A stretch of DNA of 64,000 nt from Pedobacter sp. (GTDB lineage Bacteria > Bacteroidota > Bacteroidia > Sphingobacteriales > Sphingobacteriaceae). How positions within the stretch are numbered: position 1 is the first letter of the stretch; each line of letters begins with the position of its first letter. Where the stretch lies: positions 1 through 64,000 of the forward strand of contig JACMND010000189.1 of NCBI GenBank assembly GCA_014378705.1, read 5' to 3'. This document shows, in pieces, positions 1 through 64,000 of the stretch. A model generated the notes under the pieces. It was not told where the DNA came from, searched no databases, and saw only the letters and a list, made by a program, of their open reading frames with translations. Made by a program: the position numbers and the translations under genes.

Positions 1-618
1 CATAAAATATTAGATGTTGGGTGCGGAAAAGGGGAGCTTATTTGCCGCCTTTATAACATGGGGTTTGAGAATGTGAGTGGCACTGACGAATATTTGCCGG
101 AGGAGATCGATTATGGCCGTGACGTAAAAGTCATGAAACAAGACCTTCATAAAATTGGAAGTAACACATACGATTTTGTGATGATGCACCATGTTTTAGA
201 ACATATATTCTTTCCAGAAGAGGAACTAAAAGAATGCTATCGGATTTTAAAAAATAAATCTTTTTTAATGATCAGAATTCCAATAAAGGCTTTTGCATGG
301 GAAAAGTACAAAGAAGATTGGGTGCAATTAGATGCTCCACGGCATTTCTTCACTCATACAACAGTGAGTATGGAATTGCTGGCCTTAAAATCCGGCTTCA
401 AAATTTTTGATATAATTTTCGATTCATTTGCTTTTCAGTTTGAAGGGAGCGAACTATATAAAAGAGATATTCCGCTGCACGATCCAGAAACTCAAAAATT
501 TTATGTTTCTAAGGAGATGTTTACTAGAAAAGAGCGGAAAGTTTTTAAGGCAGACTCAAAGAGGTTAAACGAAAACAAAACGGGCGATCAAGCTATATTT
601 TATCTTTATAAAGAGTAA
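1..618 (+). CDS. Class I SAM-dependent methyltransferase, 5'-truncated by window edge
   Basis: Frame 1 is open from base 1 (HKILDVGCGKGEL, SAM motif I), followed by FDFVMMHHVLEHIFFPEE-like motif; continues into ORF 58..618. Confidence 0.85.
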   Translation, partial: HKILDVGCGKGELICRLYNMGFENVSGTDEYLPEEIDYGRDVKVMKQDLHKIGSNTYDFVMMHHVLEHIFFPEEELKECYRILKNKSFLMIRIPIKAFAWEKYKEDWVQLDAPRHFFTHTTVSMELLALKSGFKIFDIIFDSFAFQFEGSELYKRDIPLHDPETQKFYVSKEMFTRKERKVFKADSKRLNENKTGDQAIFYLYKE

Positions 619-684
619 CAACTCGAATTTAATTAATTATACCTGTTGTATAAGTCTCATCAACAGGCTCTTACGGTTTTTTAG

Positions 685-761
685 GGTGCGTTAACGATGG
701 TAGCGACATCCTTTTTGACTTTTTTTTCAAAAAGATACAGCGTACAGCGTGTTAAAACGCT
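685..761. repeat. Copy 1 of a ~77-bp dispersed imperfect palindrome
   Basis: ggtgcgttaacgatggtagcgacatcctttttgac...tcaaaaagatacagcgtacagcgtgttaaaacgct is the reverse complement of 39218-39295 with few mismatches. Confidence 0.85.
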
Positions 762-889
762 CAAATAATTATCAATTTCCAATATTGATCATTCTACATA
801 ACCATGTGCAGTAAATTAAATATCAAGCTGTTATAAAGTTATTTTCTCTTGGCTATGCCGGCTGCGGAATTAAGGGAATCGAACCTGTG

Positions 890-1714
890 TTAAGAGTTTG
901 AAAAAACGATGATTTCATCTAATGAATGAGAATCAATGCCTTTTTCACATCGTACTTTATGTGTACGTAACGTTTCATTTAATATAGAATCATTTAACCC
1001 TTCCCGGTTTCTGGAAGCTTCCCGGTGAAATAAATGATAACATATTCCTCCAAATTTTATGAATAAGCGGTTTACACCGTAATTAATTAGCCTGATAGCT
1101 AATTCACTATCTTCTTTACCCCAACCGGATATTTTTTCATTATAACCATTTACAATAAACAGATCGTCTCGCCAGAAGGCCATGTTGCAACCCTTAACAT
1201 AAAAGGGCTTGTTCTTTTTGTAAATGGGAGATAAGTGTTTAGTTAAAAAAGGAATCCTGATCCCGTTTAACCGATTATCCCCAGCAAGTAAAAGAGTTTG
1301 GTTAGAGGGTATTTTTTGCTGATGCAGGAGCTTGGTTGTAAAATTTGGGGGCAATAATAAACGGCTTCCTGAAACGAATTTACCTTTAGTGGCCAGTACT
1401 AAATGATCTTTAACAAAATCGGCATGAAGGATCAGGTCACCATCAATTTGGATAATATATTCATGCGCTGCAACTAAGATGGCCTTGTTTCTAATAACCG
1501 ACAACTGAAAACCTTGGTCGGGATGCCAGACATGTTTAAGTGGGATCTTAGTTTTGGATTGAAAATTTTTAAGAAGCTCTCTGGTGTTATTGTCTGAACC
1601 ATCATCAGCGATAATAATTTCATCCGGTAACCGGGATTGTTGGATTACACTTTGCAAACAAAGATTTAAAGCCTCCGTCCAATTGTATGTTGAGATAATT
1701 AAGGAAGCTTTCAT
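890..1714 (-). CDS. Glycosyltransferase family 2 (with galactosyltransferase-like C-terminal region)
   Basis: SLIISTYNWTEALNLCLQSV...IIADDGSDNNT; IIQIDGDLI; GWGKEDSELAIRLI. Confidence 0.9.
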   Translation of the reverse strand: MKASLIISTYNWTEALNLCLQSVIQQSRLPDEIIIADDGSDNNTRELLKNFQSKTKIPLKHVWHPDQGFQLSVIRNKAILVAAHEYIIQIDGDLILHADFVKDHLVLATKGKFVSGSRLLLPPNFTTKLLHQQKIPSNQTLLLAGDNRLNGIRIPFLTKHLSPIYKKNKPFYVKGCNMAFWRDDLFIVNGYNEKISGWGKEDSELAIRLINYGVNRLFIKFGGICYHLFHREASRNREGLNDSILNETLRTHKVRCEKGIDSHSLDEIIVFSNS

Positions 1715-2623
1715 CTATCTAACACACTTTTTTCTTAAAAAATTAAGCTTTTTTAGTATTGGTTTCTTGTACCAGGGGTAAATTTCTTCTTCATTTCTTA
1801 AAAGGAAGAAATAGCAATCAACCTTATTGAATGCACTAAGATGAGCCTCGTTCGTTTTTTTTAAAAACTTATTTATAAAATCAGCATCATGTGGCTTTAA
1901 AAAAGGGGCATCTGCAAATGCTTCAGTTTGCTTTTTTTTCAAAATTGCCCAGGTTTTGTTTTTCTTTTGTTGCTTAGTAAGTTTTTGATACGCAGATTGG
2001 GAATGCACCCTGTATTTTGTTAAAATCTCATCAAGATATTTTACCCGGCCAACATACGAAGCAACAAATCCAAGCCACCAATCATAAAAGAATAAGTTTT
2101 CCGGGAAAGGCAAAACGTAATTTAACAGTTCCTTTTTAAACAAACAGGTATGCCCGGTTATAAAATTATCATCTAAAAAGCTTTTAAACCCCGGTAAATC
2201 TACATGATGAATGGTTGTATTCAGGTTACTTTGGAGCATGGTACCATGCTCGTCTATCTTGCTAGAGTTACTATAAATCAATAAATTATCAGCCAGGCTT
2301 TCAACCAAGCGGCCAATCTTTTCGGGCAGCCAAATATCATCCTGATCTGAAACTGCTATTAAATCACCAATGCATAACTGAAATCCTTTTTCAAAATTTT
2401 TATTGAACCCAATATTTTGCTGATTTTGTATAAGCTTGATTCTCTTATCTCCATCCAAATAACTGTTTATAATTTTAACACTCGAGTCAGTTGAGCAGTC
2501 ATCCAAAATTAGCAACTCAAGGTCTTTGTAAGTTTGGGCCAGAATGGATTCTATTTGTTTTCGTATAAATCGCTCTCCATTATACACACACATTACAACA
2601 GAAACCAGCTGAGATTTCTCCAT
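1715..2623 (-). CDS. Glycosyltransferase family 2
   Basis: VSVVMCVYNGERFIRKQIESILAQTYKDLELLILDDCSTD; AVSDQDDIW. Confidence 0.92.
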   Translation of the reverse strand: MEKSQLVSVVMCVYNGERFIRKQIESILAQTYKDLELLILDDCSTDSSVKIINSYLDGDKRIKLIQNQQNIGFNKNFEKGFQLCIGDLIAVSDQDDIWLPEKIGRLVESLADNLLIYSNSSKIDEHGTMLQSNLNTTIHHVDLPGFKSFLDDNFITGHTCLFKKELLNYVLPFPENLFFYDWWLGFVASYVGRVKYLDEILTKYRVHSQSAYQKLTKQQKKNKTWAILKKKQTEAFADAPFLKPHDADFINKFLKKTNEAHLSAFNKVDCYFFLLRNEEEIYPWYKKPILKKLNFLRKKCVR

Positions 2624-4443
2624 CAGTTTTCAAATGTTTGCATGTCAATTAATCTTTTATAAAGTCCATTTTGTAAGATTAGTTCTGCATGCGTTCCGGT
2701 CTCTACAATTTTACCCTTCTCCAGCACCACTATCCTATTTGCATTTTTAATAGTGCTTAAGCGGTGTGCAATAATAAGGGAGGTCCGGTTTTTCATCAGA
2801 TTATTTAAAGCATTCTGAACCAGTTTTTCAGATTCTGTATCCAAAGCAGATGTTGCTTCATCTAACAGCATAATTGGTGGATTGGCTAAGATCGCCCTGG
2901 CAATACTCAATCTTTGCTTTTGTCCGCCTGAGAGCTTCATTCCACGATCGCCAATATTGGTTTGATATTGGTTTTCCGTGTTCACAATAAAGTCATGAGC
3001 ATTCGCAATTTTAGCCGCGGCTTCTACTTCCTGCAAAGTAGCACTGGGTTTTCCAAAAGCAATATTATTAAATATGGTATCATTAAACAGGATAGATTCC
3101 TGATTAACAAAACCGATTTGCGAACGAAGGGATTCAATTTTTAAATTTTGAATATCATGTCCATCGATCAGTATCCTTCCCTTATCTGGTTCAATAAAAC
3201 GCGGAATGGTATCCATCAAAGTTGATTTACCGCCTCCGGAAGGTCCGACCAAAGCTATGCTAGCCCCTTTTTTAATCTCGAAAGAAATATTACTCAAAAC
3301 CTGTCGATCACCGTAAGCAAAAAAAACATTCTCGAAAGTTATTTGCTCCTTAAATTCGCCAAGGACAGTGGCATTTTGAGCGTCAACTACGGCAGGCTTG
3401 GTGTCTATCAATTCCAAGACACGTTCTCCGGCTGCAAGGCCCTGGTTAATATTACTGAAAGAGTCAGATATGGCTTTCGCCGGACGCATTACCTGCGAGA
3501 ACAAAACAATGTATAAAATGAACGCTTCCGGACTTAACTCTGACTGATTTGATATGACTAAAGAGCCACCATATAAAACAATTCCGGCCACCATAGATAC
3601 CCCTAAAAATTCAGATATTGGCGATGCAAGTTGTTGGCGTCTAGCCATTGAACGGTTTATGTTTGAATAATTCGCATTCTCTATATTGAACTTTTCCTTG
3701 ATAAACCCGACCGAGTTAAAAGCTTTGATAATTTTGATGCCGGACAAAGCCTCATCCAGATAGCTGATCATGGTACCATAAGATTGCTGAGATTGGGTGG
3801 CTTGCCTTCTTAAACGCTTCACAATCTGGGCAATTACAAATGCTGAAACAGGAATGATTAAAGTGGAAAACAACGTTAAAGTGGGTGATATTAAAAATAA
3901 CATCACCAGATAAGCCATTAATTGCAAAGGCTCTTTAAAAATTACCTGCAATGTACCGGTTACAGAAAATTGAACTACCTGGACGTCAGCGGAGATTTTC
4001 GATATGATATCACCTTTGCGCTCATTATTAAAATACCCAAGATCAAGATCCATAACATTATTAAAAACTGTTTTACGAAGGTTTAATAACGTATAGATCC
4101 GCAGGTTTTCCATAATACGTTGAGACAGGTATTTAAAAAAATTGCTTAATAAGTTGGAGATGACAATGATAAGGCAAACAAACTTTAAAGCACCGTAGGC
4201 TCCATATTGCTGATTAGCCTGTTGTGCATAATAATTGAAAAACTCGACTACATCATACCAATTACTTGGTTTTTCTACCAAAGAGGGTGTGTTAGTTCCA
4301 GAAAAAAGAGTTTTCAGTAATGGTGCTAGCAGCGTTAAATTAAATGTATTAAAGATAACCGCCAGCGTGGTGAACAGAAAATAAGGTATCGCGAACTTTT
4401 CTATGGGTTTTGCAAATGATAAAAGCCGGAAATAGGTTTTCAT
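2623..4443 (-). CDS. ABC transporter ATP-binding/permease (MsbA-like exporter)
   Basis: TM domain plus Walker A GPSGGGKST, signature LSGGQKQRLSIARA, Walker B IMLLDEATSALD. Confidence 0.93.
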   Translation of the reverse strand: MKTYFRLLSFAKPIEKFAIPYFLFTTLAVIFNTFNLTLLAPLLKTLFSGTNTPSLVEKPSNWYDVVEFFNYYAQQANQQYGAYGALKFVCLIIVISNLLSNFFKYLSQRIMENLRIYTLLNLRKTVFNNVMDLDLGYFNNERKGDIISKISADVQVVQFSVTGTLQVIFKEPLQLMAYLVMLFLISPTLTLFSTLIIPVSAFVIAQIVKRLRRQATQSQQSYGTMISYLDEALSGIKIIKAFNSVGFIKEKFNIENANYSNINRSMARRQQLASPISEFLGVSMVAGIVLYGGSLVISNQSELSPEAFILYIVLFSQVMRPAKAISDSFSNINQGLAAGERVLELIDTKPAVVDAQNATVLGEFKEQITFENVFFAYGDRQVLSNISFEIKKGASIALVGPSGGGKSTLMDTIPRFIEPDKGRILIDGHDIQNLKIESLRSQIGFVNQESILFNDTIFNNIAFGKPSATLQEVEAAAKIANAHDFIVNTENQYQTNIGDRGMKLSGGQKQRLSIARAILANPPIMLLDEATSALDTESEKLVQNALNNLMKNRTSLIIAHRLSTIKNANRIVVLEKGKIVETGTHAELILQNGLYKRLIDMQTFEN

Positions 4444-4533
4444 TTAATGGGTTATTCGTTAAAGGTACTTAATTTTAGAAATGGGGAATTTAAACATCAG
4501 GTGAAAGGGCTGTCTTATATAAATCAAAGGAAA

Positions 4534-5409
4534 CTAAATGATTCTAAAGTTCCGGTATTCGCCAATACGCCAACCTGTAAGGTCTTCGATTTTTTGAAGC
4601 ATTTTTCTGCGCAAGCTCATTCGATATTTATAAAGCGTTGGATCAATAGTAAATTTCCAGTTAACTGCAGCAATGCGTTTTTGCATAACCTGCGGATGAG
4701 TTCCTTTAAAATTCAGCAAGCGATCCGCGTTTCCATAATCAAATTCCATGTTTTCTGGTAAGTTTTCTTCTATCCAGGCATCCTCCGTGTAAAATTTATT
4801 AAAATTGCGCACCTTGTTTCCAAGCCCTAATGGCGGTTTTACCCAGCCATAATGATAAACGTAGGCATCAATGGGTTTAACTTTGATTTTACATCCATTC
4901 TTTCTAAATCCCTGGGCATCACGGTAAGCATGTACGCCTGGTTTAAATCTCAAAGTTCTTATTTCATTGCGATACCAGCGCCTGGATGATGCGGTATAAT
5001 CATACGAACCGTAAAAATGCAAATATTTAAAAAGCAAACCTTCCACCTCCGAATTATTCAGGTTTTCTTCCATCGCTTTTTTTATTGCCGGCAGATAATT
5101 CTCATGGATGCATTCATCGCCCTGAATATAAAAAGCCCAGTCAGTATCAGGCGAAATGGCCGCATACGCCTTATCTGTTTCGATAGCAAAAGTACGCCCA
5201 CCTTCGCGGATGCTGGTATCCCATACGGTTTCAATAATTCTGATTTTTGTCGAATTAATACCTTGAATAAGACGCAGTGTTTCGTCTTCAGAATCACCTA
5301 CAGCGACTACAAGTTCATCGCAAATGGGTAAAATAGATTGGATAGCTTCAACAATGGAATAATTATTTTTTACCGCATTACGGATAAAAGTAAAGCCAGA
5401 AACTTTCAT
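4534..5409 (-). CDS. Glycosyltransferase (family 2-like)
   Basis: MKVSGFTFIRNAVKNNYSIVEAIQSILPICDELVVAVGDSEDET; WAFYIQGDECIHE. Confidence 0.85.
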   Translation of the reverse strand: MKVSGFTFIRNAVKNNYSIVEAIQSILPICDELVVAVGDSEDETLRLIQGINSTKIRIIETVWDTSIREGGRTFAIETDKAYAAISPDTDWAFYIQGDECIHENYLPAIKKAMEENLNNSEVEGLLFKYLHFYGSYDYTASSRRWYRNEIRTLRFKPGVHAYRDAQGFRKNGCKIKVKPIDAYVYHYGWVKPPLGLGNKVRNFNKFYTEDAWIEENLPENMEFDYGNADRLLNFKGTHPQVMQKRIAAVNWKFTIDPTLYKYRMSLRRKMLQKIEDLTGWRIGEYRNFRII

Positions 5410-5538
5410 TTTAGAATCGTATTGAATGTTGAAATGCGAGTACTGAGACTTGCATCAAAGCAATAAAGGTAGTAAAACAATTAAAGCAAGGTTCCCGGCT
5501 GACTTTGTAATGCCGATAAAAAACGCCTTTTTTGTAAG

Positions 5539-6432
5539 ATGCAGAAGCACAAAATTGATTATCATATTGAGGATGGCAATTTTAAAAATCTGGCACGTGC
5601 TTTAACCATGGTTGAAAATGACCTGGAGGGTTCGGATGAAATCCTTTTTAACCTAAACGCAACGTCAAGTTCTATTGTGGTAGGCATTACCGGCCCACCT
5701 GGTGCAGGTAAAAGCACGCTGGTTAACGGCATCATTAACCAGTTAGCCTCGGAAGATAAACGTATTGCTGTATTAGCTATCGATCCTACTTCTCCTTTTA
5801 ATTTAGGTTCTTTACTTGGCGACCGTATCCGCATGACGGAGCAGTTCAATAAACCCAATGTTTTTATCCGTTCTTTAGCTACGCGTGGTTCGTTAGGTGG
5901 GTTATCTGCAAAAACCATTGAGATGGTCGATGTGCTAAAATCTGTCGGCTTTAATTATATATTCGTTGAAACGGTTGGTGTTGGACAATCAGAAGTGGAA
6001 ATTGTAGGGCTGGCCGATGTTACTGTAGTAGTTTTAGTTCCGGAATCGGGAGATGAAATCCAGACTATTAAATCCGGCCTGATGGAAATTGCTGATATTT
6101 TTGTGGTGAACAAAGCTGACCGCGAAGGTGCTGACATCTTTGCGAATAATCTAAAAAAGATGGCTCATCTAAAAACTACTCCTATACAGGTCATAAAAAC
6201 CATCGCTCTTAGATCTGAGGGAATCATAGAATTATTGGGTGCTGTAAGAAATTTTAGCGAGTCTGAAAATAAACACAAACCATTTTTGTTGGCTGAAAAA
6301 GCCTATAGATTGATCCAGCGTCAACGGATGATTGATATTGACAAAAAAAGGCTCCAGCAGGATATTGCTAAGGCTTGCAAGAATGATGGTTTTAATTTAT
6401 ACAGGTTTGTTTCGGAATACGAAAAAACCTAA
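5539..6432 (+). CDS. meaB: Methylmalonyl-CoA mutase-associated GTPase MeaB/ArgK family
   Basis: GITGPPGAGKSTLVNGI; RIAVLAIDPTSPF; ETVGVGQSEVE; VVNKADREGAD. Confidence 0.93.
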   Translation: MQKHKIDYHIEDGNFKNLARALTMVENDLEGSDEILFNLNATSSSIVVGITGPPGAGKSTLVNGIINQLASEDKRIAVLAIDPTSPFNLGSLLGDRIRMTEQFNKPNVFIRSLATRGSLGGLSAKTIEMVDVLKSVGFNYIFVETVGVGQSEVEIVGLADVTVVVLVPESGDEIQTIKSGLMEIADIFVVNKADREGADIFANNLKKMAHLKTTPIQVIKTIALRSEGIIELLGAVRNFSESENKHKPFLLAEKAYRLIQRQRMIDIDKKRLQQDIAKACKNDGFNLYRFVSEYEKT

Positions 6433-6436
6433 TAAG

Positions 6437-7102
6437 TTAATCAGACTTCAGTACCGTCGTGCTGAGCTGCTGTTTTTTCCAATGATTTCCTTTTTGATAC
6501 AAAAAAAACTTTCCCAGTTTATACTTTGCTTTTAAGAATCCGTTATAATCTGTACCCAATATCCGGTGCGGAATTGTTGGGTCAATCTTTAAACACTCGC
6601 GTATCGCCAGGGTATAAACAGTTGGCCCGGTCATTTGATGTACATCATTTGGGTATTTATTCTGACGGATGTTCTCCATAACCATTTCAATCGTTTTCTC
6701 TAAAAACGGATGTTCAGGGCTATAAATTAAAGCCCACTGCACGAATAATGAAGGGTTTCCTTCGCGGGTAATTATCGCGGAGTCACTGGGTTTAATAAAC
6801 TTGCTGAGGTTGCAATTGATGCCGCTATCAATATCCACATACAAGCCGCCCTTTTTGAATAAAATGGCATACCTAAAAAAATCAGCTTTGGCGGCACCGA
6901 TGTTTAATTTTTTGTAAAGTTTAAATGTATCCTGGTTAAATTCTAACCTAAAGAATTCCTCTATTCTTTCATCATCATAAAATTCATAAGCATATTCGGG
7001 GTTCTTCTTTCTAAACCTTGAAATGTGCCATCTGGTTATAAAAGGCAAGTTCGAGGTTTTAAAAGTTTGATGTATGATTTTCGGTATAGCCATAAAAGTC
7101 AC
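6437..7102 (-). CDS. Glycosyltransferase of the DXD sugar-binding (OCH1/capsular polysaccharide) type
   Basis: IPKIIHQTFKT; AAKADFFRYAILFKKGGLYVDIDSGI. Confidence 0.88.
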   Translation of the reverse strand: MTFMAIPKIIHQTFKTSNLPFITRWHISRFRKKNPEYAYEFYDDERIEEFFRLEFNQDTFKLYKKLNIGAAKADFFRYAILFKKGGLYVDIDSGINCNLSKFIKPSDSAIITREGNPSLFVQWALIYSPEHPFLEKTIEMVMENIRQNKYPNDVHQMTGPTVYTLAIRECLKIDPTIPHRILGTDYNGFLKAKYKLGKFFLYQKGNHWKKQQLSTTVLKSD

Positions 7103-7105
7103 GCT

Positions 7106-8395
7106 TTAGCTGTTCATGATCTCCTCAATCTCATCAGCTTCTAAAGGAATGTCTGCCATTAGGTCAGTGTTTCCATCACGTGTAATTAAAATGTTATTCT
7201 CCAGACGGATACCCAACCCTTCTTCCTGAATATATATACCCGGTTCGCAGGTTAAAATATTTCCGACAGCAAAGGGTTGGTAACGGCTGGCAAAGTCGTG
7301 TACATCAAGGCCTAAATGATGTGATGTGCCGTGCATAAAATATTTTTTATACAACGGCATAGCGGGATTTTGTTTCGCGATATCATGCTTATCAAGCAAT
7401 CGCAATCCAATTAATTCATGCTCCATTATTTTACCAACTTCTTCGTGGTAATCATTCCATACAGTTCCGGAAACAAGCATTTTTTTTGCTTCAATAAGTA
7501 CTCTCAACACGGCGTTGTATACGTCCCTTTGTCTTTGGGTAAATCTGCCGTTAACCGGTACAGACCGGCTGAGGTCGGCATTATAGTTTGCATACTCAGC
7601 TCCAAAATCAAAAAGAATCACATCTCCATCATTGCAAATATGATTGTTATCAATATAGTGGAGAATGTTTGCATTTTTACCGGATGCAATAATGGGACTG
7701 TAAGCATGACCGGTGCCTCCCTGCCGGATAAATTCGTGAATTATTTCTGCCTCAACCTCGTATTCATATTTGCCTGGCTTAATAAATTTCAATACTCTTA
7801 TAAATGCATCACGTGTAATCTGGCAACATTTTTTGGTTAATTCTATTTCCAAAATAGATTTAATCACACGCAATTCACGTAATATCAGAGCTGATCTGCT
7901 ATAGTTGTGAAGTGGATAACGTTCTTTTAATTCGGTTATAAACCTTAAGTCACGATACGGAACCTGAGATGTGAACCTGTCATTCTCATTTGTGTTTAAA
8001 TAGATAGAGTCTGCGTAATGAATTATTGGTTGTATAATGTTCCAGAATTCGCTTATCCAAAAAATATTTTCGATGCCTGAAGCTTTTCTGGCCTCTTCAA
8101 TAGTGAACTTGTGACCTTCCCAAATTGCAATTAACTCGCTGGTTTGTCTCAAAAACAGTACTTCTTTATATAGTGGGTTTGGGTTATCCGGAAATAAAAC
8201 TAATATAGTTTGTTCCTGATCTATGCCGGTGAGATAAAAAAGATCTGCGTTTTGCTTAAAAATAAAGTTTTGATCCCCGCTTCTCGGAAATTCATCGTTA
8301 GAATTAAAAATAGCTATTGATTTCTTATTCAGATATTTACTGAAATTTTGCCTGTTGTTTATGAATAAATTTTTGTCTAATGAATTATATTTCAT
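7106..8395 (-). CDS. pepP: Aminopeptidase P family protein (M24)
   Basis: M24 metal ligands in DFGAEYANYNADLSRSVPV, MHGTSHHLGLDVHD, CEPGIYI, GIRLENNILIT. Confidence 0.9.
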   Translation of the reverse strand: MKYNSLDKNLFINNRQNFSKYLNKKSIAIFNSNDEFPRSGDQNFIFKQNADLFYLTGIDQEQTILVLFPDNPNPLYKEVLFLRQTSELIAIWEGHKFTIEEARKASGIENIFWISEFWNIIQPIIHYADSIYLNTNENDRFTSQVPYRDLRFITELKERYPLHNYSRSALILRELRVIKSILEIELTKKCCQITRDAFIRVLKFIKPGKYEYEVEAEIIHEFIRQGGTGHAYSPIIASGKNANILHYIDNNHICNDGDVILFDFGAEYANYNADLSRSVPVNGRFTQRQRDVYNAVLRVLIEAKKMLVSGTVWNDYHEEVGKIMEHELIGLRLLDKHDIAKQNPAMPLYKKYFMHGTSHHLGLDVHDFASRYQPFAVGNILTCEPGIYIQEEGLGIRLENNILITRDGNTDLMADIPLEADEIEEIMNS

Positions 8396-8478
8396 ATAAA
8401 AAGAGGATTTTTAACGTTATGAAAACACAAATCTGAAACAAATGTTACATTGTGAGAAAGTGGAACAGTATTTGTTTA

Positions 8479-8509
8479 TTTGCTGAAATCAAACTTATGA
8501 TTATTTTTG
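8479..8509 (+). promoter_or_regulatory. Bacteroidetes-type promoter (-33 TTTG / -7 TATTTTTG) upstream of ompA-like gene
   Basis: TTTG at 8479-8482, 19-nt spacer, TAnnTTTG match at 8502-8509. Confidence 0.55.
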
Positions 8510-8557
8510 TATAAAATTACAGAGTTATAAATTGTTTAACCTTTAAAACAACAGAGT

Positions 8558-9982
8558 ATGAATTATTCTACAATTAAGAAAGCCGTTGTCTTTGCGATGG
8601 TATCTGTGCTGGGCTTTACTGCAGCTTATGCACAAGACACCACAATGTCAACAATGTCAACGATGACTCCGTCTTCATCAGCCAAAGTGTTTGGTGGACG
8701 AGCTCAGTACAGAACCTGGTCATTAGGTGTTAATGCGGGAGTTATGTCTCCGGTTAACGTTCTTGGTGGCAAAAACGATTTTACCAACTGGGATATCAGC
8801 TTGGGTTATGGAGCAACTCTGCGTAAGCAATTTGGACATGCTTTTGGATTAGAACTGGGTTTTTTAAGAGGTGATCTTGAAGGAAACAACCAAGACGCTA
8901 TTGGTGGTGTTCAAAATGACCGCAAAAGCTTTAAAACTTCTTATGCATATTCAGGAAGTATTATGGGCGTTGTTAACGTGGCAACTGTTGATTTTCTTAA
9001 AAGAGAAAACAATGTAAATTTCCTTGTTAAAGCGGGTTACGGTGTTGCTGGTTATGCTCCAACTTATGTAACTGGTAGTAATGCAAATGTAAGCTGGAAA
9101 GGTGTAGCCGGAAAAAACAATGATCAAAAATATGTTCAGGAGCAATTTATACCTGTAGGCGCAGGTATTAAATTTAAAGTTTCTGAGCGGGTAAATTTTG
9201 ATTTGGGATACAACATGTATTTCTTAGACGGAGATAATATTGACGGAACTCGTACCTCTGATAATTCAACTGACAAGTATTCTTACGCTTACGGTGGCTT
9301 AGAATTTTCTTTAGGAGCATCTGCTAAACCTAACTTAGACTGGGTTAATCCATTAGCATTAATGTACGATGAATTAAAAGATCCTACATTACGTCAGGAA
9401 GTTGAAGCTTTAAAAGGACGTGTTTCAACCATTGAAACTACAGTTAGTGACTTATTGAAAGATACTGATGGTGATGGAGTTGCTGATAAGTTAGATAAGT
9501 GCCCGGATACTGAAGCTGGTGTAAAGGTTGATGGTTCTGGTTGTCCGTTAGATGTTGATGCAGATGGTATTCCTGATTCAAAAGACAGCTGTCCTACTGA
9601 AAAAGGTACTGTTGAATTGAATGGTTGTCCTGCTATGACTTCAGGAACAATGGCTGGTTACAACAATATTCAGTTTGAATTTAACTCATCAGTATTGAGA
9701 ACTTCTGCATACCCTGCATTAGACAAATTATCTGCTGAAGTTAGAGCAAACACTGCAATGCGCATCCAATTAGATGGTCATGCTTCTGCTGAAGGAACTG
9801 AAGAATACAACATGCAGTTATCTAAAGACAGAGCAAACGCTGTTAAGACTTACTTAGTTAATTCTGGTGTTACCGCAAATACAATTGCAACAAGAGGTTA
9901 CGGTGAAACCCGTCCGGTTGCATCTAATTCAACTGAAGAGGGTAAATCTCAAAACCGTCGGGTTGAATTCAGACAACAATAA
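8558..9982 (+). CDS. OmpA family outer membrane protein with TSP3-type Ca-binding repeats
   Basis: Signal peptide; DTDGDGVADKLDKCPDTEAGVKVDGSGCP repeats; C-terminal OmpA domain LDGHASAEGTEEYNMQLSKDRANAVKTYL...GYGETRP. Confidence 0.95.
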   Translation: MNYSTIKKAVVFAMVSVLGFTAAYAQDTTMSTMSTMTPSSSAKVFGGRAQYRTWSLGVNAGVMSPVNVLGGKNDFTNWDISLGYGATLRKQFGHAFGLELGFLRGDLEGNNQDAIGGVQNDRKSFKTSYAYSGSIMGVVNVATVDFLKRENNVNFLVKAGYGVAGYAPTYVTGSNANVSWKGVAGKNNDQKYVQEQFIPVGAGIKFKVSERVNFDLGYNMYFLDGDNIDGTRTSDNSTDKYSYAYGGLEFSLGASAKPNLDWVNPLALMYDELKDPTLRQEVEALKGRVSTIETTVSDLLKDTDGDGVADKLDKCPDTEAGVKVDGSGCPLDVDADGIPDSKDSCPTEKGTVELNGCPAMTSGTMAGYNNIQFEFNSSVLRTSAYPALDKLSAEVRANTAMRIQLDGHASAEGTEEYNMQLSKDRANAVKTYLVNSGVTANTIATRGYGETRPVASNSTEEGKSQNRRVEFRQQ

Positions 9983-10006
9983 CAATAATGTTAATAAGCA
10001 TATTGT

Positions 10007-10042
10007 AAAAAAAGTTCCGATTTTTTAATCGGAACTTTTTTT
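10007..10042 (+). terminator. Rho-independent terminator after ompA-like gene
   Basis: aaagttccgatt / aatcggaacttt hairpin followed by T-run. Confidence 0.85.
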
Positions 10043-10060
10043 TGTTACCTAAATTTGCAT

Positions 10061-10201
10061 ATGTATTTTTTTCGAAAAAAAAATTCAAACAGGCCGAGCA
10101 ATTTCAATCTCAGGGCAATGCACGCTATTAATGCGCTGGCTATTATTATGTTTTTAGGAGGCATTATATACAAACTTATAGATTGGTTTATACTAAAATA
10201 A
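10061..10201 (+). CDS. Small (46 aa) single-TM membrane protein, absent from supplied ORF track
   Basis: MYFFRKKNSNRPSNFNLRAMHAINALAIIMFLGGIIYKLIDWFILK*; basic N-terminus, one hydrophobic segment, stops 2 nt before ridA ATG; TAAATTTG (-7-like) at 10050-10057. Confidence 0.6.
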   Translation: MYFFRKKNSNRPSNFNLRAMHAINALAIIMFLGGIIYKLIDWFILK

Positions 10202-10203
10202 GG

Positions 10204-10584
10204 ATGAAAAAAGTAATATATTCAAATCAGGCACCTGAACCAATTGGGCCATATAGCCAGGCTATACAGGCAGGAAATATGCTTTTTGTTTCCGGGCAAA
10301 TCGCCATTGTTCCCTCAAAAAATGAGATGATTGAAGGTAGTATTAGTGACGAAGCAGTGCAGGTAATGAAAAACATCGAAAATCTATTAATTCAGTCAGG
10401 GTATTCATTTGCTGATGTAGTAAAAACCACTATATTTTTAAGCGATATGAAACACTTTGCCGCTGTTAATGATGTGTACAGTTCCAGTTTTAAGTCTGAG
10501 TTTCCTGCCCGTGAAACTGTCGCCGTTTTAGGACTTCCTAAAAATGCAAACGTAGAAATTTCTGTAATTGCATATAAAGCCTAA
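10204..10584 (+). CDS. ridA: RidA family (YjgF/YER057c/UK114) reactive intermediate deaminase
   Basis: KKVIYSNQAPEPIGPYSQAIQAGNMLFVSGQI; start moved to ATG 10204 (MKKVIYS). Confidence 0.93.
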   Translation: MKKVIYSNQAPEPIGPYSQAIQAGNMLFVSGQIAIVPSKNEMIEGSISDEAVQVMKNIENLLIQSGYSFADVVKTTIFLSDMKHFAAVNDVYSSSFKSEFPARETVAVLGLPKNANVEISVIAYKA

Positions 10585-10587
10585 AGA

Positions 10588-11514
10588 TTGACATCCGGAC
10601 GTTTAAAATATTTTTTGGCCGCTGTTACATCAGTTTCAATGTGGGGATTTTTTTCTATCCCATTGAGAAACCTTAAAGAATATCCTTCAGAGGGAATTTT
10701 ACATTACCGAATATTTACTTCCTTAATAATCACCTGGCTGATCATTCTTATTTTTAAGAAAAAAGATCTTCGCAATGATATTGAGTATATAAGATCTGAA
10801 AACCCACAAAACAGAAAAAGAATATACTGGCTTACACTGGCTGCTGGTGTATTAATTACAGGCAACTGGTTCTCATTTATATACGCCGTAAATCACGTCA
10901 GTTTAACATCTGCTGCATTTGCATATATGGTATGCCCTTTAATTACAGCCATGGGTGGTTTTTTAATACTCAAAGAGCATTTATCTCCGATTAAATTAAT
11001 TGCTATCGCGATAGCACTGGTTAGTATTTTAATTTTAGCGACAGGCTCTGTAAGGGATGTGATCTGGTCTGTTTTTATCGCTTCGCTCTACGGGTTTTAT
11101 CTTATTATACAAAGAGTTATCAATAAAATTGATAAGCTTAATATGCTTGGTGTACAGTTAATTATCTCTTGTGTTATTATGTTGCCCTTATTTATATATC
11201 ACTTTAAATCAATACCCACAGATTGGTTTTTCTGGATTAATATCCTGATCATTTCCGTGGTGTTTACTATTATTCCCTTGTTTTTAAGCTTATATGCTTT
11301 GGTCGGTCTTCCTTCCTCAACGCTTGGGATAATCATTTATCTTAATCCGGTTGTAGCGTTCGCGGTGGCCTTTATTTACTTTGGTGAGCAGGTTTATATG
11401 TACCAAATATATGCTTATGTGCTTTTAGTGGCCGCAGTGGTTATCTTTAACTGGGGAATTATCAGCAGCTTGTTTCAAAGCGGCTACAATAAGTTAAAGC
11501 CTTCAAATATTTGA
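10588..11514 (+). CDS. EamA/RarD-family DMT transporter
   Basis: 10-TM hydrophobic pattern; GNWFSFIYAVNHVSLTSAAFAYMVCPLITAMGGFLILKEHLS. Confidence 0.85.
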   Translation: MTSGRLKYFLAAVTSVSMWGFFSIPLRNLKEYPSEGILHYRIFTSLIITWLIILIFKKKDLRNDIEYIRSENPQNRKRIYWLTLAAGVLITGNWFSFIYAVNHVSLTSAAFAYMVCPLITAMGGFLILKEHLSPIKLIAIAIALVSILILATGSVRDVIWSVFIASLYGFYLIIQRVINKIDKLNMLGVQLIISCVIMLPLFIYHFKSIPTDWFFWINILIISVVFTIIPLFLSLYALVGLPSSTLGIIIYLNPVVAFAVAFIYFGEQVYMYQIYAYVLLVAAVVIFNWGIISSLFQSGYNKLKPSNI

Positions 11515-11526
11515 TCAGCAAATAAG

Positions 11527-13632
11527 TTGGATTCGCAGTTTACAAACACTCCCATTGAATATTTAAAAGGTGTAGGACCGCATAAAGCTGACATCCTAAA
11601 GAAAGAACTTGCCATTTATACATTTAACGACTTACTTCAACATTACCCTTTTAGATACATTGACCGCACACGCTTTTACAAAATATCTGAGCTTAACGGC
11701 GAGCTTCCTTTTGTTCAGTTGATCGGCCGGGTGATATCAAAGGAAATAGTTGGTGAAAAAAAAGCAAGAAGGCTTGTTTGTCAGATTAAAGATGATACCG
11801 GAATTTTAGAACTGGTTTGGTTTCAAAGTATTTTATGGGTTGAACGTAATCTCAGGATCGGTGCCGCATACATTATATTCGGTAAACCTGCTGTTTTTAA
11901 TTCGAGGATATCAATCTCACATCCGGAACTCGAATCCTATAACCTGCAGGATAAAAAACAAGGCAACCTGGCGCTTCAGCCTGTTTATAGCACTACTGAA
12001 AAGCTTAAAAAGTTTCTATTAGACAGTAAAGGAATTCAGCAGCTGCAAAGCACATTACTATCAGCTATTCTAAATAATATTTTTGAAACCATACCATCTT
12101 ACATACTGGAAGAGCATCACCTTGCAGGTAGAAAAGAAGCCTTGCTCAACATTCACTTTCCGGCTTCGATTAAATTGCTTGAAGCAGCCATTAAACGCCT
12201 CAAGTTTGAAGAATTGTTTTTAATCCAGCTAAAACTTTTAAAGAATAAATTACTTCGCACACAAAAATACAAGGGTTTGGTATTTGGAGAAGTAGGAGAT
12301 AAGTTCAACTCGTTTTTTGCCAACAAACTTCCGTTTGAATTAACGGCAGCTCAAAAGCGGGTAATCAAAGAGATCAGGGCTGATACACAACGTCCCGTAC
12401 AAATGAACAGGCTTTTACAAGGCGATGTTGGCAGCGGCAAAACGATTGTAGCTTTAATGAGTATGCTTTTGGCCATAGACAACGGTTTTCAGGCCTGCAT
12501 GATGGCTCCAACCGAAATTCTTGCCCGTCAGCATTATCAATCCATTTTACATTTACTCGGAGAGGATTTTATATCGGTTGAAATTTTAACAGGATCCACG
12601 CCGGCTAAAAAAAGAAGGGAAATTCACCAGAACCTCCAAAGTGGAATATTGAATATTTTAATTGGAACACATGCCTTAATTGAAGATAAAGTCATATTTA
12701 CCAATCTGGGTTTTGTTGTGATTGATGAACAACATCGTTTTGGAGTTGAACAACGATCCAGACTCTGGAAAAAAAATCCGGTTCCGCCGCATATTCTGGT
12801 TATGACAGCCACACCAATTCCCAGAACATTGGCCATGACCTTGTACGGTGACCTTGATGTTTCTGTAATCAATGAACTTCCGGCAGGAAGAAAACCCATG
12901 CAAACAATTCACCTGTACGAAAACCAGCGTCTGCGGATGTATGGATATATGCGGGATGAGATTTCAAAAGGCCGTCAGGTTTATGTCGTTTATCCACTTA
13001 TTAAAGAAAGCGAAAAATTAGATTTGCTATATCTGGAAGCAGGTATTCAAAACATCGCAGATGTATTTCCTTTGCCGCAATATCGAATAAGTATTGTTCA
13101 TGGCAAGCTTACTGCAAAGGACAAGCAGTCTGAAATGCAGCGTTTTGTAAGAGGTGAAACCCAGATTATGGTAGCTACAACCGTTATTGAGGTTGGAGTA
13201 AATGTCCCGAACGCCTGTGTAATGGTTATTGAAAACGCAGAACGTTTTGGGCTTTCACAGCTTCATCAGTTACGTGGCCGTGTTGGCCGTGGCGCAGAAC
13301 AGTCTTATTGTATTTTAATGTCCGGAAATAAATTAAGTAAAGAAGCAAAAATTAGGTTAGAAACCATGGTGAGAACGGCGGATGGTTTTGAGATTTCTGA
13401 GATTGATTTGCAATTACGCGGCCCGGGAAACATAGAAGGTACGCAACAAAGCGGGGTTCTAAATCTGAAACTGGCGAATTTAGCAACAGACCAGGAATTG
13501 TTGCTGGCAGCAAGAAAAACGGTGATTAACATTTTTGAAGACGATCCGGATTTAAAAAAAGAAGAAAATCTGTTATTAAAATTATATTTTGACGAAAAAA
13601 GAGAAGGCATCGGCTGGAACAAAATCTCTTAA
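11527..13632 (+). CDS. recG: ATP-dependent DNA helicase RecG
   Basis: LQGDVGSGKTIVA, VIDEQHRFGVEQR, MTATPIPRTLAMTLYGDLDVS, QLRGRVGRG, DLQLRGPGNIEGTQQSG. Confidence 0.97.
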   Translation: MDSQFTNTPIEYLKGVGPHKADILKKELAIYTFNDLLQHYPFRYIDRTRFYKISELNGELPFVQLIGRVISKEIVGEKKARRLVCQIKDDTGILELVWFQSILWVERNLRIGAAYIIFGKPAVFNSRISISHPELESYNLQDKKQGNLALQPVYSTTEKLKKFLLDSKGIQQLQSTLLSAILNNIFETIPSYILEEHHLAGRKEALLNIHFPASIKLLEAAIKRLKFEELFLIQLKLLKNKLLRTQKYKGLVFGEVGDKFNSFFANKLPFELTAAQKRVIKEIRADTQRPVQMNRLLQGDVGSGKTIVALMSMLLAIDNGFQACMMAPTEILARQHYQSILHLLGEDFISVEILTGSTPAKKRREIHQNLQSGILNILIGTHALIEDKVIFTNLGFVVIDEQHRFGVEQRSRLWKKNPVPPHILVMTATPIPRTLAMTLYGDLDVSVINELPAGRKPMQTIHLYENQRLRMYGYMRDEISKGRQVYVVYPLIKESEKLDLLYLEAGIQNIADVFPLPQYRISIVHGKLTAKDKQSEMQRFVRGETQIMVATTVIEVGVNVPNACVMVIENAERFGLSQLHQLRGRVGRGAEQSYCILMSGNKLSKEAKIRLETMVRTADGFEISEIDLQLRGPGNIEGTQQSGVLNLKLANLATDQELLLAARKTVINIFEDDPDLKKEENLLLKLYFDEKREGIGWNKIS

Positions 13633-13679
13633 CTAAGTATGCTTTTATAATTCTTAACCGGCTTACGTGTTTACAAACA

Positions 13680-14948
13680 ATGACAAAAAATAAAACGGAA
13701 GATATTTCTCCGGATCCGTATGCCGCTTTGCGATATTCTGAGTTTCGCTCCTATCTGGCTATGCGGTTTTTGCTAACCTTTGCTTACCAAATTCAGGCTG
13801 TAGTTATTGGGTGGCATATTTACCAATTGACAAAAGATCCCTTATCATTGGGTTTAATTGGTTTAGCTGAAGCAGTGCCGGCAATTTCTGTGGCACTGTA
13901 TGGTGGTTATGTAGCTGATAAATCCGACAAAAAGAAAATGCTCGTATGGGTTATTTCTGCCATGACGTTTTGCTCATTTATTCTATTTTGGGTAACCATG
14001 CCACAATCCGTATTGCCTGTTTCCCGGGTTGTGCCCATAATTTATACCATGATCTTTTTTATTGGGATCGCCCGTGGATTTTATTCACCTACCGCATTTG
14101 CCTTGACGGCGCAAATAGTCCCCAAGGAGCATTATGCTAATTCTTCAACCTGGAACAGCAGCAGCTGGCAGATCGCATCCATTGTTGGGCCTGCTGCCGG
14201 AGGGTTATTATATGGTTTTAGTGGGGTAACTTCATGTTTTGTAGTGATCATTCTATTCATGCTTGCCTCTTTGGGATGTATTTATTTCTTTATAAAAAAT
14301 CAGCCTCCGCAATTCATCCCTAAAGAAAACATTTTTAAAAGCCTTCAGGAAGGGATCAGGTTTGTTTTTAACAGCAAGATGGTTTTAGGAGCTTTAACTC
14401 TCGATATGTTTTCTGTATTTTTTGGTGGTGCGGTAGCATTACTACCGATTTTTGCGCATGATATCTTGAAAGTTGGTGCGGAAGGACTTGGTATGATGCG
14501 GGCGGCCCCGGCTCTGGGCGCTGTCATCACTATGTTTCTCATGGCACGATATTCCCCGATGGCCAAACCATGGAGAAATCTTTTATTGGTTATTACCGGT
14601 TTTGGCATTTCCATTATCGCTTTCGGACTTTCACGCAACTTTTATCTTACCCTGGCAATTCTATTTTTTGAAGGCTCGTTTGATAGTGTGAGCGTCATTA
14701 TCCGTTCTACTATCTTACAATTGCTTACCCCCGATGAAATGCGTGGAAGGGTGGCCGCTGTTAATTCCATGTTTATAGGTTCTTCAAATGAGATCGGTGC
14801 GTTTGAATCCGGAGTAACTGCCAGGTTAATGGGAACTGTACCCGCTGTGCTTTTCGGTGGAAGCATGACTTTATTGGTGGTTTTTATTACCTATTTGAAA
14901 ACAAAGCGCCTTGTACCATTAAGCCTGAAAGAAATTCACCCGCATTAA
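13680..14948 (+). CDS. MFS transporter (DHA3/enterobactin exporter-like)
   Basis: 12-TM pattern; LGLIGLAEAVPAISVALYGGYVADKSDKKK. Confidence 0.9.
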   Translation: MTKNKTEDISPDPYAALRYSEFRSYLAMRFLLTFAYQIQAVVIGWHIYQLTKDPLSLGLIGLAEAVPAISVALYGGYVADKSDKKKMLVWVISAMTFCSFILFWVTMPQSVLPVSRVVPIIYTMIFFIGIARGFYSPTAFALTAQIVPKEHYANSSTWNSSSWQIASIVGPAAGGLLYGFSGVTSCFVVIILFMLASLGCIYFFIKNQPPQFIPKENIFKSLQEGIRFVFNSKMVLGALTLDMFSVFFGGAVALLPIFAHDILKVGAEGLGMMRAAPALGAVITMFLMARYSPMAKPWRNLLLVITGFGISIIAFGLSRNFYLTLAILFFEGSFDSVSVIIRSTILQLLTPDEMRGRVAAVNSMFIGSSNEIGAFESGVTARLMGTVPAVLFGGSMTLLVVFITYLKTKRLVPLSLKEIHPH

Positions 14949-15043
14949 GTTAAATGGATTCACCTTTCCATCATTGTCCGATTTCAATTTTTTACATTCT
15001 TAAATTTTAAAAATCTTAGCTTTAAAATCTCAAGTAAACCAGC

Positions 15044-16819
15044 ATGAAAAAAATACTTCTAATCGCATTAGTTTCAATCAGTTTGTATTCCTGCAAGCAA
15101 AGTTCCGTTCAGGGAGGTTCTGAAAGCAAGGAATTTACTAAGGTTTTAGATCAATACTGGGAAGATCGTTTGCAGTTGTTTCCATTAGAAGCTACCGGTA
15201 TAGGTGATAATCGTTATAATGATTTGTTACCCAATGATGGTACATCCGAATTCCGAAAGCAAACCCATAATTTTTATCAGAAGTATCTTAATATATTATC
15301 CGGGTATAACCGAAATGACTTGAACGATAATGACATGATTTCTTATGACATTCTTGAAGACCAGCTTAAAACTTTTTTAGAAGCGGAAAAACTTCATTTC
15401 GAATACATTCCGTTTAGCCAGTTTTATGCCCTTCCCCTTACAATGGCGCAAATGGGCACCGGTACCGGCACGCAGCCATTTAAAACTGTCAAAGATTATG
15501 ATAACTGGCTGAAACGGGTATCGGCTTACGCGGTATGGTCCGATACTGCAATCGTAAATTTCCGTAAAGGAATAAAGGCAGGAGTAGTACTTCCAAAATC
15601 TATCGTAGTAAAAATGATTCCGCAGATGAAGGGAATGGCCGTTACGGATCCAACCAAAAGCTTATTTTACGGCCCAATACAAGCGATACCCAAAGATTTT
15701 TCTGATCAGGATAAAAAGCGCCTGACCGAAGCTTACAGTAAAGCCATTTTAACTCAGATTATACCGGCCTATAAAAAACTCGGAGATTTTCTGGAAAAGG
15801 AATACCTGTCAAAATCAAGAACTACTTCCGGCATATCTGCATTGCCGAATGGAAAAGAGATGTATGCTTTTCTGGTTAAGCAACAAACTACTACAACAAA
15901 GTCGCCGGAGGAGATCTATCAGACCGGGTTGAAAGAAGTGGCCCGTATCCGTAGCCAAATGGATAGTATTAAAAATGAGGTAGGTTTTAAAGGTGATTTA
16001 GCTGCATTTTTTTTCTACATGAAAACTGACCCAAAATTTTATCCTTACAAAACCCCGGCAGAAGTTTTAAAGGCTTTTGAACGCATTCATCAAACCATGC
16101 TTCCTTCATTAAAAACCATGTTTAAAAATACTCCGAAAACGCCGTTTGAGATCCGCCAAACTGAAGCATTTCGTGCGGCATCGGCCAGTGCCGAATATAA
16201 CCAGGGTTCTGCGGATGGTACTCGTCCCGGAATATTTTATGTCCCGATTCTGGATGCAACGAAATTTAATTCAACTTCAGGTATGGAGTCGCTGTTCCTT
16301 CATGAAGCCATACCGGGGCATCATTACCAGATCTCATTGACTCAGGAAAATACGGCTCTTCCAAAGTTTAGACGTTTTGGCGGACATAACGCGTATGTTG
16401 AAGGCTGGGCTTTGTACTGCGAATCCTTAGGTAAGGAATTAAACCTGTATTCTGATCCATACCAGCATATGGGTGCTTTGGGGGACGAAATGCACCGTGC
16501 TATCCGCTTGGTAGTAGATGTGGCCATCCACAGCAAAAATATGACCCGTGAAGAGGCTATTAAGTACATGACCGACAATGAGCAAATAAGCGAAGAAGGT
16601 GCCGTTGCGGAGATTGAGCGTTATATGGTAATTCCCGGCCAGGCATTGGGCTATAAAATAGGAGCTTTAAAAATTCGTGAACTAAAAAATAAATACGAGA
16701 AGCAACTGGGAGACAAATTTGATCTTGCGGAATTTCATGATCAGATCTTGAAAGATGGTTCAATGCCGCTAAGTGTGCTAGAAAATAAAATGAACGCTTG
16801 GGCCGGGGCACAGAAATAG
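15044..16819 (+). CDS. DUF885 family lipoprotein (putative metallopeptidase)
   Basis: Lipobox-like LYSCK; LFLHEAIPGHHYQ motif; EGWALYCESLG. Confidence 0.9.
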   Translation: MKKILLIALVSISLYSCKQSSVQGGSESKEFTKVLDQYWEDRLQLFPLEATGIGDNRYNDLLPNDGTSEFRKQTHNFYQKYLNILSGYNRNDLNDNDMISYDILEDQLKTFLEAEKLHFEYIPFSQFYALPLTMAQMGTGTGTQPFKTVKDYDNWLKRVSAYAVWSDTAIVNFRKGIKAGVVLPKSIVVKMIPQMKGMAVTDPTKSLFYGPIQAIPKDFSDQDKKRLTEAYSKAILTQIIPAYKKLGDFLEKEYLSKSRTTSGISALPNGKEMYAFLVKQQTTTTKSPEEIYQTGLKEVARIRSQMDSIKNEVGFKGDLAAFFFYMKTDPKFYPYKTPAEVLKAFERIHQTMLPSLKTMFKNTPKTPFEIRQTEAFRAASASAEYNQGSADGTRPGIFYVPILDATKFNSTSGMESLFLHEAIPGHHYQISLTQENTALPKFRRFGGHNAYVEGWALYCESLGKELNLYSDPYQHMGALGDEMHRAIRLVVDVAIHSKNMTREEAIKYMTDNEQISEEGAVAEIERYMVIPGQALGYKIGALKIRELKNKYEKQLGDKFDLAEFHDQILKDGSMPLSVLENKMNAWAGAQK

Positions 16820-16824
16820 AGAAA

Positions 16825-16933
16825 AAGAGCTTGAAGCTATCAGAATTCAGCAATTAACAGTCATCGACTAGTATTAAAAATCAGCAAAGAGCAGTCAAAG
16901 CTTCTTGCTCTTTGTTGACAAGTGATAGCTCTT
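16825..16933. other. Nested inverted repeats in intergenic region
   Basis: agctatca (16835-16842) pairs with tgatagct (16923-16930); tcagcaaagagca (16881-16893) pairs with tgctctttgttga (16906-16918). Confidence 0.5.
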
Positions 16934-17144
16934 AAATGCGCTGATTCTTCCCCCAAAGTAAATATACTACACTACCCATTATCGGGGCGATCAGGATCAC
17001 AATAAGCCAGAGTAGTTTGGTATTGGTTGGCAGGATGCTTTTAAAAAGATCAAGCAAGGTTACCACAATCAGGATTGCCCAGATTACGCCAAAAATAAAG
17101 CGGATTAAACCACCGATAAAAAGGTATACTGCTAACGTGATCAT
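16932..17144 (-). CDS. PLDc_N (phospholipase D-nuclease N-terminal) domain membrane protein
   Basis: Two TM segments with LLWLIVILIAPIMGSVVYLLWGK. Confidence 0.8.
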   Translation of the reverse strand: MITLAVYLFIGGLIRFIFGVIWAILIVVTLLDLFKSILPTNTKLLWLIVILIAPIMGSVVYLLWGKNQRI

Positions 17145-17183
17145 CTCTGCTTTTGTTAATTTATCTGATAAGGTACATAATAT

Positions 17184-18938
17184 TTACATTTCTGCTTCCT
17201 GTTTTTCGCCAATTTGCTGGCGCCACATTGCGTAATACAAGCCTTTTTCCGTCAAGAGTTCCTCATGCCTTCCAGATTCGGTAATATTGCCTTTTTCAAG
17301 AACATAGATGCGGTCGGCATGCATAATAGTTGATAAGCGGTGAGCGATTAGAATGGTAATGTGATCCTTGATAACAGACACATCGCGTATGGTTTCTGTG
17401 ATTTCTTCTTCGGTGATGGAATCTAATGACGAGGTGGCTTCATCAAAAACCAAAATTTCTGGCTGTCGTAATAATGCCCGTGCTATGGAAAGGCGTTGCT
17501 TTTCGCCACCGGAAACTTTTACGCCTCCTTCGCCTATTACTGTATCTAAGCCGTTATCTGCCCGTGAAAGCAGGTTCTGACAAGCTGCTTTTTCTAAAAC
17601 ACGCATACACTCTTCATCTGTGGCGTCCGGGCGTACAAATTGAAGATTCTCTCGGATTGTCCCAGAAAATAATTGTGTGTCCTGAGTAACAAATCCTATT
17701 TTTTCCCGGAGCTGATCCAAATCTATGTCGTTCCTGGATACGCCATTGTAAAGAATTTCACCTTCTTTCGGTGGATATAATCCTACCAATAGTTTAACTA
17801 ATGTTGATTTACCTGCACCGGATGGACCTACAAATGCAATCGTCCGGCCGTTGTTGGTACTGAACGTGATATTATTTAACGCGTTTCCTTTTGCGGACTG
17901 GTGTTTAAAACTTACATTCTTAAAATCAAGGTTGGTAACCTTTTCAAGCCTTACAGGTTTATGAGGTTTGGTTTCTTTCGGAACACTCATAATGCTTTTA
18001 AAGTTATCCAGGGAAACCTCCGTTTCGCGATAAATATTAATGATATTTCCCAATTCCTGCAATGGCCCGAAAATAAAGAACGAATAAATAAACAAGGAAA
18101 AGAATTCTCCTACGCTAATTTTACCTGCATAAATAAGGTACAGCATTAAAAGTAAAATCAAGTTTCGCAGTAAATTAACTAACGTGCCCTGTATAAAACT
18201 TAAACTGCGCACATATTTAACTTTACGGAGTTCCAGTTTTAAGATCTTGTCAGTGGTATTATTTAACCTTTGTATTTCCTGCGAAGACAGCCCTAAACTT
18301 TTAACCAGTTCTATATTTCTTAAAGATTCTGTGGTTGAACCTGCGAGCGTTGTTGTTTCTTTGACAATTGTTTTTTGTACTACTTTAATTTTTTTGCTTA
18401 AGGCAGAACTGATAAAACCAAGAATAGGAATTACAGACATATAAACCACGGCGATTGACCAATGGATATTGATGGCATAGATAAACACAAATGTAACACC
18501 AACAAGAGAAGTAAAAACAATGTTAATGAAGGCTGTAATCAACTTTTCGGTATCCGTTCTTACTTTTTGCAAAATACCAAGAGTTTCGCCACTTCGCTGA
18601 TCTTCAAAAACAGAATAAGGTAATTCCAGTGAATGAGCCAGCCCATCAGAATAAATTTTGGCACCCAGACGCTGGGTGATCACGTTTACATAATAGTCCT
18701 GAAAGTTTTTGGCTATCCGTGATACCATGGCTACACCCATTGCCGCAAGGATAAGTAAACCGGCTCCTTTAAAAAATTGATCCGTAGTGTAATCTTTATA
18801 GTGCGTTACGTACGTGTCTATAATCTTTTTGAATATCCATGGATCTAGCAAAGAAAAAATTTGATTTATTGCGGCCAAAGCTAATGCAAGAAGAATTAGG
18901 CTTTTATAATCTTTAAGATACTGTATAAGTATTTTCAT
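17184..18938 (-). CDS. ABC transporter ATP-binding/permease
   Basis: Walker A GPSGAGKST, VSGGEKQRLSIARALL, ILVFDEATSSLD. Confidence 0.93.
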   Translation of the reverse strand: MKILIQYLKDYKSLILLALALAAINQIFSLLDPWIFKKIIDTYVTHYKDYTTDQFFKGAGLLILAAMGVAMVSRIAKNFQDYYVNVITQRLGAKIYSDGLAHSLELPYSVFEDQRSGETLGILQKVRTDTEKLITAFINIVFTSLVGVTFVFIYAINIHWSIAVVYMSVIPILGFISSALSKKIKVVQKTIVKETTTLAGSTTESLRNIELVKSLGLSSQEIQRLNNTTDKILKLELRKVKYVRSLSFIQGTLVNLLRNLILLLMLYLIYAGKISVGEFFSLFIYSFFIFGPLQELGNIINIYRETEVSLDNFKSIMSVPKETKPHKPVRLEKVTNLDFKNVSFKHQSAKGNALNNITFSTNNGRTIAFVGPSGAGKSTLVKLLVGLYPPKEGEILYNGVSRNDIDLDQLREKIGFVTQDTQLFSGTIRENLQFVRPDATDEECMRVLEKAACQNLLSRADNGLDTVIGEGGVKVSGGEKQRLSIARALLRQPEILVFDEATSSLDSITEEEITETIRDVSVIKDHITILIAHRLSTIMHADRIYVLEKGNITESGRHEELLTEKGLYYAMWRQQIGEKQEAEM

Positions 18939-19151
18939 TGATTGCGTATTGATTAAAATGCATTATGAATGTCCTTGTTTATTGGTTACACTAAAAAGTA
19001 GATATTTACCCATTTTTTTTGAAGGAGATAACAACAGAATTCCATAAAATTATCTCTGTTAATAGAATGAAGCCTAAAAGTGATGCTAAATTAAAAAAGG
19101 GAATGATGCGTATGCTTCATCCCCCCCAAGGTTTTACAAACGGGTTACGAT

Positions 19152-19715
19152 TTAAACAGTCATCACATCTTTTTCTTTTAACTCAGCGAGCTTATCAACA
19201 TTCACAATAAAAGAGTCGGTTAGTTTCTGAACTTCTGCTTCACCGTCTTTAATTTCATCATCGGAAACACCCTCTGTCTTTAATTTCTTAATTTTTTCGT
19301 TTGCGTCCTTGCGGATGTTTCGAACAGCGATCCGTCCTCGTTCTGCTTCTTCTTTTACTTTCTTAACAAGGTCTTTCCTTCGTTCTTCCGTTAAAGGCGG
19401 AACATTCAAGCGGATAACGATTCCGTCATTCTGTGGGTTTAAACCAATATTCGCATCCTTAATCGCTTTTTCAATCGGAACGATCAGCGACTTTTCCCAG
19501 GGCTGAACCACTAAAGTACGGGCATCAGGCGTATTCACTGTTCCAACCTGCGCCAATGGGGTTTGCGTTCCATAATAATCAACCGTTATTCCATCCAGCA
19601 TAGAAGGCATTGCTTTTCCAGCACGTATTTTTGTTAATTCGCTATCACAATGCTCGATGGCTTTTTCCATAAGCAATTTAGCATCTTCCAATTGTTTCTT
19701 AATATGCTCGTTCAT
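19152..19715 (-). CDS. frr: Ribosome recycling factor
   Basis: KIRAGKAMPSMLDGITVDYYGTQTPLAQVGTVNTPDARTLVVQPWEKS; LNVPPLTEERRK. Confidence 0.97.
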   Translation of the reverse strand: MNEHIKKQLEDAKLLMEKAIEHCDSELTKIRAGKAMPSMLDGITVDYYGTQTPLAQVGTVNTPDARTLVVQPWEKSLIVPIEKAIKDANIGLNPQNDGIVIRLNVPPLTEERRKDLVKKVKEEAERGRIAVRNIRKDANEKIKKLKTEGVSDDEIKDGEAEVQKLTDSFIVNVDKLAELKEKDVMTV

Positions 19716-20033
19716 ATTGTACCGGGGAATTTTTGTTAAAAATATAAAAATAGTGCGAAGTCTTGAATAGGAATACTTTAACTAAATTATGGAGATATAA
19801 TTAGATATTTAAACCACGTTTTTATCTGGCATATAGAATTTGTAAAATTAACAAATCAGAACTTAAGTTACCATTAATCATAGCCCCGCTCTCTACTTTA
19901 CTCCCGATAAAAATCTGGGTATGTCGCTGTGATCAGGTTTATTTATTTTTGACCTTTCGCTTTAAGGTTTTAACTGTTAGAGTACAGCTTGATGACTGCT
20001 CACTGCTAGTTCAGATTCTCGTTATTGCTACTT

Positions 20034-20741
20034 TTATCCTTTTACAAGTGTTCCAATCTGCTCTCCTTCAGTAATACGCATAAAATTACCCGGCTTATTC
20101 ATATCAAAAACAATAATTGGCAGGTTATTTTCCTGGCAAAGCGTAATGGCAGTCAAATCCATCACGTTTAAATTCTTTTGATAAACTTCTGTAAAGGTTA
20201 TTTCATCATAACGGGTGGCTGTTAAATCTTTTTCAGGGTCAGCCGTATAAATTCCATCAACACGGGTACCTTTTAATACCGCATCAGCATTAATCTCAAT
20301 TGCCCTCAAGGAGGCTGCAGTATCAGTGGTGAAATATGGATTTCCGGTTCCGGCACCAAATATGACGATCCTTCCTTTTTCTAAATGCCTTACCGCCCGG
20401 CGGCGGATAAAAGGTTCGCAAATTTGTTCCATTTTAATAGCTGTAAGCAACCGGGTTTTTACACCGGTTTTTTCCAGAGCATCCTGTAAAGCCATGCTAT
20501 TGATAACTGTTGCAAGCATTCCCATATAATCTGCTTGTACGCGGTCCATTCCTGATTTTTCTGCACTTAAACCTCTGTAAATATTGCCTCCGCCAATAAC
20601 AATCGCAATTTCTATCCCCTGAGCATGAACCGCCTTAATATCATTCGCGTACTGGGCTACCCGGTCCATATCAATACCGTACTGCTTCTCTCCCATAAGG
20701 GATTCGCCGCTTAATTTTAAAAGGACACGTTTGTATTTCAT
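20034..20741 (-). CDS. pyrH: UMP kinase
   Basis: [52 protein letters not shown]. Confidence 0.97.
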
Positions 20742-20820
20742 GAGGATAGTATTGAGATTCTAGAGATCCTTTTAACAACTAACTAACTGGCAACTGGTTG
20801 TAAAAGTATAAAAATTAATT

Positions 20821-21933
20821 TCAGTGTATTAGGCCTGATAATATGGTGCTTTTTAAATTAAGATCTTTGTCAAACACGATCAGGTTTGCAATTGCATCGG
20901 GTTTAATAAAACCCAGATCATTTTGTCTGTTAATTAGTGTCGCCGGGTAAGTTGATGCCATCCGTAAACTTTCTTCTACAGATATTCCTGCATGTTTAAT
21001 TCCATTTTTTACCGCTTTTAACATACTTAAACAAGAGCCTGAAAGTGTTCCGTCAGGCATTACGTAATGGTCATCCTTTAAAATGTGCTGATAAACACCT
21101 TCCTTCGTTTCTGTTACAGCATCAGTAATATAAAAAAGTTTGTTCCCCATTTCGCGTTTGGCCAGCTCAACCATTGGAAATTTAACATGAATGCCATCCG
21201 CAACAATGCTCGCATATGGTTTTTGTTTAAAAATAGCAGCCACCAGTCCCGGATCGCGATGATGAAGTTGCGGCATGGCATTGAAAATATGTGTTGCGGC
21301 AAAAGCCTTATTTTCAAAGAACTGCATTCCTTCCTCAAAATTTGCGTCGCTGTGGCCTGCTGAGATTACAATATTTTGAGAATTTAAGTAATTAATTACC
21401 TCTTCATCCTGCAGTTCAGGTGCGATTGTTATCATTTTAATTTCACCATCGGCTCTTTCCACCCAGCCTTTTACCTCTGCTAAAGTTGCTTTTCTAATGA
21501 GATTTGCAGGATGGGCGCCTCTTCTTACCGTATTTAAAAACGGTCCTTCCAAGTGTAAGCCCAGAAAATTTCCGATAGAATTTTTTCGGTAGGATTTGGC
21601 AGAATCAATGGCCTGTTCAACAATTTCAGAAGTGTTGGTTCCTACCGTAGCGAAAAATCCGGTGCAGCCTTGTTTTAAAAGCAGCGTCTCCATATGGTGC
21701 AATGCCCCCACGGTTGGAGAACCGGCAAATAAAAAACCACCGCTGCCATAAATTTGGAGGTCTAACAGGCCGGGCGCAATATAGTAATCACTGAAATCAA
21801 GTATTTTTGATCCGGCAGCAATTTCTGAGCTATTAACAACAGCCCTGATCTTTCCGTGCTCAATTAAAAGTGTTTTCCCTTCAATCTTTTCCTCACCGGT
21901 ATAAATAATAGCGTTGGTTATTGCGGTTATCAT
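20821..21933 (-). CDS. nagA: N-acetylglucosamine-6-phosphate deacetylase
   Basis: YIAPGLLDLQIYGSGG; GLHLEGPFLN; SAGHSDANFEEG; THIFNAMPQLHHRDPGLVAA. Confidence 0.93.
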   Translation of the reverse strand: MITAITNAIIYTGEEKIEGKTLLIEHGKIRAVVNSSEIAAGSKILDFSDYYIAPGLLDLQIYGSGGFLFAGSPTVGALHHMETLLLKQGCTGFFATVGTNTSEIVEQAIDSAKSYRKNSIGNFLGLHLEGPFLNTVRRGAHPANLIRKATLAEVKGWVERADGEIKMITIAPELQDEEVINYLNSQNIVISAGHSDANFEEGMQFFENKAFAATHIFNAMPQLHHRDPGLVAAIFKQKPYASIVADGIHVKFPMVELAKREMGNKLFYITDAVTETKEGVYQHILKDDHYVMPDGTLSGSCLSMLKAVKNGIKHAGISVEESLRMASTYPATLINRQNDLGFIKPDAIANLIVFDKDLNLKSTILSGLIH

Positions 21934-22003
21934 GGTTTAAGTTTAATTTTTTATGTTTCCTGCTTTCAGAACCGGTTAACTGCATTTAGATTTTAAAATT
22001 GGA

Positions 22004-22130
22004 GCAATGGCTTATGTTTTAAAACCTGATTGTATCAGATATCTGCCTTTAGACAAGGCCTTGGTTGTGTGAGCGCAAAGCAGGGGTAATCCTAACTTTG
22101 AACAGTAATAAAGGTTTTCTAAACCATTGC
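22004..22130. other. Candidate structured RNA/DNA region between tsf and nagA
   Basis: gcaatgg (22004-22010)/ccattgc (22124-22130) and aaaacct (22021-22027)/aggtttt (22112-22118) closing stems, with internal gccttt-agac-aaggc hairpin. Confidence 0.35.
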
Positions 22131-22181
22131 CTGAATTTAAAAACAAATTTTTAATTAAATTATCAAAAAGCAGCGCAAAAA

Positions 22182-22209
22182 AAATCCCGATGTTTAAATC
22201 GGGATTTTA
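22182..22209 (-). terminator. Rho-independent terminator downstream of tsf
   Basis: aaaatcccgat-gttta-aatcgggatttt hairpin next to the tsf stop codon. Confidence 0.8.
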
Positions 22210-22214
22210 ATAAG

Positions 22215-23054
22215 TTAAGCTCCTAACTGAACCCGCTTGAAAGCAGTAACAGTTAGCCCTTTATCAACCCCGTTTAAAAACTGGGCAATGGTTTTAGACG
22301 AATCTTTTACAAACTCCTGGTTTAATAAGGTAGAGTCTTTGTAAAATTTATTCAGTTTGCCGGCAGCGATTTTTTCAATCATTTCTTCCGGTTTGCCTTC
22401 TGCACGGATCTGATCTTTGGCGATCTCCAATTCACGCTCAATGGTACGGGAATCAACACCGTCCTTATCAATAGCAACTGGATTCATAGCTGCTATTTGC
22501 ATCGCAACATCTTTTCCGGCTTCATCCGCATTAGCAGCATCCGCACTTAAAGCAACCAACACACCTAACCTATAATTACCATGGATATAGGCAATCACCT
22601 TTTCGCCCGTAACGGTTTCATATTTAGAAACACTAATCTTTTCACCAATTTTTCCAGTTTGATCAAGGATGTGATCTGAAACTTTTACCCCGTTTAATTC
22701 ATAACCGGTTAACTCTTCCAACGAAGATGGATTTTTTTGAACTGCAAGATCCGCGATACTGTTGGCGAAAGAAATAAAATCGGCATTCTTGGCCACAAAA
22801 TCAGTTTCGCAATTTACTTCAACAATAAAGCCTTGCTTGCTATCGGAGGAAGTTTTCGCAATGACAACCCCTTCGTTTGAATCACGATCTGAACGACTTG
22901 CAGCTACTTTAGCACCCTTTTTACGAAGATAATCGGTAGCTGCTTCGAAATCGCCGTTTGCTTCAGTCAGCGCTTTTTTGCAATCCATCATCCCGGCACC
23001 GGTTTGCTGACGCAATTTATTTACATCTGTTGCAGTAATTTGTACTGTAGACAT
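22215..23054 (-). CDS. tsf: Translation elongation factor Ts
   Basis: ITATDVNKLRQQTGAGMMDCKKALTEANGD; start set at 23054 (MSTVQITATDV), since the 30-aa N-terminal extension in the ORF track reads through an intergenic palindrome. Confidence 0.96.
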   Translation of the reverse strand: MSTVQITATDVNKLRQQTGAGMMDCKKALTEANGDFEAATDYLRKKGAKVAASRSDRDSNEGVVIAKTSSDSKQGFIVEVNCETDFVAKNADFISFANSIADLAVQKNPSSLEELTGYELNGVKVSDHILDQTGKIGEKISVSKYETVTGEKVIAYIHGNYRLGVLVALSADAANADEAGKDVAMQIAAMNPVAIDKDGVDSRTIERELEIAKDQIRAEGKPEEMIEKIAAGKLNKFYKDSTLLNQEFVKDSSKTIAQFLNGVDKGLTVTAFKRVQLGA

Positions 23055-23085
23055 TTTTTTATTTTTTAAATTGTTTTTATAAAAA

Positions 23086-23146
23086 TTGTGGGTTGCAGGT
23101 TGTCGGTTGCAAGTGTTACCTGCAACCGACAACCTGCAACCCACAA
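23086..23146. repeat. Long palindrome made of GTTGCAG-like words between rpsB and tsf
   Basis: ttgtgggttgcaggttgtcggttgcaagt - gtt - acctgcaaccgacaacctgcaacccacaa; 29-nt arms with one mismatch, 3-nt loop. Confidence 0.95.
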
Positions 23147-23151
23147 CGTGT

Positions 23152-24126
23152 TTACTCTTTTGACTTCGCAGAGTTTTCTGGAACTTCCGAAGAGGCTGTT
23201 ACTTCTTCAGTAGAATTTGCTTCTTCAGTATCCGCTTGTTCGGGCACATTCGCTTCTTCAGCAGGTAAGCCTTTTAAGGCACTTACCTCTGCTTTAGGGG
23301 CTGGTGAAGTTTCCGTTGCAGGGGCAGAAGTTTCGGAAGTTGACTTACGTGTCCGTCTGGCGGGGGCTTCCTCACCTTCGTTATCTATTTTGGCTTTTGC
23401 GGCCGCTGCTTCTTTATCGCTTTCCTCATCTTTTTCACGCTTGCGCTCATCCAGCCCTTCGTGAATAGCTTTCATTACAATGTCCATAACTAACGTAATG
23501 GATTTTGTGGCGTCATCATTTGCCGGTATAGGGAAATCAATGTTTGATGGATCAGAATTAGTATCTACCATCGCGAAAGTCGGGATGTTTAATTTCATTG
23601 CCTCCGCAACTGAAATATGCTCTTTTTTCACGTCGATGATGAATAAAGCTGCAGGTAACCGATTTAAATCAGCAATACCTCCTAAAAGAGATTCTAATTT
23701 TATACGCTCACGCTGGATCATCAATTTTTCTTTTTTTGATAAAACATCATACGTTCCGTCTTTGGTCATCTTATCGATGTTCGACATCTTTTTAATCGAC
23801 TTACGAACGGTTTGAAAGTTAGTCAACATCCCGCCTAACCAACGCTCGGTTACGTAAGGCATGTTCACCAAGCGTGCCTGTTCGGCAACGATGTCTTTAG
23901 CTTGTTTTTTGGTAGAAACAAACAAAACTTTACGGCCGGATTTTACGATCTGTTTGATCGCACCAGCGGCTTCTTCTAGTTTGGTTAATGTTTTATTTAA
24001 ATCTATGATATGGATGCCGTTGCGTTCCATAAAGATGTAGGGAGCCATTTTTGGATCCCACTTGCGGGTAAGGTGACCAAAATGTACACCTGCGTCCAAT
24101 AAATCCTGATATGTTGTTCTTGCCAT
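23152..24126 (-). CDS. rpsB: 30S ribosomal protein S2 with long low-complexity C-terminal extension
   Basis: TYQDLLDAGVHFGHLTRKWDPKMAPYIFMERNGIHIIDL; C-terminal ~80 aa rich in E/A/T/S/K. Confidence 0.97.
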   Translation of the reverse strand: MARTTYQDLLDAGVHFGHLTRKWDPKMAPYIFMERNGIHIIDLNKTLTKLEEAAGAIKQIVKSGRKVLFVSTKKQAKDIVAEQARLVNMPYVTERWLGGMLTNFQTVRKSIKKMSNIDKMTKDGTYDVLSKKEKLMIQRERIKLESLLGGIADLNRLPAALFIIDVKKEHISVAEAMKLNIPTFAMVDTNSDPSNIDFPIPANDDATKSITLVMDIVMKAIHEGLDERKREKDEESDKEAAAAKAKIDNEGEEAPARRTRKSTSETSAPATETSPAPKAEVSALKGLPAEEANVPEQADTEEANSTEEVTASSEVPENSAKSKE

Positions 24127-24144
24127 TGTAGTATCCTCCTGAGA

Positions 24145-24531
24145 TTATCGTTTACTGAATTGAAATTTCTTACGGGCTTTCTTACGGCCTGGTTTTTTAC
24201 GCTCAACCATACGGTTATCACGTGTCATCAGTCCTTTAGCGCTTAAAGAAGACTTCGTCTCCGGATCAAGTTCTACAATTGCTTTCGCGATAGCTAAACG
24301 AACAGCACCTGCCTGCCCGTTAACGCCACCACCCGCAACGTTTACGTTTACATCAAATTTTCCGCCAGAGCCGGAAACTTCTAATGATTGTGTAACCACA
24401 TATTGCAATGGCAATGTTGGAAAATACTCTTTGTAATCTTTACCGTTTACGGTAATATTTCCGCTTCCCTCAGTCAAATAGATGCGGGCAACTGCGGTTT
24501 TTCTTCTTCCTGAAGTGTTTGTAGTCGACAT
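24145..24531 (-). CDS. rpsI: 30S ribosomal protein S9
   Basis: GRRKTAVARIYLTEGSGNITVNGK; C-terminal KKPGRKKARKKFQFSKR. Confidence 0.97.
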   Translation of the reverse strand: MSTTNTSGRRKTAVARIYLTEGSGNITVNGKDYKEYFPTLPLQYVVTQSLEVSGSGGKFDVNVNVAGGGVNGQAGAVRLAIAKAIVELDPETKSSLSAKGLMTRDNRMVERKKPGRKKARKKFQFSKR

Positions 24532-24547
24532 TTAATTTCTCTTTTAG

Positions 24548-24991
24548 TTAGGGTTTAATGGTTTTTGGTGATTGAGCTGCATGCGGATGTTCTGTACCCG
24601 CATAAACAAATAGGTTTTTGTACAAAGCCTTGCCCAATCGGTTTTTAGGTAACATACCACGTACAGCTTTTTCAACTACGCGGGTAGGATGTTTGGCCAT
24701 TAACTCCTTCGGAGAAATAAATTTCTGACCGCCCGGATAACCCGTGTAAGAGACATATTGTTTGTCTTCGAACTTGTTCCCGGTCAGTTTAATTTTGTCT
24801 GCGTTGATAATGATCACATTATCTCCGCAATCTACGTGTGGGGTGAACGATGGCTTGTGTTTTCCTCTAATCATCATGGCGATCTTAGAAGACAAGCGCC
24901 CCAAAATCTCGCCTTGAGCATCAACAACTACCCATTCTTTATTAACGGTTGCTTTGTTGGCAGAGACAGTTTTGTAACTTAACGTATTCAC
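24548..24991 (-). CDS. rplM: 50S ribosomal protein L13
   Basis: WVVVDAQGEILGRLSSKIAMMIRGKHKPSFTPHVDCGDNVIIINADK. Confidence 0.97.
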   Translation of the reverse strand: MNTLSYKTVSANKATVNKEWVVVDAQGEILGRLSSKIAMMIRGKHKPSFTPHVDCGDNVIIINADKIKLTGNKFEDKQYVSYTGYPGGQKFISPKELMAKHPTRVVEKAVRGMLPKNRLGKALYKNLFVYAGTEHPHAAQSPKTIKP

Positions 24992-25404
24992 TTGCTTGAA
25001 TTTAAATTATTTAACAATTTCTATTAACCCTAAAATTAGGGACTGCAAAGATAGCCGAAATACTTTATTGATCAAGTGGTTGCAATAGAATTTGTCAATT
25101 AAGGTTTACTGCTTCTCATTGGTGTTGTTTAAATAAAGTTGGGGGTCTTACGTTTTTTAAGAAGTAAGGCCTGTTCGTCTTTCGTTAAGTTGGTCTCGTT
25201 TTACGCTTAAGATTCTGGTATAAAGCCGTTAGATTTGCGCTTCTATCAGGTTTATTTTTAATGGACCTACTGCTATTAAATTTATTATAAACAATTTTTG
25301 ATGGCCTTTTTCGCTTTTAGCTTTACAAAATCACATGTAAAATTTAATTGATGTATTGAAAATTGTTCCGTGCCCAAAAATTAAATCGCTGGAAGTGCAA
25401 GACC

Positions 25405-25446
25405 CATTCTGCTGAATACTTAAATAAATAAGTATTCAGCAGAATG
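25405..25446. repeat. Perfect 18-bp-arm palindrome in the divergent rplM / GMC-operon intergenic region
   Basis: cattctgctgaatactta-aataaa-taagtattcagcagaatg. Confidence 0.95.
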
Positions 25447-25498
25447 CTGTTTTCTTAATTTATTGTAATTTAGAAACCAATATATATGCTGTAATATC

Positions 25499-26044
25499 AT
25501 GAACATAACCAGACGGGTTGCCATCAGGAATCTTTTAATTGTAACAGCGGGGGCTGCTATCCTGCCCTCCTGTTTTCAAGATGGAGCTTCTGTTAAACTT
25601 AAAAATATAAAGATCAATCGGGATCAGGAAGATTCCGTTGCGTCTTTAACCGATGCCATCATCCCAAAAACAGACACTCCGGGAGCTGTTGACATAGCCG
25701 CCCATCTTTTTGTTCTTAAAATGGTTGACGATTGTTATACCAAAGAAGAGCAGGTAACTTTTGTAAAAGGCTTAGAGGAATTTAACAAACTAACAAAGCT
25801 TAAATACGAAAGTAACTTTGCTGAGCTAAATCCTGTGCAAAAGAAAGAGTTATTAACCTCATTGGAAAAAGATGAAAAACTTCCTGAAGAGATCAGATCT
25901 TTTTATTTTTCGGTTAAAGACCTAACCATATTAGGTTTTACTACCTCCCAATATTATCTTACAGAAGTGAAAAAATACAATATTATTCCAGGCAAATACC
26001 AAGGTTCTGTTCCGGTTACAAACCCAATATCTGAAAAATTATGA
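25499..26044 (+). CDS. Gluconate 2-dehydrogenase subunit 3 family protein
   Basis: RR-containing leader NITRRVAIRNLLIVTAGAAILPSC; VASLTDAIIPKTDTPGAVDIAAHLFV. Confidence 0.85.
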   Translation: MNITRRVAIRNLLIVTAGAAILPSCFQDGASVKLKNIKINRDQEDSVASLTDAIIPKTDTPGAVDIAAHLFVLKMVDDCYTKEEQVTFVKGLEEFNKLTKLKYESNFAELNPVQKKELLTSLEKDEKLPEEIRSFYFSVKDLTILGFTTSQYYLTEVKKYNIIPGKYQGSVPVTNPISEKL

Positions 26045-27741
26045 GCGATTCAACGAAAAACAGGACCTTTGACGCAATTGTGATCGGCTCGGGAATGAGT
26101 GGCGGCTGGGCTGCAAAAGAATTTTGTGAAAAAGGCTTTAAGACTTTGGTTTTGGAGCGTGGCCGCGACGTAAAACACCCCATTGATTATCCGACAACTT
26201 ACAAAACCCCGTGGGAGTTTGAGCACCGAAACCAGCTTACAGCTTCACTTAAAGCAGAAAATCCCATTATAAGCAAATGTTATGCTTTCCGTGAAGATGC
26301 GCAGCATTTTTTTGTTAAAGATAAAGAGCATCCATATGTTCAAACTAAGCCGTTTGATTGGATTCGTGGCTACCAAGTTGGTGGCAAATCATTAATGTGG
26401 GCCAGGCAAACCCAGCGTTGGAGCGAATACGATTTTGAAGGCCCGGCACGTGACGGCTTTGCGGTTGACTGGCCAATACGGTATAAAGATATTGATCCAT
26501 GGTATAGCTATGTTGAGAAGTTTGCCGGGATCTCAGGAAATAAGGATGGTTTAGCCATACTGCCTGATGGAGAATTTCTACCTCCTATAGAACTTAATAA
26601 AGTGGAGAACCATTTTAAAGATTTTGTGTCAAAAAATTATAAAGACCGCCATGTCATATATGGCAGGTGTGCGCATTTAACGGAGCCGAAAGCCATACAT
26701 ACAGAACAGGGCAGAGGACAATGCTTGAATCGCAATCTTTGTCAGCGGGGTTGCCCCTATGGTGGATATTTCAGTAGCAATTCTTCTACTTTGCCTTGGG
26801 CGGCAAAAACTGGAAATTTAACTTTAAGGCCTCATTCAGTAGTTCATTCAGTTATTTATGATGATAAAAAAGGAAAAGCAACAGGTGTAAAAGTGATAGA
26901 TACCAACACCAAAGAAGAGATTGATTATTTTGCTGATGTGATCTTTGTAAATGCTGGTGCGATAAATACCAATCTGATCCTCTTGAACTCCAAATCAAAT
27001 CGTTTTGAAAATGGTTTAGCAAATGAAAACGGTCTGATGGGAAAATATGTAGCTTTTCATAATTACCGTGTTAGAATATCTGCCATTTCAGAAGATTTTA
27101 AAGGCTTCACCACGAAGGGTGACCGGCCAAATAGTGCCTACATTCCACGGTTCAGAAATGTTGAGAAACAGGAAACCAACTTTTTAAGAGGATATGCTTC
27201 CGGATTTTACGCAGGAAGGTCAGGTAAGGGTGCCCAGGGTTTTGGTACGGATTTAAAAAATCAGTTATTTTCTAATGAATTAGGACCTTGGTATGTTGGA
27301 TCATACATGATGGGTGAAACCATTCCTAAAGAAAGCAATTATGTAAGGCTGGATGAAAGTAAAAAAGATGACTGGGGAATGCCGCTTTTAAATATTTCTG
27401 TGGATTACGATGATAATGATGAAAAAATGATCCTGGATTTTGTAGAGCAAATGACGGAGATGTATACCAAAGTGGGTTTTAAAAACATTCAAAGCAACGA
27501 TAGCAAACAAGCGCCGGGTTTAGATATACATGAAATGGGAGGGGTGCGAATGGGAAATGATCCTAAAACCTCTTTATTAAATAAGTGGAACCAACTCCAC
27601 TCATGTAAGAACGTTTTTGTTACTGATGGTGCATGTATGACTTCTACATCAACCCAAAACCCATCGCTAACTTACATGGCTCTAACAGCCAGGGCTGTTG
27701 ATTTTGCAGTAAAGGAGATGAAAAAGGGCGGGTTGGTTTAG
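26041..27741 (+). CDS. GMC family oxidoreductase (gluconate/sorbosone dehydrogenase large-subunit-like)
   Basis: FDAIVIGSGMSGGWAAKEFCEKGFKTLVLERG; GGKSLMWARQTQRW; C-terminal VTDGACMTSTSTQNPSLTYMALTARA. Confidence 0.92.
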   Translation: MSDSTKNRTFDAIVIGSGMSGGWAAKEFCEKGFKTLVLERGRDVKHPIDYPTTYKTPWEFEHRNQLTASLKAENPIISKCYAFREDAQHFFVKDKEHPYVQTKPFDWIRGYQVGGKSLMWARQTQRWSEYDFEGPARDGFAVDWPIRYKDIDPWYSYVEKFAGISGNKDGLAILPDGEFLPPIELNKVENHFKDFVSKNYKDRHVIYGRCAHLTEPKAIHTEQGRGQCLNRNLCQRGCPYGGYFSSNSSTLPWAAKTGNLTLRPHSVVHSVIYDDKKGKATGVKVIDTNTKEEIDYFADVIFVNAGAINTNLILLNSKSNRFENGLANENGLMGKYVAFHNYRVRISAISEDFKGFTTKGDRPNSAYIPRFRNVEKQETNFLRGYASGFYAGRSGKGAQGFGTDLKNQLFSNELGPWYVGSYMMGETIPKESNYVRLDESKKDDWGMPLLNISVDYDDNDEKMILDFVEQMTEMYTKVGFKNIQSNDSKQAPGLDIHEMGGVRMGNDPKTSLLNKWNQLHSCKNVFVTDGACMTSTSTQNPSLTYMALTARAVDFAVKEMKKGGLV

Positions 27742-27744
27742 GAA

Positions 27745-27792
27745 TGATAACAAGACTTACGAAGTTTCTAAACTTCGTAAGTCTTGTTATCA
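27745..27792. repeat. Perfect 23-bp-arm palindrome after the GMC operon (bidirectional terminator or repeat element)
   Basis: tgataacaagacttacgaagttt-ct-aaacttcgtaagtcttgttatca, sits between convergent genes. Confidence 0.9.
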
Positions 27793-27801
27793 CCTTTTAT
27801 T

Positions 27802-28692
27802 TTAGAAACTGTTGTGGTTTTGATTTCTGTTAACTTCGTTTTGCATCACAGGTTCTTGCTGATTAAAGAACTCTAAAAGATCTGAGTTTAAATTTTCCTT
27901 TTCAGTAATAAATAAGCCATGTGGCGCACCTTCATAAACAATATATTTGGCATGAGCAATCATAGAAGCGGACTGTTCACTTGTCGGCTGAATAGGCACG
28001 ATTTTATCACTATCACCATGAATTATTAAGGTTGGCACTGTAAAAGCTTTCATATCCTGACGAAAATCCGTTTCTGAAAATGCAACCATGCACTGCAATG
28101 TTGCGGGTTGTGTACTGTTTAAAGTCAACATATTAGCCCAGTTAAGTAACGGCTGACTAACAGGGTTGTTTAAAAGACCAACTCCGAAAAAATTTTTCCC
28201 AAAATCTTCCAAAAATGCCGGTCTGTCATCTTTTATATTTTCAGCCATTTGTTCAAATATTTCTGCGGGTACCCCATCCGGATTGTCGTCAGTTTTAAGC
28301 AAATATGGTGTTACCGCGCTAATTAAAACAGCTTTACTAATCCGTTCACTTCCATATCGACCAAGATATCTAGCTACCTCTCCTCCACCCATAGAGAATC
28401 CAACTAAGATGACGTTCTCTAAATTTAACTGATCTATAACGGCCTTCAAATCCGCCGCAAGCGAATCATAATCATAACCATTAAGAGGTTTGTCAGATTT
28501 ACCAAAACCACGACGGTCATAGGCGATGCACCGGAAGCCCCTTGATGCAATTTCATTAATTTGGTATTCCCACATTTCATGACTGGAAGGCCACCCATGA
28601 ATAAATATTACCGGTTGACCGGTTCCTGTTTCTTCATAAAACAAATTTATTGTTTCATCGGAACTGCTTTGCTTTGATTGAATAAAATTCAT
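27802..28692 (-). CDS. Alpha/beta hydrolase (haloperoxidase/esterase-like)
   Basis: GQPVIFIHGWPSSHEMWE; YDRRGFGKSDKP; LVGFSMGGGEVARY; nucleophile elbow GFSMGG. Confidence 0.9.
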   Translation of the reverse strand: MNFIQSKQSSSDETINLFYEETGTGQPVIFIHGWPSSHEMWEYQINEIASRGFRCIAYDRRGFGKSDKPLNGYDYDSLAADLKAVIDQLNLENVILVGFSMGGGEVARYLGRYGSERISKAVLISAVTPYLLKTDDNPDGVPAEIFEQMAENIKDDRPAFLEDFGKNFFGVGLLNNPVSQPLLNWANMLTLNSTQPATLQCMVAFSETDFRQDMKAFTVPTLIIHGDSDKIVPIQPTSEQSASMIAHAKYIVYEGAPHGLFITEKENLNSDLLEFFNQQEPVMQNEVNRNQNHNSF

Positions 28693-28891
28693 AAGTAATA
28701 GAAATTAAAATTTACTGTTGAATTTTAACAGTCTATTTTGGCTATTGTTTTTGCCTTCAGCGGTAGTTCTATTAATAAATTTAAAAAATAGATGTCCTTA
28801 ACATATTCTCAATGTAAGGAACTTACAGTACACAAATGAATGAGATTTTCCGGCTTCAAATGCGTAATTTCCATAAATCATAAAGTAAGCT

Positions 28892-29500
28892 ATGGACTTC
28901 AGTATTCTTTACCTTATTGCCGGGTTTTTGGTTCCGTTAATCCCTGCCTATATTTTATACAAAACACTTCCGGCCGAAACTTCAGTAAGCGGCCCTTTTG
29001 AGGGATTAAAAGTTAATCTTTCGGGTGCTTTCGGAGGATATTTTTTGCTGGTATTGATTGCTTTCGCTTTTAGTTATAAGTTGCTCAACGATAGTAATGC
29101 CAGACGTATTGAGAAGTTAAACAATCAAAATACAGCATTGATATTTGAAAATACAAATTTTAAAAACCAATATGAATATTGGACTATTGAAGGTCAGGTA
29201 ACCGGGAATTCGCCTGAAAGAACTAAACTTTTTGTAGATTGTAGAAGTACTCACTTTGCTTCAACAGGCGATTTTTCAAGTAATATTTACTTGCGTAACG
29301 AAAATAATTATAGCATTGTTCCAACAGCTTTATGTTTTTTTAATACCGAAGACGGCTATAAAGTAATTAATCTGAATAAAAAAACGTCCAAAGACTTCGA
29401 TAAGTTTGGGATTGTTATTGATATAAGTAATAAATTAATAAGAATCGGCAAACCAATTGTATTGAGAAAAGCAATTATGTTTAAGGATGGTAAACCATAA
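28892..29500 (+). CDS. Hypothetical membrane protein
   Basis: Two N-terminal TM segments followed by a soluble domain; no recognised family. Confidence 0.6.
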   Translation: MDFSILYLIAGFLVPLIPAYILYKTLPAETSVSGPFEGLKVNLSGAFGGYFLLVLIAFAFSYKLLNDSNARRIEKLNNQNTALIFENTNFKNQYEYWTIEGQVTGNSPERTKLFVDCRSTHFASTGDFSSNIYLRNENNYSIVPTALCFFNTEDGYKVINLNKKTSKDFDKFGIVIDISNKLIRIGKPIVLRKAIMFKDGKP

Positions 29501-29588
29501 AATAACCTGTTATTATTCAGTTTATCATTTAAACGTAAATTCCTGATTTACATTAATTGTTTATTTTAAATATTACATATTTGTGGGA

Positions 29589-29646
29589 GTAAAAATACTG
29601 AGGTAAAAAGGTATTTAACCTAGTAAAACTAGAAATGTATTTTTAC
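29589..29646 (+). promoter_or_regulatory. Candidate 5'-UTR stem-loop upstream of fatty acid desaturase
   Basis: Perfect 10-bp inverted repeat gtaaaaatac (29589-29598)/gtatttttac (29637-29646) with internal ctagtaaaactag. Confidence 0.35.
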
Positions 29647-29679
29647 GTATATACCTAACTAAATACTAATAATACCATC

Positions 29680-30414
29680 TTGATTATCATACTTTTTTTT
29701 TTCGCCCACTGGTTTCTATCCTTATTTTTTCAAACATTTTTTTTACATAGATACGCATCACATAAAATGTTTACTTTCAGCAAAGGCTGGGAAAAAGTTT
29801 TTTATGTGCTAACCTACGTGTTCCAGGGATCTTCATTTTTAAATCCCCGAGCATATGCAATACTTCATCGCATGCATCATGCTTATAGTGATACAGACAA
29901 AGATCCGCACTCGCCACATTTCTTTAAAGATATCTTTAGGATGACCTTTCATACTAAGAATATTTTTCGCGATGTTTTAAAATATAGGCACCTTCCTGAG
30001 AAAAGATTTACAGGAAATTATCCGGAGTGGAGGTTTTTGGATTTCTTTGGCAATACTGCCGTTTCCAGAATAGGATTTGGTCTTCTTTATACTGCGTTTT
30101 ATATTTACTTCGCTACACAATGGTGGATGTTTCTGTTATTGCCAATCCATTGGTTAATGGGTCCAATCCATGGAGCCATCGTAAACTGGTGCGGTCATAA
30201 ATATGGATATTCGAATTTTGACAATAAAGATCATTCTAAAAATACAACTCCCATAGATTTTTTTATGCTTGGGGAATTATTCCAAAACAACCATCACAAA
30301 TATCCAAACAGCCCGAACTTCGCTAAAAAATGGTTTGAGTTTGACCCTGTTTTTCCGTTTATGAAATTCCTGCATTTTGTTGGTATAATTAAATTGAGGA
30401 AATTTGCCGGATAA
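29680..30414 (+). CDS. Acyl-CoA / fatty acid desaturase, TTG start
   Basis: Histidine boxes HRYASH, HRMHHAYSD, NNHHKYPNS. Confidence 0.92.
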   Translation: MIIILFFFAHWFLSLFFQTFFLHRYASHKMFTFSKGWEKVFYVLTYVFQGSSFLNPRAYAILHRMHHAYSDTDKDPHSPHFFKDIFRMTFHTKNIFRDVLKYRHLPEKRFTGNYPEWRFLDFFGNTAVSRIGFGLLYTAFYIYFATQWWMFLLLPIHWLMGPIHGAIVNWCGHKYGYSNFDNKDHSKNTTPIDFFMLGELFQNNHHKYPNSPNFAKKWFEFDPVFPFMKFLHFVGIIKLRKFAG

Positions 30415-30773
30415 ATTATTTACAATAATTTCCAATTAATATTAAAATTATTAATGCATTTGTCGATTTTTATTAGATATTTGCGAATATATTTTTAATA
30501 TTTATAATAAAATGAACCTTTCCATAACTTCAATCAGCACGAATAATCTGGTCCCCATGATCCAGGTTGGCGGGCTATATGGAAATTTCTGTTCTTTAAA
30601 GATTACTTTAAAGCTCCGACGATCCAGTATGCCAAAGGCTTAATCCTGGCATCTTTTTACATTACTCCGGATACTCTCTTCCGGCATCTCACTAAACATA
30701 TTATTTATTTAACGAAAGACCAAAAACGTAGTCTTTTTTCCGATTTAAACCCGGATTTTTTTTCTTTAAACTC

Positions 30774-31454
30774 ATGAAAGAAAACGAATTTGTTGTAATT
30801 ACAGCAACAGAAGTACATCTGCAACACGCAAATACAATTTGTAATGAAATGGCAGAATCTGCGAAAGCAAGAGGAACCGGCATTGCCCGCAGAACATCAG
30901 AGTATGTGGCTCAGAAAATGCTAGATGGTAAAGCCGTTATTGCTTTGCACAAGGACGGAAGATGGGCTGGTTTCTGTTATATAGAAACGTGGAGCCACGG
31001 AAAGTTTGTTGCTAATTCTGGGTTAATTGTCAGTCCTGAATTTAGAAATTGCGGTTTAGCAAAAGCGATTAAATATAAAATTTTTGAATTGTCACGTCAA
31101 AATTTTCCGAACTCTAAAGTTTTCGGCTTAACAACTGGCTTGGCTGTCATGAAAATTAACTCGGAATTAGGGTACGAGCCGGTAACCTATTCTGAGTTAA
31201 CTCCTGATGAGGAATTTTGGAAAGGCTGTAAGAGCTGTGTCAATTATGATATTTTGATTGGGAAAGATCGTAAAAACTGTCTTTGCACCGCTATGCTTTG
31301 GGATCCGGTAGAAAAATCAAAAGAAATTAACGAGAAAATGAAAAAGCTCTCACACAAATCTTCCTTATTGGATCGTATTGAAGATAAGTTAAAAAAATCT
31401 GCGAAGTCAATTCTTCCATTCTTTGCGGTAAATTCAAAAATTTTGCAGGATTAG
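30774..31454 (+). CDS. GNAT-family N-acyltransferase at head of arg operon, with C-terminal Cys cluster
   Basis: VSPEFRNCGLAKAIKYKIFEL acyl-CoA-binding-like motif; CKSC-x13-CLC near C-terminus; directly upstream of argG. Confidence 0.75.
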   Translation: MKENEFVVITATEVHLQHANTICNEMAESAKARGTGIARRTSEYVAQKMLDGKAVIALHKDGRWAGFCYIETWSHGKFVANSGLIVSPEFRNCGLAKAIKYKIFELSRQNFPNSKVFGLTTGLAVMKINSELGYEPVTYSELTPDEEFWKGCKSCVNYDILIGKDRKNCLCTAMLWDPVEKSKEINEKMKKLSHKSSLLDRIEDKLKKSAKSILPFFAVNSKILQD

Positions 31455-31455
31455 T

Positions 31456-32658
31456 ATGAAAGAAAAAATAGTTTTAGCATTTAGCGGTGGTTTGGATACT
31501 TCCTTTTGCTGCGTTTATCTTTCTCACGAACGAGGTTTTGAAGTCCATTCTGTAATGGTTAACACTGGTGGTTTTTCTGAAAAAGAACTTAAAGAAGCAG
31601 AAAATCGTGCTTATTCTTTGGGTGTTACTTCGCACATTGTTATTGATGAAACCGAAAATTTTTATCAAAGCTGCCTCAAATACCTTGTCTTCGGGAATGT
31701 TCTTAAAAATTCCACATATCCTTTATCTGTAAGTGCCGAGCGTGTTAGCCAGGCTACCGCAATTGCCAATTATGCACAAAGCGTTGGAGCCAGATACGTT
31801 GCCCATGGAAGTACAGGAGCGGGAAATGACCAGGTACGATTTGACATGATTTTTAATATACTGATACCGGAAGTTAAGATCATCACACCTATCCGCGATC
31901 TAAAATTAAGCCGTGAAGAAGAAATTAGTTATTTGAAAAAACACGGGGTTAATTACGATGGCGAAAAAGCTGAATATTCAATAAATAAAGGTCTTTGGGG
32001 AACATCTGTTGGTGGAAAAGAAACCCTTACATCCAATCAAAATTTACCGGAAGAAGCCTGGCCAACGCAAGTGACAAATGTGGAGACTCGTAGTTTAGAA
32101 ATTGAATTTTTAAAGGGTGAAATAGTTGGATTAGATCGTGAAAAGCTATCGCCGGTGCAAGCAATTCAGAAATTGCAGTCCATTGCACAACCTTATGGGA
32201 TTGGTCGGGATACACATGTAGGTGATACCATTATTGGAATAAAAGGTCGTGTGGGTTTTGAAGCCGCCGCACCGCTGATCATTATAAAAGCCCACCACAC
32301 TTTAGAGAAACATACACTTACAAAATGGCAGCTAAGCTGCAAAGATCAGTTATCTTCATTTTATGGGAACTGGTTGCATGAAGGGCAATTCCATGATCCG
32401 GTTATGCGGGATATCGAAGCCTTTTTCCAAAATTCACAAAAAACAGTTTCGGGAAAAGTATTTGTTGAACTTCATCCGTATCGGTTTCAAATTATTGGTA
32501 TAGAATCAAAGCATGATCTCATGTCGAACGAATTTGGTAGTTACGGGGAGATAAATAATGCCTGGAGCGGCGATGATGTAAAAGGTTTTTCTAAAATATT
32601 TGGCAACCAGATGATGATCTGGAATAAAATAAACAAAGGGGCTGAAAACGAAAATTAA
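31456..32658 (+). CDS. argG: Argininosuccinate synthase
   Basis: KIVLAFSGGLDTSFCCVYL; AHGSTGAGNDQVRFD; GRDTHVGDTIIGIKGRVGFEAAAP. Confidence 0.95.
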   Translation: MKEKIVLAFSGGLDTSFCCVYLSHERGFEVHSVMVNTGGFSEKELKEAENRAYSLGVTSHIVIDETENFYQSCLKYLVFGNVLKNSTYPLSVSAERVSQATAIANYAQSVGARYVAHGSTGAGNDQVRFDMIFNILIPEVKIITPIRDLKLSREEEISYLKKHGVNYDGEKAEYSINKGLWGTSVGGKETLTSNQNLPEEAWPTQVTNVETRSLEIEFLKGEIVGLDREKLSPVQAIQKLQSIAQPYGIGRDTHVGDTIIGIKGRVGFEAAAPLIIIKAHHTLEKHTLTKWQLSCKDQLSSFYGNWLHEGQFHDPVMRDIEAFFQNSQKTVSGKVFVELHPYRFQIIGIESKHDLMSNEFGSYGEINNAWSGDDVKGFSKIFGNQMMIWNKINKGAENEN

Positions 32659-32670
32659 TTTAATTGGGCA

Positions 32671-32847
32671 ATGAAATACAGATTTGACTTAAATAAGCCC
32701 AATGGTAGTGGAAAATTTCAGGTTTTTAAGCTGGGCCTAAAAAGTATACCGGGGCTGAACAAGCAAATATCACGGAAACTCAATTGCCAAATTTTAAAAA
32801 ATTTTAGCTATCGTTTTACAACTCTTACTTCATATAATAATGGATAA
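32671..32847 (+). CDS. Possible 58-aa small ORF between argG and argC, overlapping the argC start
   Basis: MKYRFDLNKPNGSGKFQVFKLGLKSIPGLNKQISRKLNCQILKNFSYRFTTLTSYNNG*; below the length cut-off of the ORF track; coding status uncertain. Confidence 0.3.
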   Translation: MKYRFDLNKPNGSGKFQVFKLGLKSIPGLNKQISRKLNCQILKNFSYRFTTLTSYNNG

Positions 32848-33898
32848 AAGGCTTATTAAAGCGGGGATTATTGGCGGTGCCGGGTATACTGGCGGGGAGT
32901 TAATCCGGATCTTAATTAATCATCAGCAAGTAGAAATTGCTTTTGTACATAGCGGCAGCAATGCCAATAATTATGTTTCGGATGTTCACACCGATTTATT
33001 GGGAGATACTGATCTTAAATTCTGTAATAATGAAGTTTTAAAAAAACTTTCGTCCGGAGAGGGTCTGGCCGAAATTGATGTCTTGTTTTTATGTGTTGGG
33101 CATGGCGATGCACAGAAGTTTTTAGAAGAAAATTTAATTGATGAACGGATTAAAATTATTGACTTAAGTCAGGACTTTAGGTTAATTCAAAATTCAAAAT
33201 TTAAAATTCAAAAGGAAGGTACAAAGGCAAACAGCCAACTGCCTGTGGCCAAGTTTATTTACGGATTGCCAGAGCTAAACCTCGAAGAGATTAAATCTGC
33301 TCAAAATATTGCTAACCCTGGTTGCTTTGCCACTTGTATTCAGTTAGGCTTATTGCCTCTTGCCTCAAAAGGATTGTTGAATGGCGAAATTCATATCAAC
33401 GCCACCACGGGCTCTACCGGTGCCGGGCAAAGCTTGTCAGCCACGTCGCACTTTAGCTGGCGAAATAATAACTTATCGGTTTACAAAGCATTTGAACATC
33501 AACATTTGAATGAGATTGGAGAATCTATCAAACAACTTCAACCAAACTTTGCCGGCCAGATAAACCTAATTCCGCAAAGGGGCAATTTTACCCGTGGTAT
33601 TTTGTCTGCGATTTATTTGGACTGTAATTTATCCCTCTCAGAAGCCGAGAGCTTATTTATTAATTATTATCGGGAATATCCATTCACACACATCAGCAAA
33701 AATAACATCAACCTTAAACAGGTTGTCAATACCAATAAGTGCCTTATTCATTTAGAAAAGGAGGGAAGTAAATTATTGATCGTAAGCATCATTGATAACC
33801 TGCTAAAAGGTGCCAGCGGACAAGCGATTCAAAATATGAATTTAATGTTTGGGTTTGAAGAAACAGCAGGCCTGAAATTGAAGGGAATAGGGTTTTAA
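32840..33898 (+). CDS. argC: N-acetyl-gamma-glutamyl-phosphate reductase (interrupted by a low-complexity in-frame insertion)
   Basis: KAGIIGGAGYTGGELIRILINH; NPGCFATCIQLGLLPL; TTGSTGAGQ; insertion LIQNSKFKIQKEGTKANSQLPVAK. Confidence 0.94.
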   Translation: MDKRLIKAGIIGGAGYTGGELIRILINHQQVEIAFVHSGSNANNYVSDVHTDLLGDTDLKFCNNEVLKKLSSGEGLAEIDVLFLCVGHGDAQKFLEENLIDERIKIIDLSQDFRLIQNSKFKIQKEGTKANSQLPVAKFIYGLPELNLEEIKSAQNIANPGCFATCIQLGLLPLASKGLLNGEIHINATTGSTGAGQSLSATSHFSWRNNNLSVYKAFEHQHLNEIGESIKQLQPNFAGQINLIPQRGNFTRGILSAIYLDCNLSLSEAESLFINYYREYPFTHISKNNINLKQVVNTNKCLIHLEKEGSKLLIVSIIDNLLKGASGQAIQNMNLMFGFEETAGLKLKGIGF

Positions 33899-33899
33899 T

Positions 33900-33918
33900 A
33901 GTTTTACGTTATAAGTTT
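33900..33918. repeat. Left flank of S23 ORF, built from GTTTTAC / GTTATAAG words
   Basis: agttttacgttataagttt; its reverse complement AAACTTATAACGTAAAAC is a word-permuted version of the right flank AAACGTAAAACTTATAAC. Confidence 0.6.
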
Positions 33919-34308
33919 ATGCATATGCAAAATTTTAAAGACCTAAAGGCTTGGGATAAAGCGCATCAATTAATCTTGCAAATTTATAGGGAGCGTAAGA
34001 CCATTTTTAAAGATAAAGTATATAGTTTGACAAATCAATTAGGAAGAGCAGCTTCGTCCGTTCCGGCTAATATTGCAGAATGGTGCGGTAAAAATTCGCA
34101 AAAAGATCTTGAGAACCTCTTAAATATTGCTTTCGGTTCAGGTAGTGAAGCTGGATATTTTTTATTATTAGCAAAAGATTACGAATGCCACCCATCTAAT
34201 CAAAATGTAATTCTTTACGATAAGGTTGACGAGGTTGAACGGATGCTTACAGCACTGATTTATAAAGTCAGAATTAATAAAATTCAGTTATTAATGCGCT
34301 TTATATAA
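33919..34308 (+). CDS. Four-helix bundle / 23S rRNA-intervening-sequence (S23) family protein
   Basis: NFKDLKAWDKAHQLILQIYRERKTIF...LTNQLGRAASSVPANIAEWCGKNSQKDLENLLNIAFGSGSEAGYFLLLAKD is typical of the S23/IVP family; alternative ATG at 33925. Confidence 0.9.
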   Translation: MHMQNFKDLKAWDKAHQLILQIYRERKTIFKDKVYSLTNQLGRAASSVPANIAEWCGKNSQKDLENLLNIAFGSGSEAGYFLLLAKDYECHPSNQNVILYDKVDEVERMLTALIYKVRINKIQLLMRFI

Positions 34309-34325
34309 AACGTAAAACTTATAAC
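34308..34325. repeat. Right flank of S23 ORF, built from CGTAAAAC / TTATAAC words
   Basis: aaacgtaaaacttataac immediately after the S23 stop codon and before argD. Confidence 0.6.
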
Positions 34326-34331
34326 TCCAAA

Positions 34332-35465
34332 ATGAACTTATTTAATGTTTATCCCATAAATAGCGTAGAAATTATTAAAGCTTCCGGCAGTTCTGTTTGG
34401 GATACAAACGGCACAGAATATTTGGATATGTACGGCGGTCATGCCGTAATTTCAATTGGCCATACACATCCCCATTATGTAAAACGCATTACAGCGCAGT
34501 TAAGTCAAATTGGGTTTTATTCCAATTCAGTTGAGATTCCCTTACAGCAACAACTGGCAAATAAGCTTGGTGAGATATCAGGGAAAAGTAATTACCAGTT
34601 ATTTTTATGTAATTCAGGTGCAGAAGCGAATGAAAACGCGTTGAAACTGGCATCATTTTACAACAATCGAAAGAAGATCATTGCATTTAAGGGTGCCTTT
34701 CATGGCCGTACTTCCTTAGCCGTTGCTGCAACAGATAATCCGAAAATTATCGCCCCGGTAAACGAAACCAAAAATGTTATTTTTCTCCCATTTAATGATG
34801 AGGAAGCCTTGTTTCAGGTTTTTGCCGATCAGGGAAACGAAATCTCATCGGTTATTGTTGAGGGAATTCAAGGAGTTGGAGGCATACATGTGGCATCGAA
34901 AGAATTTTTAAGAAAAATTCGCTCGCTTTGTGATACATTCAATGCTGTTTACATTGCTGATAGTGTTCAATGCGGTTATGGCCGGAGCGGTAAATTTTAT
35001 TCGCATGATTATGCAGGTGTTGATGCGGATATTTATACCATGGCTAAGGGAATGGGAAACGGTTTCCCGATAGGTGCTATATCAATCACACCAAAAATAA
35101 AACCCTGGCACGGCATGCTGGGAACTACTTTTGGCGGAAACCACCTGGCTTGTGCCGCGGCATTAGCTGTTCTGGAAGTTATCGATAACGAAAACCTTTT
35201 GCTGAACGCTGAAAAAACCGGTGGTTATTTAATGGAAGAGCTTAAAAAATTTAAGCAGGTGAAAGCAGTACGTGGTTTAGGATTGATGATTGGTATTGAA
35301 CTTCCTGAAGAATTATCTCATGTAAAGAAAGACCTGCTTTTTAAACATCATATTTTTACCGGCGAAGCAAAACCCAATATTATCCGCTTACTTCCAGCTC
35401 TAAATCTTACCCAAGAAAAAGCAGATAGTTTTCTTGATTCATTTTCTAAAACTGTATTACAATGA
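34332..35465 (+). CDS. argD: Acetylornithine/succinylornithine aminotransferase (class III PLP)
   Basis: YLDMYGGHAVISIGHTHPHYVKRI; CNSGAEANENALKLA; QCGYGRSGKF; YTMAKGMGNGFPIGAI. Confidence 0.95.
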   Translation: MNLFNVYPINSVEIIKASGSSVWDTNGTEYLDMYGGHAVISIGHTHPHYVKRITAQLSQIGFYSNSVEIPLQQQLANKLGEISGKSNYQLFLCNSGAEANENALKLASFYNNRKKIIAFKGAFHGRTSLAVAATDNPKIIAPVNETKNVIFLPFNDEEALFQVFADQGNEISSVIVEGIQGVGGIHVASKEFLRKIRSLCDTFNAVYIADSVQCGYGRSGKFYSHDYAGVDADIYTMAKGMGNGFPIGAISITPKIKPWHGMLGTTFGGNHLACAAALAVLEVIDNENLLLNAEKTGGYLMEELKKFKQVKAVRGLGLMIGIELPEELSHVKKDLLFKHHIFTGEAKPNIIRLLPALNLTQEKADSFLDSFSKTVLQ

Positions 35466-36454
35466 AGCGATTTTTTTCGGTAAACGATGTGCAAAATCTT
35501 CGGGACCTGGTCAACGAGGTGGTTTTAATTAAGCAATCACCATTTAAATATCAGGATTTAGGTAAAAATAAAACACTTGGGCTTGTTTTTTTAAACCCCA
35601 GTTTACGCACCCGGTTAAGTACGCAGAAAGCCGCCACAAATTTAGGCATGGATGTGATGGTGATGAATCTGGACAAGGACGGCTGGGCATTGGAAACCCG
35701 GGACGGTGTGGTAATGAATGGCTCTAACGCAGAACATATTCGTGAAGCCGCAGCTGTATTGGGTAATTATTGTGATATTCTGGGATTTCGCTCTTTTGCA
35801 AAACTTCAAAACCAGGACGAGGATTACAGCGAAGATTTGTTCAACAAGTTTGTTAAGTTTTGCAATATTCCGGTTGTTAGCCTGGAAAGCGCAACCAGGC
35901 ACCCGTTGCAAAGTTTGGCTGACCTGGTTACCATATTAGAACTTGCTGATAATTCAACTTATTTTTCAGGGGAAGCGCATGTAAAAGCCCGTCCTAAAGT
36001 TGTTCTCACTTGGGCGCCTCATATCAAACCATTGCCACAGGCAGTTGCAAACTCTTTTTCAGAGTGGATGATTCAAGCTCAATCAGAAAGTTTACTTGAT
36101 TTTGTGATCACCCATCCCGAAGGCTATGATCTTGCCGAAGACTTTACCAGGGGAGCTGCGATCACCCATCATCAGGATGAGGCTTTAGCCGATGCAGATT
36201 TTATATATGTTAAAAATTGGTCGGGCTACCGCGACTATGGAAAACTGTTAAATAACCCCGAAGGCTGGATGTTGGATTCTAAAATGTTGAAACAGACCAA
36301 CTCAGCCAAGGTGATGCACTGTTTGCCCGTACGCAGGGACCTGGAACTTTCTTCAGAGATTTTAGACGGGCCAGATGCACTGGTTATACAGCAAGCAGGT
36401 AACCGGGTTTGGGCAGCACAAGCAATATTGAAAAGAATGCTGGAAAATTTATAA
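35462..36454 (+). CDS. argF': N-acetyl-/N-succinylornithine carbamoyltransferase (ArgF' type)
   Basis: LVFLNPSLRTRLSTQKAATNLGMDVMVMNLDKDGWALETRDGVVMNGSNAEH; TWAPHIKPLPQAV; MHCLPVRRDLELS. Confidence 0.92.
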   Translation: MKRFFSVNDVQNLRDLVNEVVLIKQSPFKYQDLGKNKTLGLVFLNPSLRTRLSTQKAATNLGMDVMVMNLDKDGWALETRDGVVMNGSNAEHIREAAAVLGNYCDILGFRSFAKLQNQDEDYSEDLFNKFVKFCNIPVVSLESATRHPLQSLADLVTILELADNSTYFSGEAHVKARPKVVLTWAPHIKPLPQAVANSFSEWMIQAQSESLLDFVITHPEGYDLAEDFTRGAAITHHQDEALADADFIYVKNWSGYRDYGKLLNNPEGWMLDSKMLKQTNSAKVMHCLPVRRDLELSSEILDGPDALVIQQAGNRVWAAQAILKRMLENL

Positions 36455-36455
36455 G

Positions 36456-37268
36456 ATGGAAAAGCTTACAGTTGTAAAGATTGGTGGAAATGTGATTGAT
36501 AATCCCGTCGATTTTGAAGTTTTTTTAACAGATTTCTCAGCAATTGATGGTTGTAAAATTCTGGTTCATGGCGGCGGAAAGATAGCAAGTGATCTGCTGG
36601 CAGAATTGGGAATTGAATCCAAGCTGGTTCAGGGCCGCAGAATTACAGATGTTAAAAGTCTAAAAATTGTGACCATGGTTTATGCCGGATTGATTAATAA
36701 AAGCATCGTAGCCAAGTTGCAAAGTTATAATTGCAACGCGATAGGTTTATCCGGTGCTGATGGAAACCTGATCCGGGCCTTAAAACGACCAATCCATATA
36801 GATCCATTATCAGGAGGGGAATTGGATTATGGCTTTGTTGGAGATCTATATGAAGGCTCCGTAAACTCCAAAGCATTATTTGAGCTTTTAAATTCAGGAT
36901 TTATACCTGTTTTTTCAGCCATTACGCATGACGGGAACGGACAATTATTAAATACCAATGCAGATACGGTTTCTTCAGTTATCTCAACGTCAATGGTTAA
37001 TTACTTTGATACTTCATTGATTTATTGTTTAGAGAAACCGGGCGTATTAAGCGATTTTGAAGATGAAAGTTCCGTAATCAGGCAAATCAATATGGGGAAA
37101 TACCAAGAGCTTACACAAAGCGGTCAGATCCGTAACGGAATGATTCCAAAATTGGTTAATGCTTTTGATGCTTTAAATAAAGGTTTGAAAGAAGTTTACA
37201 TTGGCAAAGCAGATGCTTTGCCCTTATTAAAGGAACAAAATTTTGGAACTCGTTTAATATTAGAATGA
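36456..37268 (+). CDS. argB: Acetylglutamate kinase
   Basis: LTVVKIGGNVIDN; KILVHGGGKIAS; QGRRITDV; LLNTNADTVS. Confidence 0.94.
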   Translation: MEKLTVVKIGGNVIDNPVDFEVFLTDFSAIDGCKILVHGGGKIASDLLAELGIESKLVQGRRITDVKSLKIVTMVYAGLINKSIVAKLQSYNCNAIGLSGADGNLIRALKRPIHIDPLSGGELDYGFVGDLYEGSVNSKALFELLNSGFIPVFSAITHDGNGQLLNTNADTVSSVISTSMVNYFDTSLIYCLEKPGVLSDFEDESSVIRQINMGKYQELTQSGQIRNGMIPKLVNAFDALNKGLKEVYIGKADALPLLKEQNFGTRLILE

Positions 37269-38083
37269 TGGAAAAAACAAAGAAAACAGCCGTACTCGGA
37301 AGCGGAAATATCGGTATGTCTTTAGCTAAAGGGTTAGTTAAATCAGATTATTGCAGGCCTGAAGATATTACCCTTACCCGCCGAAATTTGCAACATTTGG
37401 CTGAACAAACGCAACGGGGTTATCAGGTTAGCGACAAAAACTATCCGGCCGTGTTTAATTCATCGGTTATTATAATCGCAGTACTTCCTCAGCAACTTGA
37501 TCAGGTGCTGGAAGAGATAGCCGGAGCTATTGATCCGGAGAAGCATCTGGTAATTTCTATTGTTTCGGGGGTTAGTTGCGCAAACATACGTGCCAAATTA
37601 GGAAATAACGTTCAGGTGGTGCGGGTGATGCCAAATACGGCTATAGCAATTTGCCAGTCTATGACCTGCATAGCTACCGATAACGCCAGCAGCGAGAATA
37701 TGGAAGAGGTTACCAGAATGTTTGAAACCGTAGGATCCGTCATTACTATTAATGAAGATTTGATGACATCCGCCACAGCGTTATGCGCCTGCGGGGTTGC
37801 TTTCTTTCTAAGGGCGATCCGTGCCGCATCTCAGGGTGGTATTGAAATTGGTTTTCATGCTGATGAAGCTTTGCGAATGGCGGTACAAACCGCCAAAGGT
37901 GCAGCAGATCTTTTACTTCATAATAAAAGTCACCCGGAACATGAGATTGATAAAGTTACATCCCCGAAAGGATGTACCATTGCCGGTTTAAACGAAATGG
38001 AACATCAGGGTTTTAGTTCCTCTTTAATTAAAGGAATAAAGCTTTCTGCTTTAAAAGCAGGTGGATTGTACACGAAAGAATAA
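37265..38083 (+). CDS. proC: Pyrroline-5-carboxylate reductase
   Basis: AVLGSGNIGMSLAKGLVKS; VRVMPNTAIAICQSMTCIA; KVTSPKGCTIAGLNEMEHQGF. Confidence 0.94.
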   Translation: MMEKTKKTAVLGSGNIGMSLAKGLVKSDYCRPEDITLTRRNLQHLAEQTQRGYQVSDKNYPAVFNSSVIIIAVLPQQLDQVLEEIAGAIDPEKHLVISIVSGVSCANIRAKLGNNVQVVRVMPNTAIAICQSMTCIATDNASSENMEEVTRMFETVGSVITINEDLMTSATALCACGVAFFLRAIRAASQGGIEIGFHADEALRMAVQTAKGAADLLLHNKSHPEHEIDKVTSPKGCTIAGLNEMEHQGFSSSLIKGIKLSALKAGGLYTKE

Positions 38084-38089
38084 TATAAT

Positions 38090-39172
38090 TTGGATTACGA
38101 TTATAGATTGATGCACGAAAAATTAGTAAATGAAAGCCTGGAGCTTCTTCAGAAACTGATCAGGACCCCTTCTTTCAGTAAAGAAGAAAATCATACTGCA
38201 TTGGCGATTGAACTTTATTTGCAGCAGAAAGGGATCAAAACTAATCGCAAACTAAATAATATATGGGCCTATAATAAATTTTATGACCCTGGTAAGCCAA
38301 CAATCCTTCTAAATTCCCACCATGATACGGTTAAGCCCAATCCGGGATACATCAGAAACCCTTTTGCCGCAGACATAGAAGAAGGAAAGCTTTACGGATT
38401 AGGAAGCAATGATGCCGGCGGGTGTTTGGTATCGCTTATTGGTACTTTTTTTCATTTTTATAATCAGGGGAATTTAAAGTATAATATTTGTCTTGCAGCA
38501 ACCGCTGAAGAGGAGATTTCTGGCCATAACGGGCTTGAGTTGATCATTCCGGAACTTGGGCTTTTGGAATTTGCAATTGTTGGAGAGCCTACGGAAATGC
38601 ATTTGGCTGTTGCCGAAAGGGGCTTGATGGTTTTAGATTGTATTGCAACCGGAAAAGCTGGGCATGCTGCCCGCGAAGAAGGCGAGAATGCCATTTACAA
38701 AGTTTTAAAAGATATTGAGTGGTTTAGAAGCTATGTCTTTTCTAAGAAATCTGATGTATTTGGAGACATCAAAATGAGCGTTACTGTAATTGAAGCAGGT
38801 TCTCAGCACAATGTAGTTCCGGCCGTTTGCAAATTTACGGTTGATGTACGGGTTACAGACTCGTACCGGAACGAAGAAGTATTAAACATTATTCGAGATC
38901 ATGTGTCCTGCCAGGTTACTCCCAGATCTGTGCGTTTAAAACCATCTTCCATTGATATTAATCATCCAGTTGTACAGGCCGGAATCTCTTTGGGAAGAAA
39001 AACGTATGGCTCGCCAACTACCAGCGACCAGGCCTTGCTGGATATCCCATCTTTAAAAATGGGCCCCGGTAATTCTGCAAGATCGCACATGGCTGATGAA
39101 TACATTTATTTAGATGAAATTAAACAAGGTGTTGGTTTGTATATCCAGATGCTGGAAAAGATTATAGTTTAA
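38090..39172 (+). CDS. argE: M20 family acetylornithine deacetylase (ArgE-like)
   Basis: LLNSHHDTVKPNPGY; LGSNDAGGCLVSL; AATAEEEISGHNGLE; GPGNSARSHMADEYI. Confidence 0.92.
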   Translation: MDYDYRLMHEKLVNESLELLQKLIRTPSFSKEENHTALAIELYLQQKGIKTNRKLNNIWAYNKFYDPGKPTILLNSHHDTVKPNPGYIRNPFAADIEEGKLYGLGSNDAGGCLVSLIGTFFHFYNQGNLKYNICLAATAEEEISGHNGLELIIPELGLLEFAIVGEPTEMHLAVAERGLMVLDCIATGKAGHAAREEGENAIYKVLKDIEWFRSYVFSKKSDVFGDIKMSVTVIEAGSQHNVVPAVCKFTVDVRVTDSYRNEEVLNIIRDHVSCQVTPRSVRLKPSSIDINHPVVQAGISLGRKTYGSPTTSDQALLDIPSLKMGPGNSARSHMADEYIYLDEIKQGVGLYIQMLEKIIV

Positions 39173-39217
39173 ACAAAAGTACCTTGGCTTTAAACAATAA
39201 GTTCGATTTAGGTTTGG

Positions 39218-39295
39218 GCGTTTTAACACGTTGTACGCTGTATCTTTTTGGCCGTAAAAAGCCAAAAAAGATGTCGCTCCTACCGTTAACGCACC
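39218..39295. repeat. Copy 2 of the ~77-bp dispersed imperfect palindrome
   Basis: gcgttttaacacgttgtacgctgtatctttttggccgtaaaaagccaaaaaagatgtcgctcctaccgttaacgcacc, reverse complement of 685-761. Confidence 0.85.
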
Positions 39296-39334
39296 GTAAT
39301 AAATTGATAATTTCTTCTTAGGTAAACGGTAAAA

Positions 39335-39919
39335 ATGGAATCTCAATTAAATATTACTTTAGAAAACAACCGGGTTTTGTTACGCCCTTTAGCCTTATCA
39401 GACGAAACTGAATTGCAATGTATTGCCAATGACAGGCAGTTATGGATCTACGGTATTTCTGATTTGAGCCAGCCAGGTGAACTGAAACACTATATCAAAA
39501 ATGCAATCGGGGATAGAGATAATGGAAATTCAGCCATTTGGATTATTTTTGATAAGCAGGTTAATAAAATTGCCGGTTGCACCCGGCTTGCCGAAATTTC
39601 ATGGAACGATGAACGCGGACAGATTGGCTGGACCTGGATAGGGAAGGAATTTCAAGGCACCGGTTTAAATAAAGCCATGAAATACCTTATCTTAAAATAT
39701 GGTTTTGAGGTACTAAACCTAAATCGTATTGAATTGAAAGCTGATGAACGAAATCTGCAATCCCGCAAGGCGATGAAAAGCATTGGTGCAACAGAAGAAG
39801 GAACATTACGCCAGCACCTGAAATTGCATGATGGTTACCTGCGTAATACCGTTTTTTACAGTATTTTGAAATCAGAATGGGAAGAGGTTATTAAAAAATT
39901 TTTCTACTTGCGATTTTAG
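39335..39919 (+). CDS. GNAT family N-acetyltransferase (RimJ/RimL-like)
   Basis: VLLRPLALSDETELQCIANDRQLW; GWTWIGKEFQGTGLNKAMKYLILKYGFEVLNLNRIELKADERNLQSRKAMKSIGATEEG. Confidence 0.92.
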   Translation: MESQLNITLENNRVLLRPLALSDETELQCIANDRQLWIYGISDLSQPGELKHYIKNAIGDRDNGNSAIWIIFDKQVNKIAGCTRLAEISWNDERGQIGWTWIGKEFQGTGLNKAMKYLILKYGFEVLNLNRIELKADERNLQSRKAMKSIGATEEGTLRQHLKLHDGYLRNTVFYSILKSEWEEVIKKFFYLRF

Positions 39920-40116
39920 ATTACAACTAGATAAAGAACAACTTAACTTGCAGACCAAACAGTTTGCAATTCGCAATGGTAAGTTCTTTTTAGAGTTATT
40001 TAATGAATTTAAACCCGATAAGAAGGCGATGATGGCAATATTCTGTAGAGAAGACACTAAACTATTATCTATTATTGTGGCATGTTTAAATATCGAAACT
40101 CAAAACTATAAATCCA

Positions 40117-41451
40117 ATGAAGCTTTGGCAAAAAGGTAAAGAAACAGAAAGTTCCGTAGAAAAATTTACTGTTGGAGAAGACCGTAAACTTGATTTGCAG
40201 CTTGCAGCATCAGATGTTCTTGGTTCGTTGGCCCACACCCGGATGCTTGAAAGTATTGGCCTGCTAGATAAAGATGAGCTATTAAAAATTCAGATTGAAC
40301 TTAAAAATATTTACAAGGAAGTAGAAGAAGGCAATTTTAAAATTGATGAAAATGTTGAAGATGTACATTCTCAGGTTGAATGGCTGTTAACCCAAAAAAT
40401 AGGTGAGGCCGGGAAAAAGATCCACAGCGGGCGGTCCAGAAACGATCAGATTTTAGTAGATCTAAAATTATTCTTTCGTGGCCAGATCCGCCAAATAGTA
40501 GATCGTACTGAGATTTTATTTAATCAGTTAATTTCGCAAAGCGAAGAATATAAAGATAAATTATTACCAGGTTACACACATTTCCAAATTGCGATGCCCT
40601 CATCTTTCGGCTTATGGTTTGGTGCTTATGCCGAAAGCCTGGCTGACGATATGGAACTGATGCTTGCGGCATGGAAAATCTGCAATAAAAACCCGCTAGG
40701 CTCAGCGGCCGGTTATGGGTCTTCATTGCCGTTAAATCGCAATTTAACCACCGAGTTGCTGGGTTTTGATTCGCTAAATTATAATGTGATTTATGCGCAA
40801 ATGGGACGTGGAAAAACAGAACGAGTAGTAGCTCAGGCAATGTCGGCTGTTGCGGCTACCCTGGCTAAACTGGCTACGGACGTTTGTATATTTAACAATC
40901 AAAACTTTGCTTTTGTCAGTTTTCCGGATGAACTTACTACCGGATCGAGCATCATGCCGCACAAAAAAAATCCCGATGTCTTCGAATTAATTCGTTCCCG
41001 TTGTAACAAGATTCAGGCATTACCAAACGAAATATCCATGATGATTACCAATCTGCCTTCCGGTTACCATCGTGATTTGCAATTGTTAAAAGAAAACCTG
41101 TTTCCGGCATTTGAATCATTAAATGAATGCCTTATAATGTGTGCGTTTATGCTTAAAAACATCCGCATTAACGCAGAGATTTTGAAAGATGAGAAGTATG
41201 CTTATCTGTTTAGTGTAGATGCAGTAAACAAAGAAGTATTAAAAGGTGTTCCCTTTCGCGAAGCCTATAAAAACGTAGCCAGGTTAATAGAAGAGGATAA
41301 CTTTATAAAACCAGCCACATTGGAACATACCCATGAAGGAAGCATTGGAAATTTATGTAATGCACAAATCACCTCAGAGTTTTATAAAACTCTGCAAAGT
41401 TTTACCTTTGCTAAAGTGGAAAACGCTATTAAAGCATTAATTGCCAAGTAA
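40117..41451 (+). CDS. argH: Argininosuccinate lyase
   Basis: DVLGSLAHTRML; HSGRSRNDQILVDLKL; GSSIMPHKKNPDVFELIRSR. Confidence 0.95.
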   Translation: MKLWQKGKETESSVEKFTVGEDRKLDLQLAASDVLGSLAHTRMLESIGLLDKDELLKIQIELKNIYKEVEEGNFKIDENVEDVHSQVEWLLTQKIGEAGKKIHSGRSRNDQILVDLKLFFRGQIRQIVDRTEILFNQLISQSEEYKDKLLPGYTHFQIAMPSSFGLWFGAYAESLADDMELMLAAWKICNKNPLGSAAGYGSSLPLNRNLTTELLGFDSLNYNVIYAQMGRGKTERVVAQAMSAVAATLAKLATDVCIFNNQNFAFVSFPDELTTGSSIMPHKKNPDVFELIRSRCNKIQALPNEISMMITNLPSGYHRDLQLLKENLFPAFESLNECLIMCAFMLKNIRINAEILKDEKYAYLFSVDAVNKEVLKGVPFREAYKNVARLIEEDNFIKPATLEHTHEGSIGNLCNAQITSEFYKTLQSFTFAKVENAIKALIAK

Positions 41452-41508
41452 GTGTAATTGTATCAATAAAAAACTATTACATACCTGTATATAAATATTT
41501 AGTGTAAA

Positions 41509-42765
41509 ATGAGCGTATCTAAATTGGCCCAAAAGTTAAAGGGATCTGAGATTATTAAAATAGGAGGCGAAATTAATGAGCTGAAAAAGAAAGGTGAAAA
41601 AATTGCCAACCTCACTATCGGCGACTTTGACCCGGCGATTTTTCCCATTCCAAACGGGTTAAAACATGCAATAATTGACGCCTATCATGCTAACCACACC
41701 AATTATCCTCCCGCAGAAGGAGTAACCGCGTTACGTGAAAATATTTCAGTTTTTATAAAAGAACGTTATCACCTGGATTATCCAATCAACCAAATTTTGG
41801 TTGCGGGGGGGTCAAGGCCTCTAATTTATGCTACCTATTTGGCGCTGGTGGATTCTGGCGATAAAGTGGTTTTTCCTACACCTTCCTGGAACAACAACCA
41901 TTATTGTGATTTATCCGGTGGTATTGGAATTGGTGTTCCAACTTCTGCTGAAAATAAATTTATGCCAACAGCAGAGGATCTTCGTCCACATTTAAAAGGC
42001 GCTACTTTGCTCGCATTGTGTTCGCCCTTAAATCCTACCGGAACTATGTTTTCCAAAAGCAATCTGGAGCAGATATGCGATCTGGTATTAGAGGAAAATA
42101 AAAGTAGATCTGCAGACGAAAAGCCTCTTTACGTTTTATATGACCAAATCTATTCCCTGCTTACCTTTGGAGAAGAAGAGCATTTTGAGCCTGTAAACCT
42201 TCGGCCGGAAATAAAGGAGTATGTAATTTTTATAGACGGGATATCCAAATGTTTCGCTGCAACAGGTGTCAGGGTGGGTTGGGCATGCGGGCCACAAAAT
42301 ATAATGGACAAGATGCGGTCAATCCTCGGGCATGTTGGTGCATGGGCACCCAAAGCAGAGCAGATAGCTACTTCTAACTTTCTGAACCAAACCGCTGATT
42401 TGAATACCTATCTTAATTCATTTAAAAAACAGCTGCAAGAGAGTTTAACTGCGCTTTATAAAGGAGTGATGCAGTTAAAATCTGAAGGTTTTTTGGTTGA
42501 TTCCATTGCCCCGATGGGAGCGATTTATTTAACCGTAAAGGTGGATTACACAGGTAAAACAACGCCCTACGGGAATCTTTTAAAGACCAGTGCGGATGTT
42601 AATTTTTACCTGATTAAAGAAGCCAAAATAGCGTTGGTTCCTTTCTCTGCTTTTGGTTCTGATGATAATATGAATTGGTTTAGAGCTTCTGTAGGCGGTT
42701 GTTCTTTGCAGGATATTGAAAACATGATCCCACGATTAAAAGCTGCTTTGGAGAAACTTAAATAA
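41509..42765 (+). CDS. PLP-dependent class I/II aminotransferase
   Basis: LTIGDFDPAIFPIPNGLKHAI; LCSPLNPTGTMFSKSNL; IDGISKCFAATGVRVGW. Confidence 0.93.
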   Translation: MSVSKLAQKLKGSEIIKIGGEINELKKKGEKIANLTIGDFDPAIFPIPNGLKHAIIDAYHANHTNYPPAEGVTALRENISVFIKERYHLDYPINQILVAGGSRPLIYATYLALVDSGDKVVFPTPSWNNNHYCDLSGGIGIGVPTSAENKFMPTAEDLRPHLKGATLLALCSPLNPTGTMFSKSNLEQICDLVLEENKSRSADEKPLYVLYDQIYSLLTFGEEEHFEPVNLRPEIKEYVIFIDGISKCFAATGVRVGWACGPQNIMDKMRSILGHVGAWAPKAEQIATSNFLNQTADLNTYLNSFKKQLQESLTALYKGVMQLKSEGFLVDSIAPMGAIYLTVKVDYTGKTTPYGNLLKTSADVNFYLIKEAKIALVPFSAFGSDDNMNWFRASVGGCSLQDIENMIPRLKAALEKLK

Positions 42766-42804
42766 GCTTTTATTAAAATTTATCTACCTCACGAAACTAA
42801 AAAT

Positions 42805-43509
42805 ATGGGTTTAGGCACATTATATCTTATTCCTGTGCCATTGGCTGAAAATGCCACCGCCAAATCCTTTACACCGTATCTTACCGATACGATCAATCAG
42901 ATAAGCGAATACATTGTTGAAAATAGTAAAACCGCCCGCCGTTTTTTAAAAGAAGCAGGTTTAAAAATTCCGCAAAGCGAACTGATCGTTCATGATTACG
43001 GGAAGTATAACCGGGATAATATTTCCGAATTTTTTGAAGGGCTGTTAAATGGAAATAATGTAGGTTTAATGAGCGAAGCAGGCTGTCCTGGTATTGCAGA
43101 TCCGGGAGCAGAAATTGTAGCTTACGCACATCTAAAGGGAATTAACGTAATACCACTTGTTGGGCCAAGTTCAATTTTACTTGCGTTGATGGCATCCGGT
43201 TTTAATGGACAAAGTTTTACGTTTAACGGTTATCTGCCGATTGATAAAGTTCAGCGTTCACAAAAAATTAAAGAACTGGAAACCTTGTCTGAGAATAAAA
43301 AACAAACTCAAATATTTATCGAAACTCCATTTCGTAACAATCCAATGCTTGAAGAAATTTTACGTTCGTGTAAACCTCAAACCAAACTCTGCATTGCCTG
43401 TAATTTAACTGCTGAGGATGAAATGATTAAAACCAAATCAATTGCCAATTGGAATAAACAGGTTCCTGATCTGCACAAAAAGCCTGCAATATTCCTCTTG
43501 ATGGGATAA
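42805..43509 (+). CDS. SAM-dependent methyltransferase, tetrapyrrole methylase/RsmI-like
   Basis: GTLYLIPVPLAEN; GNNVGLMSEAGCPGIADPGAEIVAYAHLKGINVIPLVGPSSILLALMASGFNGQSFTFNGYLP. Confidence 0.9.
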   Translation: MGLGTLYLIPVPLAENATAKSFTPYLTDTINQISEYIVENSKTARRFLKEAGLKIPQSELIVHDYGKYNRDNISEFFEGLLNGNNVGLMSEAGCPGIADPGAEIVAYAHLKGINVIPLVGPSSILLALMASGFNGQSFTFNGYLPIDKVQRSQKIKELETLSENKKQTQIFIETPFRNNPMLEEILRSCKPQTKLCIACNLTAEDEMIKTKSIANWNKQVPDLHKKPAIFLLMG

Positions 43510-43516
43510 TTAAAAC

Positions 43517-45010
43517 TTAATTCAGATCGTCCTGGATTTTTATAAATTCAATTGCTAATTGAATATCTTTTGATAAGAAATGATCATTTTCCTGAAAAGT
43601 AACTTGCTGTCTGAATGCGGCTACTAACCTTTCGAGTTGGGGCGAGGTTTTTAAAGGCCGCCTGAACTCCAGCCCCTGGCATGCGGTCAATAGCTCTATG
43701 GCCAGAATTTTTTCGAGGTTATCAACCACCCGCAAACATTTGGTAGCCCCGTTGGCACCCATACTCACATGATCTTCCTGGCCATTGCTGGATACAATAG
43801 AATCAATTGATGAAGGTGTACATAGTTGTTTGTTTTCACTTGCAATAGATGCCGCTGTATATTGAGGGATCATCAACCCAGAGTTTAGACCAGCATTTTT
43901 AACTAAAAAGTTAGGTAAACCCCGTTGACCGGAGATCAATTGAAACGTCCGCCTTTCAGAAATAGAGCCCAATTCTGCTAACGCAATGCACAATAAATCA
44001 AAGGCAATGGCCAATGGCTGCCCATGAAAATTACCCGCAGAAATTATTTCGTCTTCATCCGGAAATATATTGGGGTTGTCTGTAACTGAATTAACTTCAA
44101 TATCAAAAACTTTTAAGGCATAGGCCAAAGCATCTTTACTTGCTCCATGCACTTGTGGCATACAACGGAAAGAATATGGATCCTGAACCTGCTTATTAAC
44201 ATCATGCATAAGTTCACTGCCGTACAAAATTTTACAAAGCTTGTCGGCTGTCTCAATCTGACCGGGATGCGGGCGAAGACGGTGGCTTAAAGGTATAAAC
44301 GAATCTAAACGGCAATTGAAAACATCGGCAGATAAAGCGCCGATCATATCAGCCCATTTACTTAATTTTTTACTTCTTATCAGGATGTGAATTCCGTAGG
44401 CAGTCATAAATTGAGTGCCATTTATCAAAGCCAAGCCCTCTTTACTTTTTAGTTTTAATGGTTTAAGATCCGTTTGAGAATACCAATTGCCGGAAAAGGT
44501 AATTTTGTTGTTTATCCAAACCTCACCTTCGCCAATAATGGGAAGCGATAAGTGAGCGAGCGGGGCCAAATCGCCAGAAGCGCCAAGGGATCCTTGAGTG
44601 TAAACTACCGGGAGAATGTTGTTATTATACATATAAACAAGCCGCTCTACAAGTTGCAGACTTACCCCGGAATGTCCATAAGAAAGAGATTGGATTTTAA
44701 AAAGTATCATTAATTTAATGATCTCTTTTTTGACCATTTCTCCTGTTCCGCAGGCATGCGACAAAAGTAAATTATGTTGAAGAAGTATTAATTTATCATC
44801 AGGAACGATAACATCCTGGAGATATCCAAAACCGGTGTTAATGCCGTACACAGGTTTAGGATTTCCAACGGGTTTTTTATCTAAAAAATTTCTGCAATTT
44901 TTAATCGCTTTAATCGCTTTTGTACTTAACCCAAGTTGAAAATTTTCAGATACTATTTTTTCAGCCAGGTGTAGATGCAGGTATTCTGAACCAATTAAAT
45001 ATTTGTTCAT
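43517..45010 (-). CDS. hutH: Histidine ammonia-lyase (MIO enzyme)
   Basis: GSLGASGDLAPLAHLSLPIIGEGEV (MIO ASG); YGINTGFG; FHGQPLAIAFD; GQEDHVSMGANGA. Confidence 0.94.
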   Translation of the reverse strand: MNKYLIGSEYLHLHLAEKIVSENFQLGLSTKAIKAIKNCRNFLDKKPVGNPKPVYGINTGFGYLQDVIVPDDKLILLQHNLLLSHACGTGEMVKKEIIKLMILFKIQSLSYGHSGVSLQLVERLVYMYNNNILPVVYTQGSLGASGDLAPLAHLSLPIIGEGEVWINNKITFSGNWYSQTDLKPLKLKSKEGLALINGTQFMTAYGIHILIRSKKLSKWADMIGALSADVFNCRLDSFIPLSHRLRPHPGQIETADKLCKILYGSELMHDVNKQVQDPYSFRCMPQVHGASKDALAYALKVFDIEVNSVTDNPNIFPDEDEIISAGNFHGQPLAIAFDLLCIALAELGSISERRTFQLISGQRGLPNFLVKNAGLNSGLMIPQYTAASIASENKQLCTPSSIDSIVSSNGQEDHVSMGANGATKCLRVVDNLEKILAIELLTACQGLEFRRPLKTSPQLERLVAAFRQQVTFQENDHFLSKDIQLAIEFIKIQDDLN

Positions 45011-45062
45011 TTATGACCGTTAAGTTCATATTTAAAAATGGATAAAGGGCGGAATATTAATT

Positions 45063-45620
45063 TTATTGTTTTACCTGTGTAGAATAGCTAAAAAACGTGT
45101 TCACTTCGATCTGCTCTGCAATTTTGTTAAATACCAATCTCGGAATAGATATTTTATGATCTGCCAGTAGGATATCAAACTTCGTTTTTAATTGTATTTC
45201 AGAGTCAATAACAGTTAAAACACCATTTAAAGTACGTTTTTTATTTACCCCATGTACATTTAATATGCCTGTTGCGGATATGTTTAAATTACCCGGATTG
45301 CTAAAATCTACTTTTTCATTGATCTTTCCTTTGAAAGTAGCATATGGAAATCTTTCACTTTCCATGTAATTCTCATTGAAATGTTCCTCCATCAGCTTAT
45401 TGCGAAACATGAATTGCTTAATCGGTATACGTACGACTATTTCGTTATTATTTACATTCAGAAGCGAAATTGCTTTTTCATTTTTGGCTTCAATATCTTC
45501 AAGTGGAGCTTTGGAAAAGAAGGTAACAAGGGATTTTTTGGATTTATAAATATTGCTTTGATTGTAGACCGATATGATATTAAAAATTATTAAAGTACCA
45601 ATCAGAATAAGGCTTTTCAT
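45063..45620 (-). CDS. YceI family protein
   Basis: Lipocalin-like: FMFRNKLMEEHFNENYMESERFPYATFKGKI...ATGILNVHGVNKKRTLNGVLTV. Confidence 0.85.
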   Translation of the reverse strand: MKSLILIGTLIIFNIISVYNQSNIYKSKKSLVTFFSKAPLEDIEAKNEKAISLLNVNNNEIVVRIPIKQFMFRNKLMEEHFNENYMESERFPYATFKGKINEKVDFSNPGNLNISATGILNVHGVNKKRTLNGVLTVIDSEIQLKTKFDILLADHKISIPRLVFNKIAEQIEVNTFFSYSTQVKQ

Positions 45621-46486
45621 TTTTTTACTCTTTTATCAAAACTGAAAGTGCGGGTGATATTGAAACCAAAATGGATATCGCCGTTGGCCCAGCTACCTTC
45701 CGTTTCTGTAATAAACTGCCGTTCCACCATCCCGAAAGAATTGGTAAAAAGAAGCTGGAAAACATGTCCACCGGTTTCTATATCGTAACTAAAAGATAGA
45801 TTATTTGAGTAATCTTCATTGATCTGACCTGGAAACACATAATTATATTCGCCGTTTATGGAAGTACGTTTGGTAATTTTAACTCTGCCGCCAATTCCTG
45901 TTGCCAAAACGGATTTGGCATCGTTTAACTTGTCGGGGCGGTTGCGGTAAATTATGGTGGGAGAAAGCTGAAGAGAAAATAATTCACCAAATTTTTTGGC
46001 TACAAGCAACTGCCCTGTATAACTGCTTCTGTCGCTGGCTGAAAGTTCTGGAGTAGATTTCACAGTTCTTAAGGAATACCCTGTAAAAGCAGATATTGAA
46101 ACAGGGTAACTATTTCTTCCGGTACTTTGCCGCATTAACCTGTACTTACCAAAAAAATCATAATTTTTTTCATATGAACTCCTTCCAATTCCGATCATAA
46201 CTCCATTACTTAAACCATATTCTAAACCCAGCCGGTTTGTGGCGGCATCAAGCCCAAAAAAGTCACTGAAACCCCGGTTAATTTGGTCAAAGCGATGAGA
46301 TATTTTAAAATCCATATTGTTTTTACCAACGGTTTCTACCGAGTGCCCATTAATAATACGAGTTGCTTTAAACGTAGAATTTTTTACTTGCGTTTCGTTA
46401 CTGTCTGTGGCCATTTTCATCAGATCATCTTGTGCAAAAACCAAGGAATGGAAACCGAATAAAATTATGGTAATAATTATTTTCAT
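45617..46486 (-). CDS. DUF5777-like beta-barrel protein
   Basis: Signal peptide; RIINGHSVETVGKNNMDFKISHRFDQINRGFSDFFGLDAATNRLGLEYGLSNGVMIGIGRSSYEKNYD. Confidence 0.75.
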   Translation of the reverse strand: MKIIITIILFGFHSLVFAQDDLMKMATDSNETQVKNSTFKATRIINGHSVETVGKNNMDFKISHRFDQINRGFSDFFGLDAATNRLGLEYGLSNGVMIGIGRSSYEKNYDFFGKYRLMRQSTGRNSYPVSISAFTGYSLRTVKSTPELSASDRSSYTGQLLVAKKFGELFSLQLSPTIIYRNRPDKLNDAKSVLATGIGGRVKITKRTSINGEYNYVFPGQINEDYSNNLSFSYDIETGGHVFQLLFTNSFGMVERQFITETEGSWANGDIHFGFNITRTFSFDKRVKK

Positions 46487-46494
46487 AAATAATT

Positions 46495-46935
46495 TTAAGA
46501 TTCAAAAACCCTTAAAGTGTTACCAGTTAAAGTAGTGTTGTATTTTTTTAAATTACCGATGGCCGGTCCCCTTAACCTGACACCGTTAACATCAAAGGCA
46601 GATCCATGGGAAGCAGTCTGTAATGAACACGGAAAGGTGTTTGAACCCGAATCGTAAGTCATTGGGTTTTGCTGATGTGTACAGGCTCCGCCTAAAGCAA
46701 TATAATCAGATCCACTTAAAGCAATAATAACGCCTTTTTGAATTGTCCAGCCTTTTTCCTTAATATCGGCGTTTGTTGATACATCAATGCTAAAGTCAAC
46801 TTTGCTCCCGGGGGAAGGGCCAGGGCCAGGGTTTGGTGTGGGACCATCGCTTTTGCCACAAGAGCCTAAACAGGTTGAAATAATCAGAGATCCGGCGCCC
46901 AAACCAAAAAGAGAAATAAAATTTTTGCGTTCCAT
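46495..46935 (-). CDS. Rieske-like (2Fe-2S) lipoprotein with non-canonical second ligand box
   Basis: CTHQQNPMTYDSGSNTFPCSLQTASHGSAFDVNG; lipobox-like STCLGSCGK. Confidence 0.75.
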   Translation of the reverse strand: MERKNFISLFGLGAGSLIISTCLGSCGKSDGPTPNPGPGPSPGSKVDFSIDVSTNADIKEKGWTIQKGVIIALSGSDYIALGGACTHQQNPMTYDSGSNTFPCSLQTASHGSAFDVNGVRLRGPAIGNLKKYNTTLTGNTLRVFES

Positions 46936-47171
46936 AAATTTTTATTTGCAATATTAATAATTGACATAAATCATAGTCATTAAATCTACAGTAATATAAT
47001 TTATCATTCCAGGCTTTCAAGGTGTGTAGCCAAAAATTGATAGTTGTTGGACATAACACGTTATCAATAACCCTTGATTTTAAGGTCATTTTATCTACAT
47101 ACGTAAAAACAGTTTCGACAATTTTTTAAACTAAGTAACAAGAAAACGGTTTGATTTAAATAAACTTTATT

Positions 47172-47930
47172 ATGGCAACTTCATTTTTTGGCAGGGATCT
47201 CGAAAGATTTAACTCTTCGTACCACCGTAACCCACTAAAAAACAATCTTTCGTGGTCTGAAAGACTTGCTTCCATCGGTGCCGGAACAAGTATGTTTTCA
47301 GTAGGATTAAGAAGTATTTTATCTCATCCTTTAAGAAACGGCGTAATTTTAGCAACCAGCGGATATATGGTTTACCGGGGCGTAACGGGTTATTGTCCGG
47401 TTAAGTCATTTATTAACAGTAAAACGTCCGGAATTAAAAGCTCAAATGTAAATATCCGAACCTCAGTTTATGTGGATAGTCCAAGGCGGGAAATTTATGA
47501 TTTTTGGAGAAAACTTGAAAATCTCCCCCTGTTTATGAGCCATCTTAAAAGTGTGAAGACCTTAAATAACAAGCGTTCCAGATGGGAGGCAGTTTTGCCA
47601 GGTAATATTGCCAAGGTTAGTTGGGAAGCGGAAATTGTGAATGATGATCCGGGCAACGTCATCGGTTGGAAATCCATCGAGGGTTCTGAAATTGATAATG
47701 CAGGAAAGGTTGAATTTACAGATGCTGCGGATGGCCATGGAACAGTTATTCAGGTTGTGATTAGTTATTTACCCCCAAGCGGTGGTTACTTTAAATCAAA
47801 AATCACCGATTTCTTAAGTCCCGTTTTTGAAAAAATAGTACGCAGTGACATAAATAATTTTAAAAAATATTTAGAAGATCACAAAAACCACGATTCTCGG
47901 CATCGTGGACAAAATAACAGGCATCTTTAA
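47172..47930 (+). CDS. SRPBCC/polyketide cyclase family protein with N-terminal YgaP-like membrane segment
   Basis: TSVYVDSPRREIYDFWRKLENLPLFMSHLKSVKTL...VSWEAEIVNDDPGNVIGWKSIEGSEIDNAGKVEF. Confidence 0.85.
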   Translation: MATSFFGRDLERFNSSYHRNPLKNNLSWSERLASIGAGTSMFSVGLRSILSHPLRNGVILATSGYMVYRGVTGYCPVKSFINSKTSGIKSSNVNIRTSVYVDSPRREIYDFWRKLENLPLFMSHLKSVKTLNNKRSRWEAVLPGNIAKVSWEAEIVNDDPGNVIGWKSIEGSEIDNAGKVEFTDAADGHGTVIQVVISYLPPSGGYFKSKITDFLSPVFEKIVRSDINNFKKYLEDHKNHDSRHRGQNNRHL

Positions 47931-47935
47931 AATAA

Positions 47936-47966
47936 AAAACCCACTTCAGATTATAAAGTGGGTTTT
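47936..47966. terminator. Bidirectional Rho-independent terminator between convergent genes
   Basis: aaaacccactt ... aagtgggtttt, 11-bp arms flanked by A- and T-rich tracts. Confidence 0.85.
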
Positions 47967-47980
47967 GACTTAGTGCTATT

Positions 47981-50506
47981 TTATCCTTTTGGATCTAATA
48001 TTTTGTTGATACGAACCAGGCTATCTTCAAGATGCGCTTTAATTACCGCATTGCTAAATTTAGGTATTGATGACTTAATTTCTGCAGCTAATAATTTAAG
48101 TTCACGGCGTGCCATAGGCCTGATGTCAGATTGCGCAACATTTATGGGTGTACCAAGAAACTGAGCTGCGTATTCAACCGGTATACCAGTCGGTAACTCC
48201 TGGTCTTTAGTCATAAGATATTCCATCCTCTGAATATAAGCACGTTGTAAATTCCTGCGATAAGTATCCATATTATTCCCAGTTTTTAGCTCACTCCAGA
48301 TACCGGTATGGATGTCAGAGAATAATTCATCTAAATTGTAAGCGTTTAAACCGTTCTTCGCAGAATTGTCAATTATTCTCGCCAAACGGGCAAAGTCAAG
48401 TACACCATTTAAAACGCCAACCTGAGCACGACGAAGTCGGTCTACAATTCCAGCCTGATCAAATTTATTTAAGATAGCTTGGTTTAAAATCCACTTGGGT
48501 GTAACAAAAGCCTGCATGGTTATAAATTTAGCAGCTTCACGTTGTTTTACTTTGGAAATATGAGTATAAACCGGACCTTTTTGATCGTAAGTTTTGTTGT
48601 TTTCGTGTATCCCACCAATACTAGAACGCACGTGGCCCATGTAACGGCTCCACTGATCCAATACCTCTCCGTATAACTCCTCCAAATTGTCATACTCTTT
48701 TCCTTCCTCATAAGTCCACTTTTCAATATTCGGAACTATTCGTTTCAGGTTTGCGATACCATAGGTTGAAGCCTTAACCGCGTCATCTCCCAAATCTTCT
48801 GATTGCGACCGCGGATCAATCGGGTTAAAGGTTTGCCGGCCATAAAAATACATTGGATTACCTGCTTTCTCCATCGTCCATTTGTTAAGGATTTTGGCTT
48901 CCTGTTCCGGAGTTTGATTGTCAAACCAGGTATAACCCCATTTAACAGCCCACTTATCATATTCGCCGATTGCGGGATAAAGCATAACACCTTCATCACC
49001 CGGCTGGGCTATATAATTAAAACGGGCGTAATCCATTATAGATGGAGCGGTTCCTCCCATACGTTTTGTAAAGGTTTTAGAACGCAATGAATCTACCGGG
49101 TAAGCTACACTAGAGCCAAAGTTATGAGGTAAGCCCAATGTGTGGCCCACTTCATGAGAAGATACAAACCTCACCAACTGGCCCATTACCTCATCTTTAA
49201 ATTTTGGAGTTCGGGCATCAGGGTTTATGGCCGCTGTTTGAACAAAGAACCAGTTGCGTACCAGGTTCATTACATTGTGATACCAACCAATATCTGATTC
49301 CATGATTTCGCCTGAGCGTGGATCAGAAATGTGCGGACCATATGCATTTGCGATATTTGAGGCAAAGTACCTGATCACCGAGTATCGTGCGTCTTCCGGC
49401 GACCAATCCGGATCATTTTTAGGAGCTTCCAGGCAAGTTATAGCGTTTTTAAAACCCGCCGCTTCAAAGGCCACATTCCAGTCCTTAACCCCCTCAATTA
49501 AATATGGCCGCCATTTTGACGGAGTAGCAGGATCTAAATAAAAAATAATCTGCTTTTTAGGCTCTACCAGTTCTCCACGTTTGTAAGCCACCGAATCTTT
49601 AGGCTCAAGTTTCCAGCGGTGTATATACCGGGTTACTTCTGCTCTTTGAGCATCCATTCCATAATCAGTTTGTGTTTGCCCAAAATACCCAACCCTCGAA
49701 TCGGTAAAGCGTGGCTTGTAAGGTATTTTTGGCAAAAGCAGCATAGAATTATGTATTTCAACAGTCATTGAACCAAGGGATTTATCACCCGGGGCATCTG
49801 TTGCTTTATAGGTTTTTAATGATCGTACTTCAATATTTAAAGGGAATGATTTGATGGTATCCACGTAAGTACGGGTTTCGTCCATAGTGGTAATTTTATA
49901 TTGCAAACGAACCTGGGGTGGCAAACCCAATGACTGTACATCTTTGGAATATAATTCAGTAACATCAATCACAACGGAATTAGAATCTTTATTCAGGGCC
50001 TTGATATCGAATGCTGAAAGCACCGCATCGAGGTTAGAATTGCGAACCGACTCAAACATGTCTGTCCCTTTTGCTGCTACGTTTCTGTAGGATGGGATTC
50101 GAATGTAAACCTGCTTGTCTCGTTTTTCCCATTTCCAAACTTGCTCATTCAGTTCTTCGCCTCCGTAAGTGCCATCAACAGTTGGCGTTTTAGAATAACG
50201 CGTTACAACAAGCATCTCACGATCAAACAGTGAATCCGGGATTTCGTAAAAATACTTCCCATCTAAACGGTGAACTTTAAACAGCCCGTTATCTGTTGTT
50301 GCCTTGTCGGTAATAACCTCTTTGTATGGTTTTATGGCCATTTTAGAGGGAGCTGCTGCTGCGCCTGGGGCGGGTGCCGCAGCGGTTGCCGAAGTTGGTG
50401 GTTGATTTTTCTTTTTGCGCTCCTGGGCGGATGCATTACTGATGTTTAAAATAATTTGAAATATAATTAGCGTTATAGTTAAGGGGTAACGTAAGATTTT
50501 AATCAT
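47981..50506 (-). CDS. Secreted zinc-dependent metalloprotease (DUF5117/DUF5118-type)
   Basis: Signal peptide; SSHEVGHTLGLPHNFGSS (HExxHxxGxxH metzincin-like motif). Confidence 0.9.
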   Translation of the reverse strand: MIKILRYPLTITLIIFQIILNISNASAQERKKKNQPPTSATAAAPAPGAAAAPSKMAIKPYKEVITDKATTDNGLFKVHRLDGKYFYEIPDSLFDREMLVVTRYSKTPTVDGTYGGEELNEQVWKWEKRDKQVYIRIPSYRNVAAKGTDMFESVRNSNLDAVLSAFDIKALNKDSNSVVIDVTELYSKDVQSLGLPPQVRLQYKITTMDETRTYVDTIKSFPLNIEVRSLKTYKATDAPGDKSLGSMTVEIHNSMLLLPKIPYKPRFTDSRVGYFGQTQTDYGMDAQRAEVTRYIHRWKLEPKDSVAYKRGELVEPKKQIIFYLDPATPSKWRPYLIEGVKDWNVAFEAAGFKNAITCLEAPKNDPDWSPEDARYSVIRYFASNIANAYGPHISDPRSGEIMESDIGWYHNVMNLVRNWFFVQTAAINPDARTPKFKDEVMGQLVRFVSSHEVGHTLGLPHNFGSSVAYPVDSLRSKTFTKRMGGTAPSIMDYARFNYIAQPGDEGVMLYPAIGEYDKWAVKWGYTWFDNQTPEQEAKILNKWTMEKAGNPMYFYGRQTFNPIDPRSQSEDLGDDAVKASTYGIANLKRIVPNIEKWTYEEGKEYDNLEELYGEVLDQWSRYMGHVRSSIGGIHENNKTYDQKGPVYTHISKVKQREAAKFITMQAFVTPKWILNQAILNKFDQAGIVDRLRRAQVGVLNGVLDFARLARIIDNSAKNGLNAYNLDELFSDIHTGIWSELKTGNNMDTYRRNLQRAYIQRMEYLMTKDQELPTGIPVEYAAQFLGTPINVAQSDIRPMARRELKLLAAEIKSSIPKFSNAVIKAHLEDSLVRINKILDPKG

Positions 50507-50670
50507 GTATTTGGCTTTAAAATGTATCTATCGAATAAAATTAAAATAAGGCAGGAATTAGGAGAGAAGTTAACAGGAAAATTACAAATAGATGTGATTA
50601 CAAGACGTTGCATCACTCAATAGATGGTAATTGCATTTATATTCTGCAAAAATTTGGCAGATTTAAAGAA

Positions 50671-53619
50671 TTATTTAATTTCCGGCTCTTCCGGTTCTGA
50701 AATATTAGATTCTAATTCTTCTGAATCATTACCAGCAGCATTTACAATTAAAAAACTACCTGACTTTGCACCGGTTAAGTTTGTAATCTCAATGGTGTAT
50801 TTACCGGGTTGGAGGTATACTTTTTTACTATCGGCAGTATTTAAGTTCACCTTTTTAATTTTACTCAGCTCCTCCTCATAAGTCTTCACCTTTTCGCTTA
50901 AGATACTCAGATCATATTCAGCGAAATTCAATCCTGCTTCCGCGTCGCCATTTAGCTGATTTAATACCAAGCCATCCCCGGTTTTAATGCTGATTGATAT
51001 TTTTCCGGCAGTTTTTGAATAATATGGAAGCAAGACTTGCGGTTCAATAGTTTCATCGGTTTTGCGTCCCCACATTGCACTAAAACGAATGGAGTCTGAT
51101 TCAAAAGCATGTATTTGTTTTGTTAAAATTTCTTCTGTTAACTGCTGAACTTCTTTTAGGCTACCTATATACAAAGACCGGCCGTGGGTAGCAACTATAA
51201 TTTCTTTATCCCTGGCATGGATTGCCAGATCATGAACTGCTACAGATGGCATATTCCCGTTAAAACGCATAAATGTTTTACCGGCATTTAACGAAATATA
51301 TAAACCATGGTCTGTGCCTACATAAAGAAGGTTTTTATTTTTAGGATCTTCTTTTACCACGTTAATTGGCTCTGAAGGTAAATCGCTTCCAATTTTCAAC
51401 CAGGTTTTTCCGTAATCAACGGAGCGGTACAGATACGAATTAAAATCATCCCACCTGTAACCGTTTAATGAAGCATACACAGTTCCCTCGGCAAAACCGG
51501 AAGCTGTAACTTTGGAGATCCAAAGGTTTTGAGGCAAATTTTCTGAAATCAGCGTCCAGGAATTTCCTCCGTCTTTAGAAACATGGATCAAGCCGTCATC
51601 ACTTCCGGCATATATTAAACCAAACTTTAAAGGAGATTCATCAATGGTTGTAAGGGTGCCATAAGCAACATCGCCTTTCTTTCCGCCTTTTGTCAGATCC
51701 CCGGAAAGGGTAATGAAGTCCGTACCTTTATTTAACGAACGGTGAAACTTGTTTGATCCAAAATACACAACGTCCTGATTGTGAGTTGAAACGATAATGG
51801 GCGATTCCCAATTCCAGCGTAAAGGTCTTTCGCCCAGTTCATGCTTTGGCTGAAAAGGCAAACGCTCACGTGTTATTTTATTATATCGTCCGTAAGCACC
51901 ATATTGCGAACCGGTGTAAACCAAATTATTATCTCTTGTATCTACTGCAACCTGCATCCCGTCTCCACCCCAAATACGCTTATAAGGATAATTGCCATCG
52001 TCATACCAGCTATAATTTGCTTTATAATCAGACGGTCCAAACCATACTCCATTATCCTGCAGCCCACCATATACATTGTACGGTTTGGCCAGATCAACCG
52101 TTACCGAATAAAACTGACCAACTGCCGGGGTATTGGCTTTAAACCAGGTTTTTCCATCGTCATAAGATATATTGATCCCGCCATCATTGCCATTAATAAT
52201 GTGGCCATCTTTGCGGGGATCAATCCAAAGCGCATGATGATCGGCATGTACATTTTCCCTGTTAATATTTTCATAGGTTTTTCCGCCATCTACTGAGCGA
52301 TATATCGGAACTCCCATAATATAAATTTTATCCGGATTTACTGGTGATACCCGGATCTGGCCAAAATAATATCCGTACGTGTTGTAAAGGCCTCTTAAAT
52401 GCTGGGTATTCACTTTTCTCCAACTTTTACCGGCATCATCGCTGCGGTAAACTTCGGCTTCTATAATGCCGGTACCAAACATTTGTGAATTGGCATCTTC
52501 CAAATATTCAACCAATGCAACAGGCTTGATCTTATTATTTAAAACGTCTTGCTTTACTGACTGAGCCGTATATTTTGCAGGGAACCGGTTTGCAAGTAAA
52601 AACTCCGTGATTTTGGGATCTTCCAGCTTTAAAAATTCATCTTTAGATATGGTTCGGAAATCATCTTTAGTAAGAACACCTTCTTTTTTTTTCGTTTCTT
52701 CTGCTTTTCTTTCAGACTGGTTATCCAGTACCGCGTAGATGATATTCGGATTTTGCGGGAATACCGCCAAACCAATACGGCCTACACCATCCCCGGAAGG
52801 AAAACCGCTACCTTCTTTGCTTATTAAAATCCAGGTATTGCCGCCATCAATACTTTTATAAATTCCGGATGTTTTACCGCCTTCTACAAAATTCCAGGCT
52901 TTTCGTTCACGTTTCCACATGGCGGTATAGAGTGTGTTCGGATCTTTCGGATTAATCTGCAAGTCTATCGCACCGGTAGTTTCATCAATAGCTAAAGTCT
53001 GTTTCCAGCTTTTTCCACCATCGGTGGTTTTATAAATGCCACGTTCTTTATTTGGAGAATATAAATGACCGAGTGCCGCCACCCACACCGTATTTTTATC
53101 GTCTGGATGAATAATTATACGACCGATGTGATGTGATTCTGGCAATCCAGAATACTGCCAGGTTTTACCTTTGTCTATGCTTTTGTAAATTCCGGTACCG
53201 GCGTATGACGAGCGGCTTGAATTGTTTTCGCCTGTTCCAATCCAGATCGCATCGTTCTTCCAGTCTATGGCGATATCACCGATGGTCATGCTGGCCTCAT
53301 GATCAAATACCGGCGTAAAAGAAATTCCATTATTAGCGGTATGCCATAAGCCACCTGAAGCGAAGGCAGCATAAAATTCAGTTGGATCTTCCGGGTTTAC
53401 ATCCACATCGGTAATCCTTCCGCTCATTACAGTTGGTCCGATTGAGCGAAATTTTACATTGTTAACCAGTGAGGTTGTCTCTGATTTTTGGCGCTGATTG
53501 AAACCTTCCAGGCGTTGAAGGCCGGAAGATGAAGCCGGTATTTCATTTTTCTTTTTTTGTGCGTGGGATGAATATCCTAAAACGGTTAAAGCTACTAAAA
53601 GATAAAGGCCTGATTTCAT
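50671..53619 (-). CDS. VPS10/sortilin-type BNR-repeat secreted protein (glycosyl hydrolase-like)
   Basis: Repeated GIYKSxDGGKTW / SxDxGxTW Asp-box (BNR) motifs; FRSIGPTVMSGRITDVDVNPEDPTEFYAAFASGGLWHTANNG. Confidence 0.88.
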   Translation of the reverse strand: MKSGLYLLVALTVLGYSSHAQKKKNEIPASSSGLQRLEGFNQRQKSETTSLVNNVKFRSIGPTVMSGRITDVDVNPEDPTEFYAAFASGGLWHTANNGISFTPVFDHEASMTIGDIAIDWKNDAIWIGTGENNSSRSSYAGTGIYKSIDKGKTWQYSGLPESHHIGRIIIHPDDKNTVWVAALGHLYSPNKERGIYKTTDGGKSWKQTLAIDETTGAIDLQINPKDPNTLYTAMWKRERKAWNFVEGGKTSGIYKSIDGGNTWILISKEGSGFPSGDGVGRIGLAVFPQNPNIIYAVLDNQSERKAEETKKKEGVLTKDDFRTISKDEFLKLEDPKITEFLLANRFPAKYTAQSVKQDVLNNKIKPVALVEYLEDANSQMFGTGIIEAEVYRSDDAGKSWRKVNTQHLRGLYNTYGYYFGQIRVSPVNPDKIYIMGVPIYRSVDGGKTYENINRENVHADHHALWIDPRKDGHIINGNDGGINISYDDGKTWFKANTPAVGQFYSVTVDLAKPYNVYGGLQDNGVWFGPSDYKANYSWYDDGNYPYKRIWGGDGMQVAVDTRDNNLVYTGSQYGAYGRYNKITRERLPFQPKHELGERPLRWNWESPIIVSTHNQDVVYFGSNKFHRSLNKGTDFITLSGDLTKGGKKGDVAYGTLTTIDESPLKFGLIYAGSDDGLIHVSKDGGNSWTLISENLPQNLWISKVTASGFAEGTVYASLNGYRWDDFNSYLYRSVDYGKTWLKIGSDLPSEPINVVKEDPKNKNLLYVGTDHGLYISLNAGKTFMRFNGNMPSVAVHDLAIHARDKEIIVATHGRSLYIGSLKEVQQLTEEILTKQIHAFESDSIRFSAMWGRKTDETIEPQVLLPYYSKTAGKISISIKTGDGLVLNQLNGDAEAGLNFAEYDLSILSEKVKTYEEELSKIKKVNLNTADSKKVYLQPGKYTIEITNLTGAKSGSFLIVNAAGNDSEELESNISEPEEPEIK

Positions 53620-53696
53620 GAATTCTGTTTATTGGATGTACTTTCTAAAGATGGTTGGACAAAAAGCTAAATTATACTTTGAAATTGAATTAAGCC

Positions 53697-53735
53697 TTGG
53701 AACGCAGAATTTTTGAATTAAATTCTGCGTTCCAA
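53697..53735. terminator. Hairpin whose stem overlaps the stop codon of the aspartyl protease gene
   Basis: ttggaacgcagaattt (53697-53712) / aaattctgcgttccaa (53720-53735), 16-bp perfect arms. Confidence 0.8.
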
Positions 53736-54980
53736 AGTCATAATTACACGATCACGGGATTTGCTTGCAAAACGCAAAATTTCAAGAACAAAGCTCCTCT
53801 GATTTTTAGAACGAAACATATTATCAATATCCTGCATTGTCAGGTCTTTAACCGGCTTAAAATTTATTGATAATATTTCATCATCTTTTTTAAGGCCCAG
53901 GTCTTCTGCCGGCGATAAAGGTTCAACCCGGGTAATGATAATCCGGTTAAATTCCGGAGAAGCGGATGTCAATTCAAGCCCGCTCATATCATGTTCAAAG
54001 GGCTCTTTTAAGTAGGATGAAGGTTTAATAAACATAGCTTCACCGGCGTAATCAAAAACTACGTCAAACCGTTTTAAGATATTATTTCCCATGTTTCCGT
54101 TTCTACTAACCATACTCACTTTGGAACCAACATCATTGTAATTTGGAAATGAGGATATAACATTTTGCAATCTATATCTGCCCAGCATGATAGAAGGAAT
54201 TCGACCTATATACCCATTAATTGCACCGTTTAGCCCGATTCCAAGGTTTGCAGCAATATTAACCTGGGGAATTTCGAAGGGTTTTCCATTATAATTCTCA
54301 AGAGAAATGGGATGTCCGGCTCCTGTGTCAATAATTAGCTTGGCATTTATCTTTTGGCCATTACTTAATCGGATTTCTGTTATTATAAATGGTTTTTTTT
54401 CTTCAATTGATAAAGGAATTTTTGAACCCTTTCTTAAAATAAATGCTTGATCGGGGCGGAAGAATGTTAAAACACTATTTGTAAAGCTAATTTTCACTAT
54501 AAAACTACTGAAGAACTCATATCCTATCAAGCCGTGTATAGGCATTCCTGCAAAACTTGAAAGTTCAAAAACGTCCTTTTTTAAAATAGCCGTTGGTATT
54601 GATTCTGCAATGGCGGAGCCAACCTGAACATTTAAGGAATGCGTAACAAAAGCACGCAATCCTTCCCCGTCTCCAAAGCCCGAAACCTTAATGGTTCTTA
54701 GACTTTTTATTTGAAGCGTGTCAATTAATTTGGGATCAGTAATTATAAAAAGCCCTACCCCGGTATCTAAAACAAAATTATAAGGGCCTTTCCCATTTAT
54801 AAATAATGGGATAATCATTAGATTTTTAACGAGTTTAAAATCGATTGATTCCCGTTTTCTATTGTTAGGAAATTTAAAGTACTGAGCTTCTGCAGGATTG
54901 ATTGAGCATGTAAATGCTGCAAATAAAATTAGTGATGCATGTAATAAAAGTTTCTGTGATTTAAAACCCGTAAAGTGCAT
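53718..54980 (-). CDS. Retropepsin-like aspartyl protease with C-terminal PDZ domain
   Basis: FVLDTGVG and LIIDTGAGHP motifs; PDZ VEPLSPAEDLGLKKDDEILSIN. Confidence 0.88.
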   Translation of the reverse strand: MHFTGFKSQKLLLHASLILFAAFTCSINPAEAQYFKFPNNRKRESIDFKLVKNLMIIPLFINGKGPYNFVLDTGVGLFIITDPKLIDTLQIKSLRTIKVSGFGDGEGLRAFVTHSLNVQVGSAIAESIPTAILKKDVFELSSFAGMPIHGLIGYEFFSSFIVKISFTNSVLTFFRPDQAFILRKGSKIPLSIEEKKPFIITEIRLSNGQKINAKLIIDTGAGHPISLENYNGKPFEIPQVNIAANLGIGLNGAINGYIGRIPSIMLGRYRLQNVISSFPNYNDVGSKVSMVSRNGNMGNNILKRFDVVFDYAGEAMFIKPSSYLKEPFEHDMSGLELTSASPEFNRIIITRVEPLSPAEDLGLKKDDEILSINFKPVKDLTMQDIDNMFRSKNQRSFVLEILRFASKSRDRVIMTLERRI

Positions 54981-55061
54981 AAGTTAAGGTTAAGAACAAG
55001 AAACGCCGGGAAACAATATATTTAGCCTTGTAAAATTGTATGTAAAATATTAAATAAATTT

Positions 55062-56372
55062 ATGAAATTCTGTTTTGTCTTTTTCAACCTGGCACTAGTG
55101 ATTTTAAGCAATTTAAATGCTCAAAGAATTCGGCCCGCAAAAATCAAAAAGTTAATCGAAAAATCAGAGGTATTAAATCAACATTTTAGCGGATTCATGC
55201 TTTATGATCTGGAAAAGCGGAAGCCAGTATTTGAGCATTTAAGTCATAAATATTTTACACCCGCTTCAAACACCAAGTTATTTACTTTTTATAGTGGTTT
55301 AAAACTTCTTGCCGACTCTCTTCCGGGTTTACAGTACATTATTAAAGCCGATTCTCTCATATTTTGGTCTGCCGCCGATCCGGTATTTCTTCACCCTGAT
55401 TTTAAAGAACAAAGAGTAAAAGAATTCCTTTCAGACAGCGGAAAAAATTTGTACTGGGCAAAAGGAAGATATTTAGGCGACTTTTACGGAGTAGGATGGT
55501 CATATGATGATTATAATGAGTATTACCAGCCGGAAATATCAGAGATGCCGGTTTATGGAAATACTTTAAGAATAAAGAAAATAGATGGATTACTTATGTT
55601 CTCTCCTCCCGATACGAATATATTTAACCTCGTGACAGATACTTTGTTAAAAACCGGCAATTTTAAAATAAAAAGGAATATTGAAAATAATACGTTTTAC
55701 AGGACCTCGGAATTAATACCCGACAGCGTTACGCAGGAAGTTCCTTTTAAGACAGACCAAATAACGCTTGAATTACTTTTAAAAAATGTTTTCCCGAAAT
55801 TTAAGGGAATAATTAAAGAGGAAATTCCTGCAAATGTGCAAACTATTTATAGCGTTGCAAAAGATTCTGTTTTTAAGCGCCTGCTTACGCAAAGTGATAA
55901 TTTTATAGCCGAACAATTATTGTTAAATTATTCTATAGCGATAAACAAGACGATGGAGTCTAAAAATGTGATAGACTATGTGCTTGAAACGTACCTCTCA
56001 AATTTACCGGATAAGCCTCAATGGGTTGACGGATCCGGGCTATCACGCCAGAATTTGTTTACTCCTGCTGACATGGTTTATATTTCTGAAATGATCTATG
56101 ACGAAGTTGCAAATGAAGAGCGGTTGTTTAATTTACTGCCTAATGGTGGGAAAACAGGAACCTTAAGAAGCATTTTCAAGGATAAAAGTCCGTTTATTTT
56201 TGCCAAATCAGGTAGTCTTTCAAATAATTATAACCTAACCGGATATCTTAAAACCAAAGCAGGCAAAACCCTTATTTTTTCTTTTATGAACAACAATTTT
56301 TTAAGCACTACAGCAAAAGTTAAAAAGGAGATGGAGAAAATTTTAACCTTAATTCACGAGAAATACAGATAA
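55062..56372 (+). CDS. dacB: D-alanyl-D-alanine carboxypeptidase/endopeptidase (PBP4, S13 family)
   Basis: FTPASNTKLFTFY (SxxK); TQSDNFIAEQLL (SxN); VDGSGLSRQNLFTPADM; FAKSGSLSN (KSG). Confidence 0.9.
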   Translation: MKFCFVFFNLALVILSNLNAQRIRPAKIKKLIEKSEVLNQHFSGFMLYDLEKRKPVFEHLSHKYFTPASNTKLFTFYSGLKLLADSLPGLQYIIKADSLIFWSAADPVFLHPDFKEQRVKEFLSDSGKNLYWAKGRYLGDFYGVGWSYDDYNEYYQPEISEMPVYGNTLRIKKIDGLLMFSPPDTNIFNLVTDTLLKTGNFKIKRNIENNTFYRTSELIPDSVTQEVPFKTDQITLELLLKNVFPKFKGIIKEEIPANVQTIYSVAKDSVFKRLLTQSDNFIAEQLLLNYSIAINKTMESKNVIDYVLETYLSNLPDKPQWVDGSGLSRQNLFTPADMVYISEMIYDEVANEERLFNLLPNGGKTGTLRSIFKDKSPFIFAKSGSLSNNYNLTGYLKTKAGKTLIFSFMNNNFLSTTAKVKKEMEKILTLIHEKYR

Positions 56373-56375
56373 ACT

Positions 56376-57335
56376 TTATTCTTCTATTTTATGGTCTTGC
56401 TTGGGCAGCTGGCGAACTTCTTTTTCCTCCTCGGTGGTAATAATGTGAACAGCATATTCGGCAGGTTTAATACGTCCGCCGTAAGATTGAGCATAAACCT
56501 GTGTAAATTCAGCTCCAAAGTATAGAATGGCTGAAGTATAATACACCCAAACAAGAATAACAATCAGCGATCCAGCTGCGCCATAGGTAGAACCCGGACC
56601 AACCTTTTCAATATAGAGCCCAATTAGATATCGGCCAAGGGTAAATAATAAGGCTGTGAATATTGCCCCAACGCGTACATCTTTCCAGGAGATGATTACA
56701 TCCGGTAGAAACTTGAATATAATGGCAAAAAGTGCAGAGATAACCACAAAAGTGATTGATGCATTAACGATCTGTACCACAAAAATAGTTATATCCGGAA
56801 AAAAATGATTTAATCTTTCACTTAAGGCTAAAATAACTCCGTTTATAATTAACGATACAATGAGCAGAAAACCCAAGCTAATAATCATGGAAAATGATAG
56901 AAACCGGTTAATTAAAAGTTTTTTCCATCCTTTTTTAGGCTTTGCCTTAACCCGCCATATTTGGTTTATAGAATCCTGAATCTCAATAAATACACCTGTT
57001 GCTCCAAGAAAAAGTGTTATAAAACCTATAGCGATAGCAAAGTTTGTATTTTGAGCTAAAGCGATGTTCTTGATGATATCTTGAATTTGTAAAGCGGCCT
57101 CATTTCCCACTAATCCGTTCAATTCGTTAAATACCCGGTTTTGGATTGCATCTTTTCCGTAAAAGAAACCCGCTAATGAAATAAGTATCATAATGAGTGG
57201 AGCCATTGAAAATACGGTGTAATAGGCTAAAGAAGCACTCATTTTTAATGCTTTGTCGTCTGTAAAAGCAACTAAAGAGGCTTTCAAAATACTTAGGGAT
57301 TTTTTTAGCCATTTACCGGTATTCTTAAAATTCAT
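56376..57335 (-). CDS. YihY/BrkB family membrane protein
   Basis: MSASLAYYTVFSMAPLIMILISLAGFFYG; SWKDVRVGAIFTALLFTLGRYLIGLYI; YGAAGSLIVILVWVYYTSAILYFGAEFTQVYA. Confidence 0.92.
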   Translation of the reverse strand: MNFKNTGKWLKKSLSILKASLVAFTDDKALKMSASLAYYTVFSMAPLIMILISLAGFFYGKDAIQNRVFNELNGLVGNEAALQIQDIIKNIALAQNTNFAIAIGFITLFLGATGVFIEIQDSINQIWRVKAKPKKGWKKLLINRFLSFSMIISLGFLLIVSLIINGVILALSERLNHFFPDITIFVVQIVNASITFVVISALFAIIFKFLPDVIISWKDVRVGAIFTALLFTLGRYLIGLYIEKVGPGSTYGAAGSLIVILVWVYYTSAILYFGAEFTQVYAQSYGGRIKPAEYAVHIITTEEEKEVRQLPKQDHKIEE

Positions 57336-57492
57336 CCAGATAATTTTAAGTTTAAAATGGAATTATGAGTAAACTGTTTTATAAATTTTTAAATTGGAGC
57401 AGGTTTAAAATAGATGGCAGCAATAAAAAAGCATTGTGCTGAGTGCAAGGATCCAATTCCGTTAAGCTGAGTTTAAGTGATTGAGGCTTTAA

Positions 57493-57978
57493 CTACAAAG
57501 GTTTCCGCATCACAAAATCATTCAGGATAAACCTGTAATAAGGAATGTTCACTTCCTGGTAAACCTCAAACCCAAGTTGTTTGTAAAAATCAAAAGCCGG
57601 GTTGCCGCGGTTTACATTCAATTCTAAAACTTTGCCGTTTCGTTGCTTGGCCAGGTCGATCACTTTCTCAATCAATTTTTTTCCGGTTCCTTTTCCCTGT
57701 TCTGATGGCAAAACATATAGTTTCTGAAGTTTAAAAACCATATTTTCAGGTTCTTTTAAGGAATAAGCCGCAAAAGCAACCGGTATTTTATCCCTTTCGG
57801 CAATTAAAAATATTGCGTTTTTAATTTGGGACAAAAGGGCATTTACCGAGTACATATCCTCCAGCATAAACTCAATTTGTTCATTTGAAATGACGCCGGT
57901 ATACGTAGGCCACCAGGTTTGATGGGCTATCCGGTGAATGGTATCGAGATCTGTAATAGTTGCTTCCCTGATAATCAT
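57493..57978 (-). CDS. GNAT family N-acetyltransferase
   Basis: MIIREATITDLDTIHRIAHQTWWPTY; KLYVLPSEQGKGTGKKLIEKVI; start set at 57978. Confidence 0.9.
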   Translation of the reverse strand: MIIREATITDLDTIHRIAHQTWWPTYTGVISNEQIEFMLEDMYSVNALLSQIKNAIFLIAERDKIPVAFAAYSLKEPENMVFKLQKLYVLPSEQGKGTGKKLIEKVIDLAKQRNGKVLELNVNRGNPAFDFYKQLGFEVYQEVNIPYYRFILNDFVMRKPL

Positions 57979-57979
57979 A

Positions 57980-58546
57980 TTACAGTGTTTCTGAAATAAA
58001 TAAGAAAGGCTGTTCAAATGTGAGTGTGTAAAATCCGTCTTTTTCTGTCTCTAACATAGTTTCACTAAGATGTTTTAAACCAGATGTTCGTAAGTTTTTA
58101 ACTTCATGCAACAGTACGATTCTTTCTCCCGCAGATTGCCATTTACTAAAACCTGTACGAACCGGGAAAATCCGGTGGCCGCAGATGAAAATCACCAGGT
58201 TAATATCGTCTATGTATAGCGCATAATCTTTTAAAGCAAACTCGTTGGTGATGATGTTTACGGCAGGGTATTGCCCGGTTACCAGAAACTTTAATGCATC
58301 TTCCAGCGGATTCGCCGAACTTAAAATGATCTGCGAGTTTTCCTGTGCGAAAAAAGCACCATTAGAAGTTAAGACCCCGTCAATTTTTATCCCAAATGAT
58401 TCAGCGTGATCATACATGTCCGCGGCCACAATTACCGTCGGGCTCCATTCAAGCAACTGACCTAAATTTTCCGGTAAAAAACCTGCCAGATCCATAATCA
58501 ACAAGGCAGGTTCCTGTTTTTCGCGAACAATGTGATGAGAGGACAT
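57980..58546 (-). CDS. Putative thiamine pyrophosphokinase-like protein
   Basis: MSSHHIVREKQEPALLIMDLAGF...LLEWSPTVIVAADMYDHAESFGIKIDGVL; adjacency to thiE; start set at ATG 58546 just upstream of which thiE ends. Confidence 0.5.
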   Translation of the reverse strand: MSSHHIVREKQEPALLIMDLAGFLPENLGQLLEWSPTVIVAADMYDHAESFGIKIDGVLTSNGAFFAQENSQIILSSANPLEDALKFLVTGQYPAVNIITNEFALKDYALYIDDINLVIFICGHRIFPVRTGFSKWQSAGERIVLLHEVKNLRTSGLKHLSETMLETEKDGFYTLTFEQPFLFISETL

Positions 58547-58574
58547 GATGCAAAAGTAAGGAAGCGATTTTAAT

Positions 58575-59210
58575 TTACCTGATCTGGTTGTACATCTCCC
58601 GGAAAGCTTCGCCTGGATCATCAGAAAGGTTAATGGCAGCGGAAACCGCAACTCCATAAACGCCTGTTTCCATTAAAAACTTTACATCGGTTGTTTTAAT
58701 TCCTCCAACTGCCAACAACGGAAGATCAATATGCTCGTCCATCATTTGAGAAATGAGCTTTTTATATCCTTCCAGTCCGACTAACGGATAATTATTAGGT
58801 TTGGTTCGTGTAATGGAAAAAGGTCCGCAACCTGCATAATCCACAACACCTGTGTTGTAAACCCTTTTTATATCGTCCATCGAATTTGCCGAAGCACCAA
58901 GGGTTTTTTCATCTGTAATGAGATTTCTTACTGCTTTAAAATCTGCCTCCATATTTTCAAGATGAATTCCTTGTACGTCTACCTGATTTAGCAAATGATA
59001 GTGATCAGTTAAAATAAGGGTTGCTCCCCAGTCGTCGCAAATAGCCGCAACCTGATTAATTTCCTCAATCATTTCCTGATCTGTTTTGCTAAAACAACGG
59101 TATTGAATCCAGTTTGCCCCGGCTTCACAGGCTATCTGAGCTTGTTTGACATGACTGCGATTGGAATGGTCCTGAGTTAAATAGTGAAACCTGGAAATAA
59201 ATTTTTTCAT
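58575..59210 (-). CDS. thiE: Thiamine phosphate synthase (ThiE/TenI family)
   Basis: GANWIQYRCFSKT; LILTDHYHLLNQVDVQGIHLE; GPFSITRTKPN; LLAVGGIKTTDVKFLMETGVYGVAVSAAI; start set at 59210 (MKKFISRF). Confidence 0.88.
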   Translation of the reverse strand: MKKFISRFHYLTQDHSNRSHVKQAQIACEAGANWIQYRCFSKTDQEMIEEINQVAAICDDWGATLILTDHYHLLNQVDVQGIHLENMEADFKAVRNLITDEKTLGASANSMDDIKRVYNTGVVDYAGCGPFSITRTKPNNYPLVGLEGYKKLISQMMDEHIDLPLLAVGGIKTTDVKFLMETGVYGVAVSAAINLSDDPGEAFREMYNQIR

Positions 59211-59470
59211 GAGAAAGAATTGGGTAATGCGTATTGCGTTAAAGCGAACAAGGATGTTACATAGATTCATAAAATAAAGGATGGTCTAAAACGATGAACT
59301 AAGTTAAAATAAATCTGATTGAAGTGGAAAGCCGATGCGGGCCTTTACCGGGAAAGCTTGGAACTGAAAACAGATCTGTAATAACCAAATGGCATCAATC
59401 CTTGCTTTACTAATTCTATGTAATCCTTGCCTTTCAACTTTATTCAAATCAATCAACAGCCAAACCAGCC

Positions 59471-61111
59471 CTACCTTAAAGCCGTAGCAATGGGCCTCCC
59501 AATGCAGCCGTTTGGCATCTGTATTTTCAACAATGACGCCAGAGTGGCGGCAATATCAATCATGCCGGTTGCCTCATAAGTTTTGCCCGGCTTAATTCCC
59601 CATCCCATAAAAATCAATGGAATATGGGCATCGTATGGGTTCCATGATCCATGTGTTGAGCCGGTTGAGCCGTAACCGCTATAATAGCCTGGTTTTAAAA
59701 TAATCTGGATAACTCCGCTTCGCTCCCGGTTGTAAGCGTTAACGATTTTTTCTTTCAGTATATCCGGTATAGCGGCAGATTTTATTTGATTTATGTCCAC
59801 AGCGAAGGCAACATCGGGCTGTGCCAGTAAATAATTTATAGATAATTCCCGTATTTCTGTTTCTTTAATTTTTTCTGAAGTGATCAGCCGGTTGTTAAAA
59901 CTTACCTGGTAATTGACTAAACTTAAGACCAAATTTTTTGCCTTAAATTCTTTTTCAAGAACTGCATTCAGGTTTTTTAACGTCTCGCTGGCAGACCATA
60001 AACCTGCCGGAATTTTATTATCTACTAAAAATCTAGGGTTATGAGCAACACCATGATCGGCGGTCAAAAAGGTAGTGTAATTTCCTTTGCCAAGTTTCTG
60101 ATCCAAATAATTCAAAAAATCAGCTATGTCGCGGTCCAGGCGAAGGTAAGTGTCTTCAACTTCAACAGAATTTGGTCCGAACATATGCCCGATGTAATCC
60201 GGTGATGAAAAACTAACCGCCAGGAAATCGGTTACCCCGTTTCCACCCATATTTTCATTTTCTATCACATTCTTGGCCATATCCAGGGTAATGGAATTGC
60301 CGTAAGGCGTATTGCGTATAACCCCGACTCCTTTTTCTATCATTGCTGAAGTTTTAACGGGCAACGTACTGGTTGCAGATCCAGTAAATTTTCCTTCGTA
60401 GGGATTGTTATCCGCCGAACTTTGGATATAGGTATTAATGGGATAAAGTGTATTCCAATCTTGTTTAAGGTAATTCAATGGAAGGTTTGAATCATTTAAT
60501 TTTTTAACCCAGGCCGGTAATTCCTTCATATAATAGGTGGAAGTGATCCAGCCGCCGCTCGCATCGTCAAACCAGTAGGCTGCGTTGGCTGTATGGCCCG
60601 CGGGTAAAATCGCACCGCGATCTTTAAGGGAAATACCGACCACTTTAGATTTGAAATTAGTTGCCAGCTTCAGTTCATCAGTAATGGTTGTGGTAAATAA
60701 ATTACGGGGAGACATTTTCCCGGCCGCAGAAGTGCTTCCAACCGTTTGTACCGTACTGTCTTCTGTACAATACATGGTTTTTCCGGTTTCCTGGATAATA
60801 AAGTCGTTGCCGGAAATGCCATGAAAAGAGGGAACGGAACCGGTGTAAACCGTTGCATGACCAATGCCGGTAACTGTTGTTGCATAATCAATGTTGGTGT
60901 TTTCGGCAGAGAAACCTTCTTTCATCATCCTTTTAAATCCTCCTGCCTGGTAGCGGTCGTAGTAGCGGTACAAGAAATCCCAGCGCATCTGGTCAACCAT
61001 AATCCCAACAACCAGTTTAGGGCGGGCAAGGGCTGTAGCAGCAGGTTTATTTTTTTGAGCCGATAGAATTAACGGAATGAATAAAAAAATTAGCAAGCAT
61101 TTCAACTTCAT
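59471..61111 (-). CDS. Secreted PafA-like alkaline phosphatase (type I phosphodiesterase/nucleotide pyrophosphatase superfamily)
   Basis: LVVGIMVDQMRWDFLYRYYDRY; ANTNIDYATTVTGIGHATVYTGSVPSFHGI; FLTADHGVAHNPRF; STHGSWNPYDAHIPLIFMGWGI. Confidence 0.9.
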   Translation of the reverse strand: MKLKCLLIFLFIPLILSAQKNKPAATALARPKLVVGIMVDQMRWDFLYRYYDRYQAGGFKRMMKEGFSAENTNIDYATTVTGIGHATVYTGSVPSFHGISGNDFIIQETGKTMYCTEDSTVQTVGSTSAAGKMSPRNLFTTTITDELKLATNFKSKVVGISLKDRGAILPAGHTANAAYWFDDASGGWITSTYYMKELPAWVKKLNDSNLPLNYLKQDWNTLYPINTYIQSSADNNPYEGKFTGSATSTLPVKTSAMIEKGVGVIRNTPYGNSITLDMAKNVIENENMGGNGVTDFLAVSFSSPDYIGHMFGPNSVEVEDTYLRLDRDIADFLNYLDQKLGKGNYTTFLTADHGVAHNPRFLVDNKIPAGLWSASETLKNLNAVLEKEFKAKNLVLSLVNYQVSFNNRLITSEKIKETEIRELSINYLLAQPDVAFAVDINQIKSAAIPDILKEKIVNAYNRERSGVIQIILKPGYYSGYGSTGSTHGSWNPYDAHIPLIFMGWGIKPGKTYEATGMIDIAATLASLLKIQMPNGCIGRPIATALR

Positions 61112-61227
61112 ATTTAGGGTATTAAATTCAGCTAATATCGGGATTGGGATTTTACTAGCATGTGATGTTTATGTTATTTAAAACACCTCACATTGATTAA
61201 TCCCGTAAAATTTGGCTTCTATGTCAA

Positions 61228-63597
61228 TTAAAATTTAAAACTTACCCCCAACAAAAAGTTTTGTTTTGCCTGCGGATAATAAAAATTTTCTGTAGTGGGT
61301 ATTGCTTCATAAACGTAACTAAAAGTGTACCCGTTGGTTTCATATAATTCGCCGAAAATATTGTTAGCCAACAGGGTTAACCCTATGTTTTTAATTCTTT
61401 TAAATCCCATATTATAGCTTAAACGCAGATCGTTCACAAAAAAAGAGTTGATGCTGCGGTTGTCGTTTGAGGTATTATCCAGATATTGTTTACTTACATA
61501 TTTACTTAAAAATGCAATTTCAGCACTTGGATGAGGTTTAAAACTTAATTCGCTTGAGCCAATAAATGCAGGCGAAAAAGCGATATCTGTACCGATATAA
61601 TCCTTCCTGATCTGGGTTCCATTATCATAATCATCTACAAATTCAGAAAAATTTTTAATCTTATTACGGCTCAAAGCAGCGGTTGTGCCCCATGCCCACT
61701 GGCTGCTTATCTGCCATTTTCCATCAAGCTCCATTCCCAAGCGATAACTATCCGGAACGTTTTGGCGGATATACTCGCCAACATCATTAACCTTGCCGGT
61801 AAGCACGAGCTGATCTCTGTAAAACATAGCAAAGCCGTTTATTCCTGCACTAAAATTTTGGCTTCCCATACGGTAACCCGCTTCTATATTTTTAAGGTTT
61901 TCAGCTTTTGCTGGTGTTAATACCGTAGCATTTACATAATCGTCCCGGTTTGGCTCCTTATTAGCAACTGCGAAAGATGCATACAGGTTATTGCCCCTAT
62001 TTAACTGATAGCTTAAACCAAATTTCGGGTTAAAAAAATCCAACTGATCAATAACGTTTAAATTTGCCCGGTTTTTATCTGTTCCTCTAATTTTATAATC
62101 CAGGCGCCGATATTGTAAATCGGCAAACAAATTAGCCTTGCCGAGCTGGTAGGATGCTTTACCGAAAATATTGAAATCGGTTTTAAATCCAGTCCCATTA
62201 TAATAGCGCTGGCGAACCGTGCTGGTTGATGCATATTGCGCCCAAATCACTTCGCCGAAATGATTCCCTTCATATTCATTATAAGCTCCGCCTAACGTAA
62301 AGTTTAAAATCGTTGAAGGTGTATAGATCAGGGAGTAGGTAGCCCCGTAAAAATTATTGTTTAGCCAGCGGCGGCGAATTAAATTACTATTGCTAATAAT
62401 TTCGGCACCAATAATAACCGGTTGTATCCCATATTTTGAAAGCGACTGATCATCTTTGTATTCCTCGTAATATCCTCGTCCGTAAGTGTAATGTAAAGCT
62501 CCATTTACGGCTAACTGATTTGAAAAAGAGTGTGAATACAATAGTTGGTAATGATCCTGAGTGTAATTGTCTGTCTGATCATCATATGTAAAACCATTAA
62601 ATGTACGGTTGCTTTGTAACAGGTTTTGCGGCACACCGTTCCACGCCTGGTAGGTTTTTTCGGTACCCGAAAATACATTAGCACGCAAGAGACTATTTTT
62701 TCCGTAATAAGCCCCGCTTAAAAAGTAAGATCTTAATCCGGATGAAGCCCGGTCAATATAGCCGTCAGATTTGATACGTGACAAGCGGCCATCAAAACTA
62801 AATTTGTTATTGATCGTGCCCGTTCCTAAATTGACAGTATTTTTAATGGTGTTAAAAGATCCTAACGTGTTGTTCAGTTCCGCATAAGCAGAATCCCGCC
62901 GGGTAGTAGTTTGTATATTTATACTGGCACCAAAAGCTCCGGCGCCGTTGGTTGAAGTGCCCACGCCCCGTTGTATTTGTATGTTATCTACAGAAGAGGC
63001 CAAATCCGGCAAATCAACTAAATAAGTTCCCTGACTTTCTGAATCATTGTATGGGATGCCGTTTAGGGTTACATTAATCCGGGTGGGGTCACTTCCGCGG
63101 ATGCGGATACCGGTATAACCAACACCTGCCCCGGCATCTGAAGTAACCACAGTCGAAGGCGTTCGGTTAAGTAAAAATGGCAAATCCTGGCCTAAATTGT
63201 TCTTTTCAAGTTCCGCCTTGTTAATATTCTGGTACGTACTGGCCGAATTTGCTGAAGCACGGGTAGCGACAACAATTACTTCATCAGTTAGCGTGCTTGT
63301 TTGTTCTAATGCGATCTCAACACGTTCATTCTGATTAACCTTTAAAGTTTTTTCCAATGTTTTATAGCCCAAAAAAGAGATTCGGAGCACGTACGATCCG
63401 GTTTTGAGGTTGCGGAAACTAAAATTTCCATCTGTGTTAGTTTGAATGCTGTAAAGCGAGTTGTTTAAATTAACGCTGGCTGCGGCCAGTGCGGTGCCCG
63501 AACTTTTGTCGGTAATTTTTCCATTAACGGTAAATTGTGCCATAACAAGTGATGGCAGCATCGTAACCACGAGGGTAATCTTTAAAAAAAATTTCAT
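61228..63597 (-). CDS. TonB-dependent receptor with CarboxypepD_reg-like domain, predicted thiamine-regulated
   Basis: FTVNGKITDKSSGTALAAASVNLNN; plug VGYTGIRIRGSDPTRINVTLNGIPYNDSESQGTYLVDLPDLASSVDNIQIQRGVGTSTNGAGAFGASINIQT; C-terminal F (FLLGVSFKF); TPP riboswitch upstream. Confidence 0.93.
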   Translation of the reverse strand: MKFFLKITLVVTMLPSLVMAQFTVNGKITDKSSGTALAAASVNLNNSLYSIQTNTDGNFSFRNLKTGSYVLRISFLGYKTLEKTLKVNQNERVEIALEQTSTLTDEVIVVATRASANSASTYQNINKAELEKNNLGQDLPFLLNRTPSTVVTSDAGAGVGYTGIRIRGSDPTRINVTLNGIPYNDSESQGTYLVDLPDLASSVDNIQIQRGVGTSTNGAGAFGASINIQTTTRRDSAYAELNNTLGSFNTIKNTVNLGTGTINNKFSFDGRLSRIKSDGYIDRASSGLRSYFLSGAYYGKNSLLRANVFSGTEKTYQAWNGVPQNLLQSNRTFNGFTYDDQTDNYTQDHYQLLYSHSFSNQLAVNGALHYTYGRGYYEEYKDDQSLSKYGIQPVIIGAEIISNSNLIRRRWLNNNFYGATYSLIYTPSTILNFTLGGAYNEYEGNHFGEVIWAQYASTSTVRQRYYNGTGFKTDFNIFGKASYQLGKANLFADLQYRRLDYKIRGTDKNRANLNVIDQLDFFNPKFGLSYQLNRGNNLYASFAVANKEPNRDDYVNATVLTPAKAENLKNIEAGYRMGSQNFSAGINGFAMFYRDQLVLTGKVNDVGEYIRQNVPDSYRLGMELDGKWQISSQWAWGTTAALSRNKIKNFSEFVDDYDNGTQIRKDYIGTDIAFSPAFIGSSELSFKPHPSAEIAFLSKYVSKQYLDNTSNDNRSINSFFVNDLRLSYNMGFKRIKNIGLTLLANNIFGELYETNGYTFSYVYEAIPTTENFYYPQAKQNFLLGVSFKF

Positions 63598-63662
63598 TTA
63601 TTATTATAAATAATTTAGTTAAACATCCTGCACTAAGGGGTTATATGCAGATAATTAACTTT

Positions 63663-63846
63663 TACCTTCCCTACGCCGGCATTATCCGGATCAGGTGCTC
63701 TTAAAAGGTTGAGGATTTCAAGGTTGAAAGTTGAAGCATGTTATTGCTTTTTACCTTTTTCCTTTTTGCCTTCTGCCTTTTTAGATGGGTATGTTCTCAG
63801 CCTGTTTTTATGTTTGATTTCACAAACAAGGCACCCCTTATTGATA
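63663..63846 (-). promoter_or_regulatory. TPP riboswitch (THI element) with a long P3-side insertion
   Basis: Minus strand reads ATAAGGGGTGCC...GGCTGAGAacATACCCatct-[insert]-gagcACCTGATCCGGATAATGCCGGCGTAGGGAAGG, matching THI-box conserved blocks; upstream of TonB receptor. Confidence 0.95.
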
Positions 63847-64000
63847 AGGCAAATATAGAATTTTAAGTAATACTTCTGTTTGGCTAAATTTAAAATAGAT
63901 CAACAGCAGTTTCAAAACCAAACAAATTACAAAGCAACTGGAATCTGAAGAGGGGAGCTAATTCGAATTTCTTACTTAAATAGATCAGTATTAATTGCAT

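Follow-up and report, generated by a model that had tools for sequence, protein, structure and literature searches.

To our knowledge, no function has been assigned to S23 proteins since the intervening sequences (IVSs) of 23S rRNA were described. Eukaryotic foldback transposons of the FB/Galileo type carry inverted arms of short tandem repeats, which vary in copy number, around a variable middle. In the rRNA IVS of Coxiella, tandem GACAGAT heptamers lie ahead of the S23 gene and differ in copy number among strains, and the element, which has a 28-bp terminal stem, is excised by RNase III (Warrier et al. 2016, PMC4990558). Iterated heptamers also form both strands of the P6b stem in the trnL group I intron of Nostoc (TDNGATT or NNTGAGT), where the entire stem-loop has been repeatedly replaced (PMC4476775), and TAACTGA heptamer arrays occur in intergenic regions near start codons in Beggiatoaceae, Cyanobacteria and Bacteroidetes (PMC4679880); the text of the latter paper contains no occurrence of S23. 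On structural grounds, the Avd accessory protein of diversity-generating retroelements is considered a homologue of the PF05635 family (PMC10053308). Bacterial intergenic heptamer repeats have so far been reported piecemeal, a literature search on S23 in combination with mobility or heptamers found no work linking them except that on the Coxiella IVS, and the general heptamer anatomy of S23 cassettes appears to have gone unrecognised.

We analyzed a 64,000-nt stretch of a Pedobacter sp. genome (the window), in which an S23 cassette occupies the gap between the stop codon of argC and the start codon of argD. The argC gene (32840..33898, plus strand) was assigned by its open reading frame and homology to relatives, and the downstream argD-type acetylornithine aminotransferase gene (34332..35465, plus strand) by its reading frame and synteny in relatives, the name argD being based on operon context and sequence. 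The 129-aa reading frame between them (33919..34308, plus strand) belongs to the S23, or 23S rRNA IVS-protein, family, as the preliminary description had proposed: it matches PF05635 with 92.9 bits (cut-off 33.8, E 1.8e-26) and TIGR02436 with 90.3 bits (cut-off 24, E 8e-26). By family alignment the true start is probably the second ATG, at 33925. The left arm (33899..33918, plus strand) has the sequence TAGTTTTACGTTATAAGTTT; its reverse complement, AAACTTATAACGTAAAACTA, divides into AAACTTA TAACGTA AAACTA. The right arm (34308..34328, plus strand), AAACGTAAAACTTATAACTCC, divides into AAACGTA AAACTTA TAACTCC, shares one base with the S23 stop codon and ends 3 nt ahead of the argD start codon. 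Both arms take part in the inverted pairs I1 and I6, and the left arm is further supported by the longer heptamer arms of relatives at the same site. The permuted words reported earlier, AAAC-TTATAAC-GTAAAAC on the left in reverse complement and AAAC-GTAAAAC-TTATAAC on the right, are present as written, and such swapped 7-mers are the expected look of a short, inverted heptamer array. No rRNA match was found within the window, and the cassette, lying between argC and argD, is outside any rRNA gene.

Taken singly, the window copy is weak. Its own arms rank at 7-12% against swapped partners, their RNA duplex is predicted at -21.5 kcal/mol versus -15.7 kcal/mol for shuffled arms (p=0.07), and the RNA fold of the copy has a z of -1.09; by themselves the arms are thus marginal and barely exceed chance. 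The protein lacks R41 and G53, nearly invariant in the family alignment, so that the R41/G53/P28 signature is not present; in place of the family's SQ-RRA, NIAEG-G and FPK it has NQLGRAAS, NIAEWCGK and RERKTIFKDK. Because these residues are lost and the protein sits on a long branch in the family tree, the window S23, with its short arms, looks like an ageing, degenerate copy.

The signal becomes clear at the level of the class. S23 loci were collected from the window's genome, its genus, a sample of the phylum, other phyla, and cyanobacterial and Azospirillum plasmids; the other-phyla sample was queried with a single consensus-like sequence and leans toward consensus-like S23. For 129 non-redundant Bacteroidota loci, each left flank was compared with the reverse complement of the right flank at its own locus, which gave a mean match score of 16.7, compared with 8.7 for swapped partners; the own partner fell in the top 1% at 65 of the 129 loci and in the top 5% at 94, and direct-orientation matches were much rarer (15/129 in the top 1%). 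The autocorrelation of the flanks reaches 0.38-0.39 at lag 7, is raised at 14, 21 and 28 nt, and is 0.26-0.29 elsewhere. With one fixed detector, a period-7 array was found in the 200-nt flanks of 120 of 200 S23 loci (in both flanks at 51), which bears out the idea of a unit that recurs, made of an S23 reading frame and inverted ends of iterated words; about 40% of the loci have no such array at the threshold used. Other periods were rare at the same 200 loci, with 14 period-8 cases and 0-2 for any of lags 5, 6, 9, 10 and 11. In the background, drawn as 20-kb stretches from 15 Bacteroidota genomes, period-7 arrays occurred in 13 of 5940 random 200-nt windows; since these are mostly coding, the fold difference exaggerates how far S23 flanks stand apart from intergenic DNA, but the background would stay at a few percent even if every hit were assumed to be intergenic. 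Windows at least 700 nt away in the same loci carried an array in 48 of 1289 cases, a few of these windows containing a second S23 gene themselves. The evidence that heptamer arms are a class property of S23 loci, far beyond chance, is therefore overwhelming. Such arms were also seen in Chloroflexota, Nitrospirota, Acidobacteriota, Pseudomonadota and Cyanobacteriota, in small numbers each. At three loci (L095, L163 and L275) the arrays flank S23 in direct rather than inverted orientation.

The words themselves differ from locus to locus. The window's genome has four S23 loci, one of them with internal stops, and each has different words; within a locus the left and right arms match, and between loci they do not share words. 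The pseudogene (L004, 1200-2000) lies between CoA-transferase subunit genes, and its flanks contain iterated ATTTGATG-like words. Matching is locus-specific even among orthologues: own arms scored 16.9 versus 14.0 for arms swapped among orthologues at argC-argD (permutation p 2e-4), 17.9 versus 10.5 at fadB-fadA (p 2e-4), and 17.4 versus 10.8 at a third site (p 8e-4), so the words turn over and the left-right match is retained. In relatives, the orthologous cassettes at argC-argD follow the layout of the window copy with longer heptamer arms, and when close relatives are compared, an individual arm may be longer or shorter by one or more complete heptamers. One arm can change without the other, so instant copying is not what maintains the match. 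Arms that are locus-specific yet matched left to right are hard to square with sequence-specific transposition and point to copying in 7-nt steps.

The cassettes are also long-term residents of particular gene pairs. Of 247 S23 loci, 37 lie at argC-argD and 19 at fadB-fadA, a recurrence that disagrees with randomly hit gaps and with the earlier suggestion of insertion at neutral intergenic sites. The S23 tree, built on 120 columns and with many forks unresolved, follows the insertion site, with 20 changes of site label against a minimum of 14 and a mean of 84 after shuffling. The argC-argD proteins fall mostly into one clade that spans Sphingobacteriaceae, Chitinophagaceae and Weeksellaceae, which speaks against a recently moved cassette. 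That cassettes are tolerated within operons was correct. Codirectional neighbours flank 162 of 193 S23 loci, compared with 630 of 930 background pairs. Within these 162 gaps the S23 gene is oriented with its neighbours in 144 cases and against them in 18, and divergent gaps hold S23 only 9 times. S23 is under strong purifying selection, with dN/dS about 0.1 (median 0.10, maximum 0.29 over 167 pairs, which are not independent). The tree by site, the purifying selection and the co-orientation together indicate that the protein is used and that the cassette has long resided, and is transcribed, at its site. The argC-argD cassette is thus an old resident, probably of the IVS-type foldback kind, and not a fresh jumper. 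A comparison of the argC-argD junction in relatives for empty sites, as the preliminary description had proposed, revealed patchy presence, with empty junctions in L009, L015 and L020. The L009 gap, which has no S23, contains another hairpin-like sequence, GTCATGCTGACGAAGGAAGCATC...GATCCTTCGTTCCTCAGGATGACA.

The same anatomy occurs within rRNA. The 23S rRNA of Azospirillum lipoferum 4B contains an S23 gene in a canonical IVS with heptamer arms CAGARGA/CGGATGA, and this 469-nt cassette stands in place of the 16-nt hairpin tip GCGATCTTATGATCAC. The strain also has an rRNA copy whose site is empty, with the tip intact and identical flanks; two further copies are empty on the evidence of megablast rows. 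The Azospirillum junction, with its 16-nt replacement, shows no visible target-site duplication. Since heptameric repeats accompany S23 in the IVSs of both Azospirillum and Coxiella, the arg cassette and the rRNA IVSs share an anatomy.

Heptamer hairpins without S23 were found in the window as well. A near-perfect hairpin of GTTGTGG GTTGCAG GTTGTCG GTTGCA and its inverse lies in the rpsB-tsf gap (23086..23146, strand not assigned; DNA fold z -10.5); it is orthologous and partly decayed in L366-L368, and the remaining relatives have other hairpins or sequence there. An (AATTCAA)n array (33184..33213, plus strand) lies in a variable loop of the argC coding sequence, where L008 and L023 have other in-frame heptamer arrays. 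Upstream of a TonB-dependent receptor gene, a heptamer hairpin (63698..63785, minus strand) takes the place of stem-loop P3a in a TPP riboswitch (RF00059 match at 63651-63715, scoring 40.3, under the Rfam gathering cut-off of 54.3). Most of 16 genus members have their own, species-specific heptamer words in P3a; the autocorrelation averages 0.51 at lag 7 and 0.22-0.28 at other lags, the two halves of one stem pair at -25.9 kcal/mol, against -18.6 kcal/mol for swapped halves (p 2e-4), and the sense strand is the stronger in 14 of the 16. By eye, clear heptamers are missing from P3a in G001 and in G015, in which no S23 was found. S23-less arrays are rare in most other sampled Bacteroidota, and the 80 kb sampled from each of the S23-rich genomes G142, G104, G162 and G069 contained no heptamer array. 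G018 differs in having many inverted pairs without S23 and far more arrays than S23 genes. Its period-7 arrays are far denser than in the other sampled genomes; one segment (G018:C10:400001-800000, L281-L300) holds dozens of them in its 400 kb, with almost no other period and many S23-less inverted pairs. In the window, positions 679-758 (plus strand) also match the Flavo-1 sRNA (RF01705, 50.9 bits).

Several candidate drivers were considered. No RVT_1 reverse transcriptase (PF00078) was found in the window's genome (G000) or in G012, which has 8 S23 matches, and across 148 genomes of the phylum S23 is present in 116 and RVT_1 in 58; an Avd-like reverse-transcriptase partner was consequently rejected as a requirement. 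A Y1 transposase of the RAYT type, absent from G000 and G018, was rejected likewise. As genomes with S23 exist that have no RVT_1 or no Y1, neither enzyme is obligatory. The density of S23 genes does not correlate with that of heptamer arrays genome-wide (Spearman 0.21, p 0.41, 17 genomes). Regarding the form in which the arms act, the sense RNA duplex was not stronger than its antisense counterpart over 198 S23 loci (p 0.22), a weak sense-strand lead in energy was seen at co-oriented loci (p 0.02), and the kinds and counts of mismatches point to the antisense strand; the same energy test was clearly positive on the riboswitch hairpins, used as a control. Neither the mismatches nor the even overall energies support selection for the arms of S23 loci as a hairpin of the sense RNA.

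The reading we favour, and hold to be somewhat likelier right than wrong, is that the arg-operon unit is an IVS-type foldback cassette with heptamer-iterated arms, residing in an mRNA operon. The S23 gene would lie in the loop, and two inverted iterated-heptamer arms could fold together as in the 23S rRNA intervening sequences, the cassette being read from the arg transcript. The arms may lengthen and shorten through 7-nt slippage, with the left-right match upheld by hairpin-templated copying and by selection for the foldback. An S23 oligomer might bind or act on the arms and thereby retain the cassette, and by analogy with rRNA, RNase III may excise it from the mRNA.

That the cassette is instead actively mobile, as the preliminary description had it, with S23 and its arms jumping in DNA or RNA form into gaps within operons, perhaps driven by an enzyme in trans, would account for the patchy presence and for the empty argC-argD junctions of some relatives. 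The filled and empty Azospirillum rRNA copies with identical flanks also fit it, but could reflect loss by gene conversion as well. We consider active mobility unlikely, since the clades follow the sites (20 label changes versus 84 shuffled), the copies within a genome are divergent and do not conserve their arms, and neither a Y1 transposase nor RVT_1 is needed. Slightly less probable still is a host function, with S23 as an ordinary small protein of the host, retained at fixed places in operons, and the arms as a by-product of a 7-nt-iterating mutation process at hairpins. The strong purifying selection and long residence at the same sites agree with such a host function, as do the S23-less heptamer stems in the TPP riboswitch, the rpsB-tsf gap and the argC coding loop, and those of the Nostoc trnL introns (PMC4476775). 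In G142, G104, G162 and G069, however, arrays that are absent from the sampled background are present at S23 loci, so the mutational process would need a preference for these loci.

The reverse order of events, in which heptamer hairpins are primary and S23 genes insert into them, draws on the excess of arrays over S23 genes in G018 and on the existence of S23-less inverted pairs; it is made improbable by the near absence of S23-less arrays from most sampled genomes, whose S23 loci nevertheless have arrays. Finally, the permuted 7-mers of the window locus could be meaningless, as its marginal statistics (p about 0.07, z -1.09) would allow if the copy stood alone. The clear heptamer arms of orthologous cassettes at the same site, and the superiority of own over swapped arms within argC-argD (p 2e-4), leave chance with very little credit.

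More broadly, S23 cassettes and rRNA IVSs, together with heptamer hairpins that lack S23 and the heptamer stems found in riboswitches and introns, might form one widespread class of prokaryotic foldback elements, whose arms have no fixed sequence and are rewritten at each locus in 7-nt steps, with S23 writing or guarding them; we put this forward tentatively and regard it as doubtful. If the heptamer arms are the partner of S23, the role of this protein and the heptamer repeats merge into one testable system. It would also account for the recurrence of S23 genes between the same operon genes and offer a way to date and follow the turnover of the cassettes.

Compared with the known systems, the S23 loci of the window's genome, which differ in words, do not share the terminal sequence that characterizes MITE, IS or REP elements. 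The suggested lead to Avd of diversity-generating retroelements fails on one point, as the window's genome lacks an RVT_1 reverse transcriptase. The TAACTGA arrays resemble the present ones in being intergenic heptamer arrays near start codons in overlapping taxa, but have one fixed word, mostly in direct repeats, and the Nostoc P6b stem lies within a group I intron and has no S23 reading frame. As a class, S23 loci have the inverted arms of short tandem repeats that define foldback transposons; unlike in the latter, the arms are locus-specific and not shared by a family, the host is not eukaryotic, and no transposase was seen in searches for Y1_Tnp and RVT_1. A close counterpart is the 23S rRNA IVS of Coxiella, Leptospira and Azospirillum. 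From it the arg cassette differs in that its host RNA is a protein-coding operon and in that the arms of this copy are short; its terminal inverted repeats are marginal as a stem (p 0.07), and those of the orthologous argC-argD cassettes are significant as a group. The two have in common the S23 family, a reading frame placed between inverted, potentially complementary ends and sporadic presence, and, with the IVSs of Azospirillum and Coxiella, heptameric end repeats.
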